Below are positions 1-64,000 of a stretch of DNA of 64,000 nt, in pieces. How positions within the stretch are numbered: position 1 is the first letter of the stretch; each line of letters begins with the position of its first letter. Source of the stretch: Archaeoglobus sulfaticallidus PM70-1 (lineage in GTDB: Archaea > Halobacteriota > Archaeoglobi > Archaeoglobales > Archaeoglobaceae); NCBI RefSeq assembly GCF_000385565.1, contig NC_021169.1, forward strand, positions 1,842,571 to 1,906,570. The letters run 5' to 3'. A program made the translations under genes and the position numbers. The notes beneath the pieces were generated by a model, which worked only from the letters and a program-made list of their open reading frames with translations, made no database searches and had not been told where the DNA came from.

Positions 1-686
1 ACCATACCCTCTTCAAGCCCCATGACCTTAGCAGCCTCCTCATTGTAGATCTTTTCCACATACTGCACCTCTAGGAAATGGTTGCCACTGCCAAGAGTTC
101 CAAGCTGGGGTTTTCCCCTATTCTTCGCTTTTTTACTGACAACATCTCCCCTGCCGCCTTCGAGACACCCATTCTCCTCGCAGTGCTTGAGATCTTCTTT
201 AGTGCCGAAGCCGTTCCTGACAGCCCATTCTGCCCCCTTAACGAAAATCTCATCGAGTTCATCATCAGTAACTCTCAGCCTGCCCTCGCTTCCAACTCCA
301 GAAGGTACTGCCACGAAAAGCTCATCTATGAGCTCTTTTATCTTTGGTCTAACCTCATCAACAGTCAGATTGCTCCTCAAAACTCTAACACCGCAGTTTA
401 TGTCAAATCCAACTCCTCCTGGAGACACCACACCCTCCTCTGCATCAAAACCCGCTACACCTCCGATAGGAAAGCCATAACCAACATGAACATCAGGCAT
501 GACAAGTGATGCGTACTGAATGCCCGGCATCGTTGCGACATTCGCAGCCTGCTCAACCGCATCCCTCTCCAGAATATCCATCAGCTCCCTGTTGATGTAG
601 AAATAAGCCGGAACCTTCATTCCCTTCTTGTATGTTTTTGGCAACTCCCATTTGTAATTCGTAATCTTCTTCAGAACATTTTCCAC
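1..686 (-). CDS. rtcB: RtcB RNA 3'-phosphate/5'-OH ligase, N-terminal part
   Basis: This is the tRNA-splicing and RNA-repair ligase that joins 2',3'-cyclic phosphate or 3'-phosphate ends to 5'-OH ends using GTP and Mn2+. The reading frame runs off the left edge, so only about 228 residues are visible of a family length near 480. Starting at the GTG at 686, preceded by the strong ribosome site GGGGGTGA, Asp95 and Cys98 (motif DINCGVR) and Asn202-His203 (motif GSGNHF) fall at exactly the positions known for the Pyrococcus horikoshii metal and GTP ligands, which supports this start. No intein is seen in the visible part. A TATA-like box at 741-752 serves it. Confidence 0.96.
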   Translation of the reverse strand, partial: MENVLKKITNYKWELPKTYKKGMKVPAYFYINRELMDILERDAVEQAANVATMPGIQYASLVMPDVHVGYGFPIGGVAGFDAEEGVVSPGGVGFDINCGVRVLRSNLTVDEVRPKIKELIDELFVAVPSGVGSEGRLRVTDDELDEIFVKGAEWAVRNGFGTKEDLKHCEENGCLEGGRGDVVSKKAKNRGKPQLGTLGSGNHFLEVQYVEKIYNEEAAKVMGLEEGM

Positions 687-740
687 AGAATCACCCCCAA
701 TGAGCTTTAGAATCTCAGATTGTTTAAAAAAATGTGGCAA

Positions 741-752
741 CAAGATATATAG
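741..752 (-). promoter_or_regulatory. TATA box of rtcB
   Basis: Read on the minus strand the site is AACTATATATCT, about 55 bases before the rtcB GTG. That leaves a leader of roughly 30 bases carrying the ribosome site. The rest of 687-968 is AT-rich with no convincing gene. Confidence 0.5.
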
Positions 753-968
753 TTTTATCCCTAGTTTTACAGCACTCAACATGCAGTAGCCAAAGTATAG
801 AGTGTATCCAAGTTACAGAAAACATGGTTAAGTGAATGTTAAGTGAAAAATCTTAACTCCAAAGAAGCCCAGCTTCTGTGAAAGATGTCGATTCTTTCAA
901 TTTTGCAAGCTTTCTGCCTCATGCGTTTTTAATAAAAACAGTTTTGCTTTTGCTCAAAAATTAAAAAA

Positions 969-1448
969 TTACTCATTCAACCTCTTGCAGACGATACAGC
1001 TTACTATCACATCCCCGCATGAATTGCATTTCACAATAAACGATCCATTAACCTGCTCTACCACAACACTTCCAGGTATAAGTTCTTTTCCGCAGGAATT
1101 ACATTTGGCGAAAAACTTCTCTCCAATTTTCTTAACGATATCCGGATTCGAATCAAACCATTTTATAGCCTTTTCTAGCCTCATAAAATACTCATCATCA
1201 CTCTTTCCTTTCTGAAGCATCTCATCATATGCATGCCACCACATCGTCTGCTCGAGGAATTTTAACTTCCTGCTCAGCATATAGATATAGTACGGAGCTT
1301 CACCATCTATCTCCAAGTCCCTTGTTAACCTCTCAAAATATGCTGCTATAATGTCATCGATAACCCTTTCACATTCCCCACATATACCGAATTCTATGTA
1401 TCTCCCATCCACCACCTTACCCCCACATACAACGCAATTCATGTCCAT
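969..1448 (-). CDS. Zinc-ribbon protein of unknown function
   Basis: A 159-residue protein with three cysteine-pair regions: CVVC and CGEC in the first 30 residues, CNSC near residue 115, and CNSC plus CIVC at the C-terminus. These look like two zinc knuckles at either end of a helical middle segment rich in aromatic and charged residues (about 30-105). I do not recognise a named family. Alternative starts are Met1 and Met3. It stands alone, with AT-rich gaps on both sides, so context gives no function. A nucleic-acid or protein-interaction role is a guess from the zinc ribbons only. Confidence 0.75.
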   Translation of the reverse strand: MDMNCVVCGGKVVDGRYIEFGICGECERVIDDIIAAYFERLTRDLEIDGEAPYYIYMLSRKLKFLEQTMWWHAYDEMLQKGKSDDEYFMRLEKAIKWFDSNPDIVKKIGEKFFAKCNSCGKELIPGSVVVEQVNGSFIVKCNSCGDVIVSCIVCKRLNE

Positions 1449-1636
1449 ATATTGTAATTCAAAGAATTTAAATTTATTCGATTATGATTAAAAATTTCGA
1501 ATTAAAATATTCAATTTAAAACTGTATTAATTTTTTGTAATTCTCGCATCACAGAAAAAATTTCAAATTGCTAAAAAATGGCAAAAGCATGTGATTAGTA
1601 TCCGATCCAAAAATTCTTATTGACAATGTATGCCAA

Positions 1637-2005
1637 TCACTTTAAACTGGTTAGAATTATCAGCCATGAGTTCTCTCCAGCTTTCGGAAATCTGAGCAGT
1701 ACATAAACCCCATTCAGCTTATTGCCCCTCAGTCTAACCTTTATCTCATTGTCACTCCTTTTTAGCAGATCATATTCCCCCCTATCCCATATCCTGACTG
1801 TTCCAGCCCCATATCCATCTGGAATCTCTCCTTCAAAATCCATGTAATCTACATCATGATCCTCTACCTGAATCGCAAGCCTCCTCTCTCCTCTTTTCAG
1901 GGGCATTCCTTTAGGAACCGCCCAGCTTTTTGCCACACCATTCATTTCAAGTCTGAAATCGTAGTGGTGCTTTTTTGCGAAATGCTCCTGAACAACGAAA
2001 TTCAT
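1637..2005 (-). CDS. Stand-alone 3'-phosphoesterase (LigD PE domain)
   Basis: A 122-residue protein equal to the phosphoesterase domain of bacterial DNA ligase D, which trims 3'-phosphate or 3'-ribonucleotide ends before end joining. All six active-site residues known from Pseudomonas LigD (His42, His48, Asp50, Arg52, His84, Tyr88) map with a constant offset of 34 to His8, His14, Asp16, Arg18, His50 and Tyr54. The HYDFRLE and VEDHDVDY motifs are clear. No polymerase or ligase domain is attached and none lies next to it. The gene is divergent from the small zinc-ribbon gene at 2077 across a palindromic promoter. It is probably leaderless. Confidence 0.9.
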   Translation of the reverse strand: MNFVVQEHFAKKHHYDFRLEMNGVAKSWAVPKGMPLKRGERRLAIQVEDHDVDYMDFEGEIPDGYGAGTVRIWDRGEYDLLKRSDNEIKVRLRGNKLNGVYVLLRFPKAGENSWLIILTSLK

Positions 2006-2031
2006 CAGAATTTTTTGAGAGATAGCAGCGA

Positions 2032-2051
2032 TAAACCTTTCGAAAGGTTTA
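2032..2051. promoter_or_regulatory. Palindromic divergent promoter
   Basis: The sequence TAAACCTTTCGAAAGGTTTA is a perfect 20-bp palindrome. Read either way it gives a purine-rich BRE-like CGAAAGG followed by a TTTA-type TATA element. The plus TATA is centred about 26 bases before the ATG at 2077 and the minus TATA about 27 bases before the ATG at 2005. It therefore looks like two leaderless promoters sharing one overlapping BRE. Confidence 0.6.
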
Positions 2052-2076
2052 AATCAAAAGCCTGGCAAGAGCTATC

Positions 2077-2259
2077 ATGAAAAAATTTCTGGTCTGCCCA
2101 GTATGTAACTCAAAAGATGTCGAACCAGATACTGGAGGATATACTGGAAAATACCACTGCAAGAACTGTGGGTATATTGGGAGCTTCATTCTGAAGATGG
2201 ATGAAGGAGAATACAACGAACTGATGGAAAGAGAGAGGAAAGAGAAGAGCGATTTATAA
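2077..2259 (+). CDS. Small zinc-ribbon protein
   Basis: A 60-residue protein with CPVC near residues 7-10 and CKNC near residues 28-31, a typical one-domain zinc ribbon, followed by a charged helical tail. Small zinc ribbons of this type are common in archaea and usually bind nucleic acids or larger complexes, but the function here is unknown. The start is fixed by the promoter about 26 bases upstream. The gene shares that promoter with the phosphoesterase gene at 2005, which might mean co-regulation. Confidence 0.75.
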   Translation: MKKFLVCPVCNSKDVEPDTGGYTGKYHCKNCGYIGSFILKMDEGEYNELMERERKEKSDL

Positions 2260-2291
2260 TTAATTAACATTATTGAGAAACTTCTCAAAAA

Positions 2292-2300
2292 TTATAAATA
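2292..2300 (+). promoter_or_regulatory. TATA box of ribA
   Basis: TTATAAATA lies with its centre about 26 bases before the ATG at 2322, so the transcript probably begins at or very near the start codon. Confidence 0.65.
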
Positions 2301-2321
2301 CATTCACGCTCCAGTATTTCC

Positions 2322-3443
2322 ATGCAACCAAAACCCTGTGTTGTTGTTGACAAGAACAAAGCTGTTGTTTCTCATCCCGCTGAAATAGTTACATCGAAAG
2401 AGATCGCTTTCATGATGAAGAATTGTGACGAGCTGAGGGTTGCCCTCCCATGGGAGACCATATCCCAGCTTGGTTTAAACAAATTCAAGTTTTTTGGAGA
2501 GAATTCAATTCCTATCGATTTCAAAACGAATGGTAGCTCGGCAGAAGAAAAAGCTGAGTTCATAAGGAACCTCGTTAAAAATAAAGTATCCAGAGAAGAG
2601 ATAATCTATCCCGGAAGAATCTTCATAGAGGTTGCGAAGAAAGAGGGTGTCCTCGATAAACCCGCTTTTGCTGAAGCCTGCCTAGATATCGCAAGAATGG
2701 ATGGATACATTCCGGCAAGTGTTTTTTCATATCTGATGACCCCAGACGGAAAGCTTGCAAATGAGAAATACGCCAGAAAGTTTGCCGAAGAGCATGGTCT
2801 GCGATTATTCAGCATACAGGAGCTGATATTCACAAGACTCAAAAATGAGAAGCTTGTTGAGAGAGTGGTCACCGCAACGCTCCCAACGAAATTCTATGGC
2901 ACATTCAAAGCAGTCGGATACAAAACACCCATAGGCGAGATTGTTGCATTGGTTAAGGGAAATGTTACTGAAGGAGAAGTTATGGTAAGAATCCACTCAG
3001 AATGTCTCACCGGAGATGTTTTTCACTCTCTGAGATGTGATTGTGGTGACCAGTTAGAGAATGCACTTAAACGAATCGACAGCGCTGGCAAGGGTGTTTT
3101 AATCTACATGAGAGGACATGAAGGCAGGGGAATCGGACTGATCAACAAGCTGATGGCATACAAACTGCAGGAGGAGGGCAAAGATACTGTTGAGGCGAAT
3201 CTGGAGCTTGGATTCCCTCCTGACATGAGAAGCTATGGCATATCGGCTCAGATTTTAATGGATCTGGGCGTCAAAAAGATACTGCTGATGACGAACAACC
3301 CGCTGAAAATCGAGGAACTCAGAAAATACGGTTTTGAAGTGAAGAGAATGGAAATAGAAGTTGAGCCATGCAGGGAGAATCTTGACTATCTAAAGGCCAA
3401 GAAAGAGAAGATGGGTCACATGATTTGCAGAGTTAACATATGA
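2322..3443 (+). CDS. ribA: RibA-type GTP cyclohydrolase II with degenerate RibB-like N-terminus
   Basis: 373 residues. The C-terminal half (about 190-373) is a full GTP cyclohydrolase II, the first step of riboflavin synthesis. It has the zinc site HSECLTGD...CDC, the RGHEGRGIGL substrate loop, a YGISAQIL segment with the conserved Tyr, and a TNNPLK...GHM end. The N-terminal half aligns in length and partly in sequence (GRIF, DIARMDGYIPASV) with 3,4-dihydroxybutanone-phosphate synthase. It lacks the RENEGD-type acidic metal motif and the HxxxxVDLA histidine, so it is probably not catalytic. A separate intact ribB lies at 40450. Many archaea use GTP cyclohydrolase III instead, so this bacterial-type enzyme is notable. 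Confidence 0.88.
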   Translation: MQPKPCVVVDKNKAVVSHPAEIVTSKEIAFMMKNCDELRVALPWETISQLGLNKFKFFGENSIPIDFKTNGSSAEEKAEFIRNLVKNKVSREEIIYPGRIFIEVAKKEGVLDKPAFAEACLDIARMDGYIPASVFSYLMTPDGKLANEKYARKFAEEHGLRLFSIQELIFTRLKNEKLVERVVTATLPTKFYGTFKAVGYKTPIGEIVALVKGNVTEGEVMVRIHSECLTGDVFHSLRCDCGDQLENALKRIDSAGKGVLIYMRGHEGRGIGLINKLMAYKLQEEGKDTVEANLELGFPPDMRSYGISAQILMDLGVKKILLMTNNPLKIEELRKYGFEVKRMEIEVEPCRENLDYLKAKKEKMGHMICRVNI

Positions 3444-3539
3444 TTCAGGTTTAGACATCTGGAGTTAAAAGCACACACCTACGACTAGTACCACCCATAC
3501 CGTAAAGTTCATAAACATACCGACAGAATGTAGAATCGC

Positions 3540-3613
3540 GGGCCGGTAGCTCAGACTGGAAGAGCGCTCGCTTGGCATGCGAGAGGCCTGGGGTTCAAAT
3601 CCCCACCGGTCCA
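3540..3613 (+). tRNA. tRNA-Ala (GGC)
   Basis: A full cloverleaf: acceptor GGGCCGG pairs with CCGGTCC, anticodon stem CTCGC/GCGAG with loop TTGGCAT giving anticodon GGC, T-stem TGGGG/CCCCA with TTCAAAT, and discriminator A. There is no intron and no encoded CCA. It is the intact copy next to an integrated element; a damaged copy of its 3' half lies at 5960-5994. Confidence 0.97.
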
Positions 3614-3741
3614 TAAAAAAGTCCTAGCTAAAGGGTGCTTGACATAAGACAGGAACTCTAGAAACTTTCGCTCAACAAAATCAGACAGGTTCGGGGCTAA
3701 ATGGAACTTGGGTTTGGTTAAATACGTTACGGGGTGGGTAA

Positions 3742-4326
3742 ATGCCAACTCTTTATTTTTTCGCATATTTCTTTCCGTTTTTCATTATGATAATTTTAGT
3801 TGTATTTTTGTTAATAAAAAAGCCAGATTACATTCTCAGCAGGAGAATAACCATCGTGTTATTTTTTGTTGGTCTGTTTTTAGCTCCAGTGGTGACGGGA
3901 CATCTTTTTTACCCAGCTAACCCTTATTTAGGAGTCGGTAGCTACCTGAACTATTTAATCGTATATCTCATAATCCCTTCCCTTATAGCCACAGCAATTT
4001 TGACCAAAGAAAATTCAGTCAGAAGAAATGCTTCTACATTTTTTATTATCCTTCTCGTTTTTGAAAGTTTTTCTTTACTCTACAAACTTCCTTTTGGACA
4101 TCATCTGCCCAAAAACCCAGCGATAAAACTTGAAATAGCTCGAGATACAATGGTTCTCGGAGATTTACTACACTATTCAATCGCAGTTGCAGTTCCCGCT
4201 CTGTTCTGTTACCCTTACACAAAAACCAGAAGTGCTTTTTTGAGGATTTTACTCATTCTCGCCATACCAGTCTCACTTACGCTTGCATACATCGGAATCA
4301 TGTATTTGACAGGAGGTGTGATGTGA
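3742..4326 (+). CDS. Multi-pass membrane protein, unknown
   Basis: A 194-residue, strongly hydrophobic protein with about five or six predicted membrane segments: residues 5-25, 37-55, 65-87, 98-113, 137-157 and 168-190. Short charged loops (KKPDYILSRR, KENSVRRN) separate the first ones. No signature motif is recognised. The sequence GGGGTGGG just upstream of the ATG is a good ribosome site. It lies inside the tRNA-Ala element and probably arrived with it. Its role (immunity, transport or none) cannot be read from sequence. Confidence 0.65.
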   Translation: MPTLYFFAYFFPFFIMIILVVFLLIKKPDYILSRRITIVLFFVGLFLAPVVTGHLFYPANPYLGVGSYLNYLIVYLIIPSLIATAILTKENSVRRNASTFFIILLVFESFSLLYKLPFGHHLPKNPAIKLEIARDTMVLGDLLHYSIAVAVPALFCYPYTKTRSAFLRILLILAIPVSLTLAYIGIMYLTGGVM

Positions 4327-4348
4327 AATGAATATAACGACTAAGGAT

Positions 4349-4485
4349 TTAGCCAGCTATATCATCATTATGCTGATACATGGGTAATAATCTAATGTGA
4401 CTGCCGGTTTGTCTTGTAACACATAACCAAATCTTTTCAATAATTTCGCCAACTCTTCTCCGCTAATGTTACGTGGGAGTTTCAT
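4349..4485 (-). pseudogene. hicA: HicA toxin remnant, frameshifted
   Basis: The start overlaps the hicB stop by ATGA. The first 23 codons read MKLPRNISGEELAKLLKRFG then YVL, a classic HicA N-terminus. The next stretch in that frame is nonsense, but one base further on the DNA reads RQTGSHIRL, the HicA active-site segment with its key histidine. A single-base loss near 4417 therefore breaks the gene. After the histidine the homology fades within about 15 codons and a stop follows, so the C-terminal half is also gone. The mRNA-cleaving toxin should be inactive. Confidence 0.75.
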
Positions 4486-4724
4486 ACAGTGAGTACCTCT
4501 TGCCTGACTATGTGGAGTCTTAGTATGTCCGGCTTTTCATCCTCTTCAAAATTACAGTCAACCGCATCCTTGGTTATCTCTCTCAGCTCATCAAGTGAAT
4601 CAGCTTGGTAAAATGTGTCATCAAAAAGTGAAATATCGATCTCAGGAGTTTCTTCTGCACTATAAACTCTTTTAATGGATTGGTACCTACCCTCAAGCGA
4701 GTGAATCTCTACTACCCATTCCAT
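4482..4724 (-). CDS. hicB: HicB-family antitoxin
   Basis: An 80-residue protein of the short HicB type often found upstream of hicA. It has a beta-rich N-terminus (MEWVVEIHSLEG), a SLDELREITKDAV helix and the family ending DILRLHIVRQEVLT. In intact modules it neutralises the HicA ribonuclease. Here the downstream hicA is broken, so the antitoxin is an orphan and would be free to decay. It overlaps the hicA start by four bases. The reading frame is still open over the full expected length. Confidence 0.8.
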   Translation of the reverse strand: MEWVVEIHSLEGRYQSIKRVYSAEETPEIDISLFDDTFYQADSLDELREITKDAVDCNFEEDEKPDILRLHIVRQEVLTV

Positions 4725-4883
4725 CAGCTGTTACCATCATATTTACTCTGAAAACAGGCAAAAAATAGAAGGAGTTAAAGAGGGGTTCCCCAGCGAGGGG
4801 ATAGAAAAAGATACAAAATCCTCCACAACCACCGAACCCTAAATTAAAGAAAGACTTATACTTAGCTCTATCAACATACGACT

Positions 4884-5069
4884 ATGACTGCAACCCTCCA
4901 GGAACTCAGCACCAAAGTTGAAAGAATTGAGAAGTTCCTTCAAGCTTTGATTGATGTCAACCTTGACCTGATTGAAGAAGTGGAACCTGAAGATTGGGAG
5001 ATTCAGACTGTTAAAGAGAGAAAAGATAACGAGTTTTTAGACTGGAAGTCGGTCGAGAATGAATTATGA
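4884..5069 (+). CDS. Antitoxin of a RelE-type module
   Basis: A 61-residue acidic helical protein (MTATLQELSTKVERIEKFLQ...) ending in a EPEDWEIQTVKE segment typical of archaeal partners of RelE/ParE toxins. Its stop overlaps the start of the toxin remnant at 5059. A TATA-like element (ACTTATACT, about 4854-4862) lies about 26 bases before the ATG, so it is probably leaderless. It is likely the surviving half of a toxin-antitoxin pair. The family assignment rests on size, composition and position. Confidence 0.65.
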   Translation: MTATLQELSTKVERIEKFLQALIDVNLDLIEEVEPEDWEIQTVKERKDNEFLDWKSVENEL

Positions 5070-5326
5070 AAATCAGATTTTGATTTCCAAAAAGGCATTT
5101 AAGGAACTTAAAAGCATTCCTGAAATGGAAAGAAAGCTTATCGAGGAATAGAATATCCAAACTTGCTTTTTTCCCTCTTGTGCGTCTTAATGTTAAAAAG
5201 CTAAAAGGTCACCAGAATGTTTACAGGCTCAGAGTTGGAGATTACAGGGTGATATTTGAATATCTAAAGGGGAAGCGAGTTGTAAAAATCCTGAAGGTTG
5301 GTAAACGGGAGAGTGTTTATGACTGA
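5059..5326 (+). pseudogene. relE: RelE/ParE toxin, one-base insertion
   Basis: The frame from the ATG at 5059 reads MNYENQILISKKAFKELKSI and so on to LIEE, then hits TAG at 5149. Removing one T at that point joins the sequence to a second frame (ERISKLAFFPLVRLNVKKL, then KGHQNVYRLRVGDYRVIFEY, ending KRESVYD). The KLKGHQNVYRLRVGDYRVIF segment is the hallmark of RelE ribonucleases. The restored protein would be about 88 residues, the normal family size. The single-base insertion suggests recent inactivation. Confidence 0.8.
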
Positions 5327-5959
5327 ATCTCCTTTAGAGGTTTTTCAAGGATTTCCTTTTCTGGAACCAGATTAACCTCCTTCCACTTCACCATGTATTG
5401 CTGGTATCTCAACGGGAGTTTTATCATACAAGGACATCCAGGCTTCCTGTGTTGTGTGCCACGATGTAGTCCCTCAGTCTTAGACGGAACCATTAGAACA
5501 TTATTACACATCTGCTCGAATAACTTCCTAAAGCGAGAGGGGTTATTTTCCTGCCTATGTGGATTGCTTTAACATTTAATTTGTCTTAGGGTTTTCTGAG
5601 GAGATCATATGGGAAAGGATGTTCTGAAGGTGCGACATCTTTGAGTTCTACCGCATATCTCAGCCACTTCTCAAGGACTGGGTGGATGGGAACCCAGTGA
5701 GGGAATTTCTAAGGTTGGTATGGTACTTACATTGAGTTTCATAGGCATATTTTGATTTATTTATACCAGTTCTGGAATTCCCCGAGGGTTTTTAGCATTA
5801 ATGATATTTTTGCTGAATTTCAGGTATTCCCTGATTTGTTTTCCGTCCACTTAAGCCAGTTCTTTGATTTTGCTCTGGAATGCCTGTATTTTATATATTC
5901 TTCCACCAAATCCTTTTTTACCTTAAACGACTCTCAGAATGACTCCAATTTTGCGAAGA
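5327..5959. other. Relic region; possible integrase fragment at 5760-5960 (minus)
   Basis: No intact gene is convincing here. On the minus strand from about 5930 the DNA reads KKDLVEEYIKYRHSRAKSKN then WLKWTENKSG. After a frame change it continues as REYLKFSKNIINAKN. This resembles the N-terminal core-binding domain of an archaeal tyrosine integrase, broken by stops and a frameshift. A 64-codon open frame at 5317-5511 (minus) has no recognisable features and overlaps the end of the relE remnant. Position next to the att-like repeat fits an integrase, but the match is from memory and weak. Confidence 0.35.
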
Positions 5960-5994
5960 TTGGCATGCGAGAGGTTCAAATCCCCACCAGTCCA
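5960..5994 (+). repeat. Damaged 3' tRNA-Ala copy (att-like site)
   Basis: The anticodon-loop-to-3'-end part of tRNA-Ala (3572-3613) recurs here as TTGGCATGCGAGAGG followed directly by TTCAAATCCCCACCAGTCCA. Relative to the intact gene it lacks seven bases (CCTGGGG) and has one substitution (CCGG to CCAG). This is the expected far end of an element that integrated at the tRNA 3' half, with later decay. Confidence 0.85.
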
Positions 5995-6233
5995 TTAGAA
6001 ACTTTTTAACTACAGTGTATTTTATATAAAAACAAGGGATTTACTAATTGTTCTACAAAATCAGACATATTGGATATATTTCCTCCTCATCCTCCAACAT
6101 TCTCCCCAGTTAAACACCTTCTTATTTTCCAGTCACCCTATGTGTAATCCATGCGACAGAACGAGTTTACCTGTAAGCCTGATTATATCTTGTACCCAAA
6201 CCTCTCGAAATCAACTCCATCAATGTCAAAAAC

Positions 6234-7262
6234 TCACTCCTCTAGCCCAAACACCTCGGGTCCAACCACCTGCAGACCTTTCTCAGTCTTCCACTTCTCA
6301 TCAGACGGCATAGTCACAACATACACATTCATCCCACACCTTATCTCTTCAGTGGTAATGGGTCTCAGCGAATCCACATCCATCAGGGTTATTATATCCG
6401 GCACGGTTACCCTTTCCACCCCATTCTCAGCCACCAGATACTCATTCTGGAAAATCAGACTTATTTTCTTATCCCCAACAACTTCCACCTGTCCCCCATA
6501 GAACCTGTTGAATCTCATCCTCGAGATCCCGGCAACTTTCCCTTCACCCAGCAGTGAACCCCCGGTAATCTCGCAGATTTCCATTATCTTCGACTCATTA
6601 GACATATCGGACATCAGAATCTCTCCAATCATGACTGATTTTGTGATCGTGTGTCTTATTGCCGACTTCTTTAGCTCCCTGCCTGTCATTGCATAAAACG
6701 AGATCCACGAGTAGCCTCCCATCAATCTCGTTATCCCTCTGGCAAACCACTCACCATACACAGAATCTATCGAATCCACGAAGATCGTATTGCCCTTTTC
6801 ATCCGATATAGCCATTGGCGTTATGGATATACCATGCAGATGGAAGGTTGTCATCTGCAACTCCGGAAATGCTCTCCCCATACCATCGGCATCAACTATC
6901 GGAATATCTGAGTTCAGTCCGGCAACTATGGGAGTTAGTGAGTTCAGTCCGGCACCCTCTACTGGGACTATCGCATAGGTTTCCTCCCCAAAATAGTTTT
7001 CAAGCATTCTTAAAACAGTTATTGCCTCCTTCCCGTTTGGCAGCTTCTCCTTTAAAATTAAAGGTGAACCCATCAACGCCACAGACAATATGAGTGCATC
7101 ATCCGGAACCTCTTCTGGATCTATCAGATAAGTTGTTCTTCCTTCTTTGAGAAGCTGCAGTGCCATAAGCTCAGATACGTATGCCTGCCCCCCACCACCA
7201 CTTCCCAGTACTTCCGCTCCCTTTGCTATTCTTCTAACCAAGTCTTCATCAACACGAATCAT
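6234..7262 (-). CDS. DUF917 family protein (distal copy)
   Basis: 342 residues counted from the ATG at 7262, which follows AAGGTTGA and matches the start of the paralog at 13295-14383. The family motif GSGGGGQAY lies near residue 20 and DADGMGRAFPELQ near residue 130. DUF917 proteins commonly sit beside hydantoinase/oxoprolinase genes and often carry a HyuA-like C-terminal domain in bacteria. Their reaction is not established. This is the last gene of the operon that starts at 14383. It shares a 53-bp identical stretch with its paralog and has a 15-bp direct repeat inside (6910 and 6940). Confidence 0.88.
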   Translation of the reverse strand: MIRVDEDLVRRIAKGAEVLGSGGGGQAYVSELMALQLLKEGRTTYLIDPEEVPDDALILSVALMGSPLILKEKLPNGKEAITVLRMLENYFGEETYAIVPVEGAGLNSLTPIVAGLNSDIPIVDADGMGRAFPELQMTTFHLHGISITPMAISDEKGNTIFVDSIDSVYGEWFARGITRLMGGYSWISFYAMTGRELKKSAIRHTITKSVMIGEILMSDMSNESKIMEICEITGGSLLGEGKVAGISRMRFNRFYGGQVEVVGDKKISLIFQNEYLVAENGVERVTVPDIITLMDVDSLRPITTEEIRCGMNVYVVTMPSDEKWKTEKGLQVVGPEVFGLEE

Positions 7263-7273
7263 CTCTATCAACC

Positions 7274-7717
7274 TTAAATTTTGATCTTATATTCTTCCTT
7301 TTTAGTTTTGACAACTATGGCACTTTTCGTATCTATGACACCATTCATCTCCCTGATTTTCTTTATTACCCTCGTGAACTCCTTTATATCCCCAACAACG
7401 AGCTTCACAATAAGGTCGAAGTCACCCGTAACCCAGTAAACCTCAGTTATCTCATCAAAAGAAGATAGCTTATCCAGAATCTCATCCTCATAGTTCGGCA
7501 TCGTTTTGATCTCAATAAACGCAAGGATGTTCTTGCCAATTTTTTCAGGATCCACTACAACGATTTTTTTCTTGATTATCCCATCCATTTTCATTCTCTG
7601 AATTCTTCTGTGAACAGTTGCTACACCAACACTCAGCCTGTTGGCTATCTCGCTCAGAGAGATATTTCCATCTTCCTGTAGGAGTCGGAGAATATCCTTG
7701 TCTATCTCGTCCAGCAT
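7274..7717 (-). CDS. Lrp/AsnC-family transcription regulator
   Basis: 147 residues. The N-terminus is a winged helix (LDEIDKDILRLLQEDG, helix-turn-helix SEIANRLSVGVATVHRRIQR). The C-terminus is the RAM/ligand-binding domain (TEVYWVTGDFDLIVKLVVGD). Lrp proteins sense amino acids or related small molecules as dimers or octamers and control metabolic operons. It lies inside the hydantoin-like operon, so an amino-acid-like effector derived from that pathway is a reasonable inference. It is 11 bases from the downstream DUF917 gene. Confidence 0.93.
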   Translation of the reverse strand: MLDEIDKDILRLLQEDGNISLSEIANRLSVGVATVHRRIQRMKMDGIIKKKIVVVDPEKIGKNILAFIEIKTMPNYEDEILDKLSSFDEITEVYWVTGDFDLIVKLVVGDIKEFTRVIKKIREMNGVIDTKSAIVVKTKKEEYKIKI

Positions 7718-7756
7718 CTTTTCCCCTGTTAAGTCTGGCTATGAATATTCTTAGCT

Positions 7757-8818
7757 TTAATGTTTTTCCCCCATATTCAGCTCAGCTATACCCAACCCCG
7801 GTTTTTCTGGCAGGGTCATCATACCCTCCACTATCTCCATTCCACCCACAACAGGGTCTTCTTTCAAGAAAAGGTGCGAATCGAGGTCAACATACTTTAT
7901 ATTCTTAAAAGCTAAAGCAAGATGGGCCGCAGCCGTCAGGGAGATCCTTGACTCCAGCATACAGCCAACCATGCATGGTATTCCAGCACTTTCAGCGATA
8001 TGAACTATCCTAACAGCATCGGATATCCCACCGCATTTCATCAATTTGATGTTTATTCCATCAACAGCATCACATTTAACAACATTCAGAGCATCTCTAG
8101 CTGAATGTACACTTTCATCGGCAATTATAGGTATATCGCTCCTTTCCTTTACATATCTCAGACCATCTATATCCCAGTAAGGTACTGGTTGCTCGATGAA
8201 CTCCACATCGAACTCCCTTACTCTTCTAATGAACCGCACAGCAGTTTTTGGGGTAAAGCCCTGATTTGCATCGATTCTTATCCTGACTTCCAGATCACTT
8301 ATAGCTTCGATTCTTTTGAAGTCTCTTTCCACATCCCCCTCTACCTTTATCTTCAGTATCCTGTAACCTCTGGATATAGCCTCCAGAGCTTTTTTTCTGA
8401 CTTCTTCAGGAGTATCTATTCCGATCGTTATATCCGTCTCTATTTTTTCTCTGTAACCACCCAAGAGCTTGTATACAGGCTTGGATTGTTGCTTTCCTAT
8501 CAGATCGTATAAAGCTATGTCCAGTGCTGCCTTTGCAGCAGGCATCCCTCTGAAAGAGTTGATCTTCTCATACAGAACTTCCAGATTTAGCTCCTCACCG
8601 ATCAACAAAGGAGAGATGGATTCTATAAATGATAAACACCCCTCCTGATTGTCTCCGGTGATCATGAGGGTTGGCGAGCCTTCGCCAATCCCAAAATGTT
8701 CCTCACTGAAAATTTTTACGAGAATGTTACTGGAACTCGTCATCGTGCCTAAAGCTATCCTGAACGGTTCCTTTAACGATAAATCGTATCTTCTCACATC
8801 TATTCGCTCTATCTTCAT
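7757..8818 (-). CDS. Enolase-superfamily epimerase (MLE/dipeptide-epimerase type)
   Basis: 353 residues from the ATG at 8818 after GGGAGAG. The barrel carries the KIK catalytic lysine pair near residue 160, metal ligands Asp in RIDANQG, Glu in FIEQPV and Asp in IADESVH, and the second lysine in INIKLMKCGG. This set matches 1,1-proton-transfer enzymes such as Ala-Glu epimerase, N-acylamino-acid racemase and muconate cycloisomerase. In this operon, racemisation of an amino acid derivative is the likelier role. The exact substrate cannot be read from sequence. Confidence 0.88.
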   Translation of the reverse strand: MKIERIDVRRYDLSLKEPFRIALGTMTSSSNILVKIFSEEHFGIGEGSPTLMITGDNQEGCLSFIESISPLLIGEELNLEVLYEKINSFRGMPAAKAALDIALYDLIGKQQSKPVYKLLGGYREKIETDITIGIDTPEEVRKKALEAISRGYRILKIKVEGDVERDFKRIEAISDLEVRIRIDANQGFTPKTAVRFIRRVREFDVEFIEQPVPYWDIDGLRYVKERSDIPIIADESVHSARDALNVVKCDAVDGINIKLMKCGGISDAVRIVHIAESAGIPCMVGCMLESRISLTAAAHLALAFKNIKYVDLDSHLFLKEDPVVGGMEIVEGMMTLPEKPGLGIAELNMGEKH

Positions 8819-8834
8819 ACTCTCTCCCAACTGT

Positions 8835-9125
8835 TCAGCTCTTTTTAAGCTCTTCTGCAAAATCCTGGATTATCCTGTCCAGAAATTCCTTGAACTTCTC
8901 CTCACTCTCCATAACAGAGTACTTGCCTTCATCTATCTTTTTCCGCTCCTCTGCAAGAAAATCATCTGCAATTCCGTGCTTTTCCAGTATCGAAATAATT
9001 CTGCTGGCTGTATCAACCAGCCTGAACGGGCCGTACATTTTGGGCTCATCCATCAATCCCCTTGCACTGGTCAGCACATAACATAAAAGTTCAAAAAATT
9101 CCTTGTTCAGTTCACCGTCATTCAT
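8835..9125 (-). CDS. Small helical protein, DUF6092-like
   Basis: 96 residues from the ATG at 9125 (ribosome site GGTGG), almost entirely helical: ELNKEFFELLCYVLTSARGL, DEPKMYGPFRLVDTASRIIS, then a long acidic C-terminal helix. The SARGL...EP..YGP.R..D..SR pattern resembles a small family often seen beside amidohydrolase and racemase genes (tentatively DUF6092). No catalytic residues are evident, so it may be an accessory subunit. It lies between the nitroreductase and the epimerase, with gaps of 11 and 16 bases. Confidence 0.7.
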   Translation of the reverse strand: MNDGELNKEFFELLCYVLTSARGLMDEPKMYGPFRLVDTASRIISILEKHGIADDFLAEERKKIDEGKYSVMESEEKFKEFLDRIIQDFAEELKKS

Positions 9126-9136
9126 CAAAACCACCT

Positions 9137-9652
9137 TTAAAACCAGCCATCTCCACCATACTTCTCGAGAAACACTACACCTTTTCTCCTCTCAGGTGGA
9201 CTCGGTGATTCATCCGGATATCCAAGAGTAACGAGCAGTTCCGGGACTATATGTTCTGGAAGATCAAGCAGTACCTGAACCGCTTTTTGATTGAACGATC
9301 TGACCGGGCATGCTCCCAGGCCAAGATCACATGCCATTAACAGCATGTTCTGAGCTGCCATTGCAACATCAAAAATAGATATGTTCTCTTCAAAGTTCCC
9401 TGCAAGCCCCATATCTCTGCAAACAGCTATGATCACCGCTGGTAGATCGAACATTCCTGGTGACATCGCTTTTATCTTCTCGATGTTCTTTTTATTTCTG
9501 ACAACCACAAACACCCAGGGCTGCATATTGCCAGCAGATGGTGCCCATATTCCTGCCTCAACTATTTTCCTGATCTTATCCTCTTCCACCTCTTGATCCC
9601 TGAACTTCCTTATGCTCCTTCTTTTGAGTATGACCTCAAAAAAAGAGGTCAT
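9137..9652 (-). CDS. Nitroreductase-family flavoprotein
   Basis: 171 residues with the family N-terminus VILKRRSIRKFRDQEVEEDK, the WAPSAGNMQPW FMN-binding loop, AAQNMLLMACDLGLGACPV, and a C-terminal LGYPDESPSPPERR segment. These enzymes are FMN-dependent NAD(P)H oxidoreductases acting on nitro, quinone or enone groups. In this operon it may reduce an unsaturated ring or intermediate, which is inference. The start overlaps the upstream racemase stop (ATGA), indicating translational coupling. Confidence 0.9.
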   Translation of the reverse strand: MTSFFEVILKRRSIRKFRDQEVEEDKIRKIVEAGIWAPSAGNMQPWVFVVVRNKKNIEKIKAMSPGMFDLPAVIIAVCRDMGLAGNFEENISIFDVAMAAQNMLLMACDLGLGACPVRSFNQKAVQVLLDLPEHIVPELLVTLGYPDESPSPPERRKGVVFLEKYGGDGWF

Positions 9653-10371
9653 AATTTTCTCTCCTTCTCAGGAGGTTTCATGTAGGTCAACCTGCTCTGT
9701 TTCAAACCCAGCCCGATCAGAACCTCCAGAAATCTGATAGATGCGGCTGCTGGATCGATGACCGGTACATCGTATCCCTCCTTGGCTAACATCTCATGCA
9801 GATCATCTGCAACGCCCATCATTCCCGTGCACCCCAGAATCAGAACATGAGCCTTGTCCTCTTTAATCGCCTTCAGCATCTCTTCGAACAGGGCATTCTT
9901 CAGCGTATCTTTGTCGTGAAGCTCAAGAACAGGAATGTTCACACTTCTGACGGATGCAAGCTTCTCATAAACCCCTAGAACCTTTGCAATGTTCTCTATC
10001 ATCGGAATAACATTTTCTAGTACAGTTACAACGGAGAACCTCTGTCCTAAGGAGCATGCTAAAAGCATGGATGGTTCTGCCGCGCCAACAACCGGGATAT
10101 CCACAACTTCTCTTGCAGCCTTAACTGCTGGATCTCCAAAGCAATCAATTATTACTCCATCGAACCCTTTCTTCTCAGCTTCGATTACCTTGTTGAGAAT
10201 GTCCGGAGCAGCAAGAGCCTCATCAAACTCAGACTCTATCGATGCCGTGCCTTTATCGAGATGGACAACCTCAATTTCCTCAACCTCGCTTGAAGAATGA
10301 CTCCCGAATTCTTTTTTTACCTCTTCATCAAATATATCGACAATTATCGGAACTATCACCCTTATTCTCAT
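9649..10371 (-). CDS. Asp/Glu/hydantoin racemase family protein
   Basis: 240 residues. The two catalytic cysteines expected of cofactor-independent racemases are visible in IIDCFGDPAV (about residue 80) and ILGCTGMMG (about 185), each at the end of a Rossmann-like half. The GAAEPSMLLA segment is typical of hydantoin racemases. It probably interconverts the D and L forms of a hydantoin or an amino-acid-like substrate. The start is supported by GGGGGTGG upstream. It follows the permease gene in the same operon and overlaps the nitroreductase start. Confidence 0.9.
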   Translation of the reverse strand: MRIRVIVPIIVDIFDEEVKKEFGSHSSSEVEEIEVVHLDKGTASIESEFDEALAAPDILNKVIEAEKKGFDGVIIDCFGDPAVKAAREVVDIPVVGAAEPSMLLACSLGQRFSVVTVLENVIPMIENIAKVLGVYEKLASVRSVNIPVLELHDKDTLKNALFEEMLKAIKEDKAHVLILGCTGMMGVADDLHEMLAKEGYDVPVIDPAAASIRFLEVLIGLGLKQSRLTYMKPPEKERKL

Positions 10372-10395
10372 AATTCCACCCCCAAAATAAAAAAA

Positions 10396-11700
10396 TTACA
10401 TTGGCATAACCTCAGGCCACTTTCCTCTGATGTTCCTGTATATTGCAGTCAGAACGGCCTGAACAACTACTGCCACAATGAAGGCATCAACTGCCGGAAC
10501 CGTTGTTAGTGTAAATAACCCAAACCCGTTTGGTGGAGGAGTTGTGCAGAAAGCCACTATGGAACCGGCAGCCCAAGCAACGAACATTAAAGGCCTCCAT
10601 TTTGGTATCCTGTCGAGGTTCTCGTATTTGTACATGTCCCTGTGGAATAGGAAGTAGTCTGTCACATAGACTCCTCCAATTGGTGGTATTGTTGCACTCA
10701 GGACCATCAGCCACTGAATGAACCTTCCGTAAATCCCTGATAGGGCTATTATTATGCCAAGAACTCCCGCAACCAGCGTTAGTTTCCACTTGGGCCAAGT
10801 TCTGAATATAACTGATAGATTGAGGGCTGCAGAATACAGGTTGTTGTCGTTTGTTGTCCACTGTGCCAAGATCAAAACGACTATTGCAATCAATCCCCAT
10901 CCGAGGCCAATCATTATCTTTACAGCATCCCATTCACCAACAGCATGTGCAAGGATGGATCCAAGGTACACCATCAGGCTGAAGCCTATCAGAAAGCCCA
11001 GTATCGCCGCTCCAACAGCGTGCTTCCTGTCCTTTGCGTATCTCGTAATGTCCGGCCCTATAACCGCTCCAACCATGAACGATCCGGCTATTATCGATGC
11101 TGCTACACCGAAGGGCAACGGATCTCCTGGTGGTGGTTCAACAATCAGCTGGCCCCATGGATGCTGGTTCAGTATCTGGATGAGCGATGCGAAGAGTATG
11201 ATTACCATCAATGGAACTGCAACCTTACTCAGCGTTGCAATTCCTCTGTAGCCATAGATAGCTGTTGCAAGCATGAGAATTCCACCAATCACAATCAGCA
11301 GTTGTGTGCTAACCGGCACTCCGGCTATCAAATCTATTCCCTTCGCAGCAGTCTCTCCGAATAGGCCAAGCTGAACGGCAAACCAGCCATAACAACCCAT
11401 TGCCAGCACTGCAGCGGTCACATAAACACCAATATCTCCAAAGGCAAACCTTCCAATCATCGCTGTTGATAACCCAGTGTCTGCTCCAACTATTGAACAC
11501 AAAGAATTCACGATCGTCAAAACGAGACTACCCAAAACAATCGCCGCAGCTGCTGACTTCAAATCGAGACCAAAACCAACAACACCACCGAGCATCAAAG
11601 CTGCCAGACACATTCCAATACCTATCCAGACCAAACCCATCTCAAGCCAGTTCTTTCTAAGTTCCATTGGCACAGGTTCTCTTTCATAGTCCTTGAACAT
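10396..11700 (-). CDS. NCS1-family permease (cytosine/hydantoin type)
   Basis: 434 residues from the ATG at 11700 (MFKDYEREPVPMELRKNW), preceded by GGTGGAG. A longer TTG start at 11739 is possible but has no ribosome site. It has about twelve membrane segments and the NCS1 features: the PVPMELRKNW entry, GADTGLSTAMIGRFAFG in segment 2-3, and the GPDITRYAK motif after segment 6. Relatives import nucleobases, allantoin or hydantoins with H+ or Na+. Its place between the HyuA-like gene and the racemase argues for uptake of the operon's substrate. Confidence 0.92.
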   Translation of the reverse strand: MFKDYEREPVPMELRKNWLEMGLVWIGIGMCLAALMLGGVVGFGLDLKSAAAAIVLGSLVLTIVNSLCSIVGADTGLSTAMIGRFAFGDIGVYVTAAVLAMGCYGWFAVQLGLFGETAAKGIDLIAGVPVSTQLLIVIGGILMLATAIYGYRGIATLSKVAVPLMVIILFASLIQILNQHPWGQLIVEPPPGDPLPFGVAASIIAGSFMVGAVIGPDITRYAKDRKHAVGAAILGFLIGFSLMVYLGSILAHAVGEWDAVKIMIGLGWGLIAIVVLILAQWTTNDNNLYSAALNLSVIFRTWPKWKLTLVAGVLGIIIALSGIYGRFIQWLMVLSATIPPIGGVYVTDYFLFHRDMYKYENLDRIPKWRPLMFVAWAAGSIVAFCTTPPPNGFGLFTLTTVPAVDAFIVAVVVQAVLTAIYRNIRGKWPEVMPM

Positions 11701-11744
11701 CTCAACTTCTCCACCCTCTCCCAAACATAACACCTCCAAAAAAA

Positions 11745-13298
11745 TTAAATTTTCAGGTAGCCTGCAGCCTTCACCCTGATTCTGATCGCATTTCCAGGGA
11801 GATATGCTAAAGGAACTTCATCTATGTCAACAATTTCAACAGTGTTCGGATCTGCTCCAGCCTTGATTGCTTCCTTCACAGCTATTTCCTTGGCTTCCTT
11901 CAAAACATCCTCTCTGCTTCTCTCCTCCAGCGAGAAGACCTTATCAATCTCACCACTAACCTGAGCTATTGCCGCACCAATGGCATTCGCAACCTCGAAG
12001 TGCGGTGGCTTGATTACCTCCGATGCTCCTCTCAGCTCATCCGGGATGATTATGCTCCCTCCACCAACAAGTATAACGGGAACAGGCTCAGGACTAGTTT
12101 TCATCCTGTCTATTGCCTCCTCAACCATCGTCTTTATTTTCCCAGCAGCTTTTTCAACAAGCGTTTTATCCAGATTCTCAACCTTCGATGGATCTCCAAG
12201 CTTTATTCTCCCCAGACTGACAGCTATGTCGGTTGTTGTGAGAGTATTTCCTCCAAAAACCAGAGCCTCTTTTTCAAGCCTGTATCCAACACTTCTGGGG
12301 CCTACCTTAACATCTCCGTTTACTTCCTCGACGATGCTTCCTCCTCCAAGTCCGATGGAGATCAGATCTGGCATCCTGAAGTTCGTTCTCACACCGCCGA
12401 TCTCAACTGCAACAGAACTCTCTCGTGGAAATCCATTAACCAGGACCCCAATGTCTGTTGTTGTGCCCCCAACATCTACTACTACAGCATTTTTGAGCCC
12501 TGAAAGGAATGTTCCACCTCTAAGGCTGTTTGCCGGTCCCGATGCAATTGTTAACACAGGATATTTCAGCGCGTATTCTGCGGACATCAGCGTACCATCG
12601 TTCTGAGTTATGTAGAGCTGAGCATCTATTCCCTTCTTCTTCAGTGCATTCTCAAAGGACTTCACAGCAATTTCGGCAACCTTCACGACTGCAGCATTCA
12701 AAATCGCGGCATTCTCCCTCTCCAGCAGGCTTATACTCCCGATTTCGTGAGATAGAGATATGGGTACATCGCCCATTATTTCCCGCACGATCTCGGCAAC
12801 TCTAAGCTCGTGCTCATTGTTTACAGGAGAGAAAACTGCCGAGATCGCTACTGACTCAACACCTTTTTCCTTTAAATCTTTTACAGCCCTCTTAACCTCC
12901 TCTTCATCCAGTGGAGCCAGCTCTCTGCCATCGTACTCATGTCCGCCGTGAACTATGTGCGTGTAACCACCAATAGCCTCCACCAGATCTTCGGGCCAGG
13001 AGATAAGGGGCTTTATCGACAGCGTGGCGGGCCTCCCTATACGGATGATACCAACCCTCGCCAGATTTTTTCTTTCAACGATGGCATTCGTGCAGTGGGT
13101 TGTTCCAAGCATTGCATATTTTATCTCACTTGGATCAACGGATGAGTCCTTCAAAACACCATCTAAAGCGTTTAGAATGCCCGTTGTTACATCCTCAGTG
13201 GTTGCCACCTTGATTTTGGCCACGGGCTGATCGTTTTTATCCAGTATGACTGCATCGGTATTCGTTCCACCAACATCAATACCAAGGCGGTATGTCAT
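11745..13298 (-). CDS. HyuA-type hydantoinase/oxoprolinase subunit
   Basis: 517 residues. The N-terminal ASKHA/actin-like fold has IDVGGTNTDAVI at residues 5-16, LGTTHCTNAI near 66, VVVDVGGTTTDIG near 270 and a third glycine-rich turn (ILVGGGSIIIP) near 425. These are the ATP-binding elements of HyuA-like proteins, which couple ATP hydrolysis to opening of hydantoin or 5-oxoproline rings. It is a single-subunit N-terminal type: no HyuB partner gene lies in the operon, so the two DUF917 proteins may take that place. It overlaps the upstream DUF917 gene by four bases (ATGA). Confidence 0.92.
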   Translation of the reverse strand: MTYRLGIDVGGTNTDAVILDKNDQPVAKIKVATTEDVTTGILNALDGVLKDSSVDPSEIKYAMLGTTHCTNAIVERKNLARVGIIRIGRPATLSIKPLISWPEDLVEAIGGYTHIVHGGHEYDGRELAPLDEEEVKRAVKDLKEKGVESVAISAVFSPVNNEHELRVAEIVREIMGDVPISLSHEIGSISLLERENAAILNAAVVKVAEIAVKSFENALKKKGIDAQLYITQNDGTLMSAEYALKYPVLTIASGPANSLRGGTFLSGLKNAVVVDVGGTTTDIGVLVNGFPRESSVAVEIGGVRTNFRMPDLISIGLGGGSIVEEVNGDVKVGPRSVGYRLEKEALVFGGNTLTTTDIAVSLGRIKLGDPSKVENLDKTLVEKAAGKIKTMVEEAIDRMKTSPEPVPVILVGGGSIIIPDELRGASEVIKPPHFEVANAIGAAIAQVSGEIDKVFSLEERSREDVLKEAKEIAVKEAIKAGADPNTVEIVDIDEVPLAYLPGNAIRIRVKAAGYLKI

Positions 13299-14383
13299 TG
13301 CATTCCCCCCATAATCTCCTCAATGGGTTTATATTCAACATCATAGCCGAAGTATTTGGGTCCAGCCACTTCAAGACCCTTCTCAGTCCTCCACATCTCG
13401 CTGCATGGTATGCCTATGACAAAGCATCTGTAGCCGTATTTTACAGCCTCAGTTGTTATGGGCATGGCTGTCTCTAAATCGAGAAGGGTTATCAGATCAG
13501 GAACGCTTGCAATCACCTCTCCATCCTTGATTGCAACGAGGTTCTCGTTCTGGAAGTGCACCAGCAGGTTCTGACCCTTGTACTCATCTATGCCTTCAAT
13601 CTTTATCTCCCCTCTGGCAAATCCACCTGTGGTTCTCCTTACAACATCTACTATTTTGCCTTTAAACAGCTCAAACCCATTGGATACATCCAGAACAGCA
13701 TCTATCGGGTTGCCTTTGCTTTCCTTAGTTTCCCTAACTGCCGCACCCAACTTCTCTGCCAATCCCATCGTGCCGGGTATTGCTGCCTTCTTTAACTCCT
13801 TTCCAGTCATTGGATACAATGCGATCCATGCTGTGCCACCGAATCTTATCGTTATATCCCTCGCAATCCACTCCGCCCAGTAGTTATCGCAGGTTTTTAG
13901 CAGCACCGTGTTATCTCTCTCATCTGCCAAAGCCATTGGTGTTACGGTAACGCCGTTTATGTGGAAGGTTGTCATCTGCAACTCCGGAAATGCTCTCCCC
14001 ATACCATCGGCATCGACTATCGGTATCCCCATCTTCGCTCCCACTGCCAGAGGGAAGGTGGAGTTCAGGCCTCCAGCCTCAATCGGCATGGTTGCATAAA
14101 CCTCTCTCCCGAGGTACTCGCTGAGCGTTTTGAAGGCGTTTATTATCTCGGTTCCCTTTGGAATTTTTTCCACGATAACCGTGGGTGATCCCATCCCGGC
14201 AGATGGAATTACCAGAGCATCATCAGGAACCTCCTTAACATCCACAACGTTTATCTCGTATCCCTCATCCAGAGCCTGTATTGCTGTTAGCTTCCCAAGA
14301 TAGGGATCTCCACCACCACCAGTTCCGAGAATTGCTGCACCAACAGCCAGATTTTCAATGTCCTCTTTATCCAAACTCCTCAC
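13295..14383 (-). CDS. DUF917 family protein (proximal copy)
   Basis: 362 residues from the GTG at 14383, which follows GGGAGGG at good spacing. An ATG 15 bases earlier lacks a ribosome site. The motifs GTGGGGDPY and DADGMGRAFPELQ are conserved as in the copy at 6234. The C-terminus extends about 20 residues beyond the paralog. It is the first gene of the hydantoin-like operon. DUF917 proteins co-occur with HyuA proteins, but their biochemical role is not known. A 53-bp tract (about 13962-14014) is identical to the paralog. Confidence 0.88.
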   Translation of the reverse strand: MRSLDKEDIENLAVGAAILGTGGGGDPYLGKLTAIQALDEGYEINVVDVKEVPDDALVIPSAGMGSPTVIVEKIPKGTEIINAFKTLSEYLGREVYATMPIEAGGLNSTFPLAVGAKMGIPIVDADGMGRAFPELQMTTFHINGVTVTPMALADERDNTVLLKTCDNYWAEWIARDITIRFGGTAWIALYPMTGKELKKAAIPGTMGLAEKLGAAVRETKESKGNPIDAVLDVSNGFELFKGKIVDVVRRTTGGFARGEIKIEGIDEYKGQNLLVHFQNENLVAIKDGEVIASVPDLITLLDLETAMPITTEAVKYGYRCFVIGIPCSEMWRTEKGLEVAGPKYFGYDVEYKPIEEIMGGMQ

Positions 14384-14398
14384 AATATACCCTCCCAT

Positions 14399-14784
14399 TC
14401 AGTTCTTGATGACTTGATATTCTGTGTCACTGATACAGTATGTCATGAAAAAATTTTTCACAATATTTAACTTTTACGGGATACTTTTCATAGATTAGGA
14501 GTGCAATTGTAATGCTCTTGACTGCTAACTCAAAATAGAGATCTGGCTTAGTCTTTAGACAAAATAGGACTAGAATTATATGTTAATGGTCTGTCTAAAC
14601 AAATTAGAATTGGTATTAAGCCTGAATTGGATGAAAATATTTTTCAGCAATATTGGTAAACGAAAAGTTACACCTCCCTCGTGCTAATGCCTCAACACAT
14701 CTAAACACACAAGCTTCAATGCCAGCCTTTATATATACCACAAACTTAATAAACACAATTCAGTGAGGTAGGTTAGATGCATAT
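14399..14784. other. Intergenic region with operon and tRNA promoters
   Basis: No gene is seen in these 386 bases. On the minus strand GTTAAATATTG near 14465-14475 could be the TATA of the hydantoin-like operon, giving a leader of about 60 bases. At 14728-14738 CTTTATATATA on the plus strand is the probable TATA of tRNA-Ile. Confidence 0.4.
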
Positions 14785-14859
14785 GGGCCCGTGGCTCAGC
14801 TTGGTTAGAGCGCTCGCCTGATAAGCGAGAGGTCCGGGGTTCAAACCCCCGCGGGCCCA
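14785..14859 (+). tRNA. tRNA-Ile (GAT)
   Basis: Acceptor GGGCCCG pairs with CGGGCCC, anticodon stem CTCGC/GCGAG with loop CTGATAA giving anticodon GAT, T-stem CGGGG/CCCCG with TTCAAAC, and discriminator A. No intron is seen and CCA is not encoded. A TATA box lies about 50 bases upstream. Confidence 0.97.
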
Positions 14860-15362
14860 TACCAATTTTGGTTTGGGTCTTTAATCAGGTGTTCTGGCTG
14901 TTATCTCCTCCCAAACTTTCTGAATATGGCCCATCAATCAACTAATGCTACAATTATTATTGCTCCACCCATTAAGGCTGCATAACTCTTCTCTTTTACA
15001 ATTACTCTAATTACTCTAAATTCATCATTGTTCATTTACTTGGTCGCTTTTAATATTTACTCTCAGCTTGTACTCACTCGGTAAAGCTGTTGTAATCTCA
15101 GGGAATGATCTGCACAAACGATATATGTGATTGGGACTCGACATACTTAATATAAAAATCCAGAGAGAAGAATGTATCATAAATGTGAAATTCTGTTATC
15201 TACCTAGTACAAGATACGGAAATGAGTTAAAGAAATTGTCAAATCAAAAGGAAAGAATATTTAATACAATAGAGCTAAGCTGGCATACGAACAAACCATG
15301 TCCCACACCAAATAAAAGGCATACGGCACCAAAGGCAAGTAATTTTGGAATCCGGCTCACTG
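14860..15362. other. Intergenic region, one doubtful 33-codon ORF
   Basis: These 503 bases hold no convincing gene. A 33-codon frame on the minus strand (15035 to 14934) reads MNNDEFRVIRVIVKEKSYAA followed by a hydrophobic end, which could be a tail-anchored micro-protein or chance. An 83-codon frame at 15131-15382 on the plus strand has poor composition and overlaps the next gene, so I do not call it. Confidence 0.3.
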
Positions 15363-15635
15363 CTATTTCTTTCTGTACTTAAGAAAATATCCGATAACGA
15401 AGCCTATCAACGCATAAAAGATAGGTATTGAAGCAGAATGGATTAAAGGAAAGTACGTCAATGGGATGTGAAAACCGATCGCTTCTCCAGTCTGAAAGAT
15501 ATAGGTGAACAGTTGACCAAGTGTCAGGAGTGCAGGATAACTCAGCAACACGAATATGTAGTTGTAACCGTATAGGAGTCCTACCTGAATGCAAATTCCA
15601 GCTACACAACCTAATATTGTTGCAGCTTTCTTCAT
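15363..15635 (-). CDS. Small three-pass membrane protein, unknown
   Basis: 90 residues with hydrophobic segments at about 5-24, 28-50 and 66-86, a short loop with FQTGEAIGFHIP, and a basic tail FLKYRKK that should lie in the cytoplasm. No family is recognised. The codon use and hydrophobic pattern look like a real membrane protein, but the gene is isolated between an empty region and the lipoprotein gene. A competing frame at 15379-15609 is a shadow. Confidence 0.55.
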   Translation of the reverse strand: MKKAATILGCVAGICIQVGLLYGYNYIFVLLSYPALLTLGQLFTYIFQTGEAIGFHIPLTYFPLIHSASIPIFYALIGFVIGYFLKYRKK

Positions 15636-15771
15636 GATAGCCTACCTCATTTTATACGGATTAACGCTCTCTACGAAGTCCAGACTTTAACTTTATTACC
15701 ATCATTATTGCTCTTCATTTCACCTCACACCACAACAGATAAAAAGTGGAAATGTGGTAGTCTTACACTGC

Positions 15772-16761
15772 TCATCCCATAGACTCTGCAATCTTGATTA
15801 ATTCTTCCTTGCTAATCATTCCAGTCATCGTTACAACCACATCGCCCTTCTTGAACATGAGCATGCTGCTGCCGTAGATTTCGGCGTATAACCCTTCGCT
15901 ATCTTCAACCTTTACATTCTCAGCATTCTGCATTTTAGGTAATTCTTCCCCTTTGGCTTCGGTTATCATCAGCATCTTGTCTTTCTTAGCGTACATGAGG
16001 CTAACGGAATTAAACATCAGACTAACTTCCTTCAACTCGTAGCCGGCAGTGTATGCTGGTTTGAGAATCCTGAAGTCCACGTGCTTTTGTGCTTCCTCAA
16101 CGCTGTTGAACTTCTTAATTCCAAGATCTTCTTCAGTTTTTATTTTCGCTCCCTCCGGTGGCGTGAACTGAAACTCATCATCACTTACGCCAGTGTTGAA
16201 TTCCACGTTGATGTACTCTACTGTCGACTTTATACCTCCTATGCTATGCTCGATTTTCAGCGGATACCAGTATTCCTTGTCCACCCACATCTTCGCTTCA
16301 ATGCTTTCGTTATCTTTAGGTGTAAGCTGAACAACATAGCAATCTCTGCCCGATACCTTCTCGCTGCCAAGAATCTTCACGTCATAACGTTTAAGCATGT
16401 CCTTGACGAGTTCTCCGTAGTCCGGGTTTACCTGATTGTACTGCCCAACATCCATTACAAAAACTTCGTTTTTCTTCTCATCGTAAATCCACATTTTCTC
16501 GCCGTTTGAAACTATCAACGTACCCATCTCTTTGTTGTGCATTCTCACCTTGTTTGGTTTTTTGAACACGTATTCGTATTCCATTACCATTTTTCCGCTT
16601 TTTCCTTCGGCTGTAACTCTAAGAATTCCCTTAAAGTCCTTTACGGCGTTGTACTTCTCTTCAATATTCCTCGCCATTTCTTCGGCACTCATCTGGGTGC
16701 AGCCAGCCAGCAGAACTGTGGAAAGCAAAGCTAACAGTACCAGCATCAACTTACCGCGCAT
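15772..16761 (-). CDS. Lipoprotein with LolA/RseB-like domain
   Basis: 329 residues. The N-terminus is a lipoprotein signal (MRGKLMLVLLALLSTVLLAGC) with the lipobox cysteine at residue 21. Residues 25-200 resemble the LolA/MucB-type beta fold (KYNAVKDFKGILRVTAEG, FKKPNKVRMHNKEMGTLIVS, MWVDKEYWYPLKIEHS). The C-terminal 110 residues resemble a DUF4367 domain. In archaea such proteins are anchored outside the membrane and probably bind lipids or hydrophobic ligands, but the role is unknown. TATA near 16777-16790 suggests a near-leaderless transcript. The divergent or adjacent DUF1724 regulator at 17604 may control it. Confidence 0.82.
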   Translation of the reverse strand: MRGKLMLVLLALLSTVLLAGCTQMSAEEMARNIEEKYNAVKDFKGILRVTAEGKSGKMVMEYEYVFKKPNKVRMHNKEMGTLIVSNGEKMWIYDEKKNEVFVMDVGQYNQVNPDYGELVKDMLKRYDVKILGSEKVSGRDCYVVQLTPKDNESIEAKMWVDKEYWYPLKIEHSIGGIKSTVEYINVEFNTGVSDDEFQFTPPEGAKIKTEEDLGIKKFNSVEEAQKHVDFRILKPAYTAGYELKEVSLMFNSVSLMYAKKDKMLMITEAKGEELPKMQNAENVKVEDSEGLYAEIYGSSMLMFKKGDVVVTMTGMISKEELIKIAESMG

Positions 16762-16800
16762 GTAAAGCGATTATGTCGAAAATATATAAAATTTGCTTTT

Positions 16801-17604
16801 TCATATATCCCCATGGGTAGTTCCACACACCCATAGGTGATCCTTAACGACCTTCCTCGATCTGCTGTAAAAGTTGTTAAAGAGCTTAAACCCCCACCGC
16901 ACTGCTTCATCACTCGTGCATACGAAAATGTGATTTGCATCGTACGCATCGCCCACATAGAGACCCATAGCAAATCCCTTTTCTGCCACTACAAAAGCTA
17001 CCTTCGCATCGCTACAAACGCGCATCTCCCCAAGCCCGATAAACTTCTGTACGAGTTCCGGGTGTTTAGATACGCACTTCTCAAACACGTTTTCTGTCAG
17101 AACGAGCTTTATATCCCTTTCTTCTGCCAGATACGTAAAGAGAGCAGGAAACTCCGGATGATACACAGGCGAAACACCTTTTATCCAGTTCGATGCTTTA
17201 AGAATTCTTATCCAGTCCTCAGATAGCTCAAAGGGGTCGCTACTCCGGACCAAATAGCCTCCGTAGAGGTAGTGAATTTCCTTCATCAGTTCTTCTGGGA
17301 TAGGAGAAGTGTCGTGGGTTCTGAAGAATTCTCCCGTATCTTTGGCAATAGAGAGAAGCTTCTCGACTTCAACAGCTTTCTCCAAGATGATCCTGCCCAG
17401 AGCAGTTAGTCTGTAACCTTCGCCACACCTTTCGACCAGTCCAGCTTCAACAAAGTTTCGTATGTGGGGTTTGACAGTATCTCTTGACACATCTAAAGAC
17501 CTCGCAAGGCTTGAAATACCAGCGGGGTTTTCCAGCCCTTCAAGGATTTTTAATTTTAGAGGTGTAGTACTCAGACTAATTAGATGCCTGAAACCGATGC
17601 TCAT
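16801..17604 (-). CDS. Winged-helix regulator with DUF1724 domain
   Basis: 267 residues. The N-terminal 80 residues form an ArsR-like winged helix (LKLKILEGLENPAGISSLAR, SLDVSRDTVKPHIRNFVEAG, LVERCGEGYRLTALG). The rest matches the DUF1724 effector domain common in methanogen and Archaeoglobus regulators (PEELMKEIHYLYGGYLVRSS, VSPVYHPEFPALFTYLAEE). The effector is unknown. The gene lies 39 bases upstream of the lipoprotein gene on the same strand. An 8-bp inverted repeat flanks its TATA region, suggesting autoregulation. Confidence 0.88.
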   Translation of the reverse strand: MSIGFRHLISLSTTPLKLKILEGLENPAGISSLARSLDVSRDTVKPHIRNFVEAGLVERCGEGYRLTALGRIILEKAVEVEKLLSIAKDTGEFFRTHDTSPIPEELMKEIHYLYGGYLVRSSDPFELSEDWIRILKASNWIKGVSPVYHPEFPALFTYLAEERDIKLVLTENVFEKCVSKHPELVQKFIGLGEMRVCSDAKVAFVVAEKGFAMGLYVGDAYDANHIFVCTSDEAVRWGFKLFNNFYSRSRKVVKDHLWVCGTTHGDI

Positions 17605-17608
17605 TGCG

Positions 17609-17662
17609 GTCTCTTACACCTTAAAATTTAATAAAGTTACGAGGATTAACTTTTTAAGAGAC
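17609..17662. promoter_or_regulatory. Inverted repeat around DUF1724-regulator promoter
   Basis: GTCTCTTA at 17609-17616 and TAAGAGAC at 17655-17662 form a perfect 8-bp inverted repeat. Between them, on the minus strand, lies an AT-rich TATA candidate (CTTTATTAAATTTTAAG) about 25 bases before the ATG at 17604. The layout fits an operator pair that could loop or mask the promoter. Confidence 0.4.
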
Positions 17663-17780
17663 ATTAACACCTTTTACCAGTGCAAAATATGCAGTGCATC
17701 CTTGAAAGAGATCAGAGGATAAAAGACGAATAAATTAGCCAACTAATTAGAATGGAATCAGTTTAGTCAGTTTAAGAGTT

Positions 17781-18861
17781 TTAAGCTCCTTTGCCTTTCC
17801 GTCTCCATACCAGCAGCAATATCAGTACCAGTGCTAAGAATGCCAAAATCACGATAAATACAAGAGATAGTCCTACCGGCTCAGATACTGATACCACCAG
17901 CTCCTTCTTTGGAGAATATGCATAAACGACGCCGTTGGACAGTATTTCAGCCTGAAATTCGTAGTTTCCATCTTTCCATCCTTCTTTGGGTATGTAGTTG
18001 TATTTTGTCTCGGTTTTACCCATAAGCAATACTGATGACTTGTAAATTTCCACGCTATCATCCGTTGTGCCTGTTACATGCAGGACTACTGTTGCGTTTG
18101 GTAATTCCCTATATAGGTTCTCAATCACCGCCAGTAATTGAACATACACAATCCTGTACAATCCTGTCGCCATCTTTCACGGGTAGTACATCAAATGCTT
18201 CGAAGCGGACAGCCTCTATAGCGAATTCAATTCTCTTGTGCTCATCGGGTTTAAGGGTAAAGCTCTTACTTGCTACCTTCTCATCAAATAAATATGCGAT
18301 TGCGGTATAATTGCCTGGAGTGACCTTCTTTTCAAGCTTCCTGTAAGCAGATGCGATTTCATAGTCCCCTTTGAAAAGCTTAATCAGTGCAGTATTGGCT
18401 ACATTGCCTACGGGATCGAGTGCAAAAATCTCAACATAGGCTTTTTCACCAACCACAGTCACATTCGCTTCCTGTGCAGCTGAAACCACAACTTTTACTG
18501 GCAGATTACCCTCTGTTTCATATACAATAGCCTCGACCCTCACAGTATAATTACCCGGTATTGCATCTTCATCGGCTTTGAGCTCAATGTAAACTTTCCT
18601 GTATTCATTGGGTTTCAGGAAGTATCCAGTGGTGGAAAAATTGACTTTTATGAATTCAGGAGCCACATACGATAGATTGATATACACAGATCTGTTCATT
18701 TTGTTAAATACCACTACAGACACATCTTCTCCTTTTATATTTTCACCCTGTGCTATGACATAGTGGTGAGAGTAAAAACTCCCTGAAATCGCAACCTTTA
18801 AAGCACTACACGGAAAAATCAGCAAACAGAGCAGTATTAACAGGTACATGATTGTTCTCAT
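17781..18861 (-). pseudogene. Secreted/membrane-anchored surface protein, split by a 10-bp duplication
   Basis: The first frame (18861 to 18121, 246 codons) starts with a signal peptide (MRTIMYLLILLCLLIFPCSA) followed by beta-sandwich repeats like NEW3/CARDB domains. It ends abruptly in VQDCVCSITGGD. The second frame (to 17781) continues with a beta domain, one C-terminal membrane helix (LVFIVILAFLALVLILLLV) and a basic tail. The unit acaatcctgt occurs twice in tandem at 18148-18167. Deleting one copy joins both frames into one ORF of 1071 bases (356 residues): DGDRIVYVQLLAVIENLYRE. It is either recently inactivated, phase-variable by slippage, or an assembly error. Confidence 0.78.
18148..18167. 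repeat. 10-bp perfect tandem duplication
   Basis: Two adjacent copies of acaatcctgt. Ten bases is not a multiple of three, so the duplication shifts the reading frame of the surface-protein gene at exactly the point where the two halves part. Confidence 0.95.
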
Positions 18862-18872
18862 TTTATCACCCT

Positions 18873-19885
18873 CTACAGGTTCATTATCGTAACATAGTAT
18901 GTCCCCTGGTAAGTTTTTGCTGGAAGTTCTGTACCGACGCTGAGCCAGACATATATTCCGCTGGCCAAACCGCTTTCATCTGTTGCTGAGAGGGACTCTA
19001 AACCTTTAACAGTAGTGAATGCCGTCGTTACGAGAGATGCAGTATTTTCGTTGTTCTTGGCATTATTCTCAAGTGCAATTTCTCCGGGTCCTGGGTTTTC
19101 GCTGGTGGTGCTCACATTAACAGTATAACCACCACTGCTCCACTGTGCATCGGTTTTTGCCTGAATCTTGTGTTCCACATTACACACTGTCACAACATCT
19201 ATTTTCCCATCAACAGGTTCCGTTATCGGATTATCACTGCTTCCAAGAGCTACAGCGCCAAAACTAAACGATGTATCCAGAATGCTGATTTCACCATACC
19301 AGAGCATTTCGTTGTCAATGTCTTTCAAACTGTCGCTCGCAGAACTGTTGTCTACAACCACCACCTTGATAATCCACTTAGCTACCGTGCTGTCTGACTC
19401 TGTCGCAACCTTCCCCGGTATGAAATGCAGATACCAGGTTCCGGTGGTATATGTCGTATCCACGGGGCCTCTGCTTTCACTCGCATCTATCCCCCATGTG
19501 CTCCAAATTGGCCCAACAAATGTCCATACGCTGCCCGTCCAGCGATAAGTTGCCTGAGTCTGCGGATTGTCACTACTTGGCTCATCGTCACCGCTGCCAT
19601 CGGCATCATAGTATATATACACGGTGATATTCTCAATGTCGCTGTAACCATTGTTATCCAAAGCCTCGATCTTTATCGTGTATTCTGTTTGAGGTGTCAT
19701 CTGGTTGTTAGCATCGGTTAGTTCATCTTCAAGTAGCAAGCTAACACTTACGATCTCGGGGGCTTCATTTATCAGGGTTGAAATTTCCGGTTGTATGAGT
19801 AGTTGAAGCAGGGGACATAATTGCTACAGTATATGATTGCTACTAAGATTAGTACTGCTACCACCACCAGTTCCAGATCTGCCAT
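18873..19885 (-). pseudogene. Surface beta-sandwich protein, N-terminus out of frame
   Basis: A 288-codon frame (19739 to 18873) encodes a Thr/Ser/Asp-rich extracellular protein with Ig-like segments (TEYTIKIEALDNNGYSDIEN, VYIYYDADGSGDDEP) and no membrane anchor. It has no ATG or GTG near its beginning and no ribosome site at its TTG. A well-placed TATA (19906-19920) and ATG (19885) begin a second frame reading MADLELVVVAVLILVAII, a hydrophobic leader, which stops after 37 codons. The main frame is open back to about 19827. A frameshift between 19830 and 19775 would join them. It lies 11 bases upstream of the split surface gene, likely an operon. Confidence 0.6.
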
Positions 19886-20253
19886 AACCAGAAAATGATT
19901 CTACTCATATATTATATTTTTCTTATCTATCTATATCCTCGACCCTATCTATATCCTTAACCAGTTGTTACTTTCTCATTCTCCAATATTGACCGTTATT
20001 ATCCGTTTATTGCTTTCTCGCTGAGATTCACACAGATTTGTTGAATTAAGAGATAATTTCGGGAAAACATATCCATTTCAGATACGAACTTTGAATAGGA
20101 TGTAGAAGTAATAATATAATAACGATAGAACCGCCAATAGAACCGCCAAGATATAAACTTAAACGTTGGTTCCAACGGATTTTAACAAAATGATTAATTA
20201 TTATTATATAATAACGAAAAAAAATTTAATCTCAAAATTGATTTTCTCATCGA
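19886..20253. other. Repeat-rich intergenic region
   Basis: No gene is seen in these 368 bases. AAAATATAATATATG (minus, 19906-19920) is the promoter of the surface gene. TATCTATATCCT occurs at 19928-19939 and 19946-19957, one turn and a half apart. ATAGAACCGCCA is duplicated in tandem at 20125-20148. CGTTGGTTCCAACG at 20164-20177 is a perfect palindrome. AAATTTAATCT near 20222-20232 is a likely TATA for the glycosyltransferase at 20254. Confidence 0.6.
20125..20148. repeat. 12-bp perfect tandem duplication
   Basis: ATAGAACCGCCA is present twice without spacer. It lies about 105 bases before the glycosyltransferase start and next to a 14-bp palindrome at 20164-20177 that could be an operator. 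Confidence 0.9.
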
Positions 20254-21306
20254 ATGTTAAGTGTGATCATAACAGCGTACAAAAACGCTGGGTATATCGA
20301 AGAGAACATAAAGAAGCTAAACCACAACGCAGAGATAATAATAGCCGCTGACGAGCCAGATAGCGAGATCAAAGAGATCGTTGATAAGTACAACCTCAAA
20401 CATACCTTCAGCAATAAAAGGAGAGGAAAATGGAGGGCTTTGAACGATGCGTTAAAGCTGGTAGAAGGAGATAAAATTCTGTTCCTCGATTCAGACACAA
20501 GAATAGTCGATTTTGATCCTGAGATACTGGATCACTATTCAGTTGTTGAAATTCGCAAGGAGATAAACTCCTCCACTCTAATGGAGAGGCTCGTGAACAT
20601 AGATTATTTCAACATGTTCTTAACCGCCAAGCTATCATCCAAGCTCGGAACCTGTCTGGGTTTGAATGGCTCGGCATTCCTGATAAGGAAAGATGTCATT
20701 GAAAAATTCAGATTCAGAAGAAGGATCGTTGAGGATGCCGATCTTGGAGTTAGAGTTGGTATTGCAGGAGAGAGCTTTTTCGTGGACGGGAGAGCTTTAA
20801 CCAAAGCTCCGAATAGCCTTAAGAAATGGCTCATACAGCGTGAGAGGTGGGCTTTGGGAGGAGCGGAGATAGTAATGGAGTTCCTCTGGGATTTGATAAA
20901 GAAACCAGTTAACATTCTGCCAGTCCTGTTTCTTTTCTATCCTGCAATTATCGGCTTTCTGCTCGACTTAATCCTGCCAGACTATCTCCTGCTCAAAGCC
21001 ATGTACCTGATTCTGCCACCAATACACCACCTACCAGTAAATATAGTATCTCTAACGCTACTCGCGATTTTCAGCATGCTATCCTTCAGAAATCTGGTTG
21101 CCTCACTAACCTCATTCGCCGTATGGGCTCTTGCGATGATACTGCTCTCACTCACAACCAACTACAGAATAGAATTCAGGCTACTACCGATATACTACTT
21201 CTTCTACTCACCATTGTGGGCGATGATATGTTTCGTAACATTGTTGAGAGCCATATCATGGAAAGTTTTAGGCTGGGAAATAGAACTCAGAGACTGGGTT
21301 GTGTGA
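20254..21306 (+). CDS. Membrane glycosyltransferase, family 2
   Basis: 350 residues. The GT-A domain (residues 1-220) starts with LSVIITAYKNAGYIEENIKK, has the metal-binding DSDT near residue 78, and the processive-type QRERW motif near residue 195. Four or five membrane helices follow (220-335). This architecture belongs to enzymes that add sugars to lipid carriers or extend polysaccharides at the cytoplasmic membrane face. The acceptor is unknown. It is probably leaderless from a TATA about 26 bases upstream and ends about 140 bases before the L1 operon. Confidence 0.88.
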   Translation: MLSVIITAYKNAGYIEENIKKLNHNAEIIIAADEPDSEIKEIVDKYNLKHTFSNKRRGKWRALNDALKLVEGDKILFLDSDTRIVDFDPEILDHYSVVEIRKEINSSTLMERLVNIDYFNMFLTAKLSSKLGTCLGLNGSAFLIRKDVIEKFRFRRRIVEDADLGVRVGIAGESFFVDGRALTKAPNSLKKWLIQRERWALGGAEIVMEFLWDLIKKPVNILPVLFLFYPAIIGFLLDLILPDYLLLKAMYLILPPIHHLPVNIVSLTLLAIFSMLSFRNLVASLTSFAVWALAMILLSLTTNYRIEFRLLPIYYFFYSPLWAMICFVTLLRAISWKVLGWEIELRDWVV

Positions 21307-21390
21307 GGGATTCGATAACCGTTAATTTAAAATATCCATGAGTTTTTTTGACTTAATACATCGTTTAATTTGAATACGATCTGAATACTG

Positions 21391-21441
21391 GAGGATAACT
21401 GGGTTAAAACCCGTAGGAGGCGTAAAGCCGAAAGCACTACG
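21391..21441 (+). promoter_or_regulatory. Structured leader of the L1 operon
   Basis: The leader contains GGGTTAAAACCC (a short hairpin) and then CGTAG...CTACG enclosing GGC-gtaaa-GCC, ending just before the start codon. An AGGAGG lies inside the stem, about 25 bases before the ATG. Archaeal L1 is known to repress its own operon by binding an mRNA structure that mimics its 23S rRNA site, so this is a candidate site. The exact match to the L1 consensus was not computed. Confidence 0.45.
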
Positions 21442-21444
21442 GTG

Positions 21445-22098
21445 ATGGAAATGCTTGTGGAAAAAGAAGTGGTTAAGAAAGCCGTAGAAGAGGCGATAAA
21501 GAAATCCAAGGACAGAAACTTCCTCGAAACGGTGGAAGTTGCAGTAAACCTGAAGAACCTGGACATGAAAAAACCAGAGAACAGAATAGATGCTCTTGTA
21601 ACACTACCCAACGGCACCGGAAAGGACAGGAAGGTTGGAGTCTTTGCCAAGGGTGATACAGCGCTCAAAGCCAAAGAGGCTGGGGCGGATGTCGTGTTTT
21701 CAGCTGAAGATATCGATGAGCTTGCTAAAGACAAGAGAAAGCTTAGAAAAATTGCAAACGAGATGGACTTTTTTATAGCTGAAGCTCCGTTAATGCCAGA
21801 AATCGGTAAGAAGCTTGGACCGATTCTTGGGCCAAGAGGTAAGATACCGCAGCCAATTCCGCCCCTTTCAGATCCAAAACCAGTCATAGATAGGCTCAAG
21901 AAGTCCGTCAAGATAAGAACAAGAGATAAGATGACATTCCACGCTCCAGTTGGCACGAAGAACATGAGTCCCGATGAGATCTCAGAGAACATCCTCGAAA
22001 TACTCAAAGTGGTTGAGAACAAATACGAAAATGCTGTAAATAATGTGAAGTCAGTATATGTTAAAACAACGATGGGTCCTGCGGTGAGGGTGATATAA
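21445..22098 (+). CDS. rpl1: Ribosomal protein L1 (uL1)
   Basis: 217 residues from the ATG at 21445; a GTG three bases earlier and an ATG six bases later are alternatives. It forms the L1 stalk that contacts E-site tRNA. Conserved stretches include FLETVEVAVNLKNLDMKKPE, LGPRGKIPQPIPP and MTFHAPVGTKNMSPDEISEN. The stop overlaps the next ATG by one base, so L1 and P0 are translationally coupled. Like other archaeal L1 proteins it may repress the operon through the leader structure upstream. Confidence 0.96.
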   Translation: MEMLVEKEVVKKAVEEAIKKSKDRNFLETVEVAVNLKNLDMKKPENRIDALVTLPNGTGKDRKVGVFAKGDTALKAKEAGADVVFSAEDIDELAKDKRKLRKIANEMDFFIAEAPLMPEIGKKLGPILGPRGKIPQPIPPLSDPKPVIDRLKKSVKIRTRDKMTFHAPVGTKNMSPDEISENILEILKVVENKYENAVNNVKSVYVKTTMGPAVRVI

Positions 22099-23111
22099 TG
22101 GCGGCAGTTAGAGGTGCTGTACCCCAGTGGAAGCTCAAGGATGTTGAGGAACTTAAAGAGCTAATGAAGAACTACCAGACCATCGGCATAGTCAGCTTCA
22201 GGGGTGTTCCAGCGGGACAGATGCAGAAGATCAGAAGAGAGCTAAGAGATAAGGTAAAGATAAAGGTTGTCAAGAACACATTGATCGAGAAGGCCATCGA
22301 GGAAGCGGAAGAGTTCGAGAGCCTTAAGGAATTCCTCGGTGATCAGGTGGCTTTTGTAGCTTCGGACATGAACCCCTTCAAGCTGTTTAAAGAACTCGAA
22401 AAGACAAAAGAACCATCCCCTCTAAAACCAAATCAGGTTTCTCCCGTTGATGTTGTTGTTGAGAAGGGGCCAACCTCATTCCCACCCGGACCCGTGCTTG
22501 GAGATCTGCAGATGGGTGGGTTACCAGCTGCGATCGAGAAGGGTAAGATAGTCATCAAAGATACCGTAACCGTTGTCAGAGCTGGAGAAGTTGTCAAGCC
22601 AGAGGTTGCAAAGGCTCTGTCGCTGCTCGAGATCAAGCCCGTAAAGCTGGGACTTGACACGAGAGTGCTGATGGAGAAGGGAATCGTGTTCACACCAGAG
22701 GATCTCGCAATAGATGTCGAAGCCGTCTCTGGCCAGTTCACCGAGGCCTATACAAAAGCCCTGAACCTTGCAGTGAACTCAGCATATGTGATCCCAGAGA
22801 CTGCGGAGATACTCATAGCAAAGGCATTCATGAATGCCAAGAACCTTGCAGTAAATGCTGGACTGCCAGTTAAGGAAGCAATTCCAGAGATTCTCGGAAA
22901 AGCTTACTCAGAAATGATGGCAATTGCATCACTGCTCCCAGAAGAGGCTCTGGATGAGGACTTGCTGGCCAAGGTTAAGTCCGTGGAGGTTCAAAAAGTT
23001 GAGACCGTGAGTGTGGAAGAGGAGAAGAAGGAAGAGGAAGAAGAGGTAGAAGAGGAAGAAGAAAGTAAGGAAGAAGAAGCGATTGAAGGTCTTGGTGCTT
23101 TATTTGGATAA
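22098..23111 (+). CDS. rplP0: Ribosomal protein P0 (uL10)
   Basis: 337 residues. The N-terminal rRNA-binding domain (YQTIGIVSFRGVPAGQMQKI, VVKNTLIEKAIEEAE) is followed by the archaeal insertion (QVSPVDVVVEKGPTSFPPGP) and the helical spine that binds P1/L12 dimers. It ends in an acidic tail and [11 protein letters not shown], which is shared with L12 and recruits translation factors. It is the base of the ribosomal stalk. It sits between rpl1 (one-base overlap) and rpl12 (12-base gap with AGGAGG). Confidence 0.97.
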   Translation: MAAVRGAVPQWKLKDVEELKELMKNYQTIGIVSFRGVPAGQMQKIRRELRDKVKIKVVKNTLIEKAIEEAEEFESLKEFLGDQVAFVASDMNPFKLFKELEKTKEPSPLKPNQVSPVDVVVEKGPTSFPPGPVLGDLQMGGLPAAIEKGKIVIKDTVTVVRAGEVVKPEVAKALSLLEIKPVKLGLDTRVLMEKGIVFTPEDLAIDVEAVSGQFTEAYTKALNLAVNSAYVIPETAEILIAKAFMNAKNLAVNAGLPVKEAIPEILGKAYSEMMAIASLLPEEALDEDLLAKVKSVEVQKVETVSVEEEKKEEEEEVEEEEESKEEEAIEGLGALFG

Positions 23112-23123
23112 AAAAAGGAGGTA

Positions 23124-23447
23124 ATGGATATGGAATATGTGTATGCTGCTTTAATTCTGCACTCCGCTGGAAAGGAGATAACCGAAGATGGTATTAAAGC
23201 GATACTCGAGGCTGCAGGTGTGGAGGTTAACGAGGCTAGGGTGAAGGCTCTGGTTTCTGCACTCGAGGATGTGAACATAGAGGAGGCAATCGAAAAGGCA
23301 AGCTTTGCAGTAGCTCCGGCTCCAGCAGCGGCTCCAGCAGCGGCTCCAGCAGAGGGTGCAGAAGAGGAGAAGAAGGAAGAGGAAGAAGAGGAAGAGGAGA
23401 AGAAGGAAGAAGAGGCAATCGAGGGACTTGGAGCACTGTTTGGATAA
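23124..23447 (+). CDS. rpl12: Ribosomal protein L12/P1
   Basis: 107 residues. The N-terminal dimerisation domain ([20 protein letters not shown]) is joined through an Ala-Pro hinge (codons repeating GCTCCAGCA) to a Glu/Lys tail ending in [11 protein letters not shown]. Multiple dimers bind P0 and activate translation GTPases. The start could be Met1 or Met3. The repetitive hinge and tail codons are normal for this protein. A T-rich tract follows the stop. Confidence 0.97.
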
Positions 23448-23457
23448 ATCCCTCAAA

Positions 23458-23476
23458 TTTGTTTTTTTGTTTTTTT
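23458..23476 (+). terminator. T-tract terminator of the ribosomal operon
   Basis: Three runs of T (TTT, TTTTTTT, TTTTTT) separated by single G residues begin 11 bases after the rpl12 stop. Oligo-T tracts are the usual intrinsic terminators of archaeal RNA polymerase. Confidence 0.65.
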
Positions 23477-23613
23477 GAGCTTAGCTTTTCCGTTATTTTA
23501 TTTTGTATTCATATTATTGATTATTTAGTAACATCAGGCCAGAAAAACTGTTAATGCAGGCAAACAACAAAACTCAGAAATTTTTTTAAATTGCGTTATT
23601 GTGCAATGGTGCA

Positions 23614-25161
23614 ATGTTTTCAAAAATTCTTGTGGCGAACAGAGGAGAGGTTGCTGTTAGGGTTATGAGAGCATGTAAGGAAATGGGTATTAAAACTGTT
23701 GCTGTTTATTCTGACGCAGATAGAAAAGCCTTTCACCGTGTTTATGCTAATGAGTGTTATTACATTGGTGATTCAGATCCAAAAAAAAGCTATTTGAATA
23801 TGGATAAGATAATTGATGTTGCCAAAAAGAGCGATAGCGAAGCGATCCATCCGGGATATGGTTTTTTGTCTGAAAACGCTGAGTTTGCGAAGAGGTGTGA
23901 AGAGGAGGGCATAGTCTTCATTGGGCCTCCATCCAAGGTCATCTCAGCCATGGGCTCAAAGGTTAATGCAAGAAAGCTGATGAGGAATGCCGGGGTTCCA
24001 GTAATTCCGGGAAGTGACGCTATTGAAACTCTGGAGGAAGCTAAAGCTTTTGCTGAAAAAATTGGTTATCCAGTTGCCGTTAAGGCATCCGGCGGTGGAG
24101 GAGGCATCGGGATAAATATAGCCAACAACGAGGGGGAGCTTGAGAGGGCATTTAAGAGAAGCAAAAAGCTCGGAGAGTCCTACTTCAAGGATCCATCAGT
24201 GTACATCGAGAAGTATCTTCCAAAACCGAGGCACATCGAATTTCAGATCCTTGCAGATGATGAGAATGTTGTCCATTTGGGCGAGAGAGAGTGCAGCATC
24301 CAGAGAAGGCATCAAAAGCTGATTGAAGAGGCTCCTTCTCCAGTTTTCGATGAGGAAATGAGAGAGAAGTTTGGAAGGTTGGCTGTGAAGGGAGCAAAGT
24401 ACATAGGATACAGAAATGCCGGAACAATGGAGTTTCTATATCAGGACGGAGAGTTGTATTTCCTGGAAATGAACACGAGGCTTCAGGTTGAGCATACAGT
24501 CACGGAGATGGTAACGGGAATAGATATCGTAAAGGAGCAGATACGAATAGCGAGTGGAATGGGTCTAAGCTTCGACCAGGAGGAGGTTGTCCTGAGAGGG
24601 CATGCGATCGAATGCAGGATAAATGCCGAGGATCCTGTGAATTTCCTCCCGAGGAGCGGTGTTATTACACACTACAGATCTCCTGGAGGGACAGGAATAA
24701 GGGTTGATAGCGGAGTGCATCAGGGTTATGAGATCCCTCCATACTACGACTCGATGATATCCAAGCTACTGGCATGGGGTAGAACCAGAGAAGGTGCCAT
24801 AGCAAAAATGAAGAGGGCCCTGTATGAGTATATCATAGATGGAGTTGAAACGAACATTCCGTTCCATATGGTTGTTCTCGATGATCCCGATTTCGTCAGC
24901 GGGAATATTCACACGAAATTCGTCGATGAAAAGGACATCCCGAGCAGGGTTAAGGAGGCCATGCCCAGCATAGTGAACCTGAAGAAGAGGCTGGACGAAA
25001 TATTTAATAAAGAAGAAGAAATTAACGAAAAAATAATAGCAATTGCGATATCCGCCATAAATGCCTACAAGAGGTTGGAGTCCGAGATAGGTTTGGTAGA
25101 TGTAAACACATCTGAAAGCTGGAAGATTGATGCAAGGATAAAAAACCTCAGGTGGCTCTAG
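23614..25161 (+). CDS. pycA: Biotin carboxylase (pyruvate/acetyl-CoA carboxylase subunit A)
   Basis: 515 residues from the ATG at 23614, which gives the standard N-terminus [20 protein letters not shown]. The ATP-grasp domain has [11 protein letters not shown] near residue 160, [20 protein letters not shown] near 230, and [18 protein letters not shown] near 285. It carboxylates the biotin of a carrier protein with ATP and bicarbonate. A carrier (BCCP) and decarboxylase-type membrane subunits lie at 49144-50964. The transferase (alpha/PycB) subunit is not in the window. The N-terminal TTG upstream is unlikely to be used. It is followed after one base by a regulator gene. Confidence 0.94.
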
Positions 25162-25162
25162 G

Positions 25163-25444
25163 ATGCCAGATGAGAAGCTCGCAAGAGCATTGAGAGCCAA
25201 AATTAGAAGGCAGATTCTGTGTGAGATTTCACGAAATGGTAAGATGAGTGTACATCAGATAGCCAAAAAGCTTGGAGTGACAGAGTACACAGCATCAAGA
25301 CACCTCAAAATCCTGTACGATCTTGGGATAGTGGATTTCGAGATGAGGCCGCCTGAGAAGTACTACTTCATAAGGCTGAAATCATTTAAAAAGCTGCTGG
25401 ATGTGTATGAGGAAGTAACAAAAGAAATGAAGATGTATGCTTAA
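25163..25444 (+). CDS. ArsR-like winged-helix regulator
   Basis: 93 residues, a single winged helix: ARALRAKIRRQILCEISRNG, helix-turn-helix SVHQIAKKLGVTEYTASRHL, and wing FEMRPPEKYYFIRLKSFKK. No metal-binding cysteines are seen. It begins one base after the biotin carboxylase stop, so the two are co-transcribed, and it may regulate that gene or biotin-dependent metabolism. The direct target is inference. Confidence 0.85.
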   Translation: MPDEKLARALRAKIRRQILCEISRNGKMSVHQIAKKLGVTEYTASRHLKILYDLGIVDFEMRPPEKYYFIRLKSFKKLLDVYEEVTKEMKMYA

Positions 25445-25456
25445 ATCACTACAACT

Positions 25457-26458
25457 CTACAATTCACCCCGCTGTATCTTCGCATGTCCTCCTATTATCG
25501 AGCCACTCAGCTCAAGATTCCTTATCTCGCACTTCTCATCGATTATGCTCCTCCACAGCTTGGCCTTCCTCAGCACAACATCATCAAATATAACCGACTC
25601 ACTGACATCTGAGTTTTCGATGTAGCAGTTTTTGCCTATGTAGGCATATGGTCCTATCATTGATCTCCCCCTTATCACGCAACCATCCTCTATAACAACC
25701 GGTGGAATTATCTTGACTATCCTGTCAACCTCGATGTAGCCAATATCGTACTCTATGTAGAATTTCAGGGCTTCGATGTACGAATCCGCATTTCCCACAT
25801 CATACCAGTTCCCGTTTGTGAATGGGTAGCCATATACCTCTGTCTTCTGACACAGATAGGACAGAAAATCTCCAAGGTTGTCTCTCTTTTCACCTGAATC
25901 TGTATATTCCACCAGGTAATCCACTGCCTCCCTGTTCAGAATGTATATGCCTATCCCGACGAGAGTTGATGGTGGCTTTTCGGGTTTTTCATAGAACCTC
26001 ACAATCCTGTCGTTGTCTATCTCGGCCACACCATACCTCTTAGCAAGCTCGACATCTCCAACATCATACAAAGCAGTGATGGCTGATTTTTTTGTTTTGT
26101 AGAACTTCAGCATATCCTCTAAATTGAACGAGAAGAGATTATCACCAGCAATAACAAAAAGCTCGTCATCAAGATCCTTTGCTATCTCTCCCAAAGCTCT
26201 GACAGCTCCAAGCTTCTCCTCTTCCTTGAGGGTTTCCTCGATTATGAGTCTGGCATCTTTATCTTTCGCCCACTTTTTGAAGTCGTTCTCGAACCTCTTG
26301 TTGGTGGACACATATATTGGATATCCGAATTTTCGGATTTTTTCGTATATCAGATCTATTATCGTTTTCTTTCCAAGAGGTAGAAGGGGTTTGGGCTTAG
26401 TTTTTGTTATGGGCCACAGTCTTGTTGCATAACCACCAGCCATTATTATGACCTTCAT
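25457..26458 (-). CDS. Sugar-1-phosphate nucleotidyltransferase
   Basis: 333 residues. The N-terminal Rossmann-like domain has the signature MAGGYATRLWPITKTKPKPL and GDNLFSF metal site. The C-terminal third (from about residue 245) is a left-handed beta-helix with hexapeptide repeats (VVIEDGCVIRGRSMIGPYAY, IGKNCYIENSDVSESVIFDD). Enzymes of this type make UDP-, dTDP- or GDP-sugars. It could feed the sulfoquinovose-type cassette at 30.4 kb, but it is not in the same operon. It is convergent with the regulator gene at 25444. Confidence 0.9.
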   Translation of the reverse strand: MKVIIMAGGYATRLWPITKTKPKPLLPLGKKTIIDLIYEKIRKFGYPIYVSTNKRFENDFKKWAKDKDARLIIEETLKEEEKLGAVRALGEIAKDLDDELFVIAGDNLFSFNLEDMLKFYKTKKSAITALYDVGDVELAKRYGVAEIDNDRIVRFYEKPEKPPSTLVGIGIYILNREAVDYLVEYTDSGEKRDNLGDFLSYLCQKTEVYGYPFTNGNWYDVGNADSYIEALKFYIEYDIGYIEVDRIVKIIPPVVIEDGCVIRGRSMIGPYAYIGKNCYIENSDVSESVIFDDVVLRKAKLWRSIIDEKCEIRNLELSGSIIGGHAKIQRGEL

Positions 26459-26536
26459 TGTAAGGCCTAAGATTTTGATGTTTAATATAATTTTTCCTCT
26501 TTATCTGAGCTTTGGAAGGTTTCTTAAATCTTAAAT

Positions 26537-27241
26537 CTAACTCAGATCCCCACAGGAGCAGTGTATCTCATTTATCATTCCGATAAGCTCATCAAATCCA
26601 GTTCCGTTTCTGGCAGATATCACCATCTCTCTGAATCTGAGCGATGTTAGTTCTCTGAATGGCAGTATGCCCTTCAACAACTCCGGCAGAACGCCCTCCT
26701 CCTGCTCAATGTATTCAACCACCTCTTCAAACTTCGGCGGGCTTGAGATATCTGCCTTATTGAAAATGGTTATGGTTTCGACCCCAGTCCTCAAAGAAAT
26801 CACAGCAGACTGGAATATTGCTGAGAGATACTTTTCTGGACTTCTGCACAAGCCTGAATCTATAAGAAATATGGCTGTTGTATCTTTTCCCAGTCTCTCC
26901 GAAAAGACTTCGCCAAAATCCGTGAACAAGAAGAGTTCAAGCTGTCCAGGGGTATCGTAGAGGACAATGTCGTCTTTTACGATCAGATGATCGATATAAT
27001 CTTTGAGCATCTCCATGGACTTCATCAAAGCTCCATTTATTCCAAGGTTGAACCTTTTCATAATGTCTTCAGTCCTCACAAACTTCCTCGAATCTATGCT
27101 CGCAGTGTAGCAAGGTGTGGAGGCTGGATCGAGGTTAACCGTTTTTACAGAGTAGCTACCCCTCAAAAACTCGCTGAAATTCTTTACGAGCGTGCTCTTC
27201 CCGCTCCCGGCATGACCAAGGATAAGCAGGTTCACAACCAA
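26537..27241 (-). CDS. GPN-loop-type GTPase (variant loop)
   Basis: 234 residues. The P-loop GHAGSGKST is at residues 8-16, LDPAS follows, and DTPGQLELF and TIFNKADI are the G3 and G4 motifs. Archaeal and eukaryotic GPN GTPases assemble as dimers and act in RNA polymerase II assembly and related roles. The signature Gly-Pro-Asn that contacts the partner's nucleotide site reads Gly-Ile-Asn here (LGINGALMKSM). It lies 11 bases downstream of hel308 on the same strand and is probably in that operon. Confidence 0.88.
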   Translation of the reverse strand: MVVNLLILGHAGSGKSTLVKNFSEFLRGSYSVKTVNLDPASTPCYTASIDSRKFVRTEDIMKRFNLGINGALMKSMEMLKDYIDHLIVKDDIVLYDTPGQLELFLFTDFGEVFSERLGKDTTAIFLIDSGLCRSPEKYLSAIFQSAVISLRTGVETITIFNKADISSPPKFEEVVEYIEQEEGVLPELLKGILPFRELTSLRFREMVISARNGTGFDELIGMINEIHCSCGDLS

Positions 27242-27252
27242 ATTTTTGCCTG

Positions 27253-29397
27253 TCAGCTAAAATCCTTTTCTCCTGTGATTTCTCCTATGATTCTTTCAGC
27301 CCACTTCTTGCCAATGAGTTCCGAGACTTTCGCCCTGTTTTCAAGCAAATCCTCTTTGCTCCTTATTCCATAATTGTACAGCTTTCTCGCTCTTGCTCTG
27401 CCAATCCCCTTTACCTCGATGAGATCTATAAGTTCGTCTTTTATCCCGTACTTTATCCTCGATTCAAGCTTCACAAGCTCGCTCTGTACAGGATGATCCA
27501 GAAAGTTCGCTATCCTCCTGAAAGAGTATATCAGCCACTCAGCCGTCTCTGTGATCCTCCTTAGATCTCCCGGAGAGATGTTGTACCTCGAACAGACCAG
27601 ATCCTCATCCACCTCCGATATCCATTCGTAAAGACACATTGCCGTTTTGAACTCAGACAGAAACCAGTCATATTCCGTTGAGAGTTCTGACGGGAAGTAA
27701 GTTAGCTCATTTCTGAACTTATCTGCAAGTTCCTCAACCCAGTCGTCGTACTTTCTTATATACAGGGTTTCCATATCAGGCGTTCTGCAAAGGGTATGAA
27801 GGATTGCAACCTCTGAGAGATCATCAAATTTTTCCAAGGTATCATAAAATATGAACCCGGTGAGGGGATCTATGTAAAGCTTTGAAACCAGCTTTCCGAG
27901 TTCTGTTGGAGCCAGACCTCCACCTCCAGTTTCACCAGCCAGATTAACAAAGCCCAAGTTCTCCTGAGTTATAAAACCCCAGTTCTCAAGCTGGTTGAGA
28001 ACCCGCTTTATCTCGTAATCAGGAGCTATACCGTTCTGGTAGAAAAAGAATGTCAGCGAGAAAAAATCCGAGAGAGACCTGAAGTCCTTGGCGAATCCCT
28101 CCGAGATTATTGACAGTATGTGAAATCTCAGATGCTTTTCCACTTTAAGCTTCGATTCGATGTCTTCTGGAGTTCCATGAATGAACCTCTGGATAACTTT
28201 CTCCTTCTCTTTTGACGATCTAACAATTACTATCGCCTCTCCCACCGGATCAAGTCCCGGCCTTCCCGCTCTTCCAGCCATCTGCTTGTATTCGAGAACC
28301 TTTATCGGCACATTACCCAGATTCGGCTCAAATCGGTGATAGCTCTTTATTATAACCCTCCTCGCCGGAAGGTTTACTCCTGCAGAGAGCGTAGGGGTTG
28401 CTACAAGAACCTTTATCAGATTACTTTTGAAGGCATCTTCCACAGTTTTCCTCTGCGAGTTCAGCAGACCAGCATGATGGAATGCTGAACCCTTTTTTAT
28501 GCATTCTGAGAGTTTTTTGCTCATATCCCCATCGTTCTCCTCAAGAACAGCATTTGCGATCTCATCCACCTCATCCCCCACGAACTTCTTTGTTATCTTC
28601 GAGATCTTAACAGCGGTTGATTCGGCGTTCCTTCTTGTAGAGTCGAAAACCAGTACCTGCCCTCCATCTTCCAGGCATTCAGCAATCAACGCATCCAGCC
28701 CACCATCAATTCTCTTTACACGGCACTCTCCGTTATGAAACAATTCAAGCCTGTTTCTGAGATATACTCCCTCATAAAGCTCTGTAGGTCTCCATTCAGA
28801 GGTATAAAGCTCAGCATCCAGCCATCCGGCAATTTCTTCGGAGTTAGGTATTGTAGCAGAAAGTCCGATGATCCTTATATCTGGGTTAATTTTTCTCATC
28901 TTGGCAATCAGAATCTCCAGAACGGGGCCCCTCTTGAATGAGTCTATCAGGTGTATCTCATCAACAACAATGCAGGAAATCTTCTTTATCCAGCTTGCAG
29001 AGTTTCTCAGAAAGGAGTCCGCTTTCTCGCTGGTGGTTATTATAATATCGCACTCTCCCAGCCATTCATCTTTTGATTCGTAATCACCAACAGAGTAGCC
29101 CGTTTTTATACCAATTTTCTCCCAGATGCTAAACTCCTCAAATTTTTCAGAAGCCAATGCTCTCAGAGGAACTATGTACAGGCATTTTCCTCCCTCCATT
29201 ATCTCTCTCACCATTGCCAGTTCAGCGATCAGAGTTTTTCCGCTGGCTGTTGGTATTGAAATTACGAAATTCTTTCTGGAGAATAAGCCAAGCTCTATAA
29301 CCTCTTTCTGAGGTGGAAATAGCTCCCTTATACCTCTATCTTCCAGAATCTTCACTGAAAAGGGTGATATGTATTCCTCAAGTTCAGAAACTCTCAC
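27253..29397 (-). CDS. hel308: Hel308 3'-5' DNA helicase
   Basis: 714 residues. Superfamily 2 motifs are in order: Q-motif region FPPQKEVIELG, Walker A IPTASGKT near residue 50, DEIH near 146, SATIPN near 177, and motif VI QMAGRAGRPGLDPVGE near 375. A winged helix, a ratchet domain and a C-terminal helix-hairpin-helix (VKGIGRARARKLYNYGIRSK) complete the family architecture. Hel308 unwinds lagging strands at stalled forks. It probably heads an operon with the GPN GTPase. Confidence 0.97.
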   Translation of the reverse strand: MRVSELEEYISPFSVKILEDRGIRELFPPQKEVIELGLFSRKNFVISIPTASGKTLIAELAMVREIMEGGKCLYIVPLRALASEKFEEFSIWEKIGIKTGYSVGDYESKDEWLGECDIIITTSEKADSFLRNSASWIKKISCIVVDEIHLIDSFKRGPVLEILIAKMRKINPDIRIIGLSATIPNSEEIAGWLDAELYTSEWRPTELYEGVYLRNRLELFHNGECRVKRIDGGLDALIAECLEDGGQVLVFDSTRRNAESTAVKISKITKKFVGDEVDEIANAVLEENDGDMSKKLSECIKKGSAFHHAGLLNSQRKTVEDAFKSNLIKVLVATPTLSAGVNLPARRVIIKSYHRFEPNLGNVPIKVLEYKQMAGRAGRPGLDPVGEAIVIVRSSKEKEKVIQRFIHGTPEDIESKLKVEKHLRFHILSIISEGFAKDFRSLSDFFSLTFFFYQNGIAPDYEIKRVLNQLENWGFITQENLGFVNLAGETGGGGLAPTELGKLVSKLYIDPLTGFIFYDTLEKFDDLSEVAILHTLCRTPDMETLYIRKYDDWVEELADKFRNELTYFPSELSTEYDWFLSEFKTAMCLYEWISEVDEDLVCSRYNISPGDLRRITETAEWLIYSFRRIANFLDHPVQSELVKLESRIKYGIKDELIDLIEVKGIGRARARKLYNYGIRSKEDLLENRAKVSELIGKKWAERIIGEITGEKDFS

Positions 29398-29462
29398 GGA
29401 TATGTGGATTCTTTTTGAGAATATATTTTTTATGTTAATTTCTATGTTGAAAAGCTGTGAAT

Positions 29463-30287
29463 CTATTCTACATCTCCCGCCTCATACATCCATATGAGAT
29501 CGAAGTACTTCTTCATCCCGGCAACGAGGCTCGGATTATCTGTTACTGCAGAATCCCTCAGATATAGAGGAGTTTCTGGATCCTCAACGACGAATATTGC
29601 TTTGCCAGTTTTGTACTCATAACTTGGATCAACTATGCTACCTCTGAGCGGAAGAGGAGTTCTGCTGAGCTTAACTTCAGCACCCATGTCTGACTTTATC
29701 ATCTTCAGTACCTCGTTTTGAACCTTCATTCCCCTCTCATCGATGAACTTCCTGCCGAGAAGGAGTATTTTGATTTTCACCCCACGATTGAATGCATCCA
29801 CAAGCTCTTTTCTTACTTTAGGATAGTATTCAAAGCATCTGGAGACTATATTGATCTCCTTCTCAGCCTCCCTGTACATCAATCTTGTTTCCCTCTCACT
29901 CGCCTCTCCAACGCTAACTACCCTTATCAACTCTTTAGTTCTAAAGCTTGCAGGAGAGTATAGTGATGCAAAACTCCTGATCAATTCTTCCTTAACTCTG
30001 TCAAAAAAATCTATCCTGCTCTCGTATTCAATCATAATGTTGCTTTTCAGCCTTTCAAGGATTTCTTTCGGCTCCCTCACCCTGAATTTCACGGGTCTGC
30101 TGGGTATTTTATCTACCAGTCCGAGATCGGCAAGCTGATCGAGAACCTCATATATCTTTGCCCTCGGAACACCGCTGAGTTCACTGATCTCCGATGCCTT
30201 GGCCTCCCCACACTTAAGCAATGAGATCAGAGCTTTTGCCTGATAACTGCTCAGTCCGAGCTTTTCGAGAATGCTGGCTACCTCCAT
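29463..30287 (-). CDS. TrmB-family transcription regulator
   Basis: 274 residues. The N-terminal winged helix (LGLSSYQAKALISLLKCGEA, KASEISELSGVPRAKIYEVL) is typical of TrmB. Then comes a coiled segment and a C-terminal phospholipase-D-like or sugar-binding region. TrmB proteins usually sense sugars or sugar phosphates. It is divergent from the sugar-nucleotide cassette at 30362 and a long inverted repeat lies between the two, so it probably controls both itself and that cassette. It is likely leaderless. Confidence 0.9.
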   Translation of the reverse strand: MEVASILEKLGLSSYQAKALISLLKCGEAKASEISELSGVPRAKIYEVLDQLADLGLVDKIPSRPVKFRVREPKEILERLKSNIMIEYESRIDFFDRVKEELIRSFASLYSPASFRTKELIRVVSVGEASERETRLMYREAEKEINIVSRCFEYYPKVRKELVDAFNRGVKIKILLLGRKFIDERGMKVQNEVLKMIKSDMGAEVKLSRTPLPLRGSIVDPSYEYKTGKAIFVVEDPETPLYLRDSAVTDNPSLVAGMKKYFDLIWMYEAGDVE

Positions 30288-30309
30288 TATTACAACTCTG
30301 GAACAAAAA

Positions 30310-30349
30310 ATTTTAAATATTTTGTTACCACTTAGAGGGGTAACAAAAT
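30310..30349. promoter_or_regulatory. Divergent promoter and probable TrmB operator
   Basis: ATTTTGTTACC (30319-30329) and GGTAACAAAAT (30339-30349) form a perfect 11-bp inverted repeat with a 9-base spacer. AATTTTAAATATT at about 30310-30322 can serve as TATA in both directions. The repeat overlaps the promoter and probable transcription start of the cassette, which is the usual layout of a repressor or co-regulator site. Confidence 0.7.
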
Positions 30350-30361
30350 GGGGGTGCTATT

Positions 30362-31516
30362 GTGACAGTACTGGTAACAGGAGCTGATGGTTATGTCGGA
30401 TGGTGTGTTCTGCTAAGGCTTGCCGAGACCATGCCTGATGAAAGGATAATTGGAGTTGACAACTTTGCAAGAAGGAGATGGGTTGAGGAAGTTGGATCAA
30501 GATCACTCATACCGATACTCTCTCCAGAAAAGAGGAAAGAGATTGTTGAAGAAGAATATGGAAAGGTTTCATTCATAAACGGTGATCTAACCTCCCAGGA
30601 ATTCGTCAATACCATGCTGAGAGTGTATCAGCCCGACACGATCATACATTTAGCCGCCCAGCCCTCAGCACCATACTCGCAAATTAGCTGGGAGAAGGCT
30701 GTATATACGATGTACAACAACAATGTTTCCACATTGAATCTGCTATGGGGTCTGAAAGAGAACGGCATGCTCAACACTCATTTCATTTCAGCCACAACAA
30801 CAGGTGTTTATGGATCTCCAGAATATCCAATACCGGAAGGATTCTACGAGGTTGAGTACAAGGGTGGCAGAGATGTTGTTCCACACCCTCACATGGCAGG
30901 CAGCTTCTACCACATGAGCAAGTGCAACGACATCAACCACATGTGGCTGGCCAACAAACAGTGGGGACTGAACATCTCGGATGTTAGAGTGGGAATTGTC
31001 ACTGGAGCCACTACCGAGGAGGCTAAAGGAGAATTATCGACCCGCTTTGACTTCGATTTCTACTTTGGAGTCGTCACCCACAGATTCTGTGCACAGGCCA
31101 TGATTGGGTATCCAATAACCGTTTACGGCAAGGGTCTGCAAGGGAAACCCTTCGTGACACTTGAAGACTGCGTTAAATCTTTCGTTGAGCTTGCCATAAA
31201 AGGAGGAGAGGGATACAAAGTCTACAACCAGACCGTTGGTGCCGTGAAAATAGTGGAGCTGGCTGAAATAATCAGAGAAGCTGCAATGGAGGAAATAGGG
31301 CTTGAAGTGGAGATAAAGCATGTACCGAATCCGAGGGTTGAGAAAGAGGATCACGAGATGATCATGGAGAACGATAACTTCAGAAAGCTCGTTGGTAAAC
31401 CCCAGGATCTGAAAGATGCCATAAAAGATATCTTCACAGCCATAGAGCCAAGAAAGAAGATTATTGAAGCATACAAAGACAGATTTTTGCCGAAAGCCTT
31501 GCTTGATCGAAAATGA
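30362..31516 (+). CDS. agl3: UDP-sulfoquinovose-synthase-like (Agl3/SQD1) protein
   Basis: 384 residues from a GTG after GGGGGTG. An extended short-chain dehydrogenase with VTGADGYVGWCVLLRLA (NAD loop), a catalytic Thr-rich segment ATTTGVYGSPEYPIPEG and SFYHMSK (Tyr-x3-Lys). The long insertion and the VYGKGLQGKPFVTLEDCVKS region match SQD1/Agl3, which makes UDP-sulfoquinovose from UDP-glucose and sulfite. In Sulfolobus the product decorates S-layer N-glycans. It overlaps the next gene by four bases. Confidence 0.85.
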   Translation: MTVLVTGADGYVGWCVLLRLAETMPDERIIGVDNFARRRWVEEVGSRSLIPILSPEKRKEIVEEEYGKVSFINGDLTSQEFVNTMLRVYQPDTIIHLAAQPSAPYSQISWEKAVYTMYNNNVSTLNLLWGLKENGMLNTHFISATTTGVYGSPEYPIPEGFYEVEYKGGRDVVPHPHMAGSFYHMSKCNDINHMWLANKQWGLNISDVRVGIVTGATTEEAKGELSTRFDFDFYFGVVTHRFCAQAMIGYPITVYGKGLQGKPFVTLEDCVKSFVELAIKGGEGYKVYNQTVGAVKIVELAEIIREAAMEEIGLEVEIKHVPNPRVEKEDHEMIMENDNFRKLVGKPQDLKDAIKDIFTAIEPRKKIIEAYKDRFLPKALLDRK

Positions 31517-32433
31517 TACTGATCACAGGCGGTAATGGATACATCGGGATTGAAATCTCGGAGCTTCTAGCAGATAGAAATGAGGAGTTCAGAGTACTTG
31601 ACAATTTCTCTGGATCGAGTCCTCTGAACATGCTTTTCGTTAATGGAAAGGCTGAATTCATCTGGGGGGATGTGAGAAAGCCTGAGGAAATGAAAGAGGC
31701 TTTCAGGGATGTAGATGCCGTTATACACCTCGCAGCCAAACTTCCCACAGCCCCGGGAATGGTCGATGAGGCTGGAGATGTAAATGACACTAATTATCGG
31801 GGAACAGTAAATGTCCTTGAGCTTGCAAGAAAGAGCGATGCCAGTATGATATTCGCCTCCACATGCAATGTTTATGGCGTTGGCATGAACATGGATGAAA
31901 GTTCAGAGCCAAAACCCCTCAACAGCTATGCTGAATCGAAGCTTAAAGCTGAAAGAGCATGCATTGAATACCACGAGAAATACGGCCTAGATGTTAAAAT
32001 CCTGAGACTGGCTTCAGTTTACGGCTACAGCCCAGGAGTCAGGTTCAATCTCGTTGTGAACTATTTCACTCTACGAGCGGTTACAGGCTACCCGCTTACG
32101 GTTTTCGGGGATGGTAGCAACTGGAGGCCATTCGTGCATGTGAGGGATGTGGCAAAAGCTTTCCTGTTCTTCATTGAGAACGGAAAGAGCGGAGAGATAT
32201 ACAACATAGGCAGAGAAAACTACATGATAAGGGATGTTGCTGAAATCGTGAAGAGAGAGGTGAATCCATCCATAGATATTCTGTTCACGGGAAAGAAGCC
32301 TGAATTCAGCTATCATGTGAGTTTCGAAAAGTCCATACAGGCTGGATTTGAGGCAGAATATACCCTTGCTGAGGGTGTAAAGGGGCTTGCCGATAAACTC
32401 AAGATTTTGAAAAACTTCAGGAGGTCGTTTTAA
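31513..32433 (+). CDS. NAD-dependent sugar epimerase/dehydratase 1
   Basis: 306 residues. Extended SDR fold with ITGGNGYIGIEISELLADR at the N-terminus, HLAAKLPTAPG, FASTCNVYGVG and the catalytic NSYAESKLKAE (Tyr-x3-Lys). Related enzymes include UDP-glucose 4-epimerase and NDP-sugar dehydratases; the precise reaction is not determined. It overlaps the genes on both sides (ATGA and TAATG), so the three SDR genes form one tightly coupled operon. Confidence 0.87.
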   Translation: MILITGGNGYIGIEISELLADRNEEFRVLDNFSGSSPLNMLFVNGKAEFIWGDVRKPEEMKEAFRDVDAVIHLAAKLPTAPGMVDEAGDVNDTNYRGTVNVLELARKSDASMIFASTCNVYGVGMNMDESSEPKPLNSYAESKLKAERACIEYHEKYGLDVKILRLASVYGYSPGVRFNLVVNYFTLRAVTGYPLTVFGDGSNWRPFVHVRDVAKAFLFFIENGKSGEIYNIGRENYMIRDVAEIVKREVNPSIDILFTGKKPEFSYHVSFEKSIQAGFEAEYTLAEGVKGLADKLKILKNFRRSF

Positions 32434-33338
32434 TGCGTATAGGCGTTACCGGAGCTGGAGGTTATGTAGGTGCTGGACTCTGCAGCAAGCTGATGGAAAA
32501 GCATGAGGTTGTCATGCTCGACAACTTCTACAAGGCTCAGATTGGAAGCATAGGTGGAAAAAAGATTATCTGGGCAGATATCCGGGATAGAGCGGAAATG
32601 GAGTCCTTGCTTAGGGATTGTGATGTGATAGTGCACCTTGCTGCGATATCAGGGGTTGCCGAATGCGATGAGATGCCTGAAAGGGCATATGACGTAAACA
32701 TCATCGGAACCGAGAATATATGCTGGATTTGCAGAAAGTATGGCATCGATATGATATTCCCATCATCGATGGCTGTTGTTGGCAACCCGGTAGAGATCCC
32801 GATAACACCCAGACATCCGAGAAACCCGCTGAACATGTATGGATTTACGAAGTGGGTGAATGAGGAAAATATAAGGGCGTTTTCGAAGAACAGCTTTAAT
32901 GCCCTGATCTTCATGAAAACGAATCTGTATGGAGAGTATGAGGTTGATGGCAATAGGATATCGAAAAATACCGTGATCAACATATTCGCCAACAAGGCAA
33001 AGAGAAATGAGAACCTCACAGTACACAAACCCGGAACGCAGACCAGAGACTTCATACATGTCCTTGATGTCATTGATGCATATTTACTGGCCATCGAGAA
33101 CATGCCAGAGGGGTTCAACATCGTAACCCTCGCTGGAGGAGAGTGTTTGTCAGTTCTGGACATAGCCAATCTCGTCCAGAAATACAGCGATGTGGGGATC
33201 GATCTGGTTGAAAATCCAAGGAAAAAGGAGACACATGCTCCAAACTTTGAGGTTGATACATCCGAGATAAAAGAACTCATAGGCTTTGAATCAAAGCGGA
33301 AAGTGGAGGAAGAAGTAAGAAAACTGCTGGGTATTTAG
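32433..33338 (+). CDS. NAD-dependent sugar epimerase/dehydratase 2
   Basis: 301 residues. NAD loop GVTGAGGYVGAGLCSKL, HLAAISGVAECDEMPE, FPSSMAVVGNPVE and catalytic MYGFTKWVNEEN (Tyr-x3-Lys). It is only moderately like the gene before it, so it is more likely an enzyme for a different step than a recent duplicate. It ends the cassette, 45 bases before the convergent DUF255 gene. Confidence 0.87.
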   Translation: MRIGVTGAGGYVGAGLCSKLMEKHEVVMLDNFYKAQIGSIGGKKIIWADIRDRAEMESLLRDCDVIVHLAAISGVAECDEMPERAYDVNIIGTENICWICRKYGIDMIFPSSMAVVGNPVEIPITPRHPRNPLNMYGFTKWVNEENIRAFSKNSFNALIFMKTNLYGEYEVDGNRISKNTVINIFANKAKRNENLTVHKPGTQTRDFIHVLDVIDAYLLAIENMPEGFNIVTLAGGECLSVLDIANLVQKYSDVGIDLVENPRKKETHAPNFEVDTSEIKELIGFESKRKVEEEVRKLLGI

Positions 33339-33382
33339 ATCCTGTTTAGCTCCGGTTTAGCTCTGGGACTCAGGAACGGATA

Positions 33383-35302
33383 CTACAGACCTCGAAACTT
33401 AGACGACACATTCAGAGCTTCCCTCAGGAATTTCTCAAGTTCTGTCTCATCACAGATCATACATCTATCACCAAGACAGATCGAATTTTTTCCTTCTTTC
33501 AGGATTACATTGTGGTTTATGTACTTTCTCAGCCTTCTAAGTTCACTTAAATCGCTCTCGACAACCATTGGCCTGAAATATGACTGCAATGATAAAAGAT
33601 ACCCGGCATCGAATAAACCGTGCCCGAGACCAGCATAGCTCTTCAAAACCCTCTCTGCAATTTCGCTGTACCTCGTTTCCATAAAATAGATGCCAAGAGT
33701 TATCAGATTCTGGATCATCTGGCTTACTGCAGAGCGATGAGAGAGATCGTTTATGCTTGCTGGATCGTCTCCGTCATAGAAGCCGTTATTCCTGTAAAAC
33801 TCCTTGATGCCGATCTCAGCAAGCTCTTTTGCATAATCCAAGTATTTCTCGCTGAGTGTGGCAGTATAGCAATCCACAAGCATTGAGATCGTAAAGGCAT
33901 AATCCTCCAGCAACCCTTCCATTCCATCTCTTCTCATGAGAATGTCATGAAACCTGTCTGACAGGAGTTTCTCAGCATTTTTTATTGCGTATTCGGTATC
34001 GTTTTCAAATATCAAACCGAAATATATCAAGCCAGAGTTCACGATTGATGTGTAGGATGTGTACACGCTTTTATCGATTTTCAACTCATCTTTGAGTCTG
34101 TATCTGTACCTCCTGAGCTTTTCCCTACCGCTACTCAGGATTTCTTCCAGATCCTGAACGCTGATTCCCATCTCCTCAGCGACGGTATCCACCGAGGCAT
34201 CAATCCGCAGATGGTTTTTGCCCCTGAAGTTTCCAGCCTCGCTTACATTGTAAAAGAATTTGAAAGCTTTCAATTCTAGATCATCCAAAACATCCTTAAG
34301 CTCTTCAAAGCTGTAGGTGTAAAAACCACCTTCTTCCCCACGAAAATCCGCATCTACTGAGGTGTAAAACCCGAGATCTGCCTTTAAGAATTTCTCAAGG
34401 AAGTCCACAATGCCCTCTGAGGCTAACCTGAATATCTTCCTGCCAAAACATCTGTAGGCTATTGAGTATGTTATTAAAAGCTCTCCATTCTCATAGACTA
34501 TCTTCTCGAAATGGGGTATCGTCCACTCCCTGTCAACGGTGTATCTGAAAAAACCACCGAAAATGTGGTCGTGAATTCCTCCCGCGAACATCTCCTCAAG
34601 GGTTTGATCCGCAAACTTCAGCGAATCGTTGAATCTATCCCTCATGTTGAGCAGGAACCTGACCGCTGTTGGCATCGGAAACTTCTGACCGAATCCAAAT
34701 CCACCATAAACTGGATCCGCGATAGCCAGAATCGAATCAAGAGCCTTTTTCAGCATTTCTGGATTTGGCTCGCCCATAACAAACTTATTTTCAAGGTTCT
34801 TTTTGATCTCCTCAGCGATGGCTTCTGTTTTCTCCCTCTCTTTTTTAAATGAATCCAGAACAGCCTTTAAAACCTTCATGAATGCTGGCTTCCCGAATTT
34901 CTCCTCTTTCGGGAAATATGTTCCGCCGTAAAAAGCCTCCCCATTGGGAAGAGCAAACACCGTAAGAGGCCACCCGCCCTCTCCGGTTAATGCAGAGATG
35001 GCCTCCTGATACTTTCTGTCTATGTTCGGCATCTCATCCCTGTCAACTTTCACACATATGAAGTTCTCATTCAAGAATCTCGCAATTTCTGGATCGCTAT
35101 AGGATTCCTCATCCATAACATGGCACCAGTGACACCAAGAAGCTCCAATATCTATGAGAATGGGTTTATCTTCTTTTTCAGCCATCTTAAAAACTTCTTT
35201 TGTGTAGGGGTACCACCTGACCGGCTGATTTAAAGCCTCTTTCAGATATGCGGAGCTTGATTTTCCTTCTTCAATGTATTTCCTTAAATCCATCATGCTC
35301 AT
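33383..35302 (-). CDS. Thioredoxin-domain protein, DUF255/YyaL (SSP411) family
   Basis: 639 residues. The N-terminal thioredoxin-like domain has GASWCHWCHVMDEESYSDPE near residue 52 and the downstream EGGWPLTVFALPNGEAFYGG segment. The C-terminal part is an (alpha/alpha)6 barrel like N-acylglucosamine 2-epimerases. The family is widespread and conserved but its substrate is unknown. Several Met codons cluster at the start (35302, 35296, 35293); the true one is uncertain. There is no operon partner on its strand. Confidence 0.92.
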   Translation of the reverse strand: MSMMDLRKYIEEGKSSSAYLKEALNQPVRWYPYTKEVFKMAEKEDKPILIDIGASWCHWCHVMDEESYSDPEIARFLNENFICVKVDRDEMPNIDRKYQEAISALTGEGGWPLTVFALPNGEAFYGGTYFPKEEKFGKPAFMKVLKAVLDSFKKEREKTEAIAEEIKKNLENKFVMGEPNPEMLKKALDSILAIADPVYGGFGFGQKFPMPTAVRFLLNMRDRFNDSLKFADQTLEEMFAGGIHDHIFGGFFRYTVDREWTIPHFEKIVYENGELLITYSIAYRCFGRKIFRLASEGIVDFLEKFLKADLGFYTSVDADFRGEEGGFYTYSFEELKDVLDDLELKAFKFFYNVSEAGNFRGKNHLRIDASVDTVAEEMGISVQDLEEILSSGREKLRRYRYRLKDELKIDKSVYTSYTSIVNSGLIYFGLIFENDTEYAIKNAEKLLSDRFHDILMRRDGMEGLLEDYAFTISMLVDCYTATLSEKYLDYAKELAEIGIKEFYRNNGFYDGDDPASINDLSHRSAVSQMIQNLITLGIYFMETRYSEIAERVLKSYAGLGHGLFDAGYLLSLQSYFRPMVVESDLSELRRLRKYINHNVILKEGKNSICLGDRCMICDETELEKFLREALNVSSKFRGL

Positions 35303-35397
35303 CTTATATCATCTTCTGATTATTTCTGCTTTTTCACATTCTTAACATATACATCCTTTTACGCCAAATACAAATCGACTAAATCTCAAGACAACTC

Positions 35398-35934
35398 TTA
35401 ATCCGAATTGCTTGTTCTCAGCCTTATCTTCATGAAATCTTCCTTTACATCCACCTCAAGACCAAAAGCAGGTAGTACCTCTTCAAGGAATATTCTGACA
35501 AATTTTCCTGTAGCTTCGTTGTTCAAAACGAGAGTGTACTCTCCTCTTCTCTCATTGATCCTGAAGAAATTGCATGCCTCAAGTCTTTCCAAGATATCAT
35601 CAACCCTCATCCCACTGAACTCCTCAGCATGCATGTTCGCAATCTTTTTGTGTATCTCCCAGAATTTTTCCTTTTCAGGATGAGATTCTATGAACCTCAG
35701 AAAGGCTATCCAGTGATTTATGTCGAGGATTACATGTTCACCTTCCGCAAGCATTTCCGCATAGGTCTTTATCCTCTCAAGCTTGTATTTTTGAAGGTCT
35801 TTATACTGATCGTAGAATTTCAGGGCATTTCTCATTATCTCGCTCTGCGATAGCCCAGATTCCCTTTTCAGCTTTTCGAGTATCCTGTAGCTTTCCTCAT
35901 CAAGTGCAACAGTAATCCTGATTGGATTTCGCAT
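35398..35934 (-). CDS. Ribbon-helix-helix (CopG-type) regulator
   Basis: 178 residues from the ATG at 35934; the TTG at 35949 is less likely. The N-terminal 45 residues (RITVALDEESYRILEKLKRE, SGLSQSEIMRNALKFYDQYK) form a ribbon-helix-helix DNA-binding domain. The rest is an alpha/beta domain of unknown ligand. It is divergent from the first amt gene, with an inverted repeat between them, so regulation of ammonium uptake is a possible role. Confidence 0.82.
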   Translation of the reverse strand: MRNPIRITVALDEESYRILEKLKRESGLSQSEIMRNALKFYDQYKDLQKYKLERIKTYAEMLAEGEHVILDINHWIAFLRFIESHPEKEKFWEIHKKIANMHAEEFSGMRVDDILERLEACNFFRINERRGEYTLVLNNEATGKFVRIFLEEVLPAFGLEVDVKEDFMKIRLRTSNSD

Positions 35935-36025
35935 ACTGGTTTTGATCAAAGAATTTGTTTAAAAAACTTATGATGGCAGTGTGAATTTTTTAAAATATTA
36001 GGCTAAGATTTTAAAAATTTTCATG

Positions 36026-36047
36026 TTGAGTTGCACTTGTAACTCAA
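36026..36047. promoter_or_regulatory. Inverted repeat upstream of amt1
   Basis: TTGAGTT (36026-36032) and AACTCAA (36041-36047) form a perfect 7-bp inverted repeat with an 8-base spacer. A third AACTCAA half-site follows near 36083. It lies between the ribbon-helix-helix regulator and amt1. The remainder of 35950-36183 is AT-rich with ATATATTTT near 36126 as a possible TATA. Confidence 0.45.
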
Positions 36048-36183
36048 TGCAACCTCGTAAAAAGTGAGGGTATTGTTCCCCAACTCAAAATCATTAAAAA
36101 ATTCTAAAAATTCTTCATTTTAATCATATATTTTGTGAGAATTTAAGAACTATTAAGAGCTTAGCTTAAAAATTTTTTAAAAC

Positions 36184-37371
36184 ATGGTCATGCTTTATGA
36201 ACTCATGAACCCAGGAGATGTTGCTTGGTTACTGACCTCAACGGCATTGGTTATGCTAATGACCCCGGGATTGGGGTTATTCTACGGAGGAATGGTCGGA
36301 AAGAAGAATGTCCTCTCAATGATATCAATGAGCTTCATAACCTTTGCAGTGGTGAGCATTCAGTGGGTATTGCTTGGGTATACAATGGCCTTTGGCAGGG
36401 ACATCAGCGGTTTACTTGGAGGATTAGAGCACATCGGGCTTAAAGATCTCAAAATGATTGATTACGCATTTGTAGCATTTCAGCTTGTCTTTGCAGCCAT
36501 AACACTCGCAATAATAACCTCGGCAATGGCAGAGAGAGTAAAGTTTTCAGCTTTCATTCTCTTCGCCGTTCTATGGACTTCCATAGTTTACGATCCACTT
36601 GCACACTGGGTATGGGGCAACGGCTGGTTAGCTAAACTTGGCGCACTGGACTTTGCTGGAGGAACCGTTGTCCATATAAGCTCTGGTTTTTCAGCTCTCG
36701 CTTTAGCGTTTGTTGTTGGCAAGAGGAGAGGATTTGGAGAGTACAGCATGGAACCGCACAACATTCCGATGACCTTGCTTGGCGCAGCCCTGCTCTGGTT
36801 TGGATGGTTCGGATTTAACGCGGGAAGCGCTTTAGCTGCAAACGATCTTGCTGCAAATGCTTTCATAGTGACAAATACCGCAGCTTCAGCCGGTGCTATT
36901 TCATGGCTCATCGTAAGCTGGATCAAGGGCAAGCCCGGAAGTCTTGGGATCGTCAGTGGGGCGATCGCCGGACTGGTTGCGATAACTCCTGCTGCAGGAT
37001 TCGTTGACCCCCTGTCAGCAATTATAATCGGTGTTGTTGCTGGAGTGATATGCTACTATGCCATGCTTTTCAGAATAAGCAAGGGAATCGATGAGAGCCT
37101 AGATGCATGGGCAATACATGGTGTCGGTGGATTCTGGGGAGCAATAGCTACAGGAATCTTCGCAAGCGTTGGAGCTACCGGATTATTGCTGGGCAATGTA
37201 GGACAGCTCGTTGCACAGATTATTGGAGCTGTATCAGCTGCACTGTATGCCTTCGTTCTCACGCTGATAATCGCGAAGTTCGTTGATATGACTATCGGGC
37301 TTAGGGTCAGCAACGAGGAAGAGTATGTCGGGCTGGATGTGTCGCAGCATGGTGAGGTAGCATACACTTAA
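36184..37371 (+). CDS. amt1: Ammonium transporter Amt (copy 1)
   Basis: 395 residues, eleven membrane helices. The pore histidines are His164 in [13 protein letters not shown] and the one in [11 protein letters not shown]. The gate and cytoplasmic interaction segments are present, including the C-terminal tail [17 protein letters not shown] that GlnK contacts. It imports ammonium/ammonia. It is followed after nine bases by glnK1. The tail region and a middle tract are nearly identical in DNA to copy 2. Confidence 0.97.
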
Positions 37372-37710
<339 letters not shown>

Positions 37711-37822
37711 TCATTTATATTTTCAAAAAACTTTAGAATCAAATAGTGATTTATGAAGATTTGTGAATCTTTATGAGTTTTTGTTAAAAATATTTTAAAA
37801 CAACTCGGAATTTCTGAGCGAC

Positions 37823-39022
37823 ATGGATAGCGGAGATACTGCCTGGATACTGGTATCAACGGCATTGGTCATGCTGATGACTCCCGGAGTGGGGTTGTTT
37901 TATGCTGGAATGGTCAGAAAGAAGAATGCAGTAAACATGATCGCATTGAGCTTCGTTTGCTTAGTGGTTGTCAGCATAATCTGGGTTGCCTATGCATACT
38001 CACTGGCATTTGGCAGCGATGTTGCAGGGTTTACTGGAGATCTCAGCTACGCGTTCTTGGAAAAGGTTGGATTTGATCCACTGGATGGAATGACGATACC
38101 CCATTTGGTTTTTGTTATCTATCAGATGATGTTTGCGGTTATAACCCTTGCAATTTTGACATCTGCTGTTGCAGAGAGAGTAAAGCTTTCATCCTTCATA
38201 ATTTTCGGTATCCTGTGGATAACTCTCGTTTATGCACCGTTCGCACACTGGCTCTGGGGTAACGGCTGGTTAGCTAAGCTTGGAGCACTGGACTTTGCTG
38301 GAGGGATGGTTGTCCACATCAGCTCTGGATTTGCTGCTCTCGCTTTAGCGTTTGTTGTTGGTAAAAGAGGAGGCTTCGGTGAGTACAACATAGAGCCGCA
38401 CAACATTCCTATGACTTTGCTTGGCGCAGCCCTGCTCTGGTTTGGATGGTTCGGGTTCAATGGAGGGAGTGCTTTAGCTGCAAATGGCCTTGCTGCAAAT
38501 GCGATAGTCGTCACAAACACATCTGCTGCGGTAGCTGGAGCTGTGTGGATGATCATCGGATGGATCAAGGGCAAGCCCGGAAGCCTCGGGATCGTCAGTG
38601 GGGCGATTGCCGGACTGGCTGCGATAACTCCTGCTGCAGGATTCGTTGATGTCAAAGGAGCAATTATAATCGGTCTCGTTTCCGGTATAATCTGCTATCT
38701 GGCAATGGACTTCAGGATAAAGAAACAGATAGATGAGAGCCTGGATGCCTGGGCAATACACGGCATAGGTGGATTGTGGGGCAGCTTAGCCGTTGGGATC
38801 TTCGCCACAACTTCGATAAACGAGTTCGCTGGATTGATCAATGGCAGTGTATCATTGCTGAAAGCCCAGATCATTGCTGTAATTGCCACCGTCATCTATG
38901 CTTTCGTGGTGTCCTATGTGCTTGCGAAGATAGTTGATGCAGTATTTGGACTGAGAGTCAGCAACGAGGAAGAGTATGTCGGGCTGGATGTGTCGCAGCA
39001 CGAAGAGGTTGCATATGCCTGA
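37823..39022 (+). CDS. amt2: Ammonium transporter Amt (copy 2)
   Basis: 399 residues with the same helices and pore histidines ([24 protein letters not shown]) and the GlnK-contacting tail. It differs from copy 1 mainly in the helix 2-3 loop ([17 protein letters not shown]) and near the C-terminus. ATATTTTAAAAC about 30 bases before the ATG is its probable TATA, so it has its own promoter. It pairs with glnK2 downstream, separated by 30 bases. Confidence 0.97.
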
Positions 39023-39040
39023 ACATCCTGAACAACATGA

Positions 39041-39385
<345 letters not shown>

Positions 39386-39386
39386 A

Positions 39387-39415
39387 AATATATTAATATT
39401 TTTTATTAATATATT
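39387..39415 (+). terminator. AT-only hairpin after glnK2
   Basis: AATATATTAATA and TATTAATATATT form a perfect 12-bp stem around a five-T loop, starting one base after the stop codon. It is a plausible transcription end for the amt2-glnK2 unit. The stem has no GC pair, which is weak at high temperature. Confidence 0.45.
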
Positions 39416-39770
39416 GTCTTATAAAAATATAAAGCCTTTATTCAACCAGATCTCAGTCATGCTTTTGGAAGAGTAGAGGCTCCACTTGCTTGGTCCTGTC
39501 GAGGAGTTTGTTGAGTGGTATAATAATAGACTATCTGAGGAGAATATGAAAAAGAAAAAACAGAGGAAGTGGCTGTTATGCTGGGAGTTCCAGGGATAAG
39601 AAGGTGTTGAGGTTGGCTGAGATGTGATTTGGTAATGACCATATAGTTTTTGTATTAAAGTTATCGAGAATAACCACCAGCAGAATTTGACAGATGGTGA
39701 CTGTGGATGGATTGTAGCTTTAGTCTTGAAAATGATTAATCCTTAACATTTTTGAGAAGCTTCCAAAAAA
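39416..39770. other. Intergenic region; possible transposase scrap
   Basis: No intact gene is seen. On the plus strand from about 39496 the DNA reads EEFVEWYNNRLSEENMKKKK, which resembles the end of DDE-type transposases (the EFVxWYNxRxH segment), then breaks into stops and a shifted frame. No inverted repeats or complete insertion sequence are recognisable. Confidence 0.3.
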
Positions 39771-39779
39771 TTTATATGG
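39771..39779 (+). promoter_or_regulatory. TATA box of ribK-ribB
   Basis: TTTATATGG is centred about 31 bases before the ATG at 39806, fitting a leaderless or nearly leaderless mRNA. This argues against the TTG start at 39752, which would lie upstream of the promoter. Confidence 0.6.
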
Positions 39780-39805
39780 TTTGTGAGAAATATCTCAATC
39801 TTAAG

Positions 39806-40453
39806 ATGATCGAGATCCTCAAACTGCTCGCACTGATGGATGCCCACAAAAGGGTTGTAAAGATAAGCTCAAAAGAGCTTGCAGACAAAATAGGTCAGAG
39901 TTTTCAAACGGCTGCAAGGAAGCTGAAGGAGCTTGAAGAAAACGGATACATACTGAGAACAATTGATAAGGATGGACAATACATAGTCATCACGGAAAAT
40001 GGTGAGAAGCTGCTTTATAAGGAATATCTGGACTACAAGAAGATTTTTGAGAGTGTCGAGGAGATTTTTATTCGTGGAAAGGTCATGAGCGGTATAGGCG
40101 AAGGAAGATACTATGTTTCCTTGGACGGATATAGGAAGCAGTTCAGAGAGAAACTCGGTTTTGATCCATATCCTGGAACGCTCAACCTTAAACTTCCGAA
40201 AGAACAGGCTTATCTGCGAAGACGAATAGATGAAGAGGATGGAATAATAATTCATGGCTTCAAAACAGAGGATAGAACTTTTGGAGAAGTTAAGGCATTT
40301 AAATGTAAAATTGGGGATTATGAAGGAGCTATAGTTCTCCCGCAAAGAACCCATTATCCGAAGGATATACTGGAGGTTATAGCTCCTGTGAAGTTGAGAG
40401 ATAAACTTGGCCTGAAAGACGGCGATTTTGTAGAAGTGGAGGTGTTTCTATGA
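39806..40453 (+). CDS. ribK: CTP-dependent riboflavin kinase with HTH domain
   Basis: 215 residues. The N-terminal 85 residues are a winged helix (ISSKELADKIGQSFQTAARK). The C-terminal 130 residues are the archaeal RibK barrel (GEGRYYVSLDGYRKQFREKL, GFDPYPGTLNLKLP), which converts riboflavin to FMN using CTP. The HTH-RibK fusion is known to bind DNA in some archaea (RbkR) and to regulate riboflavin genes. It overlaps ribB by four bases. Confidence 0.95.
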   Translation: MIEILKLLALMDAHKRVVKISSKELADKIGQSFQTAARKLKELEENGYILRTIDKDGQYIVITENGEKLLYKEYLDYKKIFESVEEIFIRGKVMSGIGEGRYYVSLDGYRKQFREKLGFDPYPGTLNLKLPKEQAYLRRRIDEEDGIIIHGFKTEDRTFGEVKAFKCKIGDYEGAIVLPQRTHYPKDILEVIAPVKLRDKLGLKDGDFVEVEVFL

Positions 40454-41154
40454 TTGATGAAGCTTTAAAAGCTTTTAGGAGAGGAGAGCCAGTACTGATC
40501 TATGATTTCGACCATAGAGAGGGTGAGACGGATATAGCAATCCCTGCCGTCAATGTAAGCCATCAGGATGTTGCGATGATGAGAATCGATGGTGGAGGGT
40601 TGATATGTGTCGCGATCCATCCTATCGCTGCGGATAAGCTTCAGATTCCTTTCATGCATGACGTACTGGCTGCTGCTGGGGAAAAGATGCCATATCTCTT
40701 ATCACTCAGCAGAAATGATATAAAGTACGATTCCAGATCGTCATTTGCCGTCTGGGTAAACCACAGGGATACCTTTACAGGGATTACCGATATAGACAGG
40801 GCGCTAACGATCAGAAGGGTTGGAGAGGTTGTTGATATGGTAATGACCAACGGTGAGTTCGACTTCGCCAGCGAGTTCAGATCCCCCGGACATGTTGCTC
40901 TACTCAGAGCTGCTGTGAATCTAACATACGACAGGGTTGGACAGACCGAACTCAGTGTGGCTCTTGCAGAGATGGCTGGCATATCTCCGGCTGTTGCGAT
41001 ATGCGAGATGCTCGATGCAGAAACTGGAAAGGCGCTGTCAAAGGAGAAAGCAATTGAATATGCTGAAGAGAGAGGTATCCCATTCGTTGAGGGAGACGAG
41101 ATAGTCGAGTACTACAGGGATTTCAAGGAAGTTAAAGTGAAGCTGTTCATTTAA
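40450..41154 (+). CDS. ribB: 3,4-dihydroxy-2-butanone 4-phosphate synthase
   Basis: 234 residues. It converts ribulose 5-phosphate to the four-carbon riboflavin precursor. The acidic loop YDFDHREGETD (residues 18-28) carries the metal ligands, GGGLICVAIHP follows, and the FRSPGHVALLRAA segment has the second-half histidine. It is the intact counterpart of the degenerate domain in RibA at 2322. Translational coupling to ribK by ATGA. Confidence 0.95.
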   Translation: MIDEALKAFRRGEPVLIYDFDHREGETDIAIPAVNVSHQDVAMMRIDGGGLICVAIHPIAADKLQIPFMHDVLAAAGEKMPYLLSLSRNDIKYDSRSSFAVWVNHRDTFTGITDIDRALTIRRVGEVVDMVMTNGEFDFASEFRSPGHVALLRAAVNLTYDRVGQTELSVALAEMAGISPAVAICEMLDAETGKALSKEKAIEYAEERGIPFVEGDEIVEYYRDFKEVKVKLFI

Positions 41155-41183
41155 CTTTTTAACCCTTAATTCCTTTAGCCAGT

Positions 41184-42383
41184 TCATCCCAAAATCCTGC
41201 TCACAAGCTCTGAAATCTCGATGCTCGGGTTCTCCACCATAGATACCCTATCAAAATCTTCATCCATGGCCATAAACAGCTCTCTCAGCCTTCTCTCTCC
41301 AGCAAGATCACTTTTCTGCAAACACAGAGATGCAAAAGCGTTCATAAATGAGTCGATCACGTTTTCTGGCACATCGAAATAGCAGATGTCCATCAGATAC
41401 TCGCAGAGTTCGAGCGGTGCCTTGTAGAACTCTCCGATCTCAACACCCAGCTTCGAGAACTTTCTTACCTTTGAAGCAAGTCCGATTTTTTCAAGTTCAC
41501 TGAACAGCCTGACTGATTCATCATATATAACAAAATCTGCCATAAACCTTGAGAAAAGCTGGAATTTCGTATAGATCTCCTTCAGCTTCTCGAAGTCGAA
41601 TCTTCTTATGTGCAACATGGGAATCAAAGAATATCTGTCGCCATATTTGACCGAGAGATCTGAATCCGGCTGCCTGACCTCCAAACTCATACCGCTCTTT
41701 CCGATCGTTCCGCAGCATATCAGAAAAACCTCTTTCCTTCCGATTTTATCAACTATTCTGTTGAGTTCATCTCTATTCACATCAATCTTTCGGTAAAGAA
41801 ACTCCCTTGCCAGATCTCTTCCGTCTTCGGTAAGATAATTCATTCTTGCCGGAACATTTCGCTCTTTTGGATGGGAATAGGCCATGCCTAAGTTCTTCAA
41901 CTCTTCAAGCATTGCAATGTCCGGCTTTATCTCTAACCTCTGCCGGAATTCTTTCGTGTGTACATAAACTTCTGGGAATTCACCGTAGATGTACATCAGC
42001 AATGCGGAGTTTAGGATAGCTACGGCCTTGGTCTGATCTCTGTATGAACCTATGAACTCGTCAACAACATCAAAATCCACAATTTCTTTACATCTCTCAT
42101 CAATGTTTTCTTTAAAACCAGTGAGAAAAGATATGAATTCCTCAAGATTCATCGTCTCGTATTTGCTCATACCTTCAGAGTTTGTCAGAATAATATTCCT
42201 TTTCTGCGGACGGAACTCAATTTTTATTTCTGCAAGAGGAATTGTATTGCCTGTAGCCACACATATCGAATTTCCAGCTCTCTTTGCTATAAAAATCTCG
42301 CCGTAAGGTGTGAAAAGCTTTCTAACTCTGAAACCAGCAAGCTTCAGCATTAGATAGAGCTTGAGCTTTGAGATCTGCTGCAT
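41184..42383 (-). CDS. Conserved-looking protein of unknown function
   Basis: 399 residues; I do not recognise the family. The N-terminus (LMLKLAGFRVRKLFTPYGEI) has a basic patch and a beta-rich region to about 110. The middle (125-205) looks like a mixed alpha/beta or winged-helix segment. An aromatic-rich segment (YSLIPMLHIRRFDFEKLKEI) and a long helical C-terminus follow. No catalytic motif, signal or membrane segment is visible. It is convergent with ribB and 47 bases downstream of the TIP49 gene on the same strand, so the two may be co-transcribed. Confidence 0.7.
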   Translation of the reverse strand: MQQISKLKLYLMLKLAGFRVRKLFTPYGEIFIAKRAGNSICVATGNTIPLAEIKIEFRPQKRNIILTNSEGMSKYETMNLEEFISFLTGFKENIDERCKEIVDFDVVDEFIGSYRDQTKAVAILNSALLMYIYGEFPEVYVHTKEFRQRLEIKPDIAMLEELKNLGMAYSHPKERNVPARMNYLTEDGRDLAREFLYRKIDVNRDELNRIVDKIGRKEVFLICCGTIGKSGMSLEVRQPDSDLSVKYGDRYSLIPMLHIRRFDFEKLKEIYTKFQLFSRFMADFVIYDESVRLFSELEKIGLASKVRKFSKLGVEIGEFYKAPLELCEYLMDICYFDVPENVIDSFMNAFASLCLQKSDLAGERRLRELFMAMDEDFDRVSMVENPSIEISELVSRILG

Positions 42384-42430
42384 CTTTAAGAGTTGGCAGG
42401 TGGTTTAAAAAATTTTGTGAGTTAAACAGC

Positions 42431-43780
42431 TCAGGCAGAGATCAGCCTCTCTTCCCACTTCTTGAGATATGCTGAACTCTGGGTGACATCCGCGAATATT
42501 TCTGCTGCTCTTTCTACATCCTCAACCTCAACCTTCTTAGCTTCTCTCAGCTTCGCGAACTCATGGGCGGGAGCCAGTAGCTGTACAGCATACCTCATGC
42601 TGTTCTCAGCACCAATATCCGTCAGCTTCTCGAGGGCATCATCGCTGAGCATTATTCCAGACTCTGCAGCCCTGATCTCGAGAATTGTCTTGATCTCATC
42701 CCTCTTGTATGGCTCGGTGGTTATGATCAGCAATCTGTCAAGGAGATCAAGCGGGATACCATGGGGAGCGACAAGGTCGGTTCCTCTTATCTTGGAGAAC
42801 CCTCTGTTCGAAGCCAGAATTATGATGGGCGCCATCTCAGACTCCATGGCCCTGTTCATGAATGCAAAAAGCTCTATGTCCATCAGATGCGTCTCATCTA
42901 TAAACAGCACTCCCGGAACCAGCTCAGCCCTTCCTTCCTCGACCCACTTCTTAACCTGCTCATCCACAGCCTCCCTGACCTCGCTGTCGATCTCTCTCGA
43001 CTGAGATGTGAACAGGCTGAATATCGAAGTCCTTCTAGCATTCGCTTCATCTAGGTCGTGCAGGGTAACAACATAGGTGAACTCCCTTTCTTTCTCCACC
43101 TTCCCTGACGGAACCTCAACCACATCGCTTCCACCAAGATCATATTTCTTGCTCGCCTTCTCACTCCTGCCGATTATCGAGATTCTGCCGGTCTCCTTGT
43201 CTATCATTATAACGTCTCCAACCTGAATACCATACTGCAGAAACTGCAGGGCCATTCTGCCACTAACGCTGAATGTTCTGGTCTCATCTTTAGTACTCAG
43301 AGTGAGTGTCGCAGACTCCGGGATCTTCTGGGTTGGGTTGTACGGGTTGGGAACCATGTTGTAGTCCAAGCCCGTAACCTCTCCCTCCAAAACTGTCCTC
43401 GTCTCCCTTATCCTGACACCGATAGCCTTCCTCATCGACTGAATTAACGCTTCAGTTTTTTTCATCTCAGCACTGTAGAACTCCGATGCGCTTGTCTGCA
43501 CAAACGGGATGTCCTTGCCGAGTTCCTTGCTTATTGCAACTGCAATGGCTGTCTTTCCGGTTCCCGGTGGGCCTGCCATCAGTATGCCCCTTCCAGCCAT
43601 TTTGCCAGACTTGATCAATCTGACTATAACTCCAGCAGCCTCTCTCGCCTTCTTCTGCCCAACCAGACCCTCTGCAACATCCTTCGCCCTTAAATTATCA
43701 TCAAGACCCAGACCTCTGATGTGAGAATGAGCACCAACCCTCTCGAACCTCTGGGCGATCTCCCTTATCTCACTCGCCAT
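42431..43780 (-). CDS. TIP49/RuvB-like AAA+ ATPase
   Basis: 449 residues from the ATG at 43780, directly after the ribosome site GGTGATC. Walker A is GPPGTGKTA near residue 67, Walker B is LFIDETHLMD near 290, and sensor 1 is ILASNRGF. A large insertion between them (about 120-235) with an OB-like fold is the hallmark of RuvBL1/2. The eukaryotic proteins act in chromatin remodelling and snoRNP and PIKK assembly; archaeal single-copy members are little studied. TATATATA at 43813-43820 is its promoter. Confidence 0.94.
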   Translation of the reverse strand: MASEIREIAQRFERVGAHSHIRGLGLDDNLRAKDVAEGLVGQKKAREAAGVIVRLIKSGKMAGRGILMAGPPGTGKTAIAVAISKELGKDIPFVQTSASEFYSAEMKKTEALIQSMRKAIGVRIRETRTVLEGEVTGLDYNMVPNPYNPTQKIPESATLTLSTKDETRTFSVSGRMALQFLQYGIQVGDVIMIDKETGRISIIGRSEKASKKYDLGGSDVVEVPSGKVEKEREFTYVVTLHDLDEANARRTSIFSLFTSQSREIDSEVREAVDEQVKKWVEEGRAELVPGVLFIDETHLMDIELFAFMNRAMESEMAPIIILASNRGFSKIRGTDLVAPHGIPLDLLDRLLIITTEPYKRDEIKTILEIRAAESGIMLSDDALEKLTDIGAENSMRYAVQLLAPAHEFAKLREAKKVEVEDVERAAEIFADVTQSSAYLKKWEERLISA

Positions 43781-44084
43781 GGGGATCACCAAGATGAGTG
43801 GGTATGAATTACTATATATAGTTTGCGTAAGTTTAAACTCAGAGATAGCCAATTGAGCGTTGTACAGGGTTTTTGGAAACAACTTCAGCCAGTTCCATAT
43901 AATTCGGGGATTTAGCGGAAAAATTTACAATCGTCCGATCTGTTAAATTTTTGATTGAAATCAAAAATTGAATCCTGAACCTATCCCAAGTTGTTAGCTA
44001 AAAGATCTTCTAGTGTAACTCAATCAAAACCTAACTCTAACTTTTTTCCAGTTAGATCTACCAAAATCGGAAAATCAATTTTAT
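43781..44084. other. Divergent intergenic region
   Basis: These 304 bases hold the TIP49 promoter (TATATATA, 43813-43820, minus) and, at the right end, TTTATATGC (44080-44088, plus), centred 25 bases before the ATG of the next gene. The middle is AT-rich and I see no gene in it. A short inverted match, AAAATTTTTGATT...AATCAAAAATT near 43947-43971, could form a hairpin. Confidence 0.5.
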
Positions 44085-44108
44085 ATGCTCAGCAAACTAA
44101 AAACTTTC

Positions 44109-44453
44109 ATGGAGCTCGCATACGATTTTGGCAAACTCTACATAGACAAAAAGCTGTACACCTCTGATTTAATTCTTGGCAGAGAAGGTATAATCAACAA
44201 GAGGTGGTGGAGAAAGGAAGGACACCGAGTTCAGAAAGAAGATATAGATGACATTCTTAACAGAAACTCGGATATTGTGATTTTTGGTACAGGCTATCAT
44301 GGGGTTGTGAAAATAGATGAAGAGGTCATAAACCTGATAAAACAAAAGGGATCGGAAGTAGAGGTGGCAAAATCTAGAGTTGCTGTGGAAATATTTAAAA
44401 AAGCTCTTTCAGAGGGAAAGAATGCGATTCTCGCGATACATCTAACCTGTTAA
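44109..44453 (+). CDS. MTH938-like (DUF498/NDUFAF3) protein
   Basis: 114 residues from the ATG at 44109, chosen because the TATA at 44080-44088 would place transcription right there. The fold signature runs AYDFGKLYIDKKLYTSDLIL, WWRKEGHRVQKEDIDDIL, DIVIFGTGYHGVVKIDEE and ends ILAIHLTC. The family includes the human complex I assembly factor NDUFAF3 and AAMDC, but the archaeal role is not known. It lies 35 bases before glyA and may be co-transcribed with it. Confidence 0.85.
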   Translation: MELAYDFGKLYIDKKLYTSDLILGREGIINKRWWRKEGHRVQKEDIDDILNRNSDIVIFGTGYHGVVKIDEEVINLIKQKGSEVEVAKSRVAVEIFKKALSEGKNAILAIHLTC

Positions 44454-44488
44454 TCATTCCAAATACTTAAATAACTCTATCATACCCT

Positions 44489-45772
44489 ATGAATATGGGT
44501 TCACAATTCGAATCTGAAAAGCTCTTGAGCAGAGTTGAGGATATTGTTAGGAAGCATCACGAGTTTTTCAGAAATTCATTGCCAATGATAGCAAGTGAGA
44601 ACCTGACGAGCAGTTTTGTCAGGAGGTACTATACATCGGATTTGGGGCATAGATATGCAGAAGGAAAGGTTAATGAGAGGTTCTATCAGGGATGTGCGTA
44701 TATCGATGAAATAGAGGAGATGGCAATAAAGTTAACAAAAAAGTTGTTCGATGCAGAACATGCGAATGTTCAGCCTATTAGTGGTGTAACAGCCAACATA
44801 GCCGGATTTTTTGCTTTAACAAATCCAGGAGACCTGATAATGTCGCTATCTGTTCCCTGTGGTGGACACATATCCCATGATACGATTTCTGCTGCTGGGA
44901 TAAGAGGGCTTGATGTTATCCACTATCCGTTCAACAACGAGGAGATGGAGATAGATGTTGATGAAACCAGAAAACTTGCTATGGAGAAAAAACCAAGGCT
45001 TTTTGTTCTCGGTTCAAGCCTTATTCTCTTCCCTCAGCCAGTAAAGGAAATATCTGAACTGGCGAGTGAGATTTCTGCTAAGGTTATGTTCGATGCGAGC
45101 CACGTTCTTGGTCTTATTGCGGGAAAGAAGTTTCAGGATCCACTGAGAGAGGGTGCAGATATCGTTACGGGATCAACCCATAAAACATTCTTTGGCCCCC
45201 AGAGGGCGATAATCCTGTCCAGAAAAGAACTGGCAGATAAGGTAGATAAGGCTGTATTTCCGGGTGTTGTGAGCAACCACCATCTGAACACACTAGCAGG
45301 ATATGTTGTTGCCGTAATCGAGATGCTTGAGTTCGGAAAAGAGTATGCAAGAGATGTTGTGAGAAATGCAAAGAAGCTCGCGGAATCCCTCTACAATTAT
45401 GGATTTGACGTTGTAGGAGCTAACAGAGGATTTACAGAATCACATCAGGTGGCTGTTGATGTGAGCAAGATTGGTGGTGGGGAAAAAGTTGCGAGAGAGC
45501 TTGAGAGAATAAACATAGTGCTCAACAAAAACCTGCTCCCATGGGATAGCATGGAAAAAACATCAAACCCATCTGGTATAAGGCTGGGGGTTCAGGAGCT
45601 AACCAGACTTGGTATGAAAGAAAATGAAATGGAAGAGATAGCCGATATCTTCTACCTGAAGCTCATGAAAGATGAGAGTGATGCAAAGCTGAGGGAGAGA
45701 GTAATCGAACTGAAATCCCGATTCAGGACGATTAAGTATACCTTTGAGGAAGAGGAGGCATACGAATTTTAG
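44489..45772 (+). CDS. glyA: Serine hydroxymethyltransferase
   Basis: 427 residues. PLP-dependent interconversion of serine and glycine; in this lineage the one-carbon carrier is tetrahydromethanopterin rather than folate. Seen motifs include NSLPMIASENLTS, GHRYAEGKVNERFYQG, and the PLP-lysine segment TGSTHKTFFGPQRA near residue 230. The N-terminal ATG at 44489 or 44495 may be used; CTTAAATAAC (44466-44475) is a possible TATA. Confidence 0.97.
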   Translation: MNMGSQFESEKLLSRVEDIVRKHHEFFRNSLPMIASENLTSSFVRRYYTSDLGHRYAEGKVNERFYQGCAYIDEIEEMAIKLTKKLFDAEHANVQPISGVTANIAGFFALTNPGDLIMSLSVPCGGHISHDTISAAGIRGLDVIHYPFNNEEMEIDVDETRKLAMEKKPRLFVLGSSLILFPQPVKEISELASEISAKVMFDASHVLGLIAGKKFQDPLREGADIVTGSTHKTFFGPQRAIILSRKELADKVDKAVFPGVVSNHHLNTLAGYVVAVIEMLEFGKEYARDVVRNAKKLAESLYNYGFDVVGANRGFTESHQVAVDVSKIGGGEKVARELERINIVLNKNLLPWDSMEKTSNPSGIRLGVQELTRLGMKENEMEEIADIFYLKLMKDESDAKLRERVIELKSRFRTIKYTFEEEEAYEF

Positions 45773-45852
45773 ATTGAGCAATTTTTTATTCAGCCTATGC
45801 GAGATAAAGATTTAATATATTCGACAACAAAAATCACTTGGAGGTTAAGAGA

Positions 45853-46452
45853 ATGACGAGAATCGAAAGCCTGATTGAGAAGGCCAGGAGATTGAAGGAA
45901 AAAGGCCTAACCACAGGCGAGATAGCAGATGAGCTTAATGTTTCAAGAGAGACTGCACTCTGGCTTCTCACAAAAGCCACTGAGGATATTTCCCCCCCAT
46001 CAGATGTCTATATCGAGTGGAGAACTTTCGTAAAATCTCCATATAGAATGAGAAATATTGCGAAATCACTTGTAGATATGGTTCTCGATGTGATTGAGGA
46101 TGAAATTGAGGTCGTGATAGGTATCGCAACCAGCGGAATACCTATAGCAACGATGATTGCCGAAGAGCTTAACGCGGATCTGGCCTTATACTATCCAAGA
46201 AAGCTGAAATGGGAAAATGAAGAGAGAGAGATTGCGGGAACACTGAGCGAGAACTATGCTAAAGTTGATAGAAAGAACTGCATAGCAATTGATGATATCA
46301 TCACCACGGGAAGCACGCTCAGAGAGGTTGCGGAGTATGTGAGCAAAAAAGAGGGCAAGCTGTTATGTGCCTGTGTTGTTATCGATAAGAGGGGGCTTGA
46401 GGATATTGGTGGTGCTCCTGTACTGAGCATGCTGAAGGTTACGAGGATCTGA
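45853..46452 (+). CDS. gfcR: PyrE-like transcription regulator GfcR
   Basis: 199 residues from the ATG at 45853 after GGAGGT. An N-terminal helix-turn-helix (LTTGEIADELNVSRETALWL) is fused to a phosphoribosyltransferase fold with the PRPP loop CIAIDDIITTGSTLREVAEY. The haloarchaeal homologue GfcR senses a sugar phosphate and controls glycolysis. Here the target is unknown. It lies 10 bases upstream of the glycosyltransferase gene, so the two are likely co-transcribed. Confidence 0.88.
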   Translation: MTRIESLIEKARRLKEKGLTTGEIADELNVSRETALWLLTKATEDISPPSDVYIEWRTFVKSPYRMRNIAKSLVDMVLDVIEDEIEVVIGIATSGIPIATMIAEELNADLALYYPRKLKWENEEREIAGTLSENYAKVDRKNCIAIDDIITTGSTLREVAEYVSKKEGKLLCACVVIDKRGLEDIGGAPVLSMLKVTRI

Positions 46453-46462
46453 GGTATAGCCG

Positions 46463-47389
46463 ATGGATCTTGACAGGGTGTGCGTAATAATCCCAACCCT
46501 CAACGAGGAGGAGGCAATAGGACATACCATCGATGAGTTCAAAAAAGAGGGTTTTAACAATATATTTGTAATTGATGGCAACAGCACGGACAGAACAAGG
46601 GAGATCGCCAGAAAGAAGGGAGCAAAAGTTGAGGTGCAGTCTGGAAAGGGAAAGGGACAGGCTGTAGCTGAGGCTTTCAAGCTGGTGGATAGCGATGTGA
46701 TAATTCTTGTTGATGGCGATGGCACATATCCGGCAAAAGATGCAAAGAAACTTTTAGATCCTATTTTTAAGGATGTCGCCGACCATGTTGTTGGCAATAG
46801 GCTAAAAAACTATGAGAAAGGAGCTTTTACCAGGCTGAATCTGTTCGGAAACAAGATCATAAACTTTATTTTCAGACTTTTTTACGGAGTTGAACTGTAC
46901 GATATCCTTTCTGGATATAGAGCTTTGAGAAAGGAGTTATACAAAAGTGTTGAGCTTCAGAAAAGAGGATTTGAGGTTGAAACCGAACTGACAGTTGAAA
47001 CAATATCCAAGGGCTTCAGAATGGTGGAGGTACCAATAGAGTACAGAAAGAGAGGTGGTAAAACGAAGCTCAATCCGCTGAAAGATGGGTGGAGGATAGT
47101 TTCCACAATATACAATCTTCTCCCGAGATACAGTCCCGGCAGGCACATGTACCCTTTTGGGTTAATTATGCTTTTTTTGGGGTTCATAACCGGAATTTAT
47201 GTCGTCTATGAATGGTTTCACAGGATAACTCACAGCCTGCTCGCCATACTGACGACCTTACTTATAATCGCAGGCATACAGGTTATCATCTTCGGATTTA
47301 TTGCCGATGTCGTGTTCAAGATAAACGCTGAAATCAGAAGAGATTTAATCCTGCTTAGAGAAGAGGTCAAAAAGATTAAAAGAGATTAA
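46463..47389 (+). CDS. Dolichol-phosphate-sugar-synthase-type glycosyltransferase
   Basis: 308 residues. The GT2 domain begins VCVIIPTLNEEEAIGHTIDE, with DGNSTDRT and the metal site DGDGTYPAKD near residue 95, and YDILSGYRALRKELYKS near 150. Two C-terminal membrane helices (225-248 and 258-285) follow. Such enzymes transfer a sugar from a nucleotide donor to dolichol phosphate for N-glycosylation or S-layer glycans. The donor sugar is unknown. Confidence 0.9.
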   Translation: MDLDRVCVIIPTLNEEEAIGHTIDEFKKEGFNNIFVIDGNSTDRTREIARKKGAKVEVQSGKGKGQAVAEAFKLVDSDVIILVDGDGTYPAKDAKKLLDPIFKDVADHVVGNRLKNYEKGAFTRLNLFGNKIINFIFRLFYGVELYDILSGYRALRKELYKSVELQKRGFEVETELTVETISKGFRMVEVPIEYRKRGGKTKLNPLKDGWRIVSTIYNLLPRYSPGRHMYPFGLIMLFLGFITGIYVVYEWFHRITHSLLAILTTLLIIAGIQVIIFGFIADVVFKINAEIRRDLILLREEVKKIKRD

Positions 47390-47446
47390 TCTCCGTGGAT
47401 ACCATTACAAAAATACTTTTAAGCTAGGAAGTTTTATGTAGCCTTG

Positions 47447-47519
47447 GCTCCCGTGGGGTAGGTGGACATCCTCGAGGTCTCCGGAACCTCAGACCCGGGT
47501 TCGAATCCCGGCGGGAGCG
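47447..47519 (+). tRNA. tRNA-Arg (CCG)
   Basis: Acceptor GCTCCCG pairs with CGGGAGC, anticodon stem GAGGT/ACCTC with loop CTCCGGA giving anticodon CCG, T-stem CCGGG/CCCGG with TTCGAAT, and discriminator G. There is no intron and CCA is not encoded. Confidence 0.95.
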
Positions 47520-47625
47520 TAAGAAACTAAGTTTCCTCGTCATTAAACCACCCTGCAGTCTATCTTCAGCCTCTCACCCCAGGTAAAAACGGGATGTTTT
47601 TCTTCTAATACCCATTAGCCCATGG

Positions 47626-47672
47626 GAGATGACAGGTAGGGCAACTGTTGCATCAATGCATGCTTGCACTGA
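47626..47672 (+). ncRNA. Weak C/D-box sRNA candidate
   Basis: GAGATGA (six of seven bases of box C) is followed by a 12-base interval, CTGT (box D' with one mismatch), a poorly conserved C'-like stretch, a second interval of about 12 bases and a perfect CTGA (box D). The spacing is that of archaeal 2'-O-methylation guides. A terminal stem of only about three pairs and the poor C' box keep confidence low. The rest of 47520-47769 has no gene; CTTTAAATTAAAC near 47730 is a possible TATA for hmgA. Confidence 0.22.
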
Positions 47673-47769
47673 TCAACTCCAACGATTTTTAACTGCCTTT
47701 AGCTCAACCAAAGGAGGCCGAAACATAATCAAGAAAAACCTTTAAATTAAACATCTCGAATCTCGAATT

Positions 47770-49047
47770 ATGGCATCCGAGAAATCTTCAAGAATTGAGG
47801 GTTTTTACAAATTACCCATTGAGAAGCGGTTGAAGAAAGTTGTAGAATTTTCCGGTTTGAGCGATGAAGAAGCTGAACTGCTGAAAAAAACCGGAAGCTT
47901 ATCGATAGATATTGCAGACAGAATGATAGAGAATGTTATCGGAACCTTTGAACTCCCAATAGGTATTGCAACAAACTTTCTAATCGATGGTAAGGATTAC
48001 CTCATCCCCATGGTCATTGAAGAGCCTAGTGTTGTTGCCGCAGCGAGCAATGCAGCGAAAATGGCGAGAGTCAAGGGAGGATTCTGGACATCTTCAACCG
48101 GCCCGCTGATGATAGGGCAGGTTCAAGTCACGAATCTCCCAAATCCTAACTATGCGAGGCTTCAGGTTCTGGCACACAAGGATGAAATAATAGAGAAAGC
48201 CAACGAGCAGGATCCTATGCTTGTATCCCTCGGAGGAGGTTGCAAGGACATCGAGGCAAGGGTCATAGACACCATGAAAGGAAAGATGCTGATTATCCAC
48301 CTCATAGTCGATGTCAGGGATGCAATGGGTGCGAATGCCGTAAACACGATGGCTGAGGCTGTTGCACCCCTCATCGAGAAGATTACTGGCGGGAGAGTGT
48401 ATCTGAGAATCATATCAAATCTGGCAGTTTACAGACTGGCTAGAGCCTATGCAATTTTTGACAAGGATGCTATCGGTGGAGAGGAGGTTGTGGAGGGCAT
48501 CATGAACGCCTACGCCTTTGCCCTGGCAGATCCATTCAGGTGTGCGACCCACAACAAGGGAATTATGAACGGGATCTCTGCAGTCGTTCTCGCTACGGGA
48601 AATGACTTCAGAGCGATAGAGGCTGGAGCACATGCCTATGCTTCGTTGAACGGATACAAACCCCTTACAACCTATGAGGTGAACAGCAAAGGTGATCTTG
48701 TTGGAACTATTGAGGTACCTGTGGCTGTTGGAGTTATAGGCGGTTCAACCTCTGTCAACCCTCTCGCCAAAATAAACCTCAAGATACTGGGTGTTAAGAG
48801 TGCCGACGAGCTTTCGAGAATAATTGCTGCAGTTGGGTTAGCCCAGAACTTTGCTGCTTTGAGGGCTCTGGCAACTGAGGGCATACAGAGGGGACACATG
48901 TCGCTCCATGCGAGGAACATAGCCATCTCCGCTGGAGCAAAGGGTGATGAGATAGACAAGGTTGTTGAGGTTCTGGTTAGGGAAAGGAAGATCAGGATGG
49001 ACAGGGCGATGGAGATTCTGAAGGAGATCAGGAGTAAAAAGGGCTAA
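47770..49047 (+). CDS. hmgA: HMG-CoA reductase, class II
   Basis: 425 residues. Makes mevalonate for the isoprenoid lipids. It is the bacterial class II type: [17 protein letters not shown] with the catalytic Glu, the Lys in [11 protein letters not shown], the Asp in [17 protein letters not shown] and the His in GHMSLHARN. It lacks the class I archaeal features. Archaeoglobales are known to carry this class by lateral transfer. Single-gene unit, probably leaderless or nearly so. Confidence 0.96.
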
Positions 49048-49143
49048 CACACTTTTAATTTTATTTCTTCTTCGGTCAATCCACTACCAAATCAAAAATC
49101 GAAACAGAAAAATTTTATTACATGTTTGTTCATTCACAATCAA

Positions 49144-49431
49144 ATGTCCTTAACTCAGGCGTTGGCTATTTCAGCTGAGGGGATAAGCGGAGTTTTTATA
49201 GTACTTGGGCTACTGGCTCTATTCATATGGCTGATGGGTTTTTTTAACTTCGAAAAGACAGAAAAAGTTGAGGAAAATCAAAAAGCTCAAGAGAAGTTCT
49301 CTGAAAAGGAGAAATTTGCCATCATAGCTGCAATATATCATCTGGAAGAGGGTGGGCGTGAGATGGTTGTTGATGTTATGGCTCCATCAGAGTGGAAGAA
49401 AACCGCGAGAGTTGAGCAGGTGATGCTATGA
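49144..49431 (+). CDS. oadG: Decarboxylase gamma-type membrane subunit
   Basis: 95 residues from the ATG at 49144; ATTTTATTA (49112-49120) is centred 28 bases upstream. One membrane helix (about 14-34) is followed by a charged linker and a short C-terminal domain ending in KTARVEQVML. This is the layout of OadG/MmdD, the small subunit that anchors and assembles sodium-pump decarboxylases. It overlaps the biotin carrier gene by four bases. Confidence 0.72.
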   Translation: MSLTQALAISAEGISGVFIVLGLLALFIWLMGFFNFEKTEKVEENQKAQEKFSEKEKFAIIAAIYHLEEGGREMVVDVMAPSEWKKTARVEQVML

Positions 49432-49844
49432 AGGGTTTTAAGATCGCCATAGATGATGAGGAGTTCGATGTTTTTGTTGAAAAGCTTGATGATAATGTTT
49501 ACAAGGTTCAGATAAACGACAAAACTGCTGTTGTCTCAATAAGGGATGATATAATTGAGTTCAAGGATTCGGAAGCTATAGTTGTTAGAGAGGAAAAAGC
49601 GAGAAGTGTTGAAGTAAAGAAAGATGTTGGAAGAAGAGAGATCAAGTCTATGCTACCGGGGACGGTTATGAAAATTCTGGTGAAAGAAGGCGATAAGGTT
49701 AACGCCGGAAATACGGTGCTGATACTGGAAGCCATGAAGATGGAAAACGAGATCACGAGCCCGTTTGATGGCATAGTTAAGGAAATCAGAGTCAAGAGCG
49801 GGGATAGAGTCGATACAGGAGATGTGCTTGTTGTCATAGAGTAG
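49428..49844 (+). CDS. Biotin carboxyl carrier protein
   Basis: 138 residues. The C-terminal 70 residues are the biotinyl domain with EAMKMENEI, whose lysine carries biotin. The N-terminal 60 residues (FDVFVEKLDDNVYKVQIND) form the extra domain seen in methylmalonyl-CoA and oxaloacetate decarboxylase carriers, followed by a short linker. It could accept CO2 from the biotin carboxylase at 23614 or give it up in the membrane decarboxylase; the latter fits its neighbours. Confidence 0.93.
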   Translation: MKGFKIAIDDEEFDVFVEKLDDNVYKVQINDKTAVVSIRDDIIEFKDSEAIVVREEKARSVEVKKDVGRREIKSMLPGTVMKILVKEGDKVNAGNTVLILEAMKMENEITSPFDGIVKEIRVKSGDRVDTGDVLVVIE

Positions 49845-49854
49845 GTGAGCCTTG

Positions 49855-50964
49855 ATGGATTTTTTCTCCATCACAGCGATCTCTGAACTTACTCCCGGAA
49901 ATGCAGTTTTGATCTTAATAGGCCTGGCCTTAATTTATCTTGGGATAAAGAAAGAGATGGAACCTTTACTCCTCGTACCGATCGGTATTGGCGCCATACT
50001 GGCCAACATACCGAAAGGCGGGATAGCGGACATCGAGGGTTATGGAGGAATACTGGGAATCTTTTTGAAGTACCTTATAAGCACGGAAATCGTTCCTCTT
50101 CTGATCTTCCTCGGGATAGGTGCCTTAACCGACTTCGGACCGTTGATAGCAAATCCCAAAACATTTCTATTGGGTGCTGCAGCTCAGATAGGTATTTTCT
50201 GTGCGTTCATAATGGCGATGCTGCTCAATTTCACACCACAGGAATCAGCATCCATCGGCATAATAGGTGGGGCTGATGGACCAACAACTATCTATACTAC
50301 CACCATCCTCGCACCCCACATGCTCGCAGCAACGGCCATCGCGGCTTACAGCTACATGTCTCTCGTCCCACTGATCCAGCCTCCGATAATCAAAGCCTTG
50401 ACGACCAAAGAGGAAAGAAGAATCAGGATGAAGACTTTGAGGAAAGTTTCAAGGACAGAGAAAATAATCTTCCCTATTGCGACGATGATAATTACAGGCC
50501 TTTTGGTTCCTGCAGCCCTTCCGCTGATAGGCATGCTGATGGCAGGAAACATCTTTAGGGAGAGTGGTGTTACTGAGAGGCTGGCAAAAGGTGCGAGTGA
50601 GGAACTTCTGAACATCATGACAATAATTCTTGGACTCACGGTTGGAAGCACCATGAAGGCGGAGAGCTTTCTTACAGTAAAGACCATTCTAATCTTGCTG
50701 CTTGGTGTTTTTGCATTTGCCACAGCCACAGCAGGTGGTGTGCTTCTCGCCAAGCTAATGAACCTGTTTGTAAAGGAAAAAGTCAATCCGATGATAGGTG
50801 CTGCTGGAGTTTCAGCCGTTCCAATGTCGGCAAGAGTCGTTCAGAAACTTGCCTTGGAAGAAGATAAGGAGAATCACCTGCTCATGCATGCGATGGGGCC
50901 AAATGTTGCCGGAGTTATCGGCTCTGCCACCGCTGCCGGGATACTGATACACCTTCTCGCCTGA
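49855..50964 (+). CDS. oadB: Sodium-pump decarboxylase beta subunit
   Basis: 369 residues from the ATG at 49855, a very hydrophobic protein with about nine to eleven membrane segments. The family motifs GIGALTDFGPLIANPKTF and GIIGGADGPTTIYT (with the Asp for Na+ transport) are clear, as are the conserved ends NPMIGAAGVSAVPMSARVVQ and MHAMGPNVAGVIGSA. It couples decarboxylation of carboxybiotin to Na+ export. The alpha (carboxyltransferase) subunit is not in the window. Confidence 0.95.
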   Translation: MDFFSITAISELTPGNAVLILIGLALIYLGIKKEMEPLLLVPIGIGAILANIPKGGIADIEGYGGILGIFLKYLISTEIVPLLIFLGIGALTDFGPLIANPKTFLLGAAAQIGIFCAFIMAMLLNFTPQESASIGIIGGADGPTTIYTTTILAPHMLAATAIAAYSYMSLVPLIQPPIIKALTTKEERRIRMKTLRKVSRTEKIIFPIATMIITGLLVPAALPLIGMLMAGNIFRESGVTERLAKGASEELLNIMTIILGLTVGSTMKAESFLTVKTILILLLGVFAFATATAGGVLLAKLMNLFVKEKVNPMIGAAGVSAVPMSARVVQKLALEEDKENHLLMHAMGPNVAGVIGSATAAGILIHLLA

Positions 50965-51010
50965 AATTTTGCATAAACTTTAACGGATTTCCCATTAACA
51001 GTATTTCGAG

Positions 51011-51652
51011 TTAGCAACTAACGATCTCCAGACCATCGAGTAAATACTCGCTGTCGTAGTATCTTCTGATTACCGCTCTCAAATTTTCCAGACTTCTGGA
51101 AAAGTCGGCTCCAAAATAGGTAAAAAAAGTTTTTAACTGCTTAATATGTCTCATCTCACAAAACTCACCGGCTCCAGAACTCAGAACAAGGTTTGTCGAG
51201 TGTTTTTTTGCAATTTTAATGACATTAATCATGCTCTCGATCAGCCTAGCCCTTCTGTATCCTCTGCTGTGGATAAACCTGTACATCGGTATCTCAACCG
51301 CCACATTCTTCTCAGCACATAGCTTCAGCGAGATGTAGTCCATTACGTGAAAGGAATCAACGATCAGATCAACTTTCTTCCTCGAAATAGCTTCCCTTAT
51401 AACCGAAACATTATTGCTCTTAACTGCAACTATCCAGCTCTTGCTGGCCTTTCTTAACTCCTTTTTTAAAGAGTTGGTGTCATCACACTCAATAAAATAG
51501 GCTGGAAAAGCAAAATCCAGAGCACTATCTTCATCAAACTCTTTTGTAAGAAACAGGCATGAGTCAAATCCCATCAGCTCAAGTTCCTCTCTTTTTGGTT
51601 TAAATCTCAGCAAATCTGGTTTTATGCTCTTAAAGTCCATCTTAAAGTCCAT
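51011..51652 (-). CDS. rnp3: RNase P protein subunit Rpp30
   Basis: 213 residues. TIM-barrel-like protein of the archaeal RNase P enzyme, with DLIVDSFHVMDYISLKLCAE, VAVEIPMYRFIHSRGYRRAR and LVLSSGAGEFCEMRHIKQL, all typical of Rpp30. It works with RNase P RNA and other protein subunits to mature tRNA 5' ends. The first 24 bases are a tandem 12-bp duplication giving MDFKMDFK, so the start may be 51652 (overlapping the upstream stop) or 51640 (directly after it). Confidence 0.9.
   Translation of the reverse strand: MDFKMDFKSIKPDLLRFKPKREELELMGFDSCLFLTKEFDEDSALDFAFPAYFIECDDTNSLKKELRKASKSWIVAVKSNNVSVIREAISRKKVDLIVDSFHVMDYISLKLCAEKNVAVEIPMYRFIHSRGYRRARLIESMINVIKIAKKHSTNLVLSSGAGEFCEMRHIKQLKTFFTYFGADFSRSLENLRAVIRRYYDSEYLLDGLEIVSC
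51629..51652. repeat. 12-bp tandem duplication at the rnp3 start
   Basis: ATGGACTTTAAG occurs twice in tandem on the minus strand. It spans the stop codon of the upstream gene and both candidate start codons of rnp3. The length is a multiple of three, so the frame is kept. Confidence 0.95.
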
Positions 51653-52085
51653 GGATTATCAACTCTTTCGCAAAATCGATGACCTTATCCCTCTTGAGAG
51701 GGAAGGTTGTCAGCTTTGTTTTCATTATGATTCCATCACCCCTCGGGATCAACTTAACCTCATCGAGAAAAGCTGCCTGTTTATCAAACCTCATGTACAG
51801 TGTTCCATCGTCATCTATTCTGAGATCCAGCTCATCAAGGAGATACTCTTTCTGATCTCCGAGTCTGTCCATTATGTAGTTCCACAGCTCTTTTATCTTC
51901 CTTTTGTTCTTAATCTCCACTTCCAGAAACATCATCGGGTTTCCGAAGTGTCCTTCGGCATCAGATGCCTGAATCTCGAACTCAAAAGGGATTAGATTGG
52001 ATATTGCATAGGCTACCTTTTCATGATCCTCGGTTGAATGAACAGTAGCGTAAAAACCTATCCTCTCAATTCTACCATTGCTCAT
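51642..52085 (-). CDS. DUF54 RNA-binding-domain protein
   Basis: 147 residues from the ATG at 52085. The sequence (HSTEDHEKVAYAISNLIPFE, SDAEGHFGNPMMFLEVEIKN, ELWNYIMDRLGDQKEYLLDE) matches the DUF54 family, which has an RNA-binding-like fold and is often linked to exosome and ribosome genes in archaea. The role is not defined. It lies 13 bases after rpl15e and overlaps or abuts rnp3, so the three form one operon. Confidence 0.85.
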   Translation of the reverse strand: MSNGRIERIGFYATVHSTEDHEKVAYAISNLIPFEFEIQASDAEGHFGNPMMFLEVEIKNKRKIKELWNYIMDRLGDQKEYLLDELDLRIDDDGTLYMRFDKQAAFLDEVKLIPRGDGIIMKTKLTTFPLKRDKVIDFAKELIIHGL

Positions 52086-52098
52086 AAAAAACAAAAAA

Positions 52099-52674
52099 TT
52101 AAGATCTGAAGTTGGCCCTAAGGCTTGGTCTTACCTTTTCAGCCCCTCTTCCTCTGTTTCTCAATCCTCTTCCCTTCTTTCCTGCAGAAGTCAACCCTCT
52201 AAATGCTCTTCCTTTCTGCCTGCATATCCACGAAAGGTCTTTGTCAGCCTTTATATCTGGAGAGTCCCTATCGACAAGGATGACCTCAAACCACTTGTAC
52301 TTTCCATCCTCTCCAACCCAGTAGGAGTTCAGAACCTCCATGTTTCTGTACTTTCTTGCTGCCCTCTCCTCCGCTATCCTCTGCAGACTCTTCTTCGGTG
52401 TTCTCTTGTTAACGAGCATGTTCTTGGTTTTTCTGCCCTTTCTGAATCTCGTTATATGTCTTCCTCCCCTTCTCACTCTAACTCTGACTACGATTATTCC
52501 CCTCTTGGCCTTGTATCCGAGCGTTCTGGCTCTATCCAGTCTGGTTGGTCTTTCAACTCTCACTACCGCAGGATCCCTTCTCCACTTCTGCAGCCTGACC
52601 CACATGAGTTCAGCGACATAACTCCCTTTCGGATTTTTCCACGCTTCTCTGATGTATGCGTAGCATGACTTCAT
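52099..52674 (-). CDS. rpl15e: Ribosomal protein L15e
   Basis: 191 residues, very basic. The sequence [60 protein letters not shown] and the end SLRANFRS are those of archaeal and eukaryotic L15e, a 60S/50S protein without a bacterial equivalent. A ribosome site GAGGTG at 52682-52687 and a TATA at 52720-52734 (CGATATATTTATTAA on the minus strand) precede it. Confidence 0.97.
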
Positions 52675-52745
52675 GAACTAACACCTCATGAGCTTGATTA
52701 GAGTTGTATTCTGGGTGAGTTAATAAATATATCGCATATGGCATG

Positions 52746-53510
52746 CTAAACCTCAAAGTCCGCAACAAGCACTGTGTGATCGGATGGTTTCTCCCTGAGT
52801 CTCGAATTCATGTCGATATAGCAATCCACTGACCTCTCAGCCAGGGACTCTGTTGCGAGGATGTGATCAACCCTCCACCCTAGTCCCTTTTCAACAGCAT
52901 TCCTCACCCTGTAGTCGAAAAAAGTGTACTGCCTGTCATCCGGATGATGTTTTCTGAAGATATCTACAAAGCCGAGGGACAGGATTTCTTTAAAGGCTTT
53001 TCTCACATCTTCATGGAAGCAAACATGATTCTTCAACCTTTTTGGATTGTGAACATCTATCTCCTCTGGAGCGACATTGAAATCTCCACATATCAGGATG
53101 TGATTGCTCAAATTGAGATTTTCAAGGTAGTTCTTAAACCTTTTATACCAGTCGAGCTTGTACCTGAACATTGGACTATCCAAGCTCTGCCCCTGAGGTG
53201 CATATATATTGATCACTGTTATTCCATCGATAACAGCCCTCAAAAGCCTGTCCCTGTCATTACCATCAAGCCCGGAGTCGAACTCCTCTGGCTCTTTTTT
53301 GCTGACTATTGCCACACCATTTCTACCCTTGGAGCCACTAAAAACAACATGATAGCCGATTCTGTGAAACTCGGATTCGGGAAAGTTCTTGTCAGCTACC
53401 TTTGTTTCCTGCAGGCATAGAATGTCGGGTTTGTGCTCCCTGATCCATGGGATAACGATATGCAATCTCGATCGAATGGAGTTCACATTGAATGTTGCAA
53501 CTCTGAGCAT
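52746..53510 (-). CDS. xth: Exonuclease III / AP endonuclease
   Basis: 254 residues. Cleaves DNA at abasic sites in base excision repair. Motifs: FNVNSIRSRL (Asn7 region), LCLQETKV (Glu metal ligand), YAPQG, GDFNVAPEEIDVHNP, and SDHTVLVADF (Asp-His pair). It is the short ExoIII type without an N-terminal extension. It stands alone between the rpl15e promoter and tRNA-Glu. Confidence 0.97.
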   Translation of the reverse strand: MLRVATFNVNSIRSRLHIVIPWIREHKPDILCLQETKVADKNFPESEFHRIGYHVVFSGSKGRNGVAIVSKKEPEEFDSGLDGNDRDRLLRAVIDGITVINIYAPQGQSLDSPMFRYKLDWYKRFKNYLENLNLSNHILICGDFNVAPEEIDVHNPKRLKNHVCFHEDVRKAFKEILSLGFVDIFRKHHPDDRQYTFFDYRVRNAVEKGLGWRVDHILATESLAERSVDCYIDMNSRLREKPSDHTVLVADFEV

Positions 53511-53617
53511 GGAAATAGCCCTATCTCGGATTTAAAAAAATGTTGTGTTGTCAGTTGCAGAAACTACACAAGGGTTGCACAAGATTTTTAAATCCAGTCG
53601 GTCAGATGCAATGACAG

Positions 53618-53692
53618 GCTCCGGTGGTGTAGCCCGGCCAATCATTCCGGCCTTTCGAGCCGGCGACCCGGGTTCAAATCCCGGCCGGAGCA
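53618..53692 (+). tRNA. tRNA-Glu (TTC)
   Basis: Acceptor GCTCCGG pairs with CCGGAGC, anticodon stem CCGGC/GCCGG with loop CTTTCGA giving anticodon TTC, T-stem CCGGG/CCCGG with TTCAAAT, and discriminator A. No intron is seen. TTTTTAAATC near 53585-53594 is a likely TATA. The 210 bases that follow hold no gene. Confidence 0.97.
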
Positions 53693-53902
53693 CTTATTAC
53701 TTGTTAAATTTTGATTTTTTCCAACATAACCAGCTTTGAGCCCGATAATTAGTGCTGGATCTTGTCTGAATAGATCTAAATCTGAATAAATCTAAAATAA
53801 CTTAAAAATTTTTGAGCCCGTTTGAGATTTTTTACGGTTAACTGTCTTAACCAACTGAATTACTATTTTATTTTATAAAATTATGATTAAAAGTACTTAA
53901 AA

Positions 53903-55603
53903 TTACTCCTTAAAAATCTCTCCAAACTCCGAGATGTCTCTCTCGCTACTCAAAAGCTCCTTCAACACATCAACAAGCTTCTCCACTTCAACTCTAATCT
54001 GCTTTGTCGTATCCCTGTCCCTTATCGTTATAGTCGAGTCCTCGAAGGTTTGATGATCTATCGTAACGCAGAAAGGTGTACCTATCTCGTCATACCTCCT
54101 GTATCTCCTGCCGATGCTTCCAGAGTCATCCTTCTCCGTGAAAATCCCTGCCTCCTTCAACTTTGCAGTCAGCTCTTCAGCCTTGCTGGTGAAAGGCTCC
54201 CTTGAGAGGAGGGGAAGAACTGCAACCTGGACAGGAGCTATCCACCTCTTCAGTCTCAGTACTCTCCTTGTCTCCCCATCAACGACATCCGTATCGAACG
54301 CATGCTCCAGTATGGCATAGGTTATCCTGTCGAGTCCAAACGACGGTTCGATAACATTTGGCACCACTCTCTCTCCATGGATTAACTCTTCCTTCTCCTC
54401 GAAATCGAAGAACGAGCTGTCGATGCGCATTTCCTCACCATCAACATTCAGTACGATGCTGTCACCAACCTCACCCTCGTATTTCTCGATCATCTCTGCA
54501 ATCTTCTTCGTCTTCTCCCTGAAAACCGGGCCGAGCTTTTTCATATTCGGAATGAGCCTTCTGACCTTAACCTTCACAGGCTCGTCGTAGTATACGAAAA
54601 CGCTGAGATCTTCCTTGCTGTACCTTCTGTGCCTTGAGAGGTCGTAATCTCCTCTGTCAGCTATACCGACTATCTCGATCCAGCCATAGGATGTATATGC
54701 CTCTGCATCCCAGCAGTCCACTGCATAATGGGCTTTTTCGTCATCCTTGTGCTGCCTGAACCTCATTCTCTTCTCATCTATCCCAGCTTTCAGGAGAAAA
54801 TCGGCAGTCTTGCCGATGAAGTAGGCGAGGAGTTCATGGGCTATTATCCCCCTCTCAACAGCCTCGCCAAGGGTTATGTTATGCTCCTGATCGAATTTAT
54901 CGACAAGGGTTACCGTGAAATTCCTGTATTTATCAAAATCAGGATGTTTCTTCTCCTTGGGATGAACAAAATACTCCAGCTCAGCCTGATTGAACTCTCT
55001 AAGCCTGATCACACCCTGTCTGGGACTGATCTCATTCCTGTAAGCTCTTCCAATCTGGCATACACCGAATGGGAGTTTGTTTCTGAAATAGTCTGCCAGC
55101 CTCTTGAAGTTTATAAACATCCCCTGAGCGGTCTCTGGGCGGAGATATCCCTTCTTGCCCCTTCCCGGACCGATTGTTGTTGAGAACATCAGATTGAAGT
55201 TTTCAGGAGACTTGAAATCTCCACCACATTCACATTTGAGATCATATTCTGAAAGGATCTCCATAACAGACTCAATCGTCTCATCAGCCTCTATTCCGAG
55301 CTTCTCCTTTATGTAGTGATCAGCCCTGAATATCTTCCCACAGTTCTCACACTCAATGGCCACATCCGTAAACGACTCCGCATGTCCTGATGCGATGAAT
55401 ACCTCTTCTATGCCTATCGTTGGTGTATCTATCTCAACCGCCCTCTCATTGACGACGAAATACTTCCTCCAGAGGTTCTCTATAGCCCTTCTCGTGTTGT
55501 TCCCGAGAGGCCCGTAATCAAAGAAACCAGCCATACCTCCATATATTTCAAATGACTGCCAGAGAAATCCCCTTCGTATCAGCATTTCTGTGATTTCGCT
55601 CAT
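53903..55603 (-). CDS. glyS: Glycyl-tRNA synthetase
   Basis: 566 residues of the dimeric archaeal/eukaryotic class II type. MLIRRGFLWQSFEIYGGMAG and FFDYGPLGNNTRR form the N-terminal glycine-site region. A zinc-type CENC...CECGG insertion follows, then motif 2 (GRAYRNEISPRQGVIRLREF) and motif 3 (EPSFGLDRI). The C-terminal anticodon-binding domain ends near residue 560. It is monocistronic, with about 100 empty bases on the upstream side. Confidence 0.97.
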   Translation of the reverse strand: MSEITEMLIRRGFLWQSFEIYGGMAGFFDYGPLGNNTRRAIENLWRKYFVVNERAVEIDTPTIGIEEVFIASGHAESFTDVAIECENCGKIFRADHYIKEKLGIEADETIESVMEILSEYDLKCECGGDFKSPENFNLMFSTTIGPGRGKKGYLRPETAQGMFINFKRLADYFRNKLPFGVCQIGRAYRNEISPRQGVIRLREFNQAELEYFVHPKEKKHPDFDKYRNFTVTLVDKFDQEHNITLGEAVERGIIAHELLAYFIGKTADFLLKAGIDEKRMRFRQHKDDEKAHYAVDCWDAEAYTSYGWIEIVGIADRGDYDLSRHRRYSKEDLSVFVYYDEPVKVKVRRLIPNMKKLGPVFREKTKKIAEMIEKYEGEVGDSIVLNVDGEEMRIDSSFFDFEEKEELIHGERVVPNVIEPSFGLDRITYAILEHAFDTDVVDGETRRVLRLKRWIAPVQVAVLPLLSREPFTSKAEELTAKLKEAGIFTEKDDSGSIGRRYRRYDEIGTPFCVTIDHQTFEDSTITIRDRDTTKQIRVEVEKLVDVLKELLSSERDISEFGEIFKE

Positions 55604-55712
55604 TTCACCACCTTTATTCGAGCAGATTGGACTGTCAGACTAAGCTCTACCCACCACTATTAAATTTTTCCACTTCCAATGGAAATAAGGGGGTTTAAAA
55701 AATCATTAAAAA

Positions 55713-56645
55713 TCAGTACTTCTGCTCCCTTATGTATGGCTTGCCCAATGCAGAGGGTGCACCGAACTTTTCTTTCTCCCTTATAACCCCTACCAGCAGA
55801 ACGAGTATCGTGAAAACATAGGGCACCATCCTCATGAAGTGATATGAAACTCCAAGCCCGAGAGCCTGAAGCTTGAAAGATAGTACATCAAGCCCTCCAA
55901 AGAGGTAGGCTCCGAATATAGCCCTATGTGGTGTCCATCCGCTGAATATCACTAAAGCCAGACAAATCCAGCCTCTTCCAGCAGTCAATCCCTCAGTCCA
56001 AACCTTCGCGTATGCGAGACTCAGGTATGCTCCAGCAACCCCAACCAAGAATCCGCCTATCAGCACAGCAATAAACCTCACTCTGTCAACAGGAATTCCC
56101 ATCGTGTCTGCAGCCTCCGGGTTCTCACCTACGGCAAAAAGCTCCATGCCATACCTCGTTTTGTTCATGATGAACCATATCACTGGAACCAATGCAATGC
56201 CGAGATACACGAATGGATCGTGGCTGAAGAGAGCAGTTCCCAGATACGGAATATCAGAGAGGTAAGGTATCTCCATCGGGGTTATATATTCAGCCACTGT
56301 ACCGACAAAGTCCTTTCCGAGGAAGCCTGTTAGGCCAAGACCAAGGAGAACCAGCATGAGTCCCGTCACAGCCTGATCAACTTTAAGTGTGACGGTGAAG
56401 AAAGCATGTATTATGGCAAGCAGAAGCCCTGCCAGACCACCGATCAGAATGCCCAGCCATGGATTTCCGGTCACAAGGCTGACATAAAAGCCAGTCATCG
56501 CACCCATGATCATTATCCCCTCAAGGCCCAAGTTCAGCACACCGCTCCTTTCGGTAATTATCTCTCCGAGAGTTGCGAATAGCAACGGTGTTCCAGCCCT
56601 CATCGAGGCTGCTATGAGCGATGCCAAGAATTCCACCTCGATCAT
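55713..56645 (-). CDS. ABC importer permease, nucleoside type (second)
   Basis: 310 residues with about eight to nine membrane segments. The sequence GAMTGFYVSLVTGNPWLGIL, DQAVTGLMLVLLGLGLTGFL and FAVGENPEAADTMGIPVDRV is typical of the BPD_transp_2 permeases of ribose- and nucleoside-type importers (NupQ/BmpB). It pairs with the permease upstream, overlapping it by four bases. Confidence 0.9.
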   Translation of the reverse strand: MIEVEFLASLIAASMRAGTPLLFATLGEIITERSGVLNLGLEGIMIMGAMTGFYVSLVTGNPWLGILIGGLAGLLLAIIHAFFTVTLKVDQAVTGLMLVLLGLGLTGFLGKDFVGTVAEYITPMEIPYLSDIPYLGTALFSHDPFVYLGIALVPVIWFIMNKTRYGMELFAVGENPEAADTMGIPVDRVRFIAVLIGGFLVGVAGAYLSLAYAKVWTEGLTAGRGWICLALVIFSGWTPHRAIFGAYLFGGLDVLSFKLQALGLGVSYHFMRMVPYVFTILVLLVGVIREKEKFGAPSALGKPYIREQKY

Positions 56646-57697
56646 GATCTACCTCCAAGTTTTATCTTGTATCTCGTGAAGAAATCACCGCCAATTATGA
56701 ACAGAACAACCAGAGCCTGAAAAACATCAACTATTGCCACAGGAATACCAAAGGTCGTCTGCATTGCAGAACCACCAACATACAGCCATCCGAACAGGAA
56801 GGCTGACAGGATCACAAAAAGGGGATTGCCTCTTGCAAGCAAAGCTACTGGAATCCCAGTATATCCGTAGCCCGGAGATACATTAGCCCTCAACCTCATG
56901 TGCAGTCCGCTAACCTCGATCATTCCAGCAAGTCCCGCAATCATTCCGGCGAGGAGCATTGTGGAGACTACCACCCAGCTCCTTTTGATACCAGCGTACT
57001 CTGCAGATCTCGGATTTGAGCCAAATATTCTGACAGAGAAGCCATAAGATGTCTTCATCATCAGTAAGTAAATCAGTATGGCCACAACAAATGCTATTAT
57101 AACGCCGAGATGAAACCTCGTTCCGAAAAATCTTGGAAGTATTGCGTAATCGCCAAACAAATCTGAATACGGGAAGTTATAAACATACTTCCCCTTCATT
57201 GGCCCGTAAACAAGATATTCCACCCAGTATATGGCAACATAGTTCAGCAGTAGCGTTGAAATTATCTCGTTCAAATCGAATTTGGCCTTTAAAAAGGCTG
57301 GAATTGACGCCCAAACCATCCCGAAAAACGCTGCAAAGATAATCATCAGGGGTATAACGACAGCAGAAGTGTGGATTGGCAGATATAGGGCTATCACGCT
57401 TGCAGCAAAAGCCCCCATGTAAAGCTGACCCTCAGCACCGATGTTCCACAAACCAGCCCTCAGAGGTATGGACACTGCAAGCCCTGTGAGTATGATTGGT
57501 GCTGTCTTCACGAAAAGCTCGGTAACACCAAACTTGGTTGCAAATGCCCTGTACATCATCGTTGAATAAGCATCTACAGGATTCACACCGATTATCGCAA
57601 GCAGAACTCCAACGAAGAACAGCGATGCAAGAATCGATCCAGCAGTTATGTACAGGTAGATTCTCTTTGGAGTTTCAAGCCTTCTCTCAATCCTCAT
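56642..57697 (-). CDS. ABC importer permease, nucleoside type (first)
   Basis: 351 residues, about nine membrane segments. ILTGLAVSIPLRAGLWNIGA, GQLYMGAFAASVIALYL and IFGSNPRSAEYAGIKRSWVV are family motifs of NupP-like permeases. It overlaps the ATP-binding gene by 11 bases and the next permease by four. Confidence 0.9.
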   Translation of the reverse strand: MRIERRLETPKRIYLYITAGSILASLFFVGVLLAIIGVNPVDAYSTMMYRAFATKFGVTELFVKTAPIILTGLAVSIPLRAGLWNIGAEGQLYMGAFAASVIALYLPIHTSAVVIPLMIIFAAFFGMVWASIPAFLKAKFDLNEIISTLLLNYVAIYWVEYLVYGPMKGKYVYNFPYSDLFGDYAILPRFFGTRFHLGVIIAFVVAILIYLLMMKTSYGFSVRIFGSNPRSAEYAGIKRSWVVVSTMLLAGMIAGLAGMIEVSGLHMRLRANVSPGYGYTGIPVALLARGNPLFVILSAFLFGWLYVGGSAMQTTFGIPVAIVDVFQALVVLFIIGGDFFTRYKIKLGGRS

Positions 57698-59198
57698 TGA
57701 TTTCCCCTCCAGACATCAAAATCCCGATTTTCTCCATATCCGGCTCCTCGAAAATCCCTCTTATCTGCCCCTCGTAGATAACAGCAATTCTGTCGCTCAT
57801 CTCCACTATCTCATCCAGATCTTCAGAAATCAGGATTACAGCCTTACCCTCTTCAGAGAACTGTATCAGCTTCTTTCTGACATACTCTATTCCAGCTATG
57901 TCGAGACCTCTCGTTGGCTGAGATGCGATCAAAAGCCTCGGGTTTCTGGAGAACTCCCTCGCGATTATGAGCCTCTGCATGTTCCCTCCAGACAGCGTAC
58001 TTGCCAGAGCGTGTACCGAGGGTGTTTTGATGTCGTACTCCTTAACAAGCCTTTCAGCATGAGCTTCGATGTTGCTGAAATCAATAATACCCTTCCTGCA
58101 GAACTTCCTGTAATCTCTCAAAACGAGGTTGTCGGCTATGGTTAAAGATAATGCCAGTCCCGAGTTTATTCTATCCTCCGGAATGCAGGAGATCCCCAAC
58201 TGAATTCTTTCATAAACGCCAGCAGAATCTATCCTCTTTCCATCGAAGTATATCGCTCCTCTCTCTATGTCCCTAACCCCAACGATGATCTCTTCAAGCT
58301 CCCTCTGCCCGTTACCCGAAACTCCGGCGATTCCAAGGATCTCACCCTCTCTAACGGAGAGGTTAATGCCTTTCAGTGCCATCAGACCCCTGTCATCCCT
58401 AGCATAAACATCTTTAAGCACGAGAACATCTCTGCCATAGTTCCTGACGCTCTTTCTGAACTCCATTTTGATCTCTCTTCCGACCATCATCTTGGCCAAC
58501 TCTTTCTCGTTCGTTTCTGATGTGACAATGGTCCCCACATTTCTTCCTTTTCTCAGCACCGTAATCCTGTCGGTTAGCTCAAGAGCCTCTCTTAGCTTGT
58601 GGGTTATAAAAAGAACAGTTAGTCCCTTTTCTTTCATGCTCTTCAGGGCAACAAACAGCTTTTCAGTCTCTGAGGGAGTTAACACAGAGGTTGGTTCATC
58701 GAGGATCAAAAGCTTGACATCTCTCATGAGGGATTTTAGTATCTCAACCCTCTGTTCCTCTCCGACACTCATGTTGACAACGATCTCATCAAGGTCAACA
58801 TCTATCTTCGATTTCTCCATTATCTCCTTTATTCTCTCTCTAGCCCATCCGTAATCCACGAGCGGGTCGTTGGGAGTTTTGTACCCAAGGATTATGTTGT
58901 CCAGAGCGGTCATCTTGTTGACGAGCTTGAAGTGCTGATGAACCATTCCGATTCCAGCTTCTATTGCATCTTTTGGAGAGTTAAAGACCCTTTTCTTACC
59001 GTCAAAGATTATCTCACCGCTATCTGGTTTGTAAAGTCCATAGAGAATACTCATCAGCGTTGTTTTTCCAGCACCGTTCTCTCCCAGCAATCCGTGGATT
59101 TCCCCTTTCCTCACCTTGAGGTTAACCCTGTCGTTCGCCACAACTCCTGGGAATACCTTCGTTATGTTCCTCATTTCGAGGATATACTCTGACAACAC
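57687..59198 (-). CDS. ABC importer ATPase with two nucleotide-binding domains
   Basis: 503 residues. The first domain has LLGENGAGKTTLMSILYGLY, MSVGEEQRVEILKSLMRDVK and LLILDEPTSVLTP. The second has GVSGNGQRELEEII, a variant Walker A, and LSGGNMQRLIIAREF with LIASQPTRGLDI. This double form is typical of sugar and nucleoside importers (RbsA/NupO). The degenerate second Walker A is common in the family. Together with the two permeases it forms a complete membrane machine, but the BMP-type binding protein is absent from this operon. Confidence 0.93.
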   Translation of the reverse strand: MLSEYILEMRNITKVFPGVVANDRVNLKVRKGEIHGLLGENGAGKTTLMSILYGLYKPDSGEIIFDGKKRVFNSPKDAIEAGIGMVHQHFKLVNKMTALDNIILGYKTPNDPLVDYGWARERIKEIMEKSKIDVDLDEIVVNMSVGEEQRVEILKSLMRDVKLLILDEPTSVLTPSETEKLFVALKSMKEKGLTVLFITHKLREALELTDRITVLRKGRNVGTIVTSETNEKELAKMMVGREIKMEFRKSVRNYGRDVLVLKDVYARDDRGLMALKGINLSVREGEILGIAGVSGNGQRELEEIIVGVRDIERGAIYFDGKRIDSAGVYERIQLGISCIPEDRINSGLALSLTIADNLVLRDYRKFCRKGIIDFSNIEAHAERLVKEYDIKTPSVHALASTLSGGNMQRLIIAREFSRNPRLLIASQPTRGLDIAGIEYVRKKLIQFSEEGKAVILISEDLDEIVEMSDRIAVIYEGQIRGIFEEPDMEKIGILMSGGEINED

Positions 59199-59201
59199 TC
59201 C

Positions 59202-59798
59202 TCACCCTATAAGCTCTTTTGCAAGCTCGATAATCTCCTTACTCAATGTAAGGTTGAATCTCCTTTTAATTTCATCGATTAGCTCATCCGTGGATTTCTC
59301 CTTGTAGTTGTCAATTTTCTTCAAAAAGCCTATAGCCGTCTCGGTCAGACCCCATGGATACACTATCCACACCCATCTGCTGAAAATCTCTCCGGAAAAG
59401 TCTGGAATGAACTCCGAAGTCTTCTTGTACTGCAGAACAGCGGTCTTGATCTCCCTTGCTCCAGCTTTTCTCAGATGTGAGACAACAACATTGAGTGTTT
59501 TTCCAGTGTCGGCAACATCATCCACCAGCAGAACCTTTTTTCCGGACATGTCAACATTTATCGGCTGGGTTATGACTGCATCGTCTCTGGATTCTGCAAC
59601 ATCCCAGTACTCAGCTTTGACGCTGTAAAGCTCCCGGATATTCAGGAAATCGCTGATTATTCTCGCAGGAATCCATCCTCCTCTACCTACAGCAACTATC
59701 GCATCCGGTTTGAACCCCGATTTTCTCACATCTTTTGCGATCGTAAAGCAAACCCTGTAAATGTGATCCCATGTAAGTAGCTGACATTCAACTTCCAT
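59202..59798 (-). CDS. Purine-type phosphoribosyltransferase
   Basis: 198 residues. A type I phosphoribosyltransferase fold with IVAVGRGGWIPARIISDFLN near residue 35 and the PRPP loop VLLVDDVADTGKTLNVVV near 90. Close relatives are archaeal xanthine/hypoxanthine-guanine enzymes that salvage nucleobases. It is the first gene of the operon containing the nucleoside-type importer, so uptake followed by salvage is a simple model. Substrate specificity is inferred from family and context only. Confidence 0.85.
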   Translation of the reverse strand: MEVECQLLTWDHIYRVCFTIAKDVRKSGFKPDAIVAVGRGGWIPARIISDFLNIRELYSVKAEYWDVAESRDDAVITQPINVDMSGKKVLLVDDVADTGKTLNVVVSHLRKAGAREIKTAVLQYKKTSEFIPDFSGEIFSRWVWIVYPWGLTETAIGFLKKIDNYKEKSTDELIDEIKRRFNLTLSKEIIELAKELIG

Positions 59799-59964
59799 GT
59801 CCCTGATTTGTTCGTGAGTTTTAAACTTTTTCTAATACACCCAATTGTCTCCATTTATCATCCTAAATGCTTCACTTAGTCAAACCGAGTCAAAGTGAGC
59901 CAGGTTAGCAAAACTAATGAAAAAATTATATATTATTTGAGATTATCAAAAGTTGGTGGTGGTG

Positions 59965-60282
59965 ATGGAGAATAGGGATGTTGCGATTTCAGCCGTTATG
60001 GTGTTCTCCGCTGTGATGCTGACATACAAATGGCTTTCGTTATACGACAGGGTAGATGCTTCGGTGATCTTCTTTGCATTCCTGTTGACACTATCTCTCG
60101 GAGCGCTGTTCATAAGCATGGAACTCAGGATGAAAAAGATCATGGAGGAGTTCGAGAACACCAAGAGGGCCATAGCAGTAAATACAGGAAACCTCGAGGA
60201 CAGTTTCGAAGAGATTCTCCAGAAGTACCTTGAGGTTATTGATGATAGGCTTGAAGGAATTGAAAGAAGAATTTATCGCTGA
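59965..60282 (+). CDS. Small membrane protein with coiled-coil tail
   Basis: 105 residues from the ATG at 59965, after GGTGGTGGTG. Two membrane helices (about 7-22 and 33-55) are followed by a charged helix (MELRMKKIMEEFENTKRAIA through LEVIDDRLEGIERRIYR) that likely forms a coiled coil in the cytoplasm. No family name is recognised. TTATATATTATTTG near 59926-59939 is its TATA. It precedes fen by about 80 bases. Confidence 0.7.
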   Translation: MENRDVAISAVMVFSAVMLTYKWLSLYDRVDASVIFFAFLLTLSLGALFISMELRMKKIMEEFENTKRAIAVNTGNLEDSFEEILQKYLEVIDDRLEGIERRIYR

Positions 60283-60360
60283 AAAAGCCAAAAGAAGCTG
60301 AAAAAAGTTGAAAAGCCACTAAACCAGAAAAAATTTATTTTTAAAAAGCAAACCCAATTC

Positions 60361-61374
60361 ATGGGTTCAGATATAGGAGAGCTCTTTGAAAAAGAGAAAG
60401 TTGAGCTTGACTATTTTTCAGGATATAAGATATCGATTGATGCTTTCAACACAATTTATCAGTTTCTCTCGATCATAAGGCAGCCAGACGGCACACCTTT
60501 GAAGGATTCTCAGGGAAGGATAACCTCTCACCTCTCAGGCCTCCTTTACAGAACTGCGAACATGGTTGAGGTAGGCTTAAAACCAATATATGTCTTCGAT
60601 GGACAACCACCAGAGTTCAAGAGGAAAGAGATCGAGGAGAGAAAGAAAAGAAAGATGGAAATGGAGGAGAAGCTTGAGATTGCAAGGGAGATGGGAGAGA
60701 AGGATCTGAAAAAGTATGCTCAGGCTACAGCAAGGGTTGACGAGTACATTGTAGAAACCTCAAAACTTTTGTTGGGCATGATGGGTATTCCATGTATCGA
60801 TGCTCCCTCCGAAGGGGAGGCACAGGCTGCATACATAACGCTGAAAGGAGATAGCGACTTTACAGGAAGTCAGGACTATGATTCCTTGCTGTTTGGAAGT
60901 CCAAAGCTTGCGAGGAATCTAACCATCACGGGCAAGAGGAAGCTTCCCGGAAAGTATGTCTATGTAGATATAAAGCCAGAGATCATAAACCTGAGCAAAA
61001 ATCTGAGGAGGCTTGAGATAACCAGAGAACAGCTTGTGGACATAGCTATCCTCGTTGGAACAGACTACAACGATGGTATAAAGGGTGTGGGGCCAAAAAA
61101 AGCTTACAACCTAATAAAGAAGTATGGTGATGGAGATAAGGTATTAAAAGCCATTGGTAAGAGCATAGAGAACTTAGAGGAGATCAGAGAATTCTATCTC
61201 AACCCTCCCGTGACGGATGACTATGAGATAAAATTCTCAAAGCCAGATGCTGAGAAAATAGTTGAGTTTTTGTGTGAGGAGCATGATTTCAGCAGGGATA
61301 GGGTTGAAAAGGCAGTGGAAAAACTCACTGCCGGGCTGAAAACCAGTCAGATGAACCTGAGCAGATGGTTTTAG
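60361..61374 (+). CDS. fen: Flap endonuclease 1
   Basis: 337 residues. Structure-specific nuclease that removes 5' flaps during Okazaki fragment processing and repair. The N domain (ISIDAFNTIYQFLSIIRQPD, VFDGQPPEFKRKEI), the I domain (EGEAQAAYI, TGSQDYDSLLFGSP), the helix-hairpin-helix (VGTDYNDGIKGVGPKKAYNL) and a C-terminal PCNA-binding box QMNLSRWF are all present. ATTTATTTTTAAAA near 60331 is its promoter. Confidence 0.98.
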   Translation: MGSDIGELFEKEKVELDYFSGYKISIDAFNTIYQFLSIIRQPDGTPLKDSQGRITSHLSGLLYRTANMVEVGLKPIYVFDGQPPEFKRKEIEERKKRKMEMEEKLEIAREMGEKDLKKYAQATARVDEYIVETSKLLLGMMGIPCIDAPSEGEAQAAYITLKGDSDFTGSQDYDSLLFGSPKLARNLTITGKRKLPGKYVYVDIKPEIINLSKNLRRLEITREQLVDIAILVGTDYNDGIKGVGPKKAYNLIKKYGDGDKVLKAIGKSIENLEEIREFYLNPPVTDDYEIKFSKPDAEKIVEFLCEEHDFSRDRVEKAVEKLTAGLKTSQMNLSRWF

Positions 61375-61400
61375 GTGTTGCATGGATGGGGGTGTTGCAT

Positions 61401-61916
61401 ATGCATAAACATGAAACCAGACTGGACTTCAGGGTTGGAATAGTGACAGTCTCAACATCCAGATTCGAGAAGTACGGGAATTTGAGAGGGATAGACAAAA
61501 TACCAGAAGACGATGGTTCCGGCAGGGAGATATTTGAGGCGTTCAAAGATCTAGCAACGGATTACGCACTGGTTGCAGATGATGTTGAGGCGATAAAGAA
61601 TACCGTCTCCGAGATGCTCAAAGAATGTGATGCCGTTATAGTTAATGGTGGAACGGGCCTGAACCCGAAGGATGTAACGATTGAAGCGATAGAGCCTCTG
61701 CTTGAAAAGAAGATAGATGGTTTTGGAGAAATCTTCAGATATCTGAGCTACAAAGAGGTTGGCACGTCAGCAATTCTCTCAAGAGCCACAGCGGGAATCG
61801 TGAACTCCAAAGCAGTATTCTGCCTGCCTGGATCGAGAAATGCTGTCGAGCTGGGTTTGAGGATAATCAGAGAGTCTTTAGCACACATTCTGTCCCATGC
61901 GAAAGGGTTGAAGTAA
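61401..61916 (+). CDS. moaB: Molybdenum cofactor biosynthesis protein MoaB
   Basis: 171 residues from the ATG at 61401, preceded at six bases by GGGGGTG; an ATG at 61365 would overlap fen. MoaB/MogA proteins adenylate molybdopterin before metal insertion. Seen motifs are RVGIVTVSTSRFEK, VNGGTGLNPKDVTIEAIEPL, YLSYKEVGTSAILSRATAG and CLPGSRNAVELGL. In archaea MoaB takes the adenylating role. It is followed after one base by cdc6. Confidence 0.95.
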   Translation: MHKHETRLDFRVGIVTVSTSRFEKYGNLRGIDKIPEDDGSGREIFEAFKDLATDYALVADDVEAIKNTVSEMLKECDAVIVNGGTGLNPKDVTIEAIEPLLEKKIDGFGEIFRYLSYKEVGTSAILSRATAGIVNSKAVFCLPGSRNAVELGLRIIRESLAHILSHAKGLK

Positions 61917-61917
61917 G

Positions 61918-63027
61918 ATGAGGTTTCTTGCATGGGATGAAACCCTTTTCAAGAACCCTGAAGTTTTCGATCCAGATTACATTCCGGAGAAGCTATACTT
62001 CAGAGACTCACAGCTCAGGAGGATTTCAGCGAATCTTAAGCCAGCTATCCGAAAAACTCAGCCAGTAAACATGCTCTGCTTAGGCCCTCCCGGAACTGGA
62101 AAAACTTCTGCCATAAAACTGATTTTCAGAGAACTTGAGGATTTCGATGTTATCCCCGTTTATGCTAACTGTCAGCTTCTTGGCTCCAAGCAGGCAGTAT
62201 TCGGCAAGATATTCGAAGCTCTCTACGGATACAAGCCACCATCATATGGCATCCCTTTTGCCAAGCTGTATGCGTCGATTTTGAACAAAGTCCTTGAGAT
62301 CGACAAGGTGCTTGTGGTTGCGCTTGACGATATAAACCTCCTTCTGAATGATACCCAGATAAACGATGTGCTGTATGCGATACTCAAGGCGTATGAAGAG
62401 GTTGATGGGGTAAAAACAGGAGTTATAGCGATAGGAACTGATTTAAAGCTAAATGCGAGGCTCGATGAGAGAGTTGGCTCGATATTTCACCCTGATGAAA
62501 TTCTTTTCCCACCATACGGCTTGGAAGAAATATTCGAGATCTTGAAAAACAGATGTCTTGTGGGCTTTTACAGAAATGTCATCAGCGACGCGGTCATAGA
62601 GAGGGTTGCAGAGCTGACATACGAGACCGGAGATCTGAGGGTTGGTTTGTATCTCCTGAAAATGGCGGGAATATCCGCAGAAGAAAGAGGCTCAAGGAAG
62701 ATATCCATAGAGGATGTTGAAAAAGCCTTTAGCAAGAGCAAAGTTGTTTTGCTGAAGAAGTGCATCTCAATGCTCAACCAGGAAGAGAGGGAGATTTTAA
62801 AGCAGATATATCAGCAAGACGACATTTCTACTGGTGAAATGTACAAAAAGGTCCGCAAAGATCACAAAATTGGATACACGAAGTTCTACAATATTATCTC
62901 AAAGCTCGAGAACCTGAGGCTGATAGACTTATCATACTTAAAGAGGGGTAAGGGCAGAACCAGGTCTATCGTAAGGAGATTCGACAGAGAAACGGTTTTA
63001 GGGGCGTTGAAGGAGTTTGCAATATGA
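61918..63027 (+). CDS. cdc6: Orc1/Cdc6-family replication initiator
   Basis: 369 residues. The AAA+ domain has Walker A LGPPGTGKTSA near residue 58, Walker B VVALDDINLLL (Asp-Asp rather than Asp-Glu) near 130, sensor 1 AIGTDL, and sensor 2 GDLRVGL. A C-terminal winged helix (NQEEREILKQIYQQDDISTG) reads DNA. These proteins bind origins, often next to their own gene, and load MCM. It is the distal gene of a fen-moaB-cdc6 stretch, with a GC-rich non-coding region after it. Confidence 0.94.
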   Translation: MRFLAWDETLFKNPEVFDPDYIPEKLYFRDSQLRRISANLKPAIRKTQPVNMLCLGPPGTGKTSAIKLIFRELEDFDVIPVYANCQLLGSKQAVFGKIFEALYGYKPPSYGIPFAKLYASILNKVLEIDKVLVVALDDINLLLNDTQINDVLYAILKAYEEVDGVKTGVIAIGTDLKLNARLDERVGSIFHPDEILFPPYGLEEIFEILKNRCLVGFYRNVISDAVIERVAELTYETGDLRVGLYLLKMAGISAEERGSRKISIEDVEKAFSKSKVVLLKKCISMLNQEEREILKQIYQQDDISTGEMYKKVRKDHKIGYTKFYNIISKLENLRLIDLSYLKRGKGRTRSIVRRFDRETVLGALKEFAI

Positions 63028-63060
63028 AACTGATTTTCGGAAGATTTCAACCTTTCACAA

Positions 63061-63126
63061 CTCGGGCTCGTTCTCCGGACGACTGAGAGGTTACGAGGTT
63101 TCCTCGGGGTGACTGACGAGAGTCAC
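63061..63126 (+). other. GC-rich hairpins after cdc6, possible ncRNA or origin element
   Basis: About 57 percent G+C in an AT-rich setting. Two adjacent hairpins are perfect: CGAGG-TTT-CCTCG (63094-63106) and GTGACT-gacgag-AGTCAC (63109-63126), the latter followed by ACA. An alternative fold pairs CTCGT (63067-63071) with ACGAG (63093-63097). GC-rich islands in hyperthermophile genomes are often structured RNAs, and H/ACA RNAs end in ACA. A role in the replication origin next to cdc6 is the other option; no origin-box consensus was recognised. Confidence 0.4.
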
Positions 63127-63183
63127 ACAAAAAGAAAAGCTTTGCAGGGGAGTTGTAGAATAAAATCGATTGGAGGCTGGAAA

Positions 63184-63273
63184 ATGCATGAGGAATGGAT
63201 TGAAAGTGAAGTGCCCGTGAGCATGTCTTGCAAGCAACGGGAAGATAAAAAGAGAAAATCAACCCTCAGGTAG
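63184..63273 (+). CDS. Possible 29-residue small protein
   Basis: An ATG preceded at seven bases by GGAGG opens a frame reading MHEEWIESEVPVSMSCKQRE and a basic tail (DKKRKSTLR). It is soluble and charged, with one cysteine. The frame overlaps the end of the convergent methyltransferase gene by 15 bases. The ribosome site is good, but length and lack of family make it doubtful. Confidence 0.25.
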   Translation: MHEEWIESEVPVSMSCKQREDKKRKSTLR

Positions 63274-64000
63274 AACTTCAAGCTCTTCTGGATGGGGGTA
63301 GTTATACTTTTTCCAGTATCCAAAGTTTGGAATCCACTTCAAACAGTTAAGCTCCTTGACATCGATGTTCTTCTTTAATATCATAACCTTCACAGACCCA
63401 AGCTTTGGATCCTTGTAGACTGATGTGAGCTTCTTTATCTCATCGCTGAACTCTTCTACAAGACCAAGCGTGCTCTTCATTATGTGCATGTAGTTCGTCA
63501 GGCCAAACACTTCCAGACCCATTTTTCTAGCAACATTGGCAACAATAGGTATGTTAAGCGGAATCCTCATCCTCATCTTTCCTGGGGAGGCATATGGATC
63601 GTGAGTGTGGACTGTCTCATCATAGCATGTGATTGCATCACAGAGCTCCTCGCTCATGTAGTCCGTTATAACCATAAATCCTGTTGAGAGTTTTTTACAC
63701 AGCTGCTGAATGAGCTTTAAAGCCTCAATGCTGAGATAAACCTTCTTAGAGGGATCTATCTTTTCCAGAACATCCGAAAATTCGTCAAAGAGGGATTTAT
63801 CTATGTCTTCTATTTTCTCCTCAAACCTTCCGTTCTTGAAATCAACAAAAACCTGCTTGTTAGATAGCAGGATGTGTGATGGCAGCGCACTCAAAATCCG
63901 GCTGATAAGGATTACACCCTCACATGACTCCACTTCATCGAACTTGCACACCCTGACCCCTGGCGGGATTTTATCCGGTTTGTTAAAAGCACTCTCAACC
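63259..64000 (-). CDS. MidA/NDUFAF7-type SAM methyltransferase (DUF185), C-terminal part
   Basis: The frame is open to the right edge, so the N-terminus is outside the window; about 246 residues are visible. GVILISRILSALPSHILLSN matches the GxxxxNEVLDALP segment of the family, TGFMVITDYMSE the GxxxxIDYG segment, and THDPYASPGKMRMRIPLNIP the DPLxxPGxxDLTAHVDF segment. The human member methylates an arginine of complex I subunit NDUFS2. The archaeal substrate is unknown. Confidence 0.8.
   Translation of the reverse strand, partial: VESAFNKPDKIPPGVRVCKFDEVESCEGVILISRILSALPSHILLSNKQVFVDFKNGRFEEKIEDIDKSLFDEFSDVLEKIDPSKKVYLSIEALKLIQQLCKKLSTGFMVITDYMSEELCDAITCYDETVHTHDPYASPGKMRMRIPLNIPIVANVARKMGLEVFGLTNYMHIMKSTLGLVEEFSDEIKKLTSVYKDPKLGSVKVMILKKNIDVKELNCLKWIPNFGYWKKYNYPHPEELEVLPEG

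Follow-up and report, generated by a model that had tools for sequence, protein, structure and literature searches.

The stretch of DNA analysed here (the window) comprises 64,000 nucleotides (positions 1842571-1906570) of the genome of Archaeoglobus sulfaticallidus PM70-1, a single contig of 2,076,931 bp (PMC3703591). It contains a gene for a TrmB-domain regulator (trmB) and, divergently oriented, a cassette of three genes, of which the first, agl3, is the proposed main target of the regulator. The 74-bp intergenic stretch between them holds a TATA-like element and a perfect inverted repeat (Table 1).

Table 1. Genes and DNA elements of the trmB/agl3 locus, in window coordinates.
Feature	Position	Strand	Sequence or basis
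TrmB-domain regulator (trmB), 274 aa, winged HTH and PLD-like C-terminal domain	29463..30287	-	Profile matches, alignments
TATA-like element	30311..30319	+	TTTTAAATA; counterparts in the corresponding position in most Archaeoglobales relatives
Inverted repeat, perfect 11-bp arms, spacer of 9	30319..30349	.	ATTTTGTTACC-ACTTAGAGG-GGTAACAAAAT
Candidate operator core, conserved 21-bp dyad	30324..30344	.	GTTAC-N11-GTAAC; comparison with relatives
Agl3/SQD1-like UDP-sulfoquinovose synthase homologue (agl3), 384 aa	30362..31516	+	Profile match and SQD1 alignment
NAD-dependent epimerase/dehydratase (epi1), cassette gene 2	31513..32433	+	Domain match; cassette kept in relatives
NAD-dependent epimerase/dehydratase (epi2), cassette gene 3	32433..33338	+	Domain match; cassette kept in relatives

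The perfect 11-bp arms and the 9-base spacer of the original prediction were recovered by a repeat search. The span first assigned to them, 30310-30349, does hold the repeat, but from its start at 30310 it also covers the TATA-like element. The arms can be extended to 14 nt at 93% identity. Of 3000 dinucleotide-shuffled versions of the intergenic stretch, 2 contained a repeat with arms of at least 11 and a spacer of at most 20 nt, and each of ten shuffles of the whole window had 0 or 1; the repeat exceeds chance expectation. Since the window itself holds three, the repeat by itself is not unique. The two others lie at 39387-39415 (12-bp arms, spacer of 5) and 43946-43969 (11-bp arms, spacer of 2). 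Allowing up to 3 mismatches, the motif TTTGTTACC-N9-GGTAACAAA has a single match in the window, where 0.05 are expected; the rest of the 2.08-Mb genome adds one more, with 3 mismatches.

The perfect 11-bp arms were rejected as the functional unit, as relatives conserve only the 21-bp core, which in the Archaeoglobales takes the form GTTACYACT-N3-AGTRGTAAC. The outer ATTTT/AAAAT of the arms is mostly local A+T context. A gap of 4-5 nt separates the core from TTTTAAATA, which judging by its sequence is the probable promoter of agl3 and is possibly shared with trmB, as the promoter usable in both directions that had been proposed. A TATA-like element is present on the agl3 side of most Archaeoglobales loci; seen from trmB, the dyad comes right after an A+T-rich element, the putative trmB TATA. 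In the genome of A. sulfaticallidus the consensus dyad occurs once at up to 3 mismatches, and a larger regulon was not found there; the other exact GTTAC-N11-GTAAC of this genome, at position 1690163, has no agl3 nearby.

The regulator matches the TrmB DNA-binding domain PF01978 with 74.1 bits (gathering score 25.6, E-value 7.8e-21), and all 25 scanned orthologues match this domain at E <= 0.01. In an alignment to 3qph, the recognition-helix tyrosine Y46 coincides with Y50 of Pyrococcus furiosus TrmB, and it is invariant in the 25 aligned orthologues. The sugar-binding domain PF11495 reaches only 17.8 bits, below its cut-off of 22.2, over profile positions 16-78 of 233. By its sequence, the regulator is thus without a full TrmB sugar-binding domain, and because this domain is missing, the sugar signal initially envisaged for the locus is not supported. 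Against the TrmBL2 equivalog model NF041141 the protein scores 51.7 bits, with a cut-off of 530. The C-terminal domain is PLD-like, with a weak match to PF13091, and its invariant residues in 25 sequences include S208, P213, R215, G216, D220, S222, Y225, R244, T249 and N251, which makes a conserved ligand plausible. A structure predicted from five sequences was confident for the winged HTH domain and poor for the C-terminal domain (mean pLDDT 61.8). A plasmid search with one haloarchaeal orthologue as query returned no match.

The Agl3-like protein scores 368.4 bits against NF041015, below the equivalog cut-off of 575 (1-378 on 1-380 of 384), and is homologous to Arabidopsis SQD1 over nearly its whole length (1.3e-71). 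The TMGEYG and YHLSK motifs of SQD1 align with the threonine of TTTGVYG and the tyrosine and lysine of YHMSK, respectively; we take these SDR threonine and YxxxK tyrosine and lysine residues to have a catalytic role. By homology, the agl3 product is a putative UDP-sulfoquinovose synthase. The substrates of Sulfolobus Agl3 are given as UDP-glucose and sulfite in passages of PMC4388408.

The conservation of the dyad was examined at two levels. Among 57 genomes of the order (regulator E <= 1e-30, Agl3 E <= 1e-60), regulator orthologues are present in 9 and Agl3 in 10, including all 9. The regulator and agl3 genes are divergent neighbours or have a single PF03601 transporter gene between them (G030, G056), and their intergenic stretches carry GTTACYACT-N3-AGTRGTAAC-like dyads, mostly just after a TATA-like element. 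G030 and G056 carry a dyad at the trmB/transporter boundary and a second one immediately before agl3, which places the PF03601 gene under a dyad of its own. This inserted membrane protein, encoded at L025:2028-3512 (G030) and L024:2909-4249 (G056), belongs to a family of putative sulfate exporters. In addition, contig 13 of G005 bears a broken second trmB/agl3 locus (L031:7982-9782), with stops in both genes and the dyad kept at 3 mismatches. With 3 mismatches allowed, the consensus is unspecific within the order: 36 of the 57 genomes match it, and a reversed control pattern is about equally or more frequent; the comparison therefore relies on position, spacing and co-occurrence.

At the level of the phylum (392 genomes; regulator E <= 1e-35, Agl3 E <= 1e-60), the regulator was found in 37 genomes, Agl3 in 38 and both in 36 (Fisher p ~2e-47 with the relatedness of the genomes ignored, the genomes being related and the counts not independent events). 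Most of the 28 regulator genomes outside the Archaeoglobales are large and GC-rich, and we infer that these 28 are mostly haloarchaea. A dyad lies upstream of agl3 in all 36 genomes with both genes (20 exact, 10 with one mismatch, 6 with two), even where agl3 is far from the regulator gene. In random windows of the same loci, up to one mismatch is reached in 0.4% and up to two in 2.8%, so that the six sites with two mismatches are individually weak. The best palindromes of G035 and G041 are shorter by 3 nt, at a distance of ~50 nt from the agl3 start codon. For 25 of the 27 genomes outside the Archaeoglobales, 1-5 nt separate the end of the dyad from the ATG of agl3. Two genomes have agl3 and no regulator detected at the thresholds used, on which this absence depends: the best sites upstream of agl3 have 3 mismatches in G031 and 4 mismatches in G090, which keeps agl3-epi1-epi2, and neither counts as a dyad. 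The regulator of G065 is accompanied by an agl3-like gene of only 34%, without a dyad. G065 does have an exact dyad elsewhere (L067:13823), flanked by a nucleotidyltransferase gene and a 412-aa gene in divergent orientation, possibly a shifted target. Conservation at orthologous loci thus extends far beyond the genus, and the repeat goes with the divergent TrmB-like regulator and marks a sugar-nucleotide cassette, in agreement with the original prediction.

In 712,538 bases from 38 loci around regulators, exact GTTAC-N11-GTAAC occurs 31 times, and every other spacing from 0 to 24 occurs 0-2 times; in whole genomes, the exact dyad is present in 0-4 copies (37 genomes). A prediction was fixed in advance, that 13 remote GTTACT-type dyads in 11 regions would abut agl3. 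Ten of the 13 do, with the agl3 start within ~25 bp, and agl3 is absent from all 15 control regions, which surround exact dyads with a different inner sequence. The other three dyads coincide with the start of a microprotein gene, at its start codon, which was seen only afterwards and is therefore outside the prediction. This haloarchaeal microprotein has ~35-51 residues with the pattern HL...DG[AC]GC.E[IV]WE..SE, and its start codon is at or within the dyad. It also starts at the regulator-adjacent dyad in most haloarchaeal loci (L069-L093 next to trmB; L115:5999, L116:5736 and L118:7959 are further microprotein loci). Three microprotein sequences matched no Pfam family above the cut-off and nothing in NCBIfam. 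On the basis of these positions, the gene of ~40 residues is apparently a second target of the regulator.

The recognition helix varies together with its presumed target. Residue 44 is a lysine in the nine Archaeoglobales and G083, where at least one arm of the site has AC at positions 7-8, and an arginine in the 27 other genomes, where C[AG] takes this place in at least one arm. This covariation between residue 44 and the inner half-site, across few lineages, suggests a direct contact.

Taken together, the repeat is very probably the operator of the divergent TrmB-type protein, which would be a dedicated local regulator of UDP-sulfoquinovose synthesis. As far as sequence comparison reaches, the element first put forward as a candidate operator behaves as one in the conservation of the dyad, its position and its tracking of both regulator and target. 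From this we infer how binding, dimer contacts, repression, autoregulation and an effector may be combined. A regulator homodimer would place one recognition helix of its winged HTH domains on each GTTACYACT half-site of the 21-bp dyad. With the dyad placed after the TATA-like element and ahead of the agl3 start codon, the bound protein would block recruitment of RNA polymerase and repress agl3-epi1-epi2. The dyad also borders the element that presumably serves trmB, and the regulator probably controls its own gene in this way. Autoregulation would not be general, because G386 and G290 have no dyad at the regulator gene itself and some other regulator genes have a dyad only at the divergent microprotein gene. 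Release from the dyad may be brought about by a small molecule in the conserved PLD-like C-terminal domain; our guess is a metabolite of the sulfoquinovose pathway, preferably one on its sulfur side, more likely than a maltose-type sugar. A wider proposal is made tentatively, as one that may well prove wrong: a phylum-wide sulfoquinovose regulon, in which a TrmB subfamily without sugar domain senses sulfite or UDP-sulfoquinovose via the PLD-like domain, with an operator kept from hyperthermophilic sulfate reducers to haloarchaea, where it would also control the Cys/His microprotein as a partner in sulfosugar synthesis.

Several other explanations were weighed. With the same operator and regulator, the bound protein might activate agl3 instead. 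Activation is unlikely: TrmB-family proteins activate or repress according to the position of the site relative to the promoter (passages of PMC4158304 and PMC10817205), and the dyads of G035 and G041 lie upstream of the apparent agl3 TATA, but in the window and almost all remaining genomes, the dyad has the TATA-like element before it and the start codon after it, a position at which binding in other TrmB systems inhibits polymerase recruitment (passage of PMC10817205). It is scarcely credible that the repeat acts in RNA, as a hairpin or terminator, or that the palindrome arose by chance. Its perfect arms could fold as a hairpin and two other perfect repeats with arms of at least 11 bp occur in the window, but the repeat lies upstream of two divergent genes and so ends neither transcript, in 25 of 27 genomes outside the Archaeoglobales the dyad ends directly ahead of the agl3 ATG, and the dyad varies in its middle but not in its half-sites or spacing.

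The dyads might also be bound by a different regulator, in haloarchaea the global glucose-responsive TrmB of the VNG1451C type, with the local TrmB-like protein acting elsewhere. The haloarchaeal dyad GTTACTCA-N5-TGAGTAAC indeed contains TACT-N8-GAGTA, which fits the Halobacterium TrmB motif TACT-N7-8-GAGTA (passages of PMC4158304), and in Haloarcula hispanica two small proteins, each shorter than 50 residues, are likewise under TrmB control (passages of PMC10817205). We nevertheless regard this as quite improbable. The H. hispanica TrmB motif reportedly occurs 235 times (PMC10817205), against the few copies per genome of the exact dyad, and GTTACTC-N7-GAGTAAC, counted by eye, is present in 21 of the 37 genomes that have the local regulator and in 1 of the 355 that lack it. 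Furthermore, G090 keeps the agl3 cassette and has neither local regulator nor dyad, and the Archaeoglobales dyads differ in inner sequence, matching the changed recognition helix. Control by the divergent regulator, through repression, is accordingly the preferred reading.

Searches of open-licence PMC papers turned up no report that assigns an operator or a regulator to agl3. TrmB-family regulators acting at palindromic operators are already known; the subfamily, the operator and the sulfoquinovose target are apparently undescribed. Sulfoquinovose is a sulfosugar present on archaeal surface proteins, and its synthesis in archaea gains a candidate regulator with a well-defined operator and a predicted regulon that is very small. 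The shared operator would link a microprotein without annotation to this pathway, and the regulator argues against every TrmB-domain protein being a sugar sensor.

Among known systems, TrmB of Pyrococcus and Thermococcus shares with the present regulator the PF01978 domain, the recognition-helix tyrosine and a palindromic operator near TATA/BRE. Its operator is TACT-N3-AGTA (passages of PMC4158304), and in the Archaeoglobales the centre of the dyad reads YACT-N3-AGTR, with CACT in most cases; one strand reading of the window gives CACT-N3-GGGG. Unlike that TrmB, the regulator described here has no sugar-binding domain and its predicted operator measures 21 bp with outer GTTAC/GTAAC, and the target is predicted UDP-sulfoquinovose synthesis instead of maltose/trehalose transport. 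The best match among solved structures is TrmBL2 (PDB entries 5bqt, 5box and 5bpd; 1.4e-23, profile positions 4-178), which has a similar length and also lacks a sugar domain. TrmBL2 is an abundant chromosomal protein on coding and intergenic DNA (passages of PMC4158304), whereas a single discrete operator class is predicted here. The window enzyme, comparable to Agl3 of Sulfolobus acidocaldarius and to Arabidopsis SQD1, is homologous over nearly its full length to SQD1 and to the NF041015 model, though below the NCBIfam equivalog cut-off, and haloarchaeal enzymes of the Agl3 type cluster separately (passages of PMC4388408). The global TrmB of haloarchaea (VNG1451C; HAH_1548; TACT-N7-8-GAGTA) resembles the present system in its site, as the half-site GTTACTCA includes TACT/GAGTA with matching spacing; it differs in having a sugar domain and many sites, whereas the dyad described here is rare in each genome and tracks agl3.
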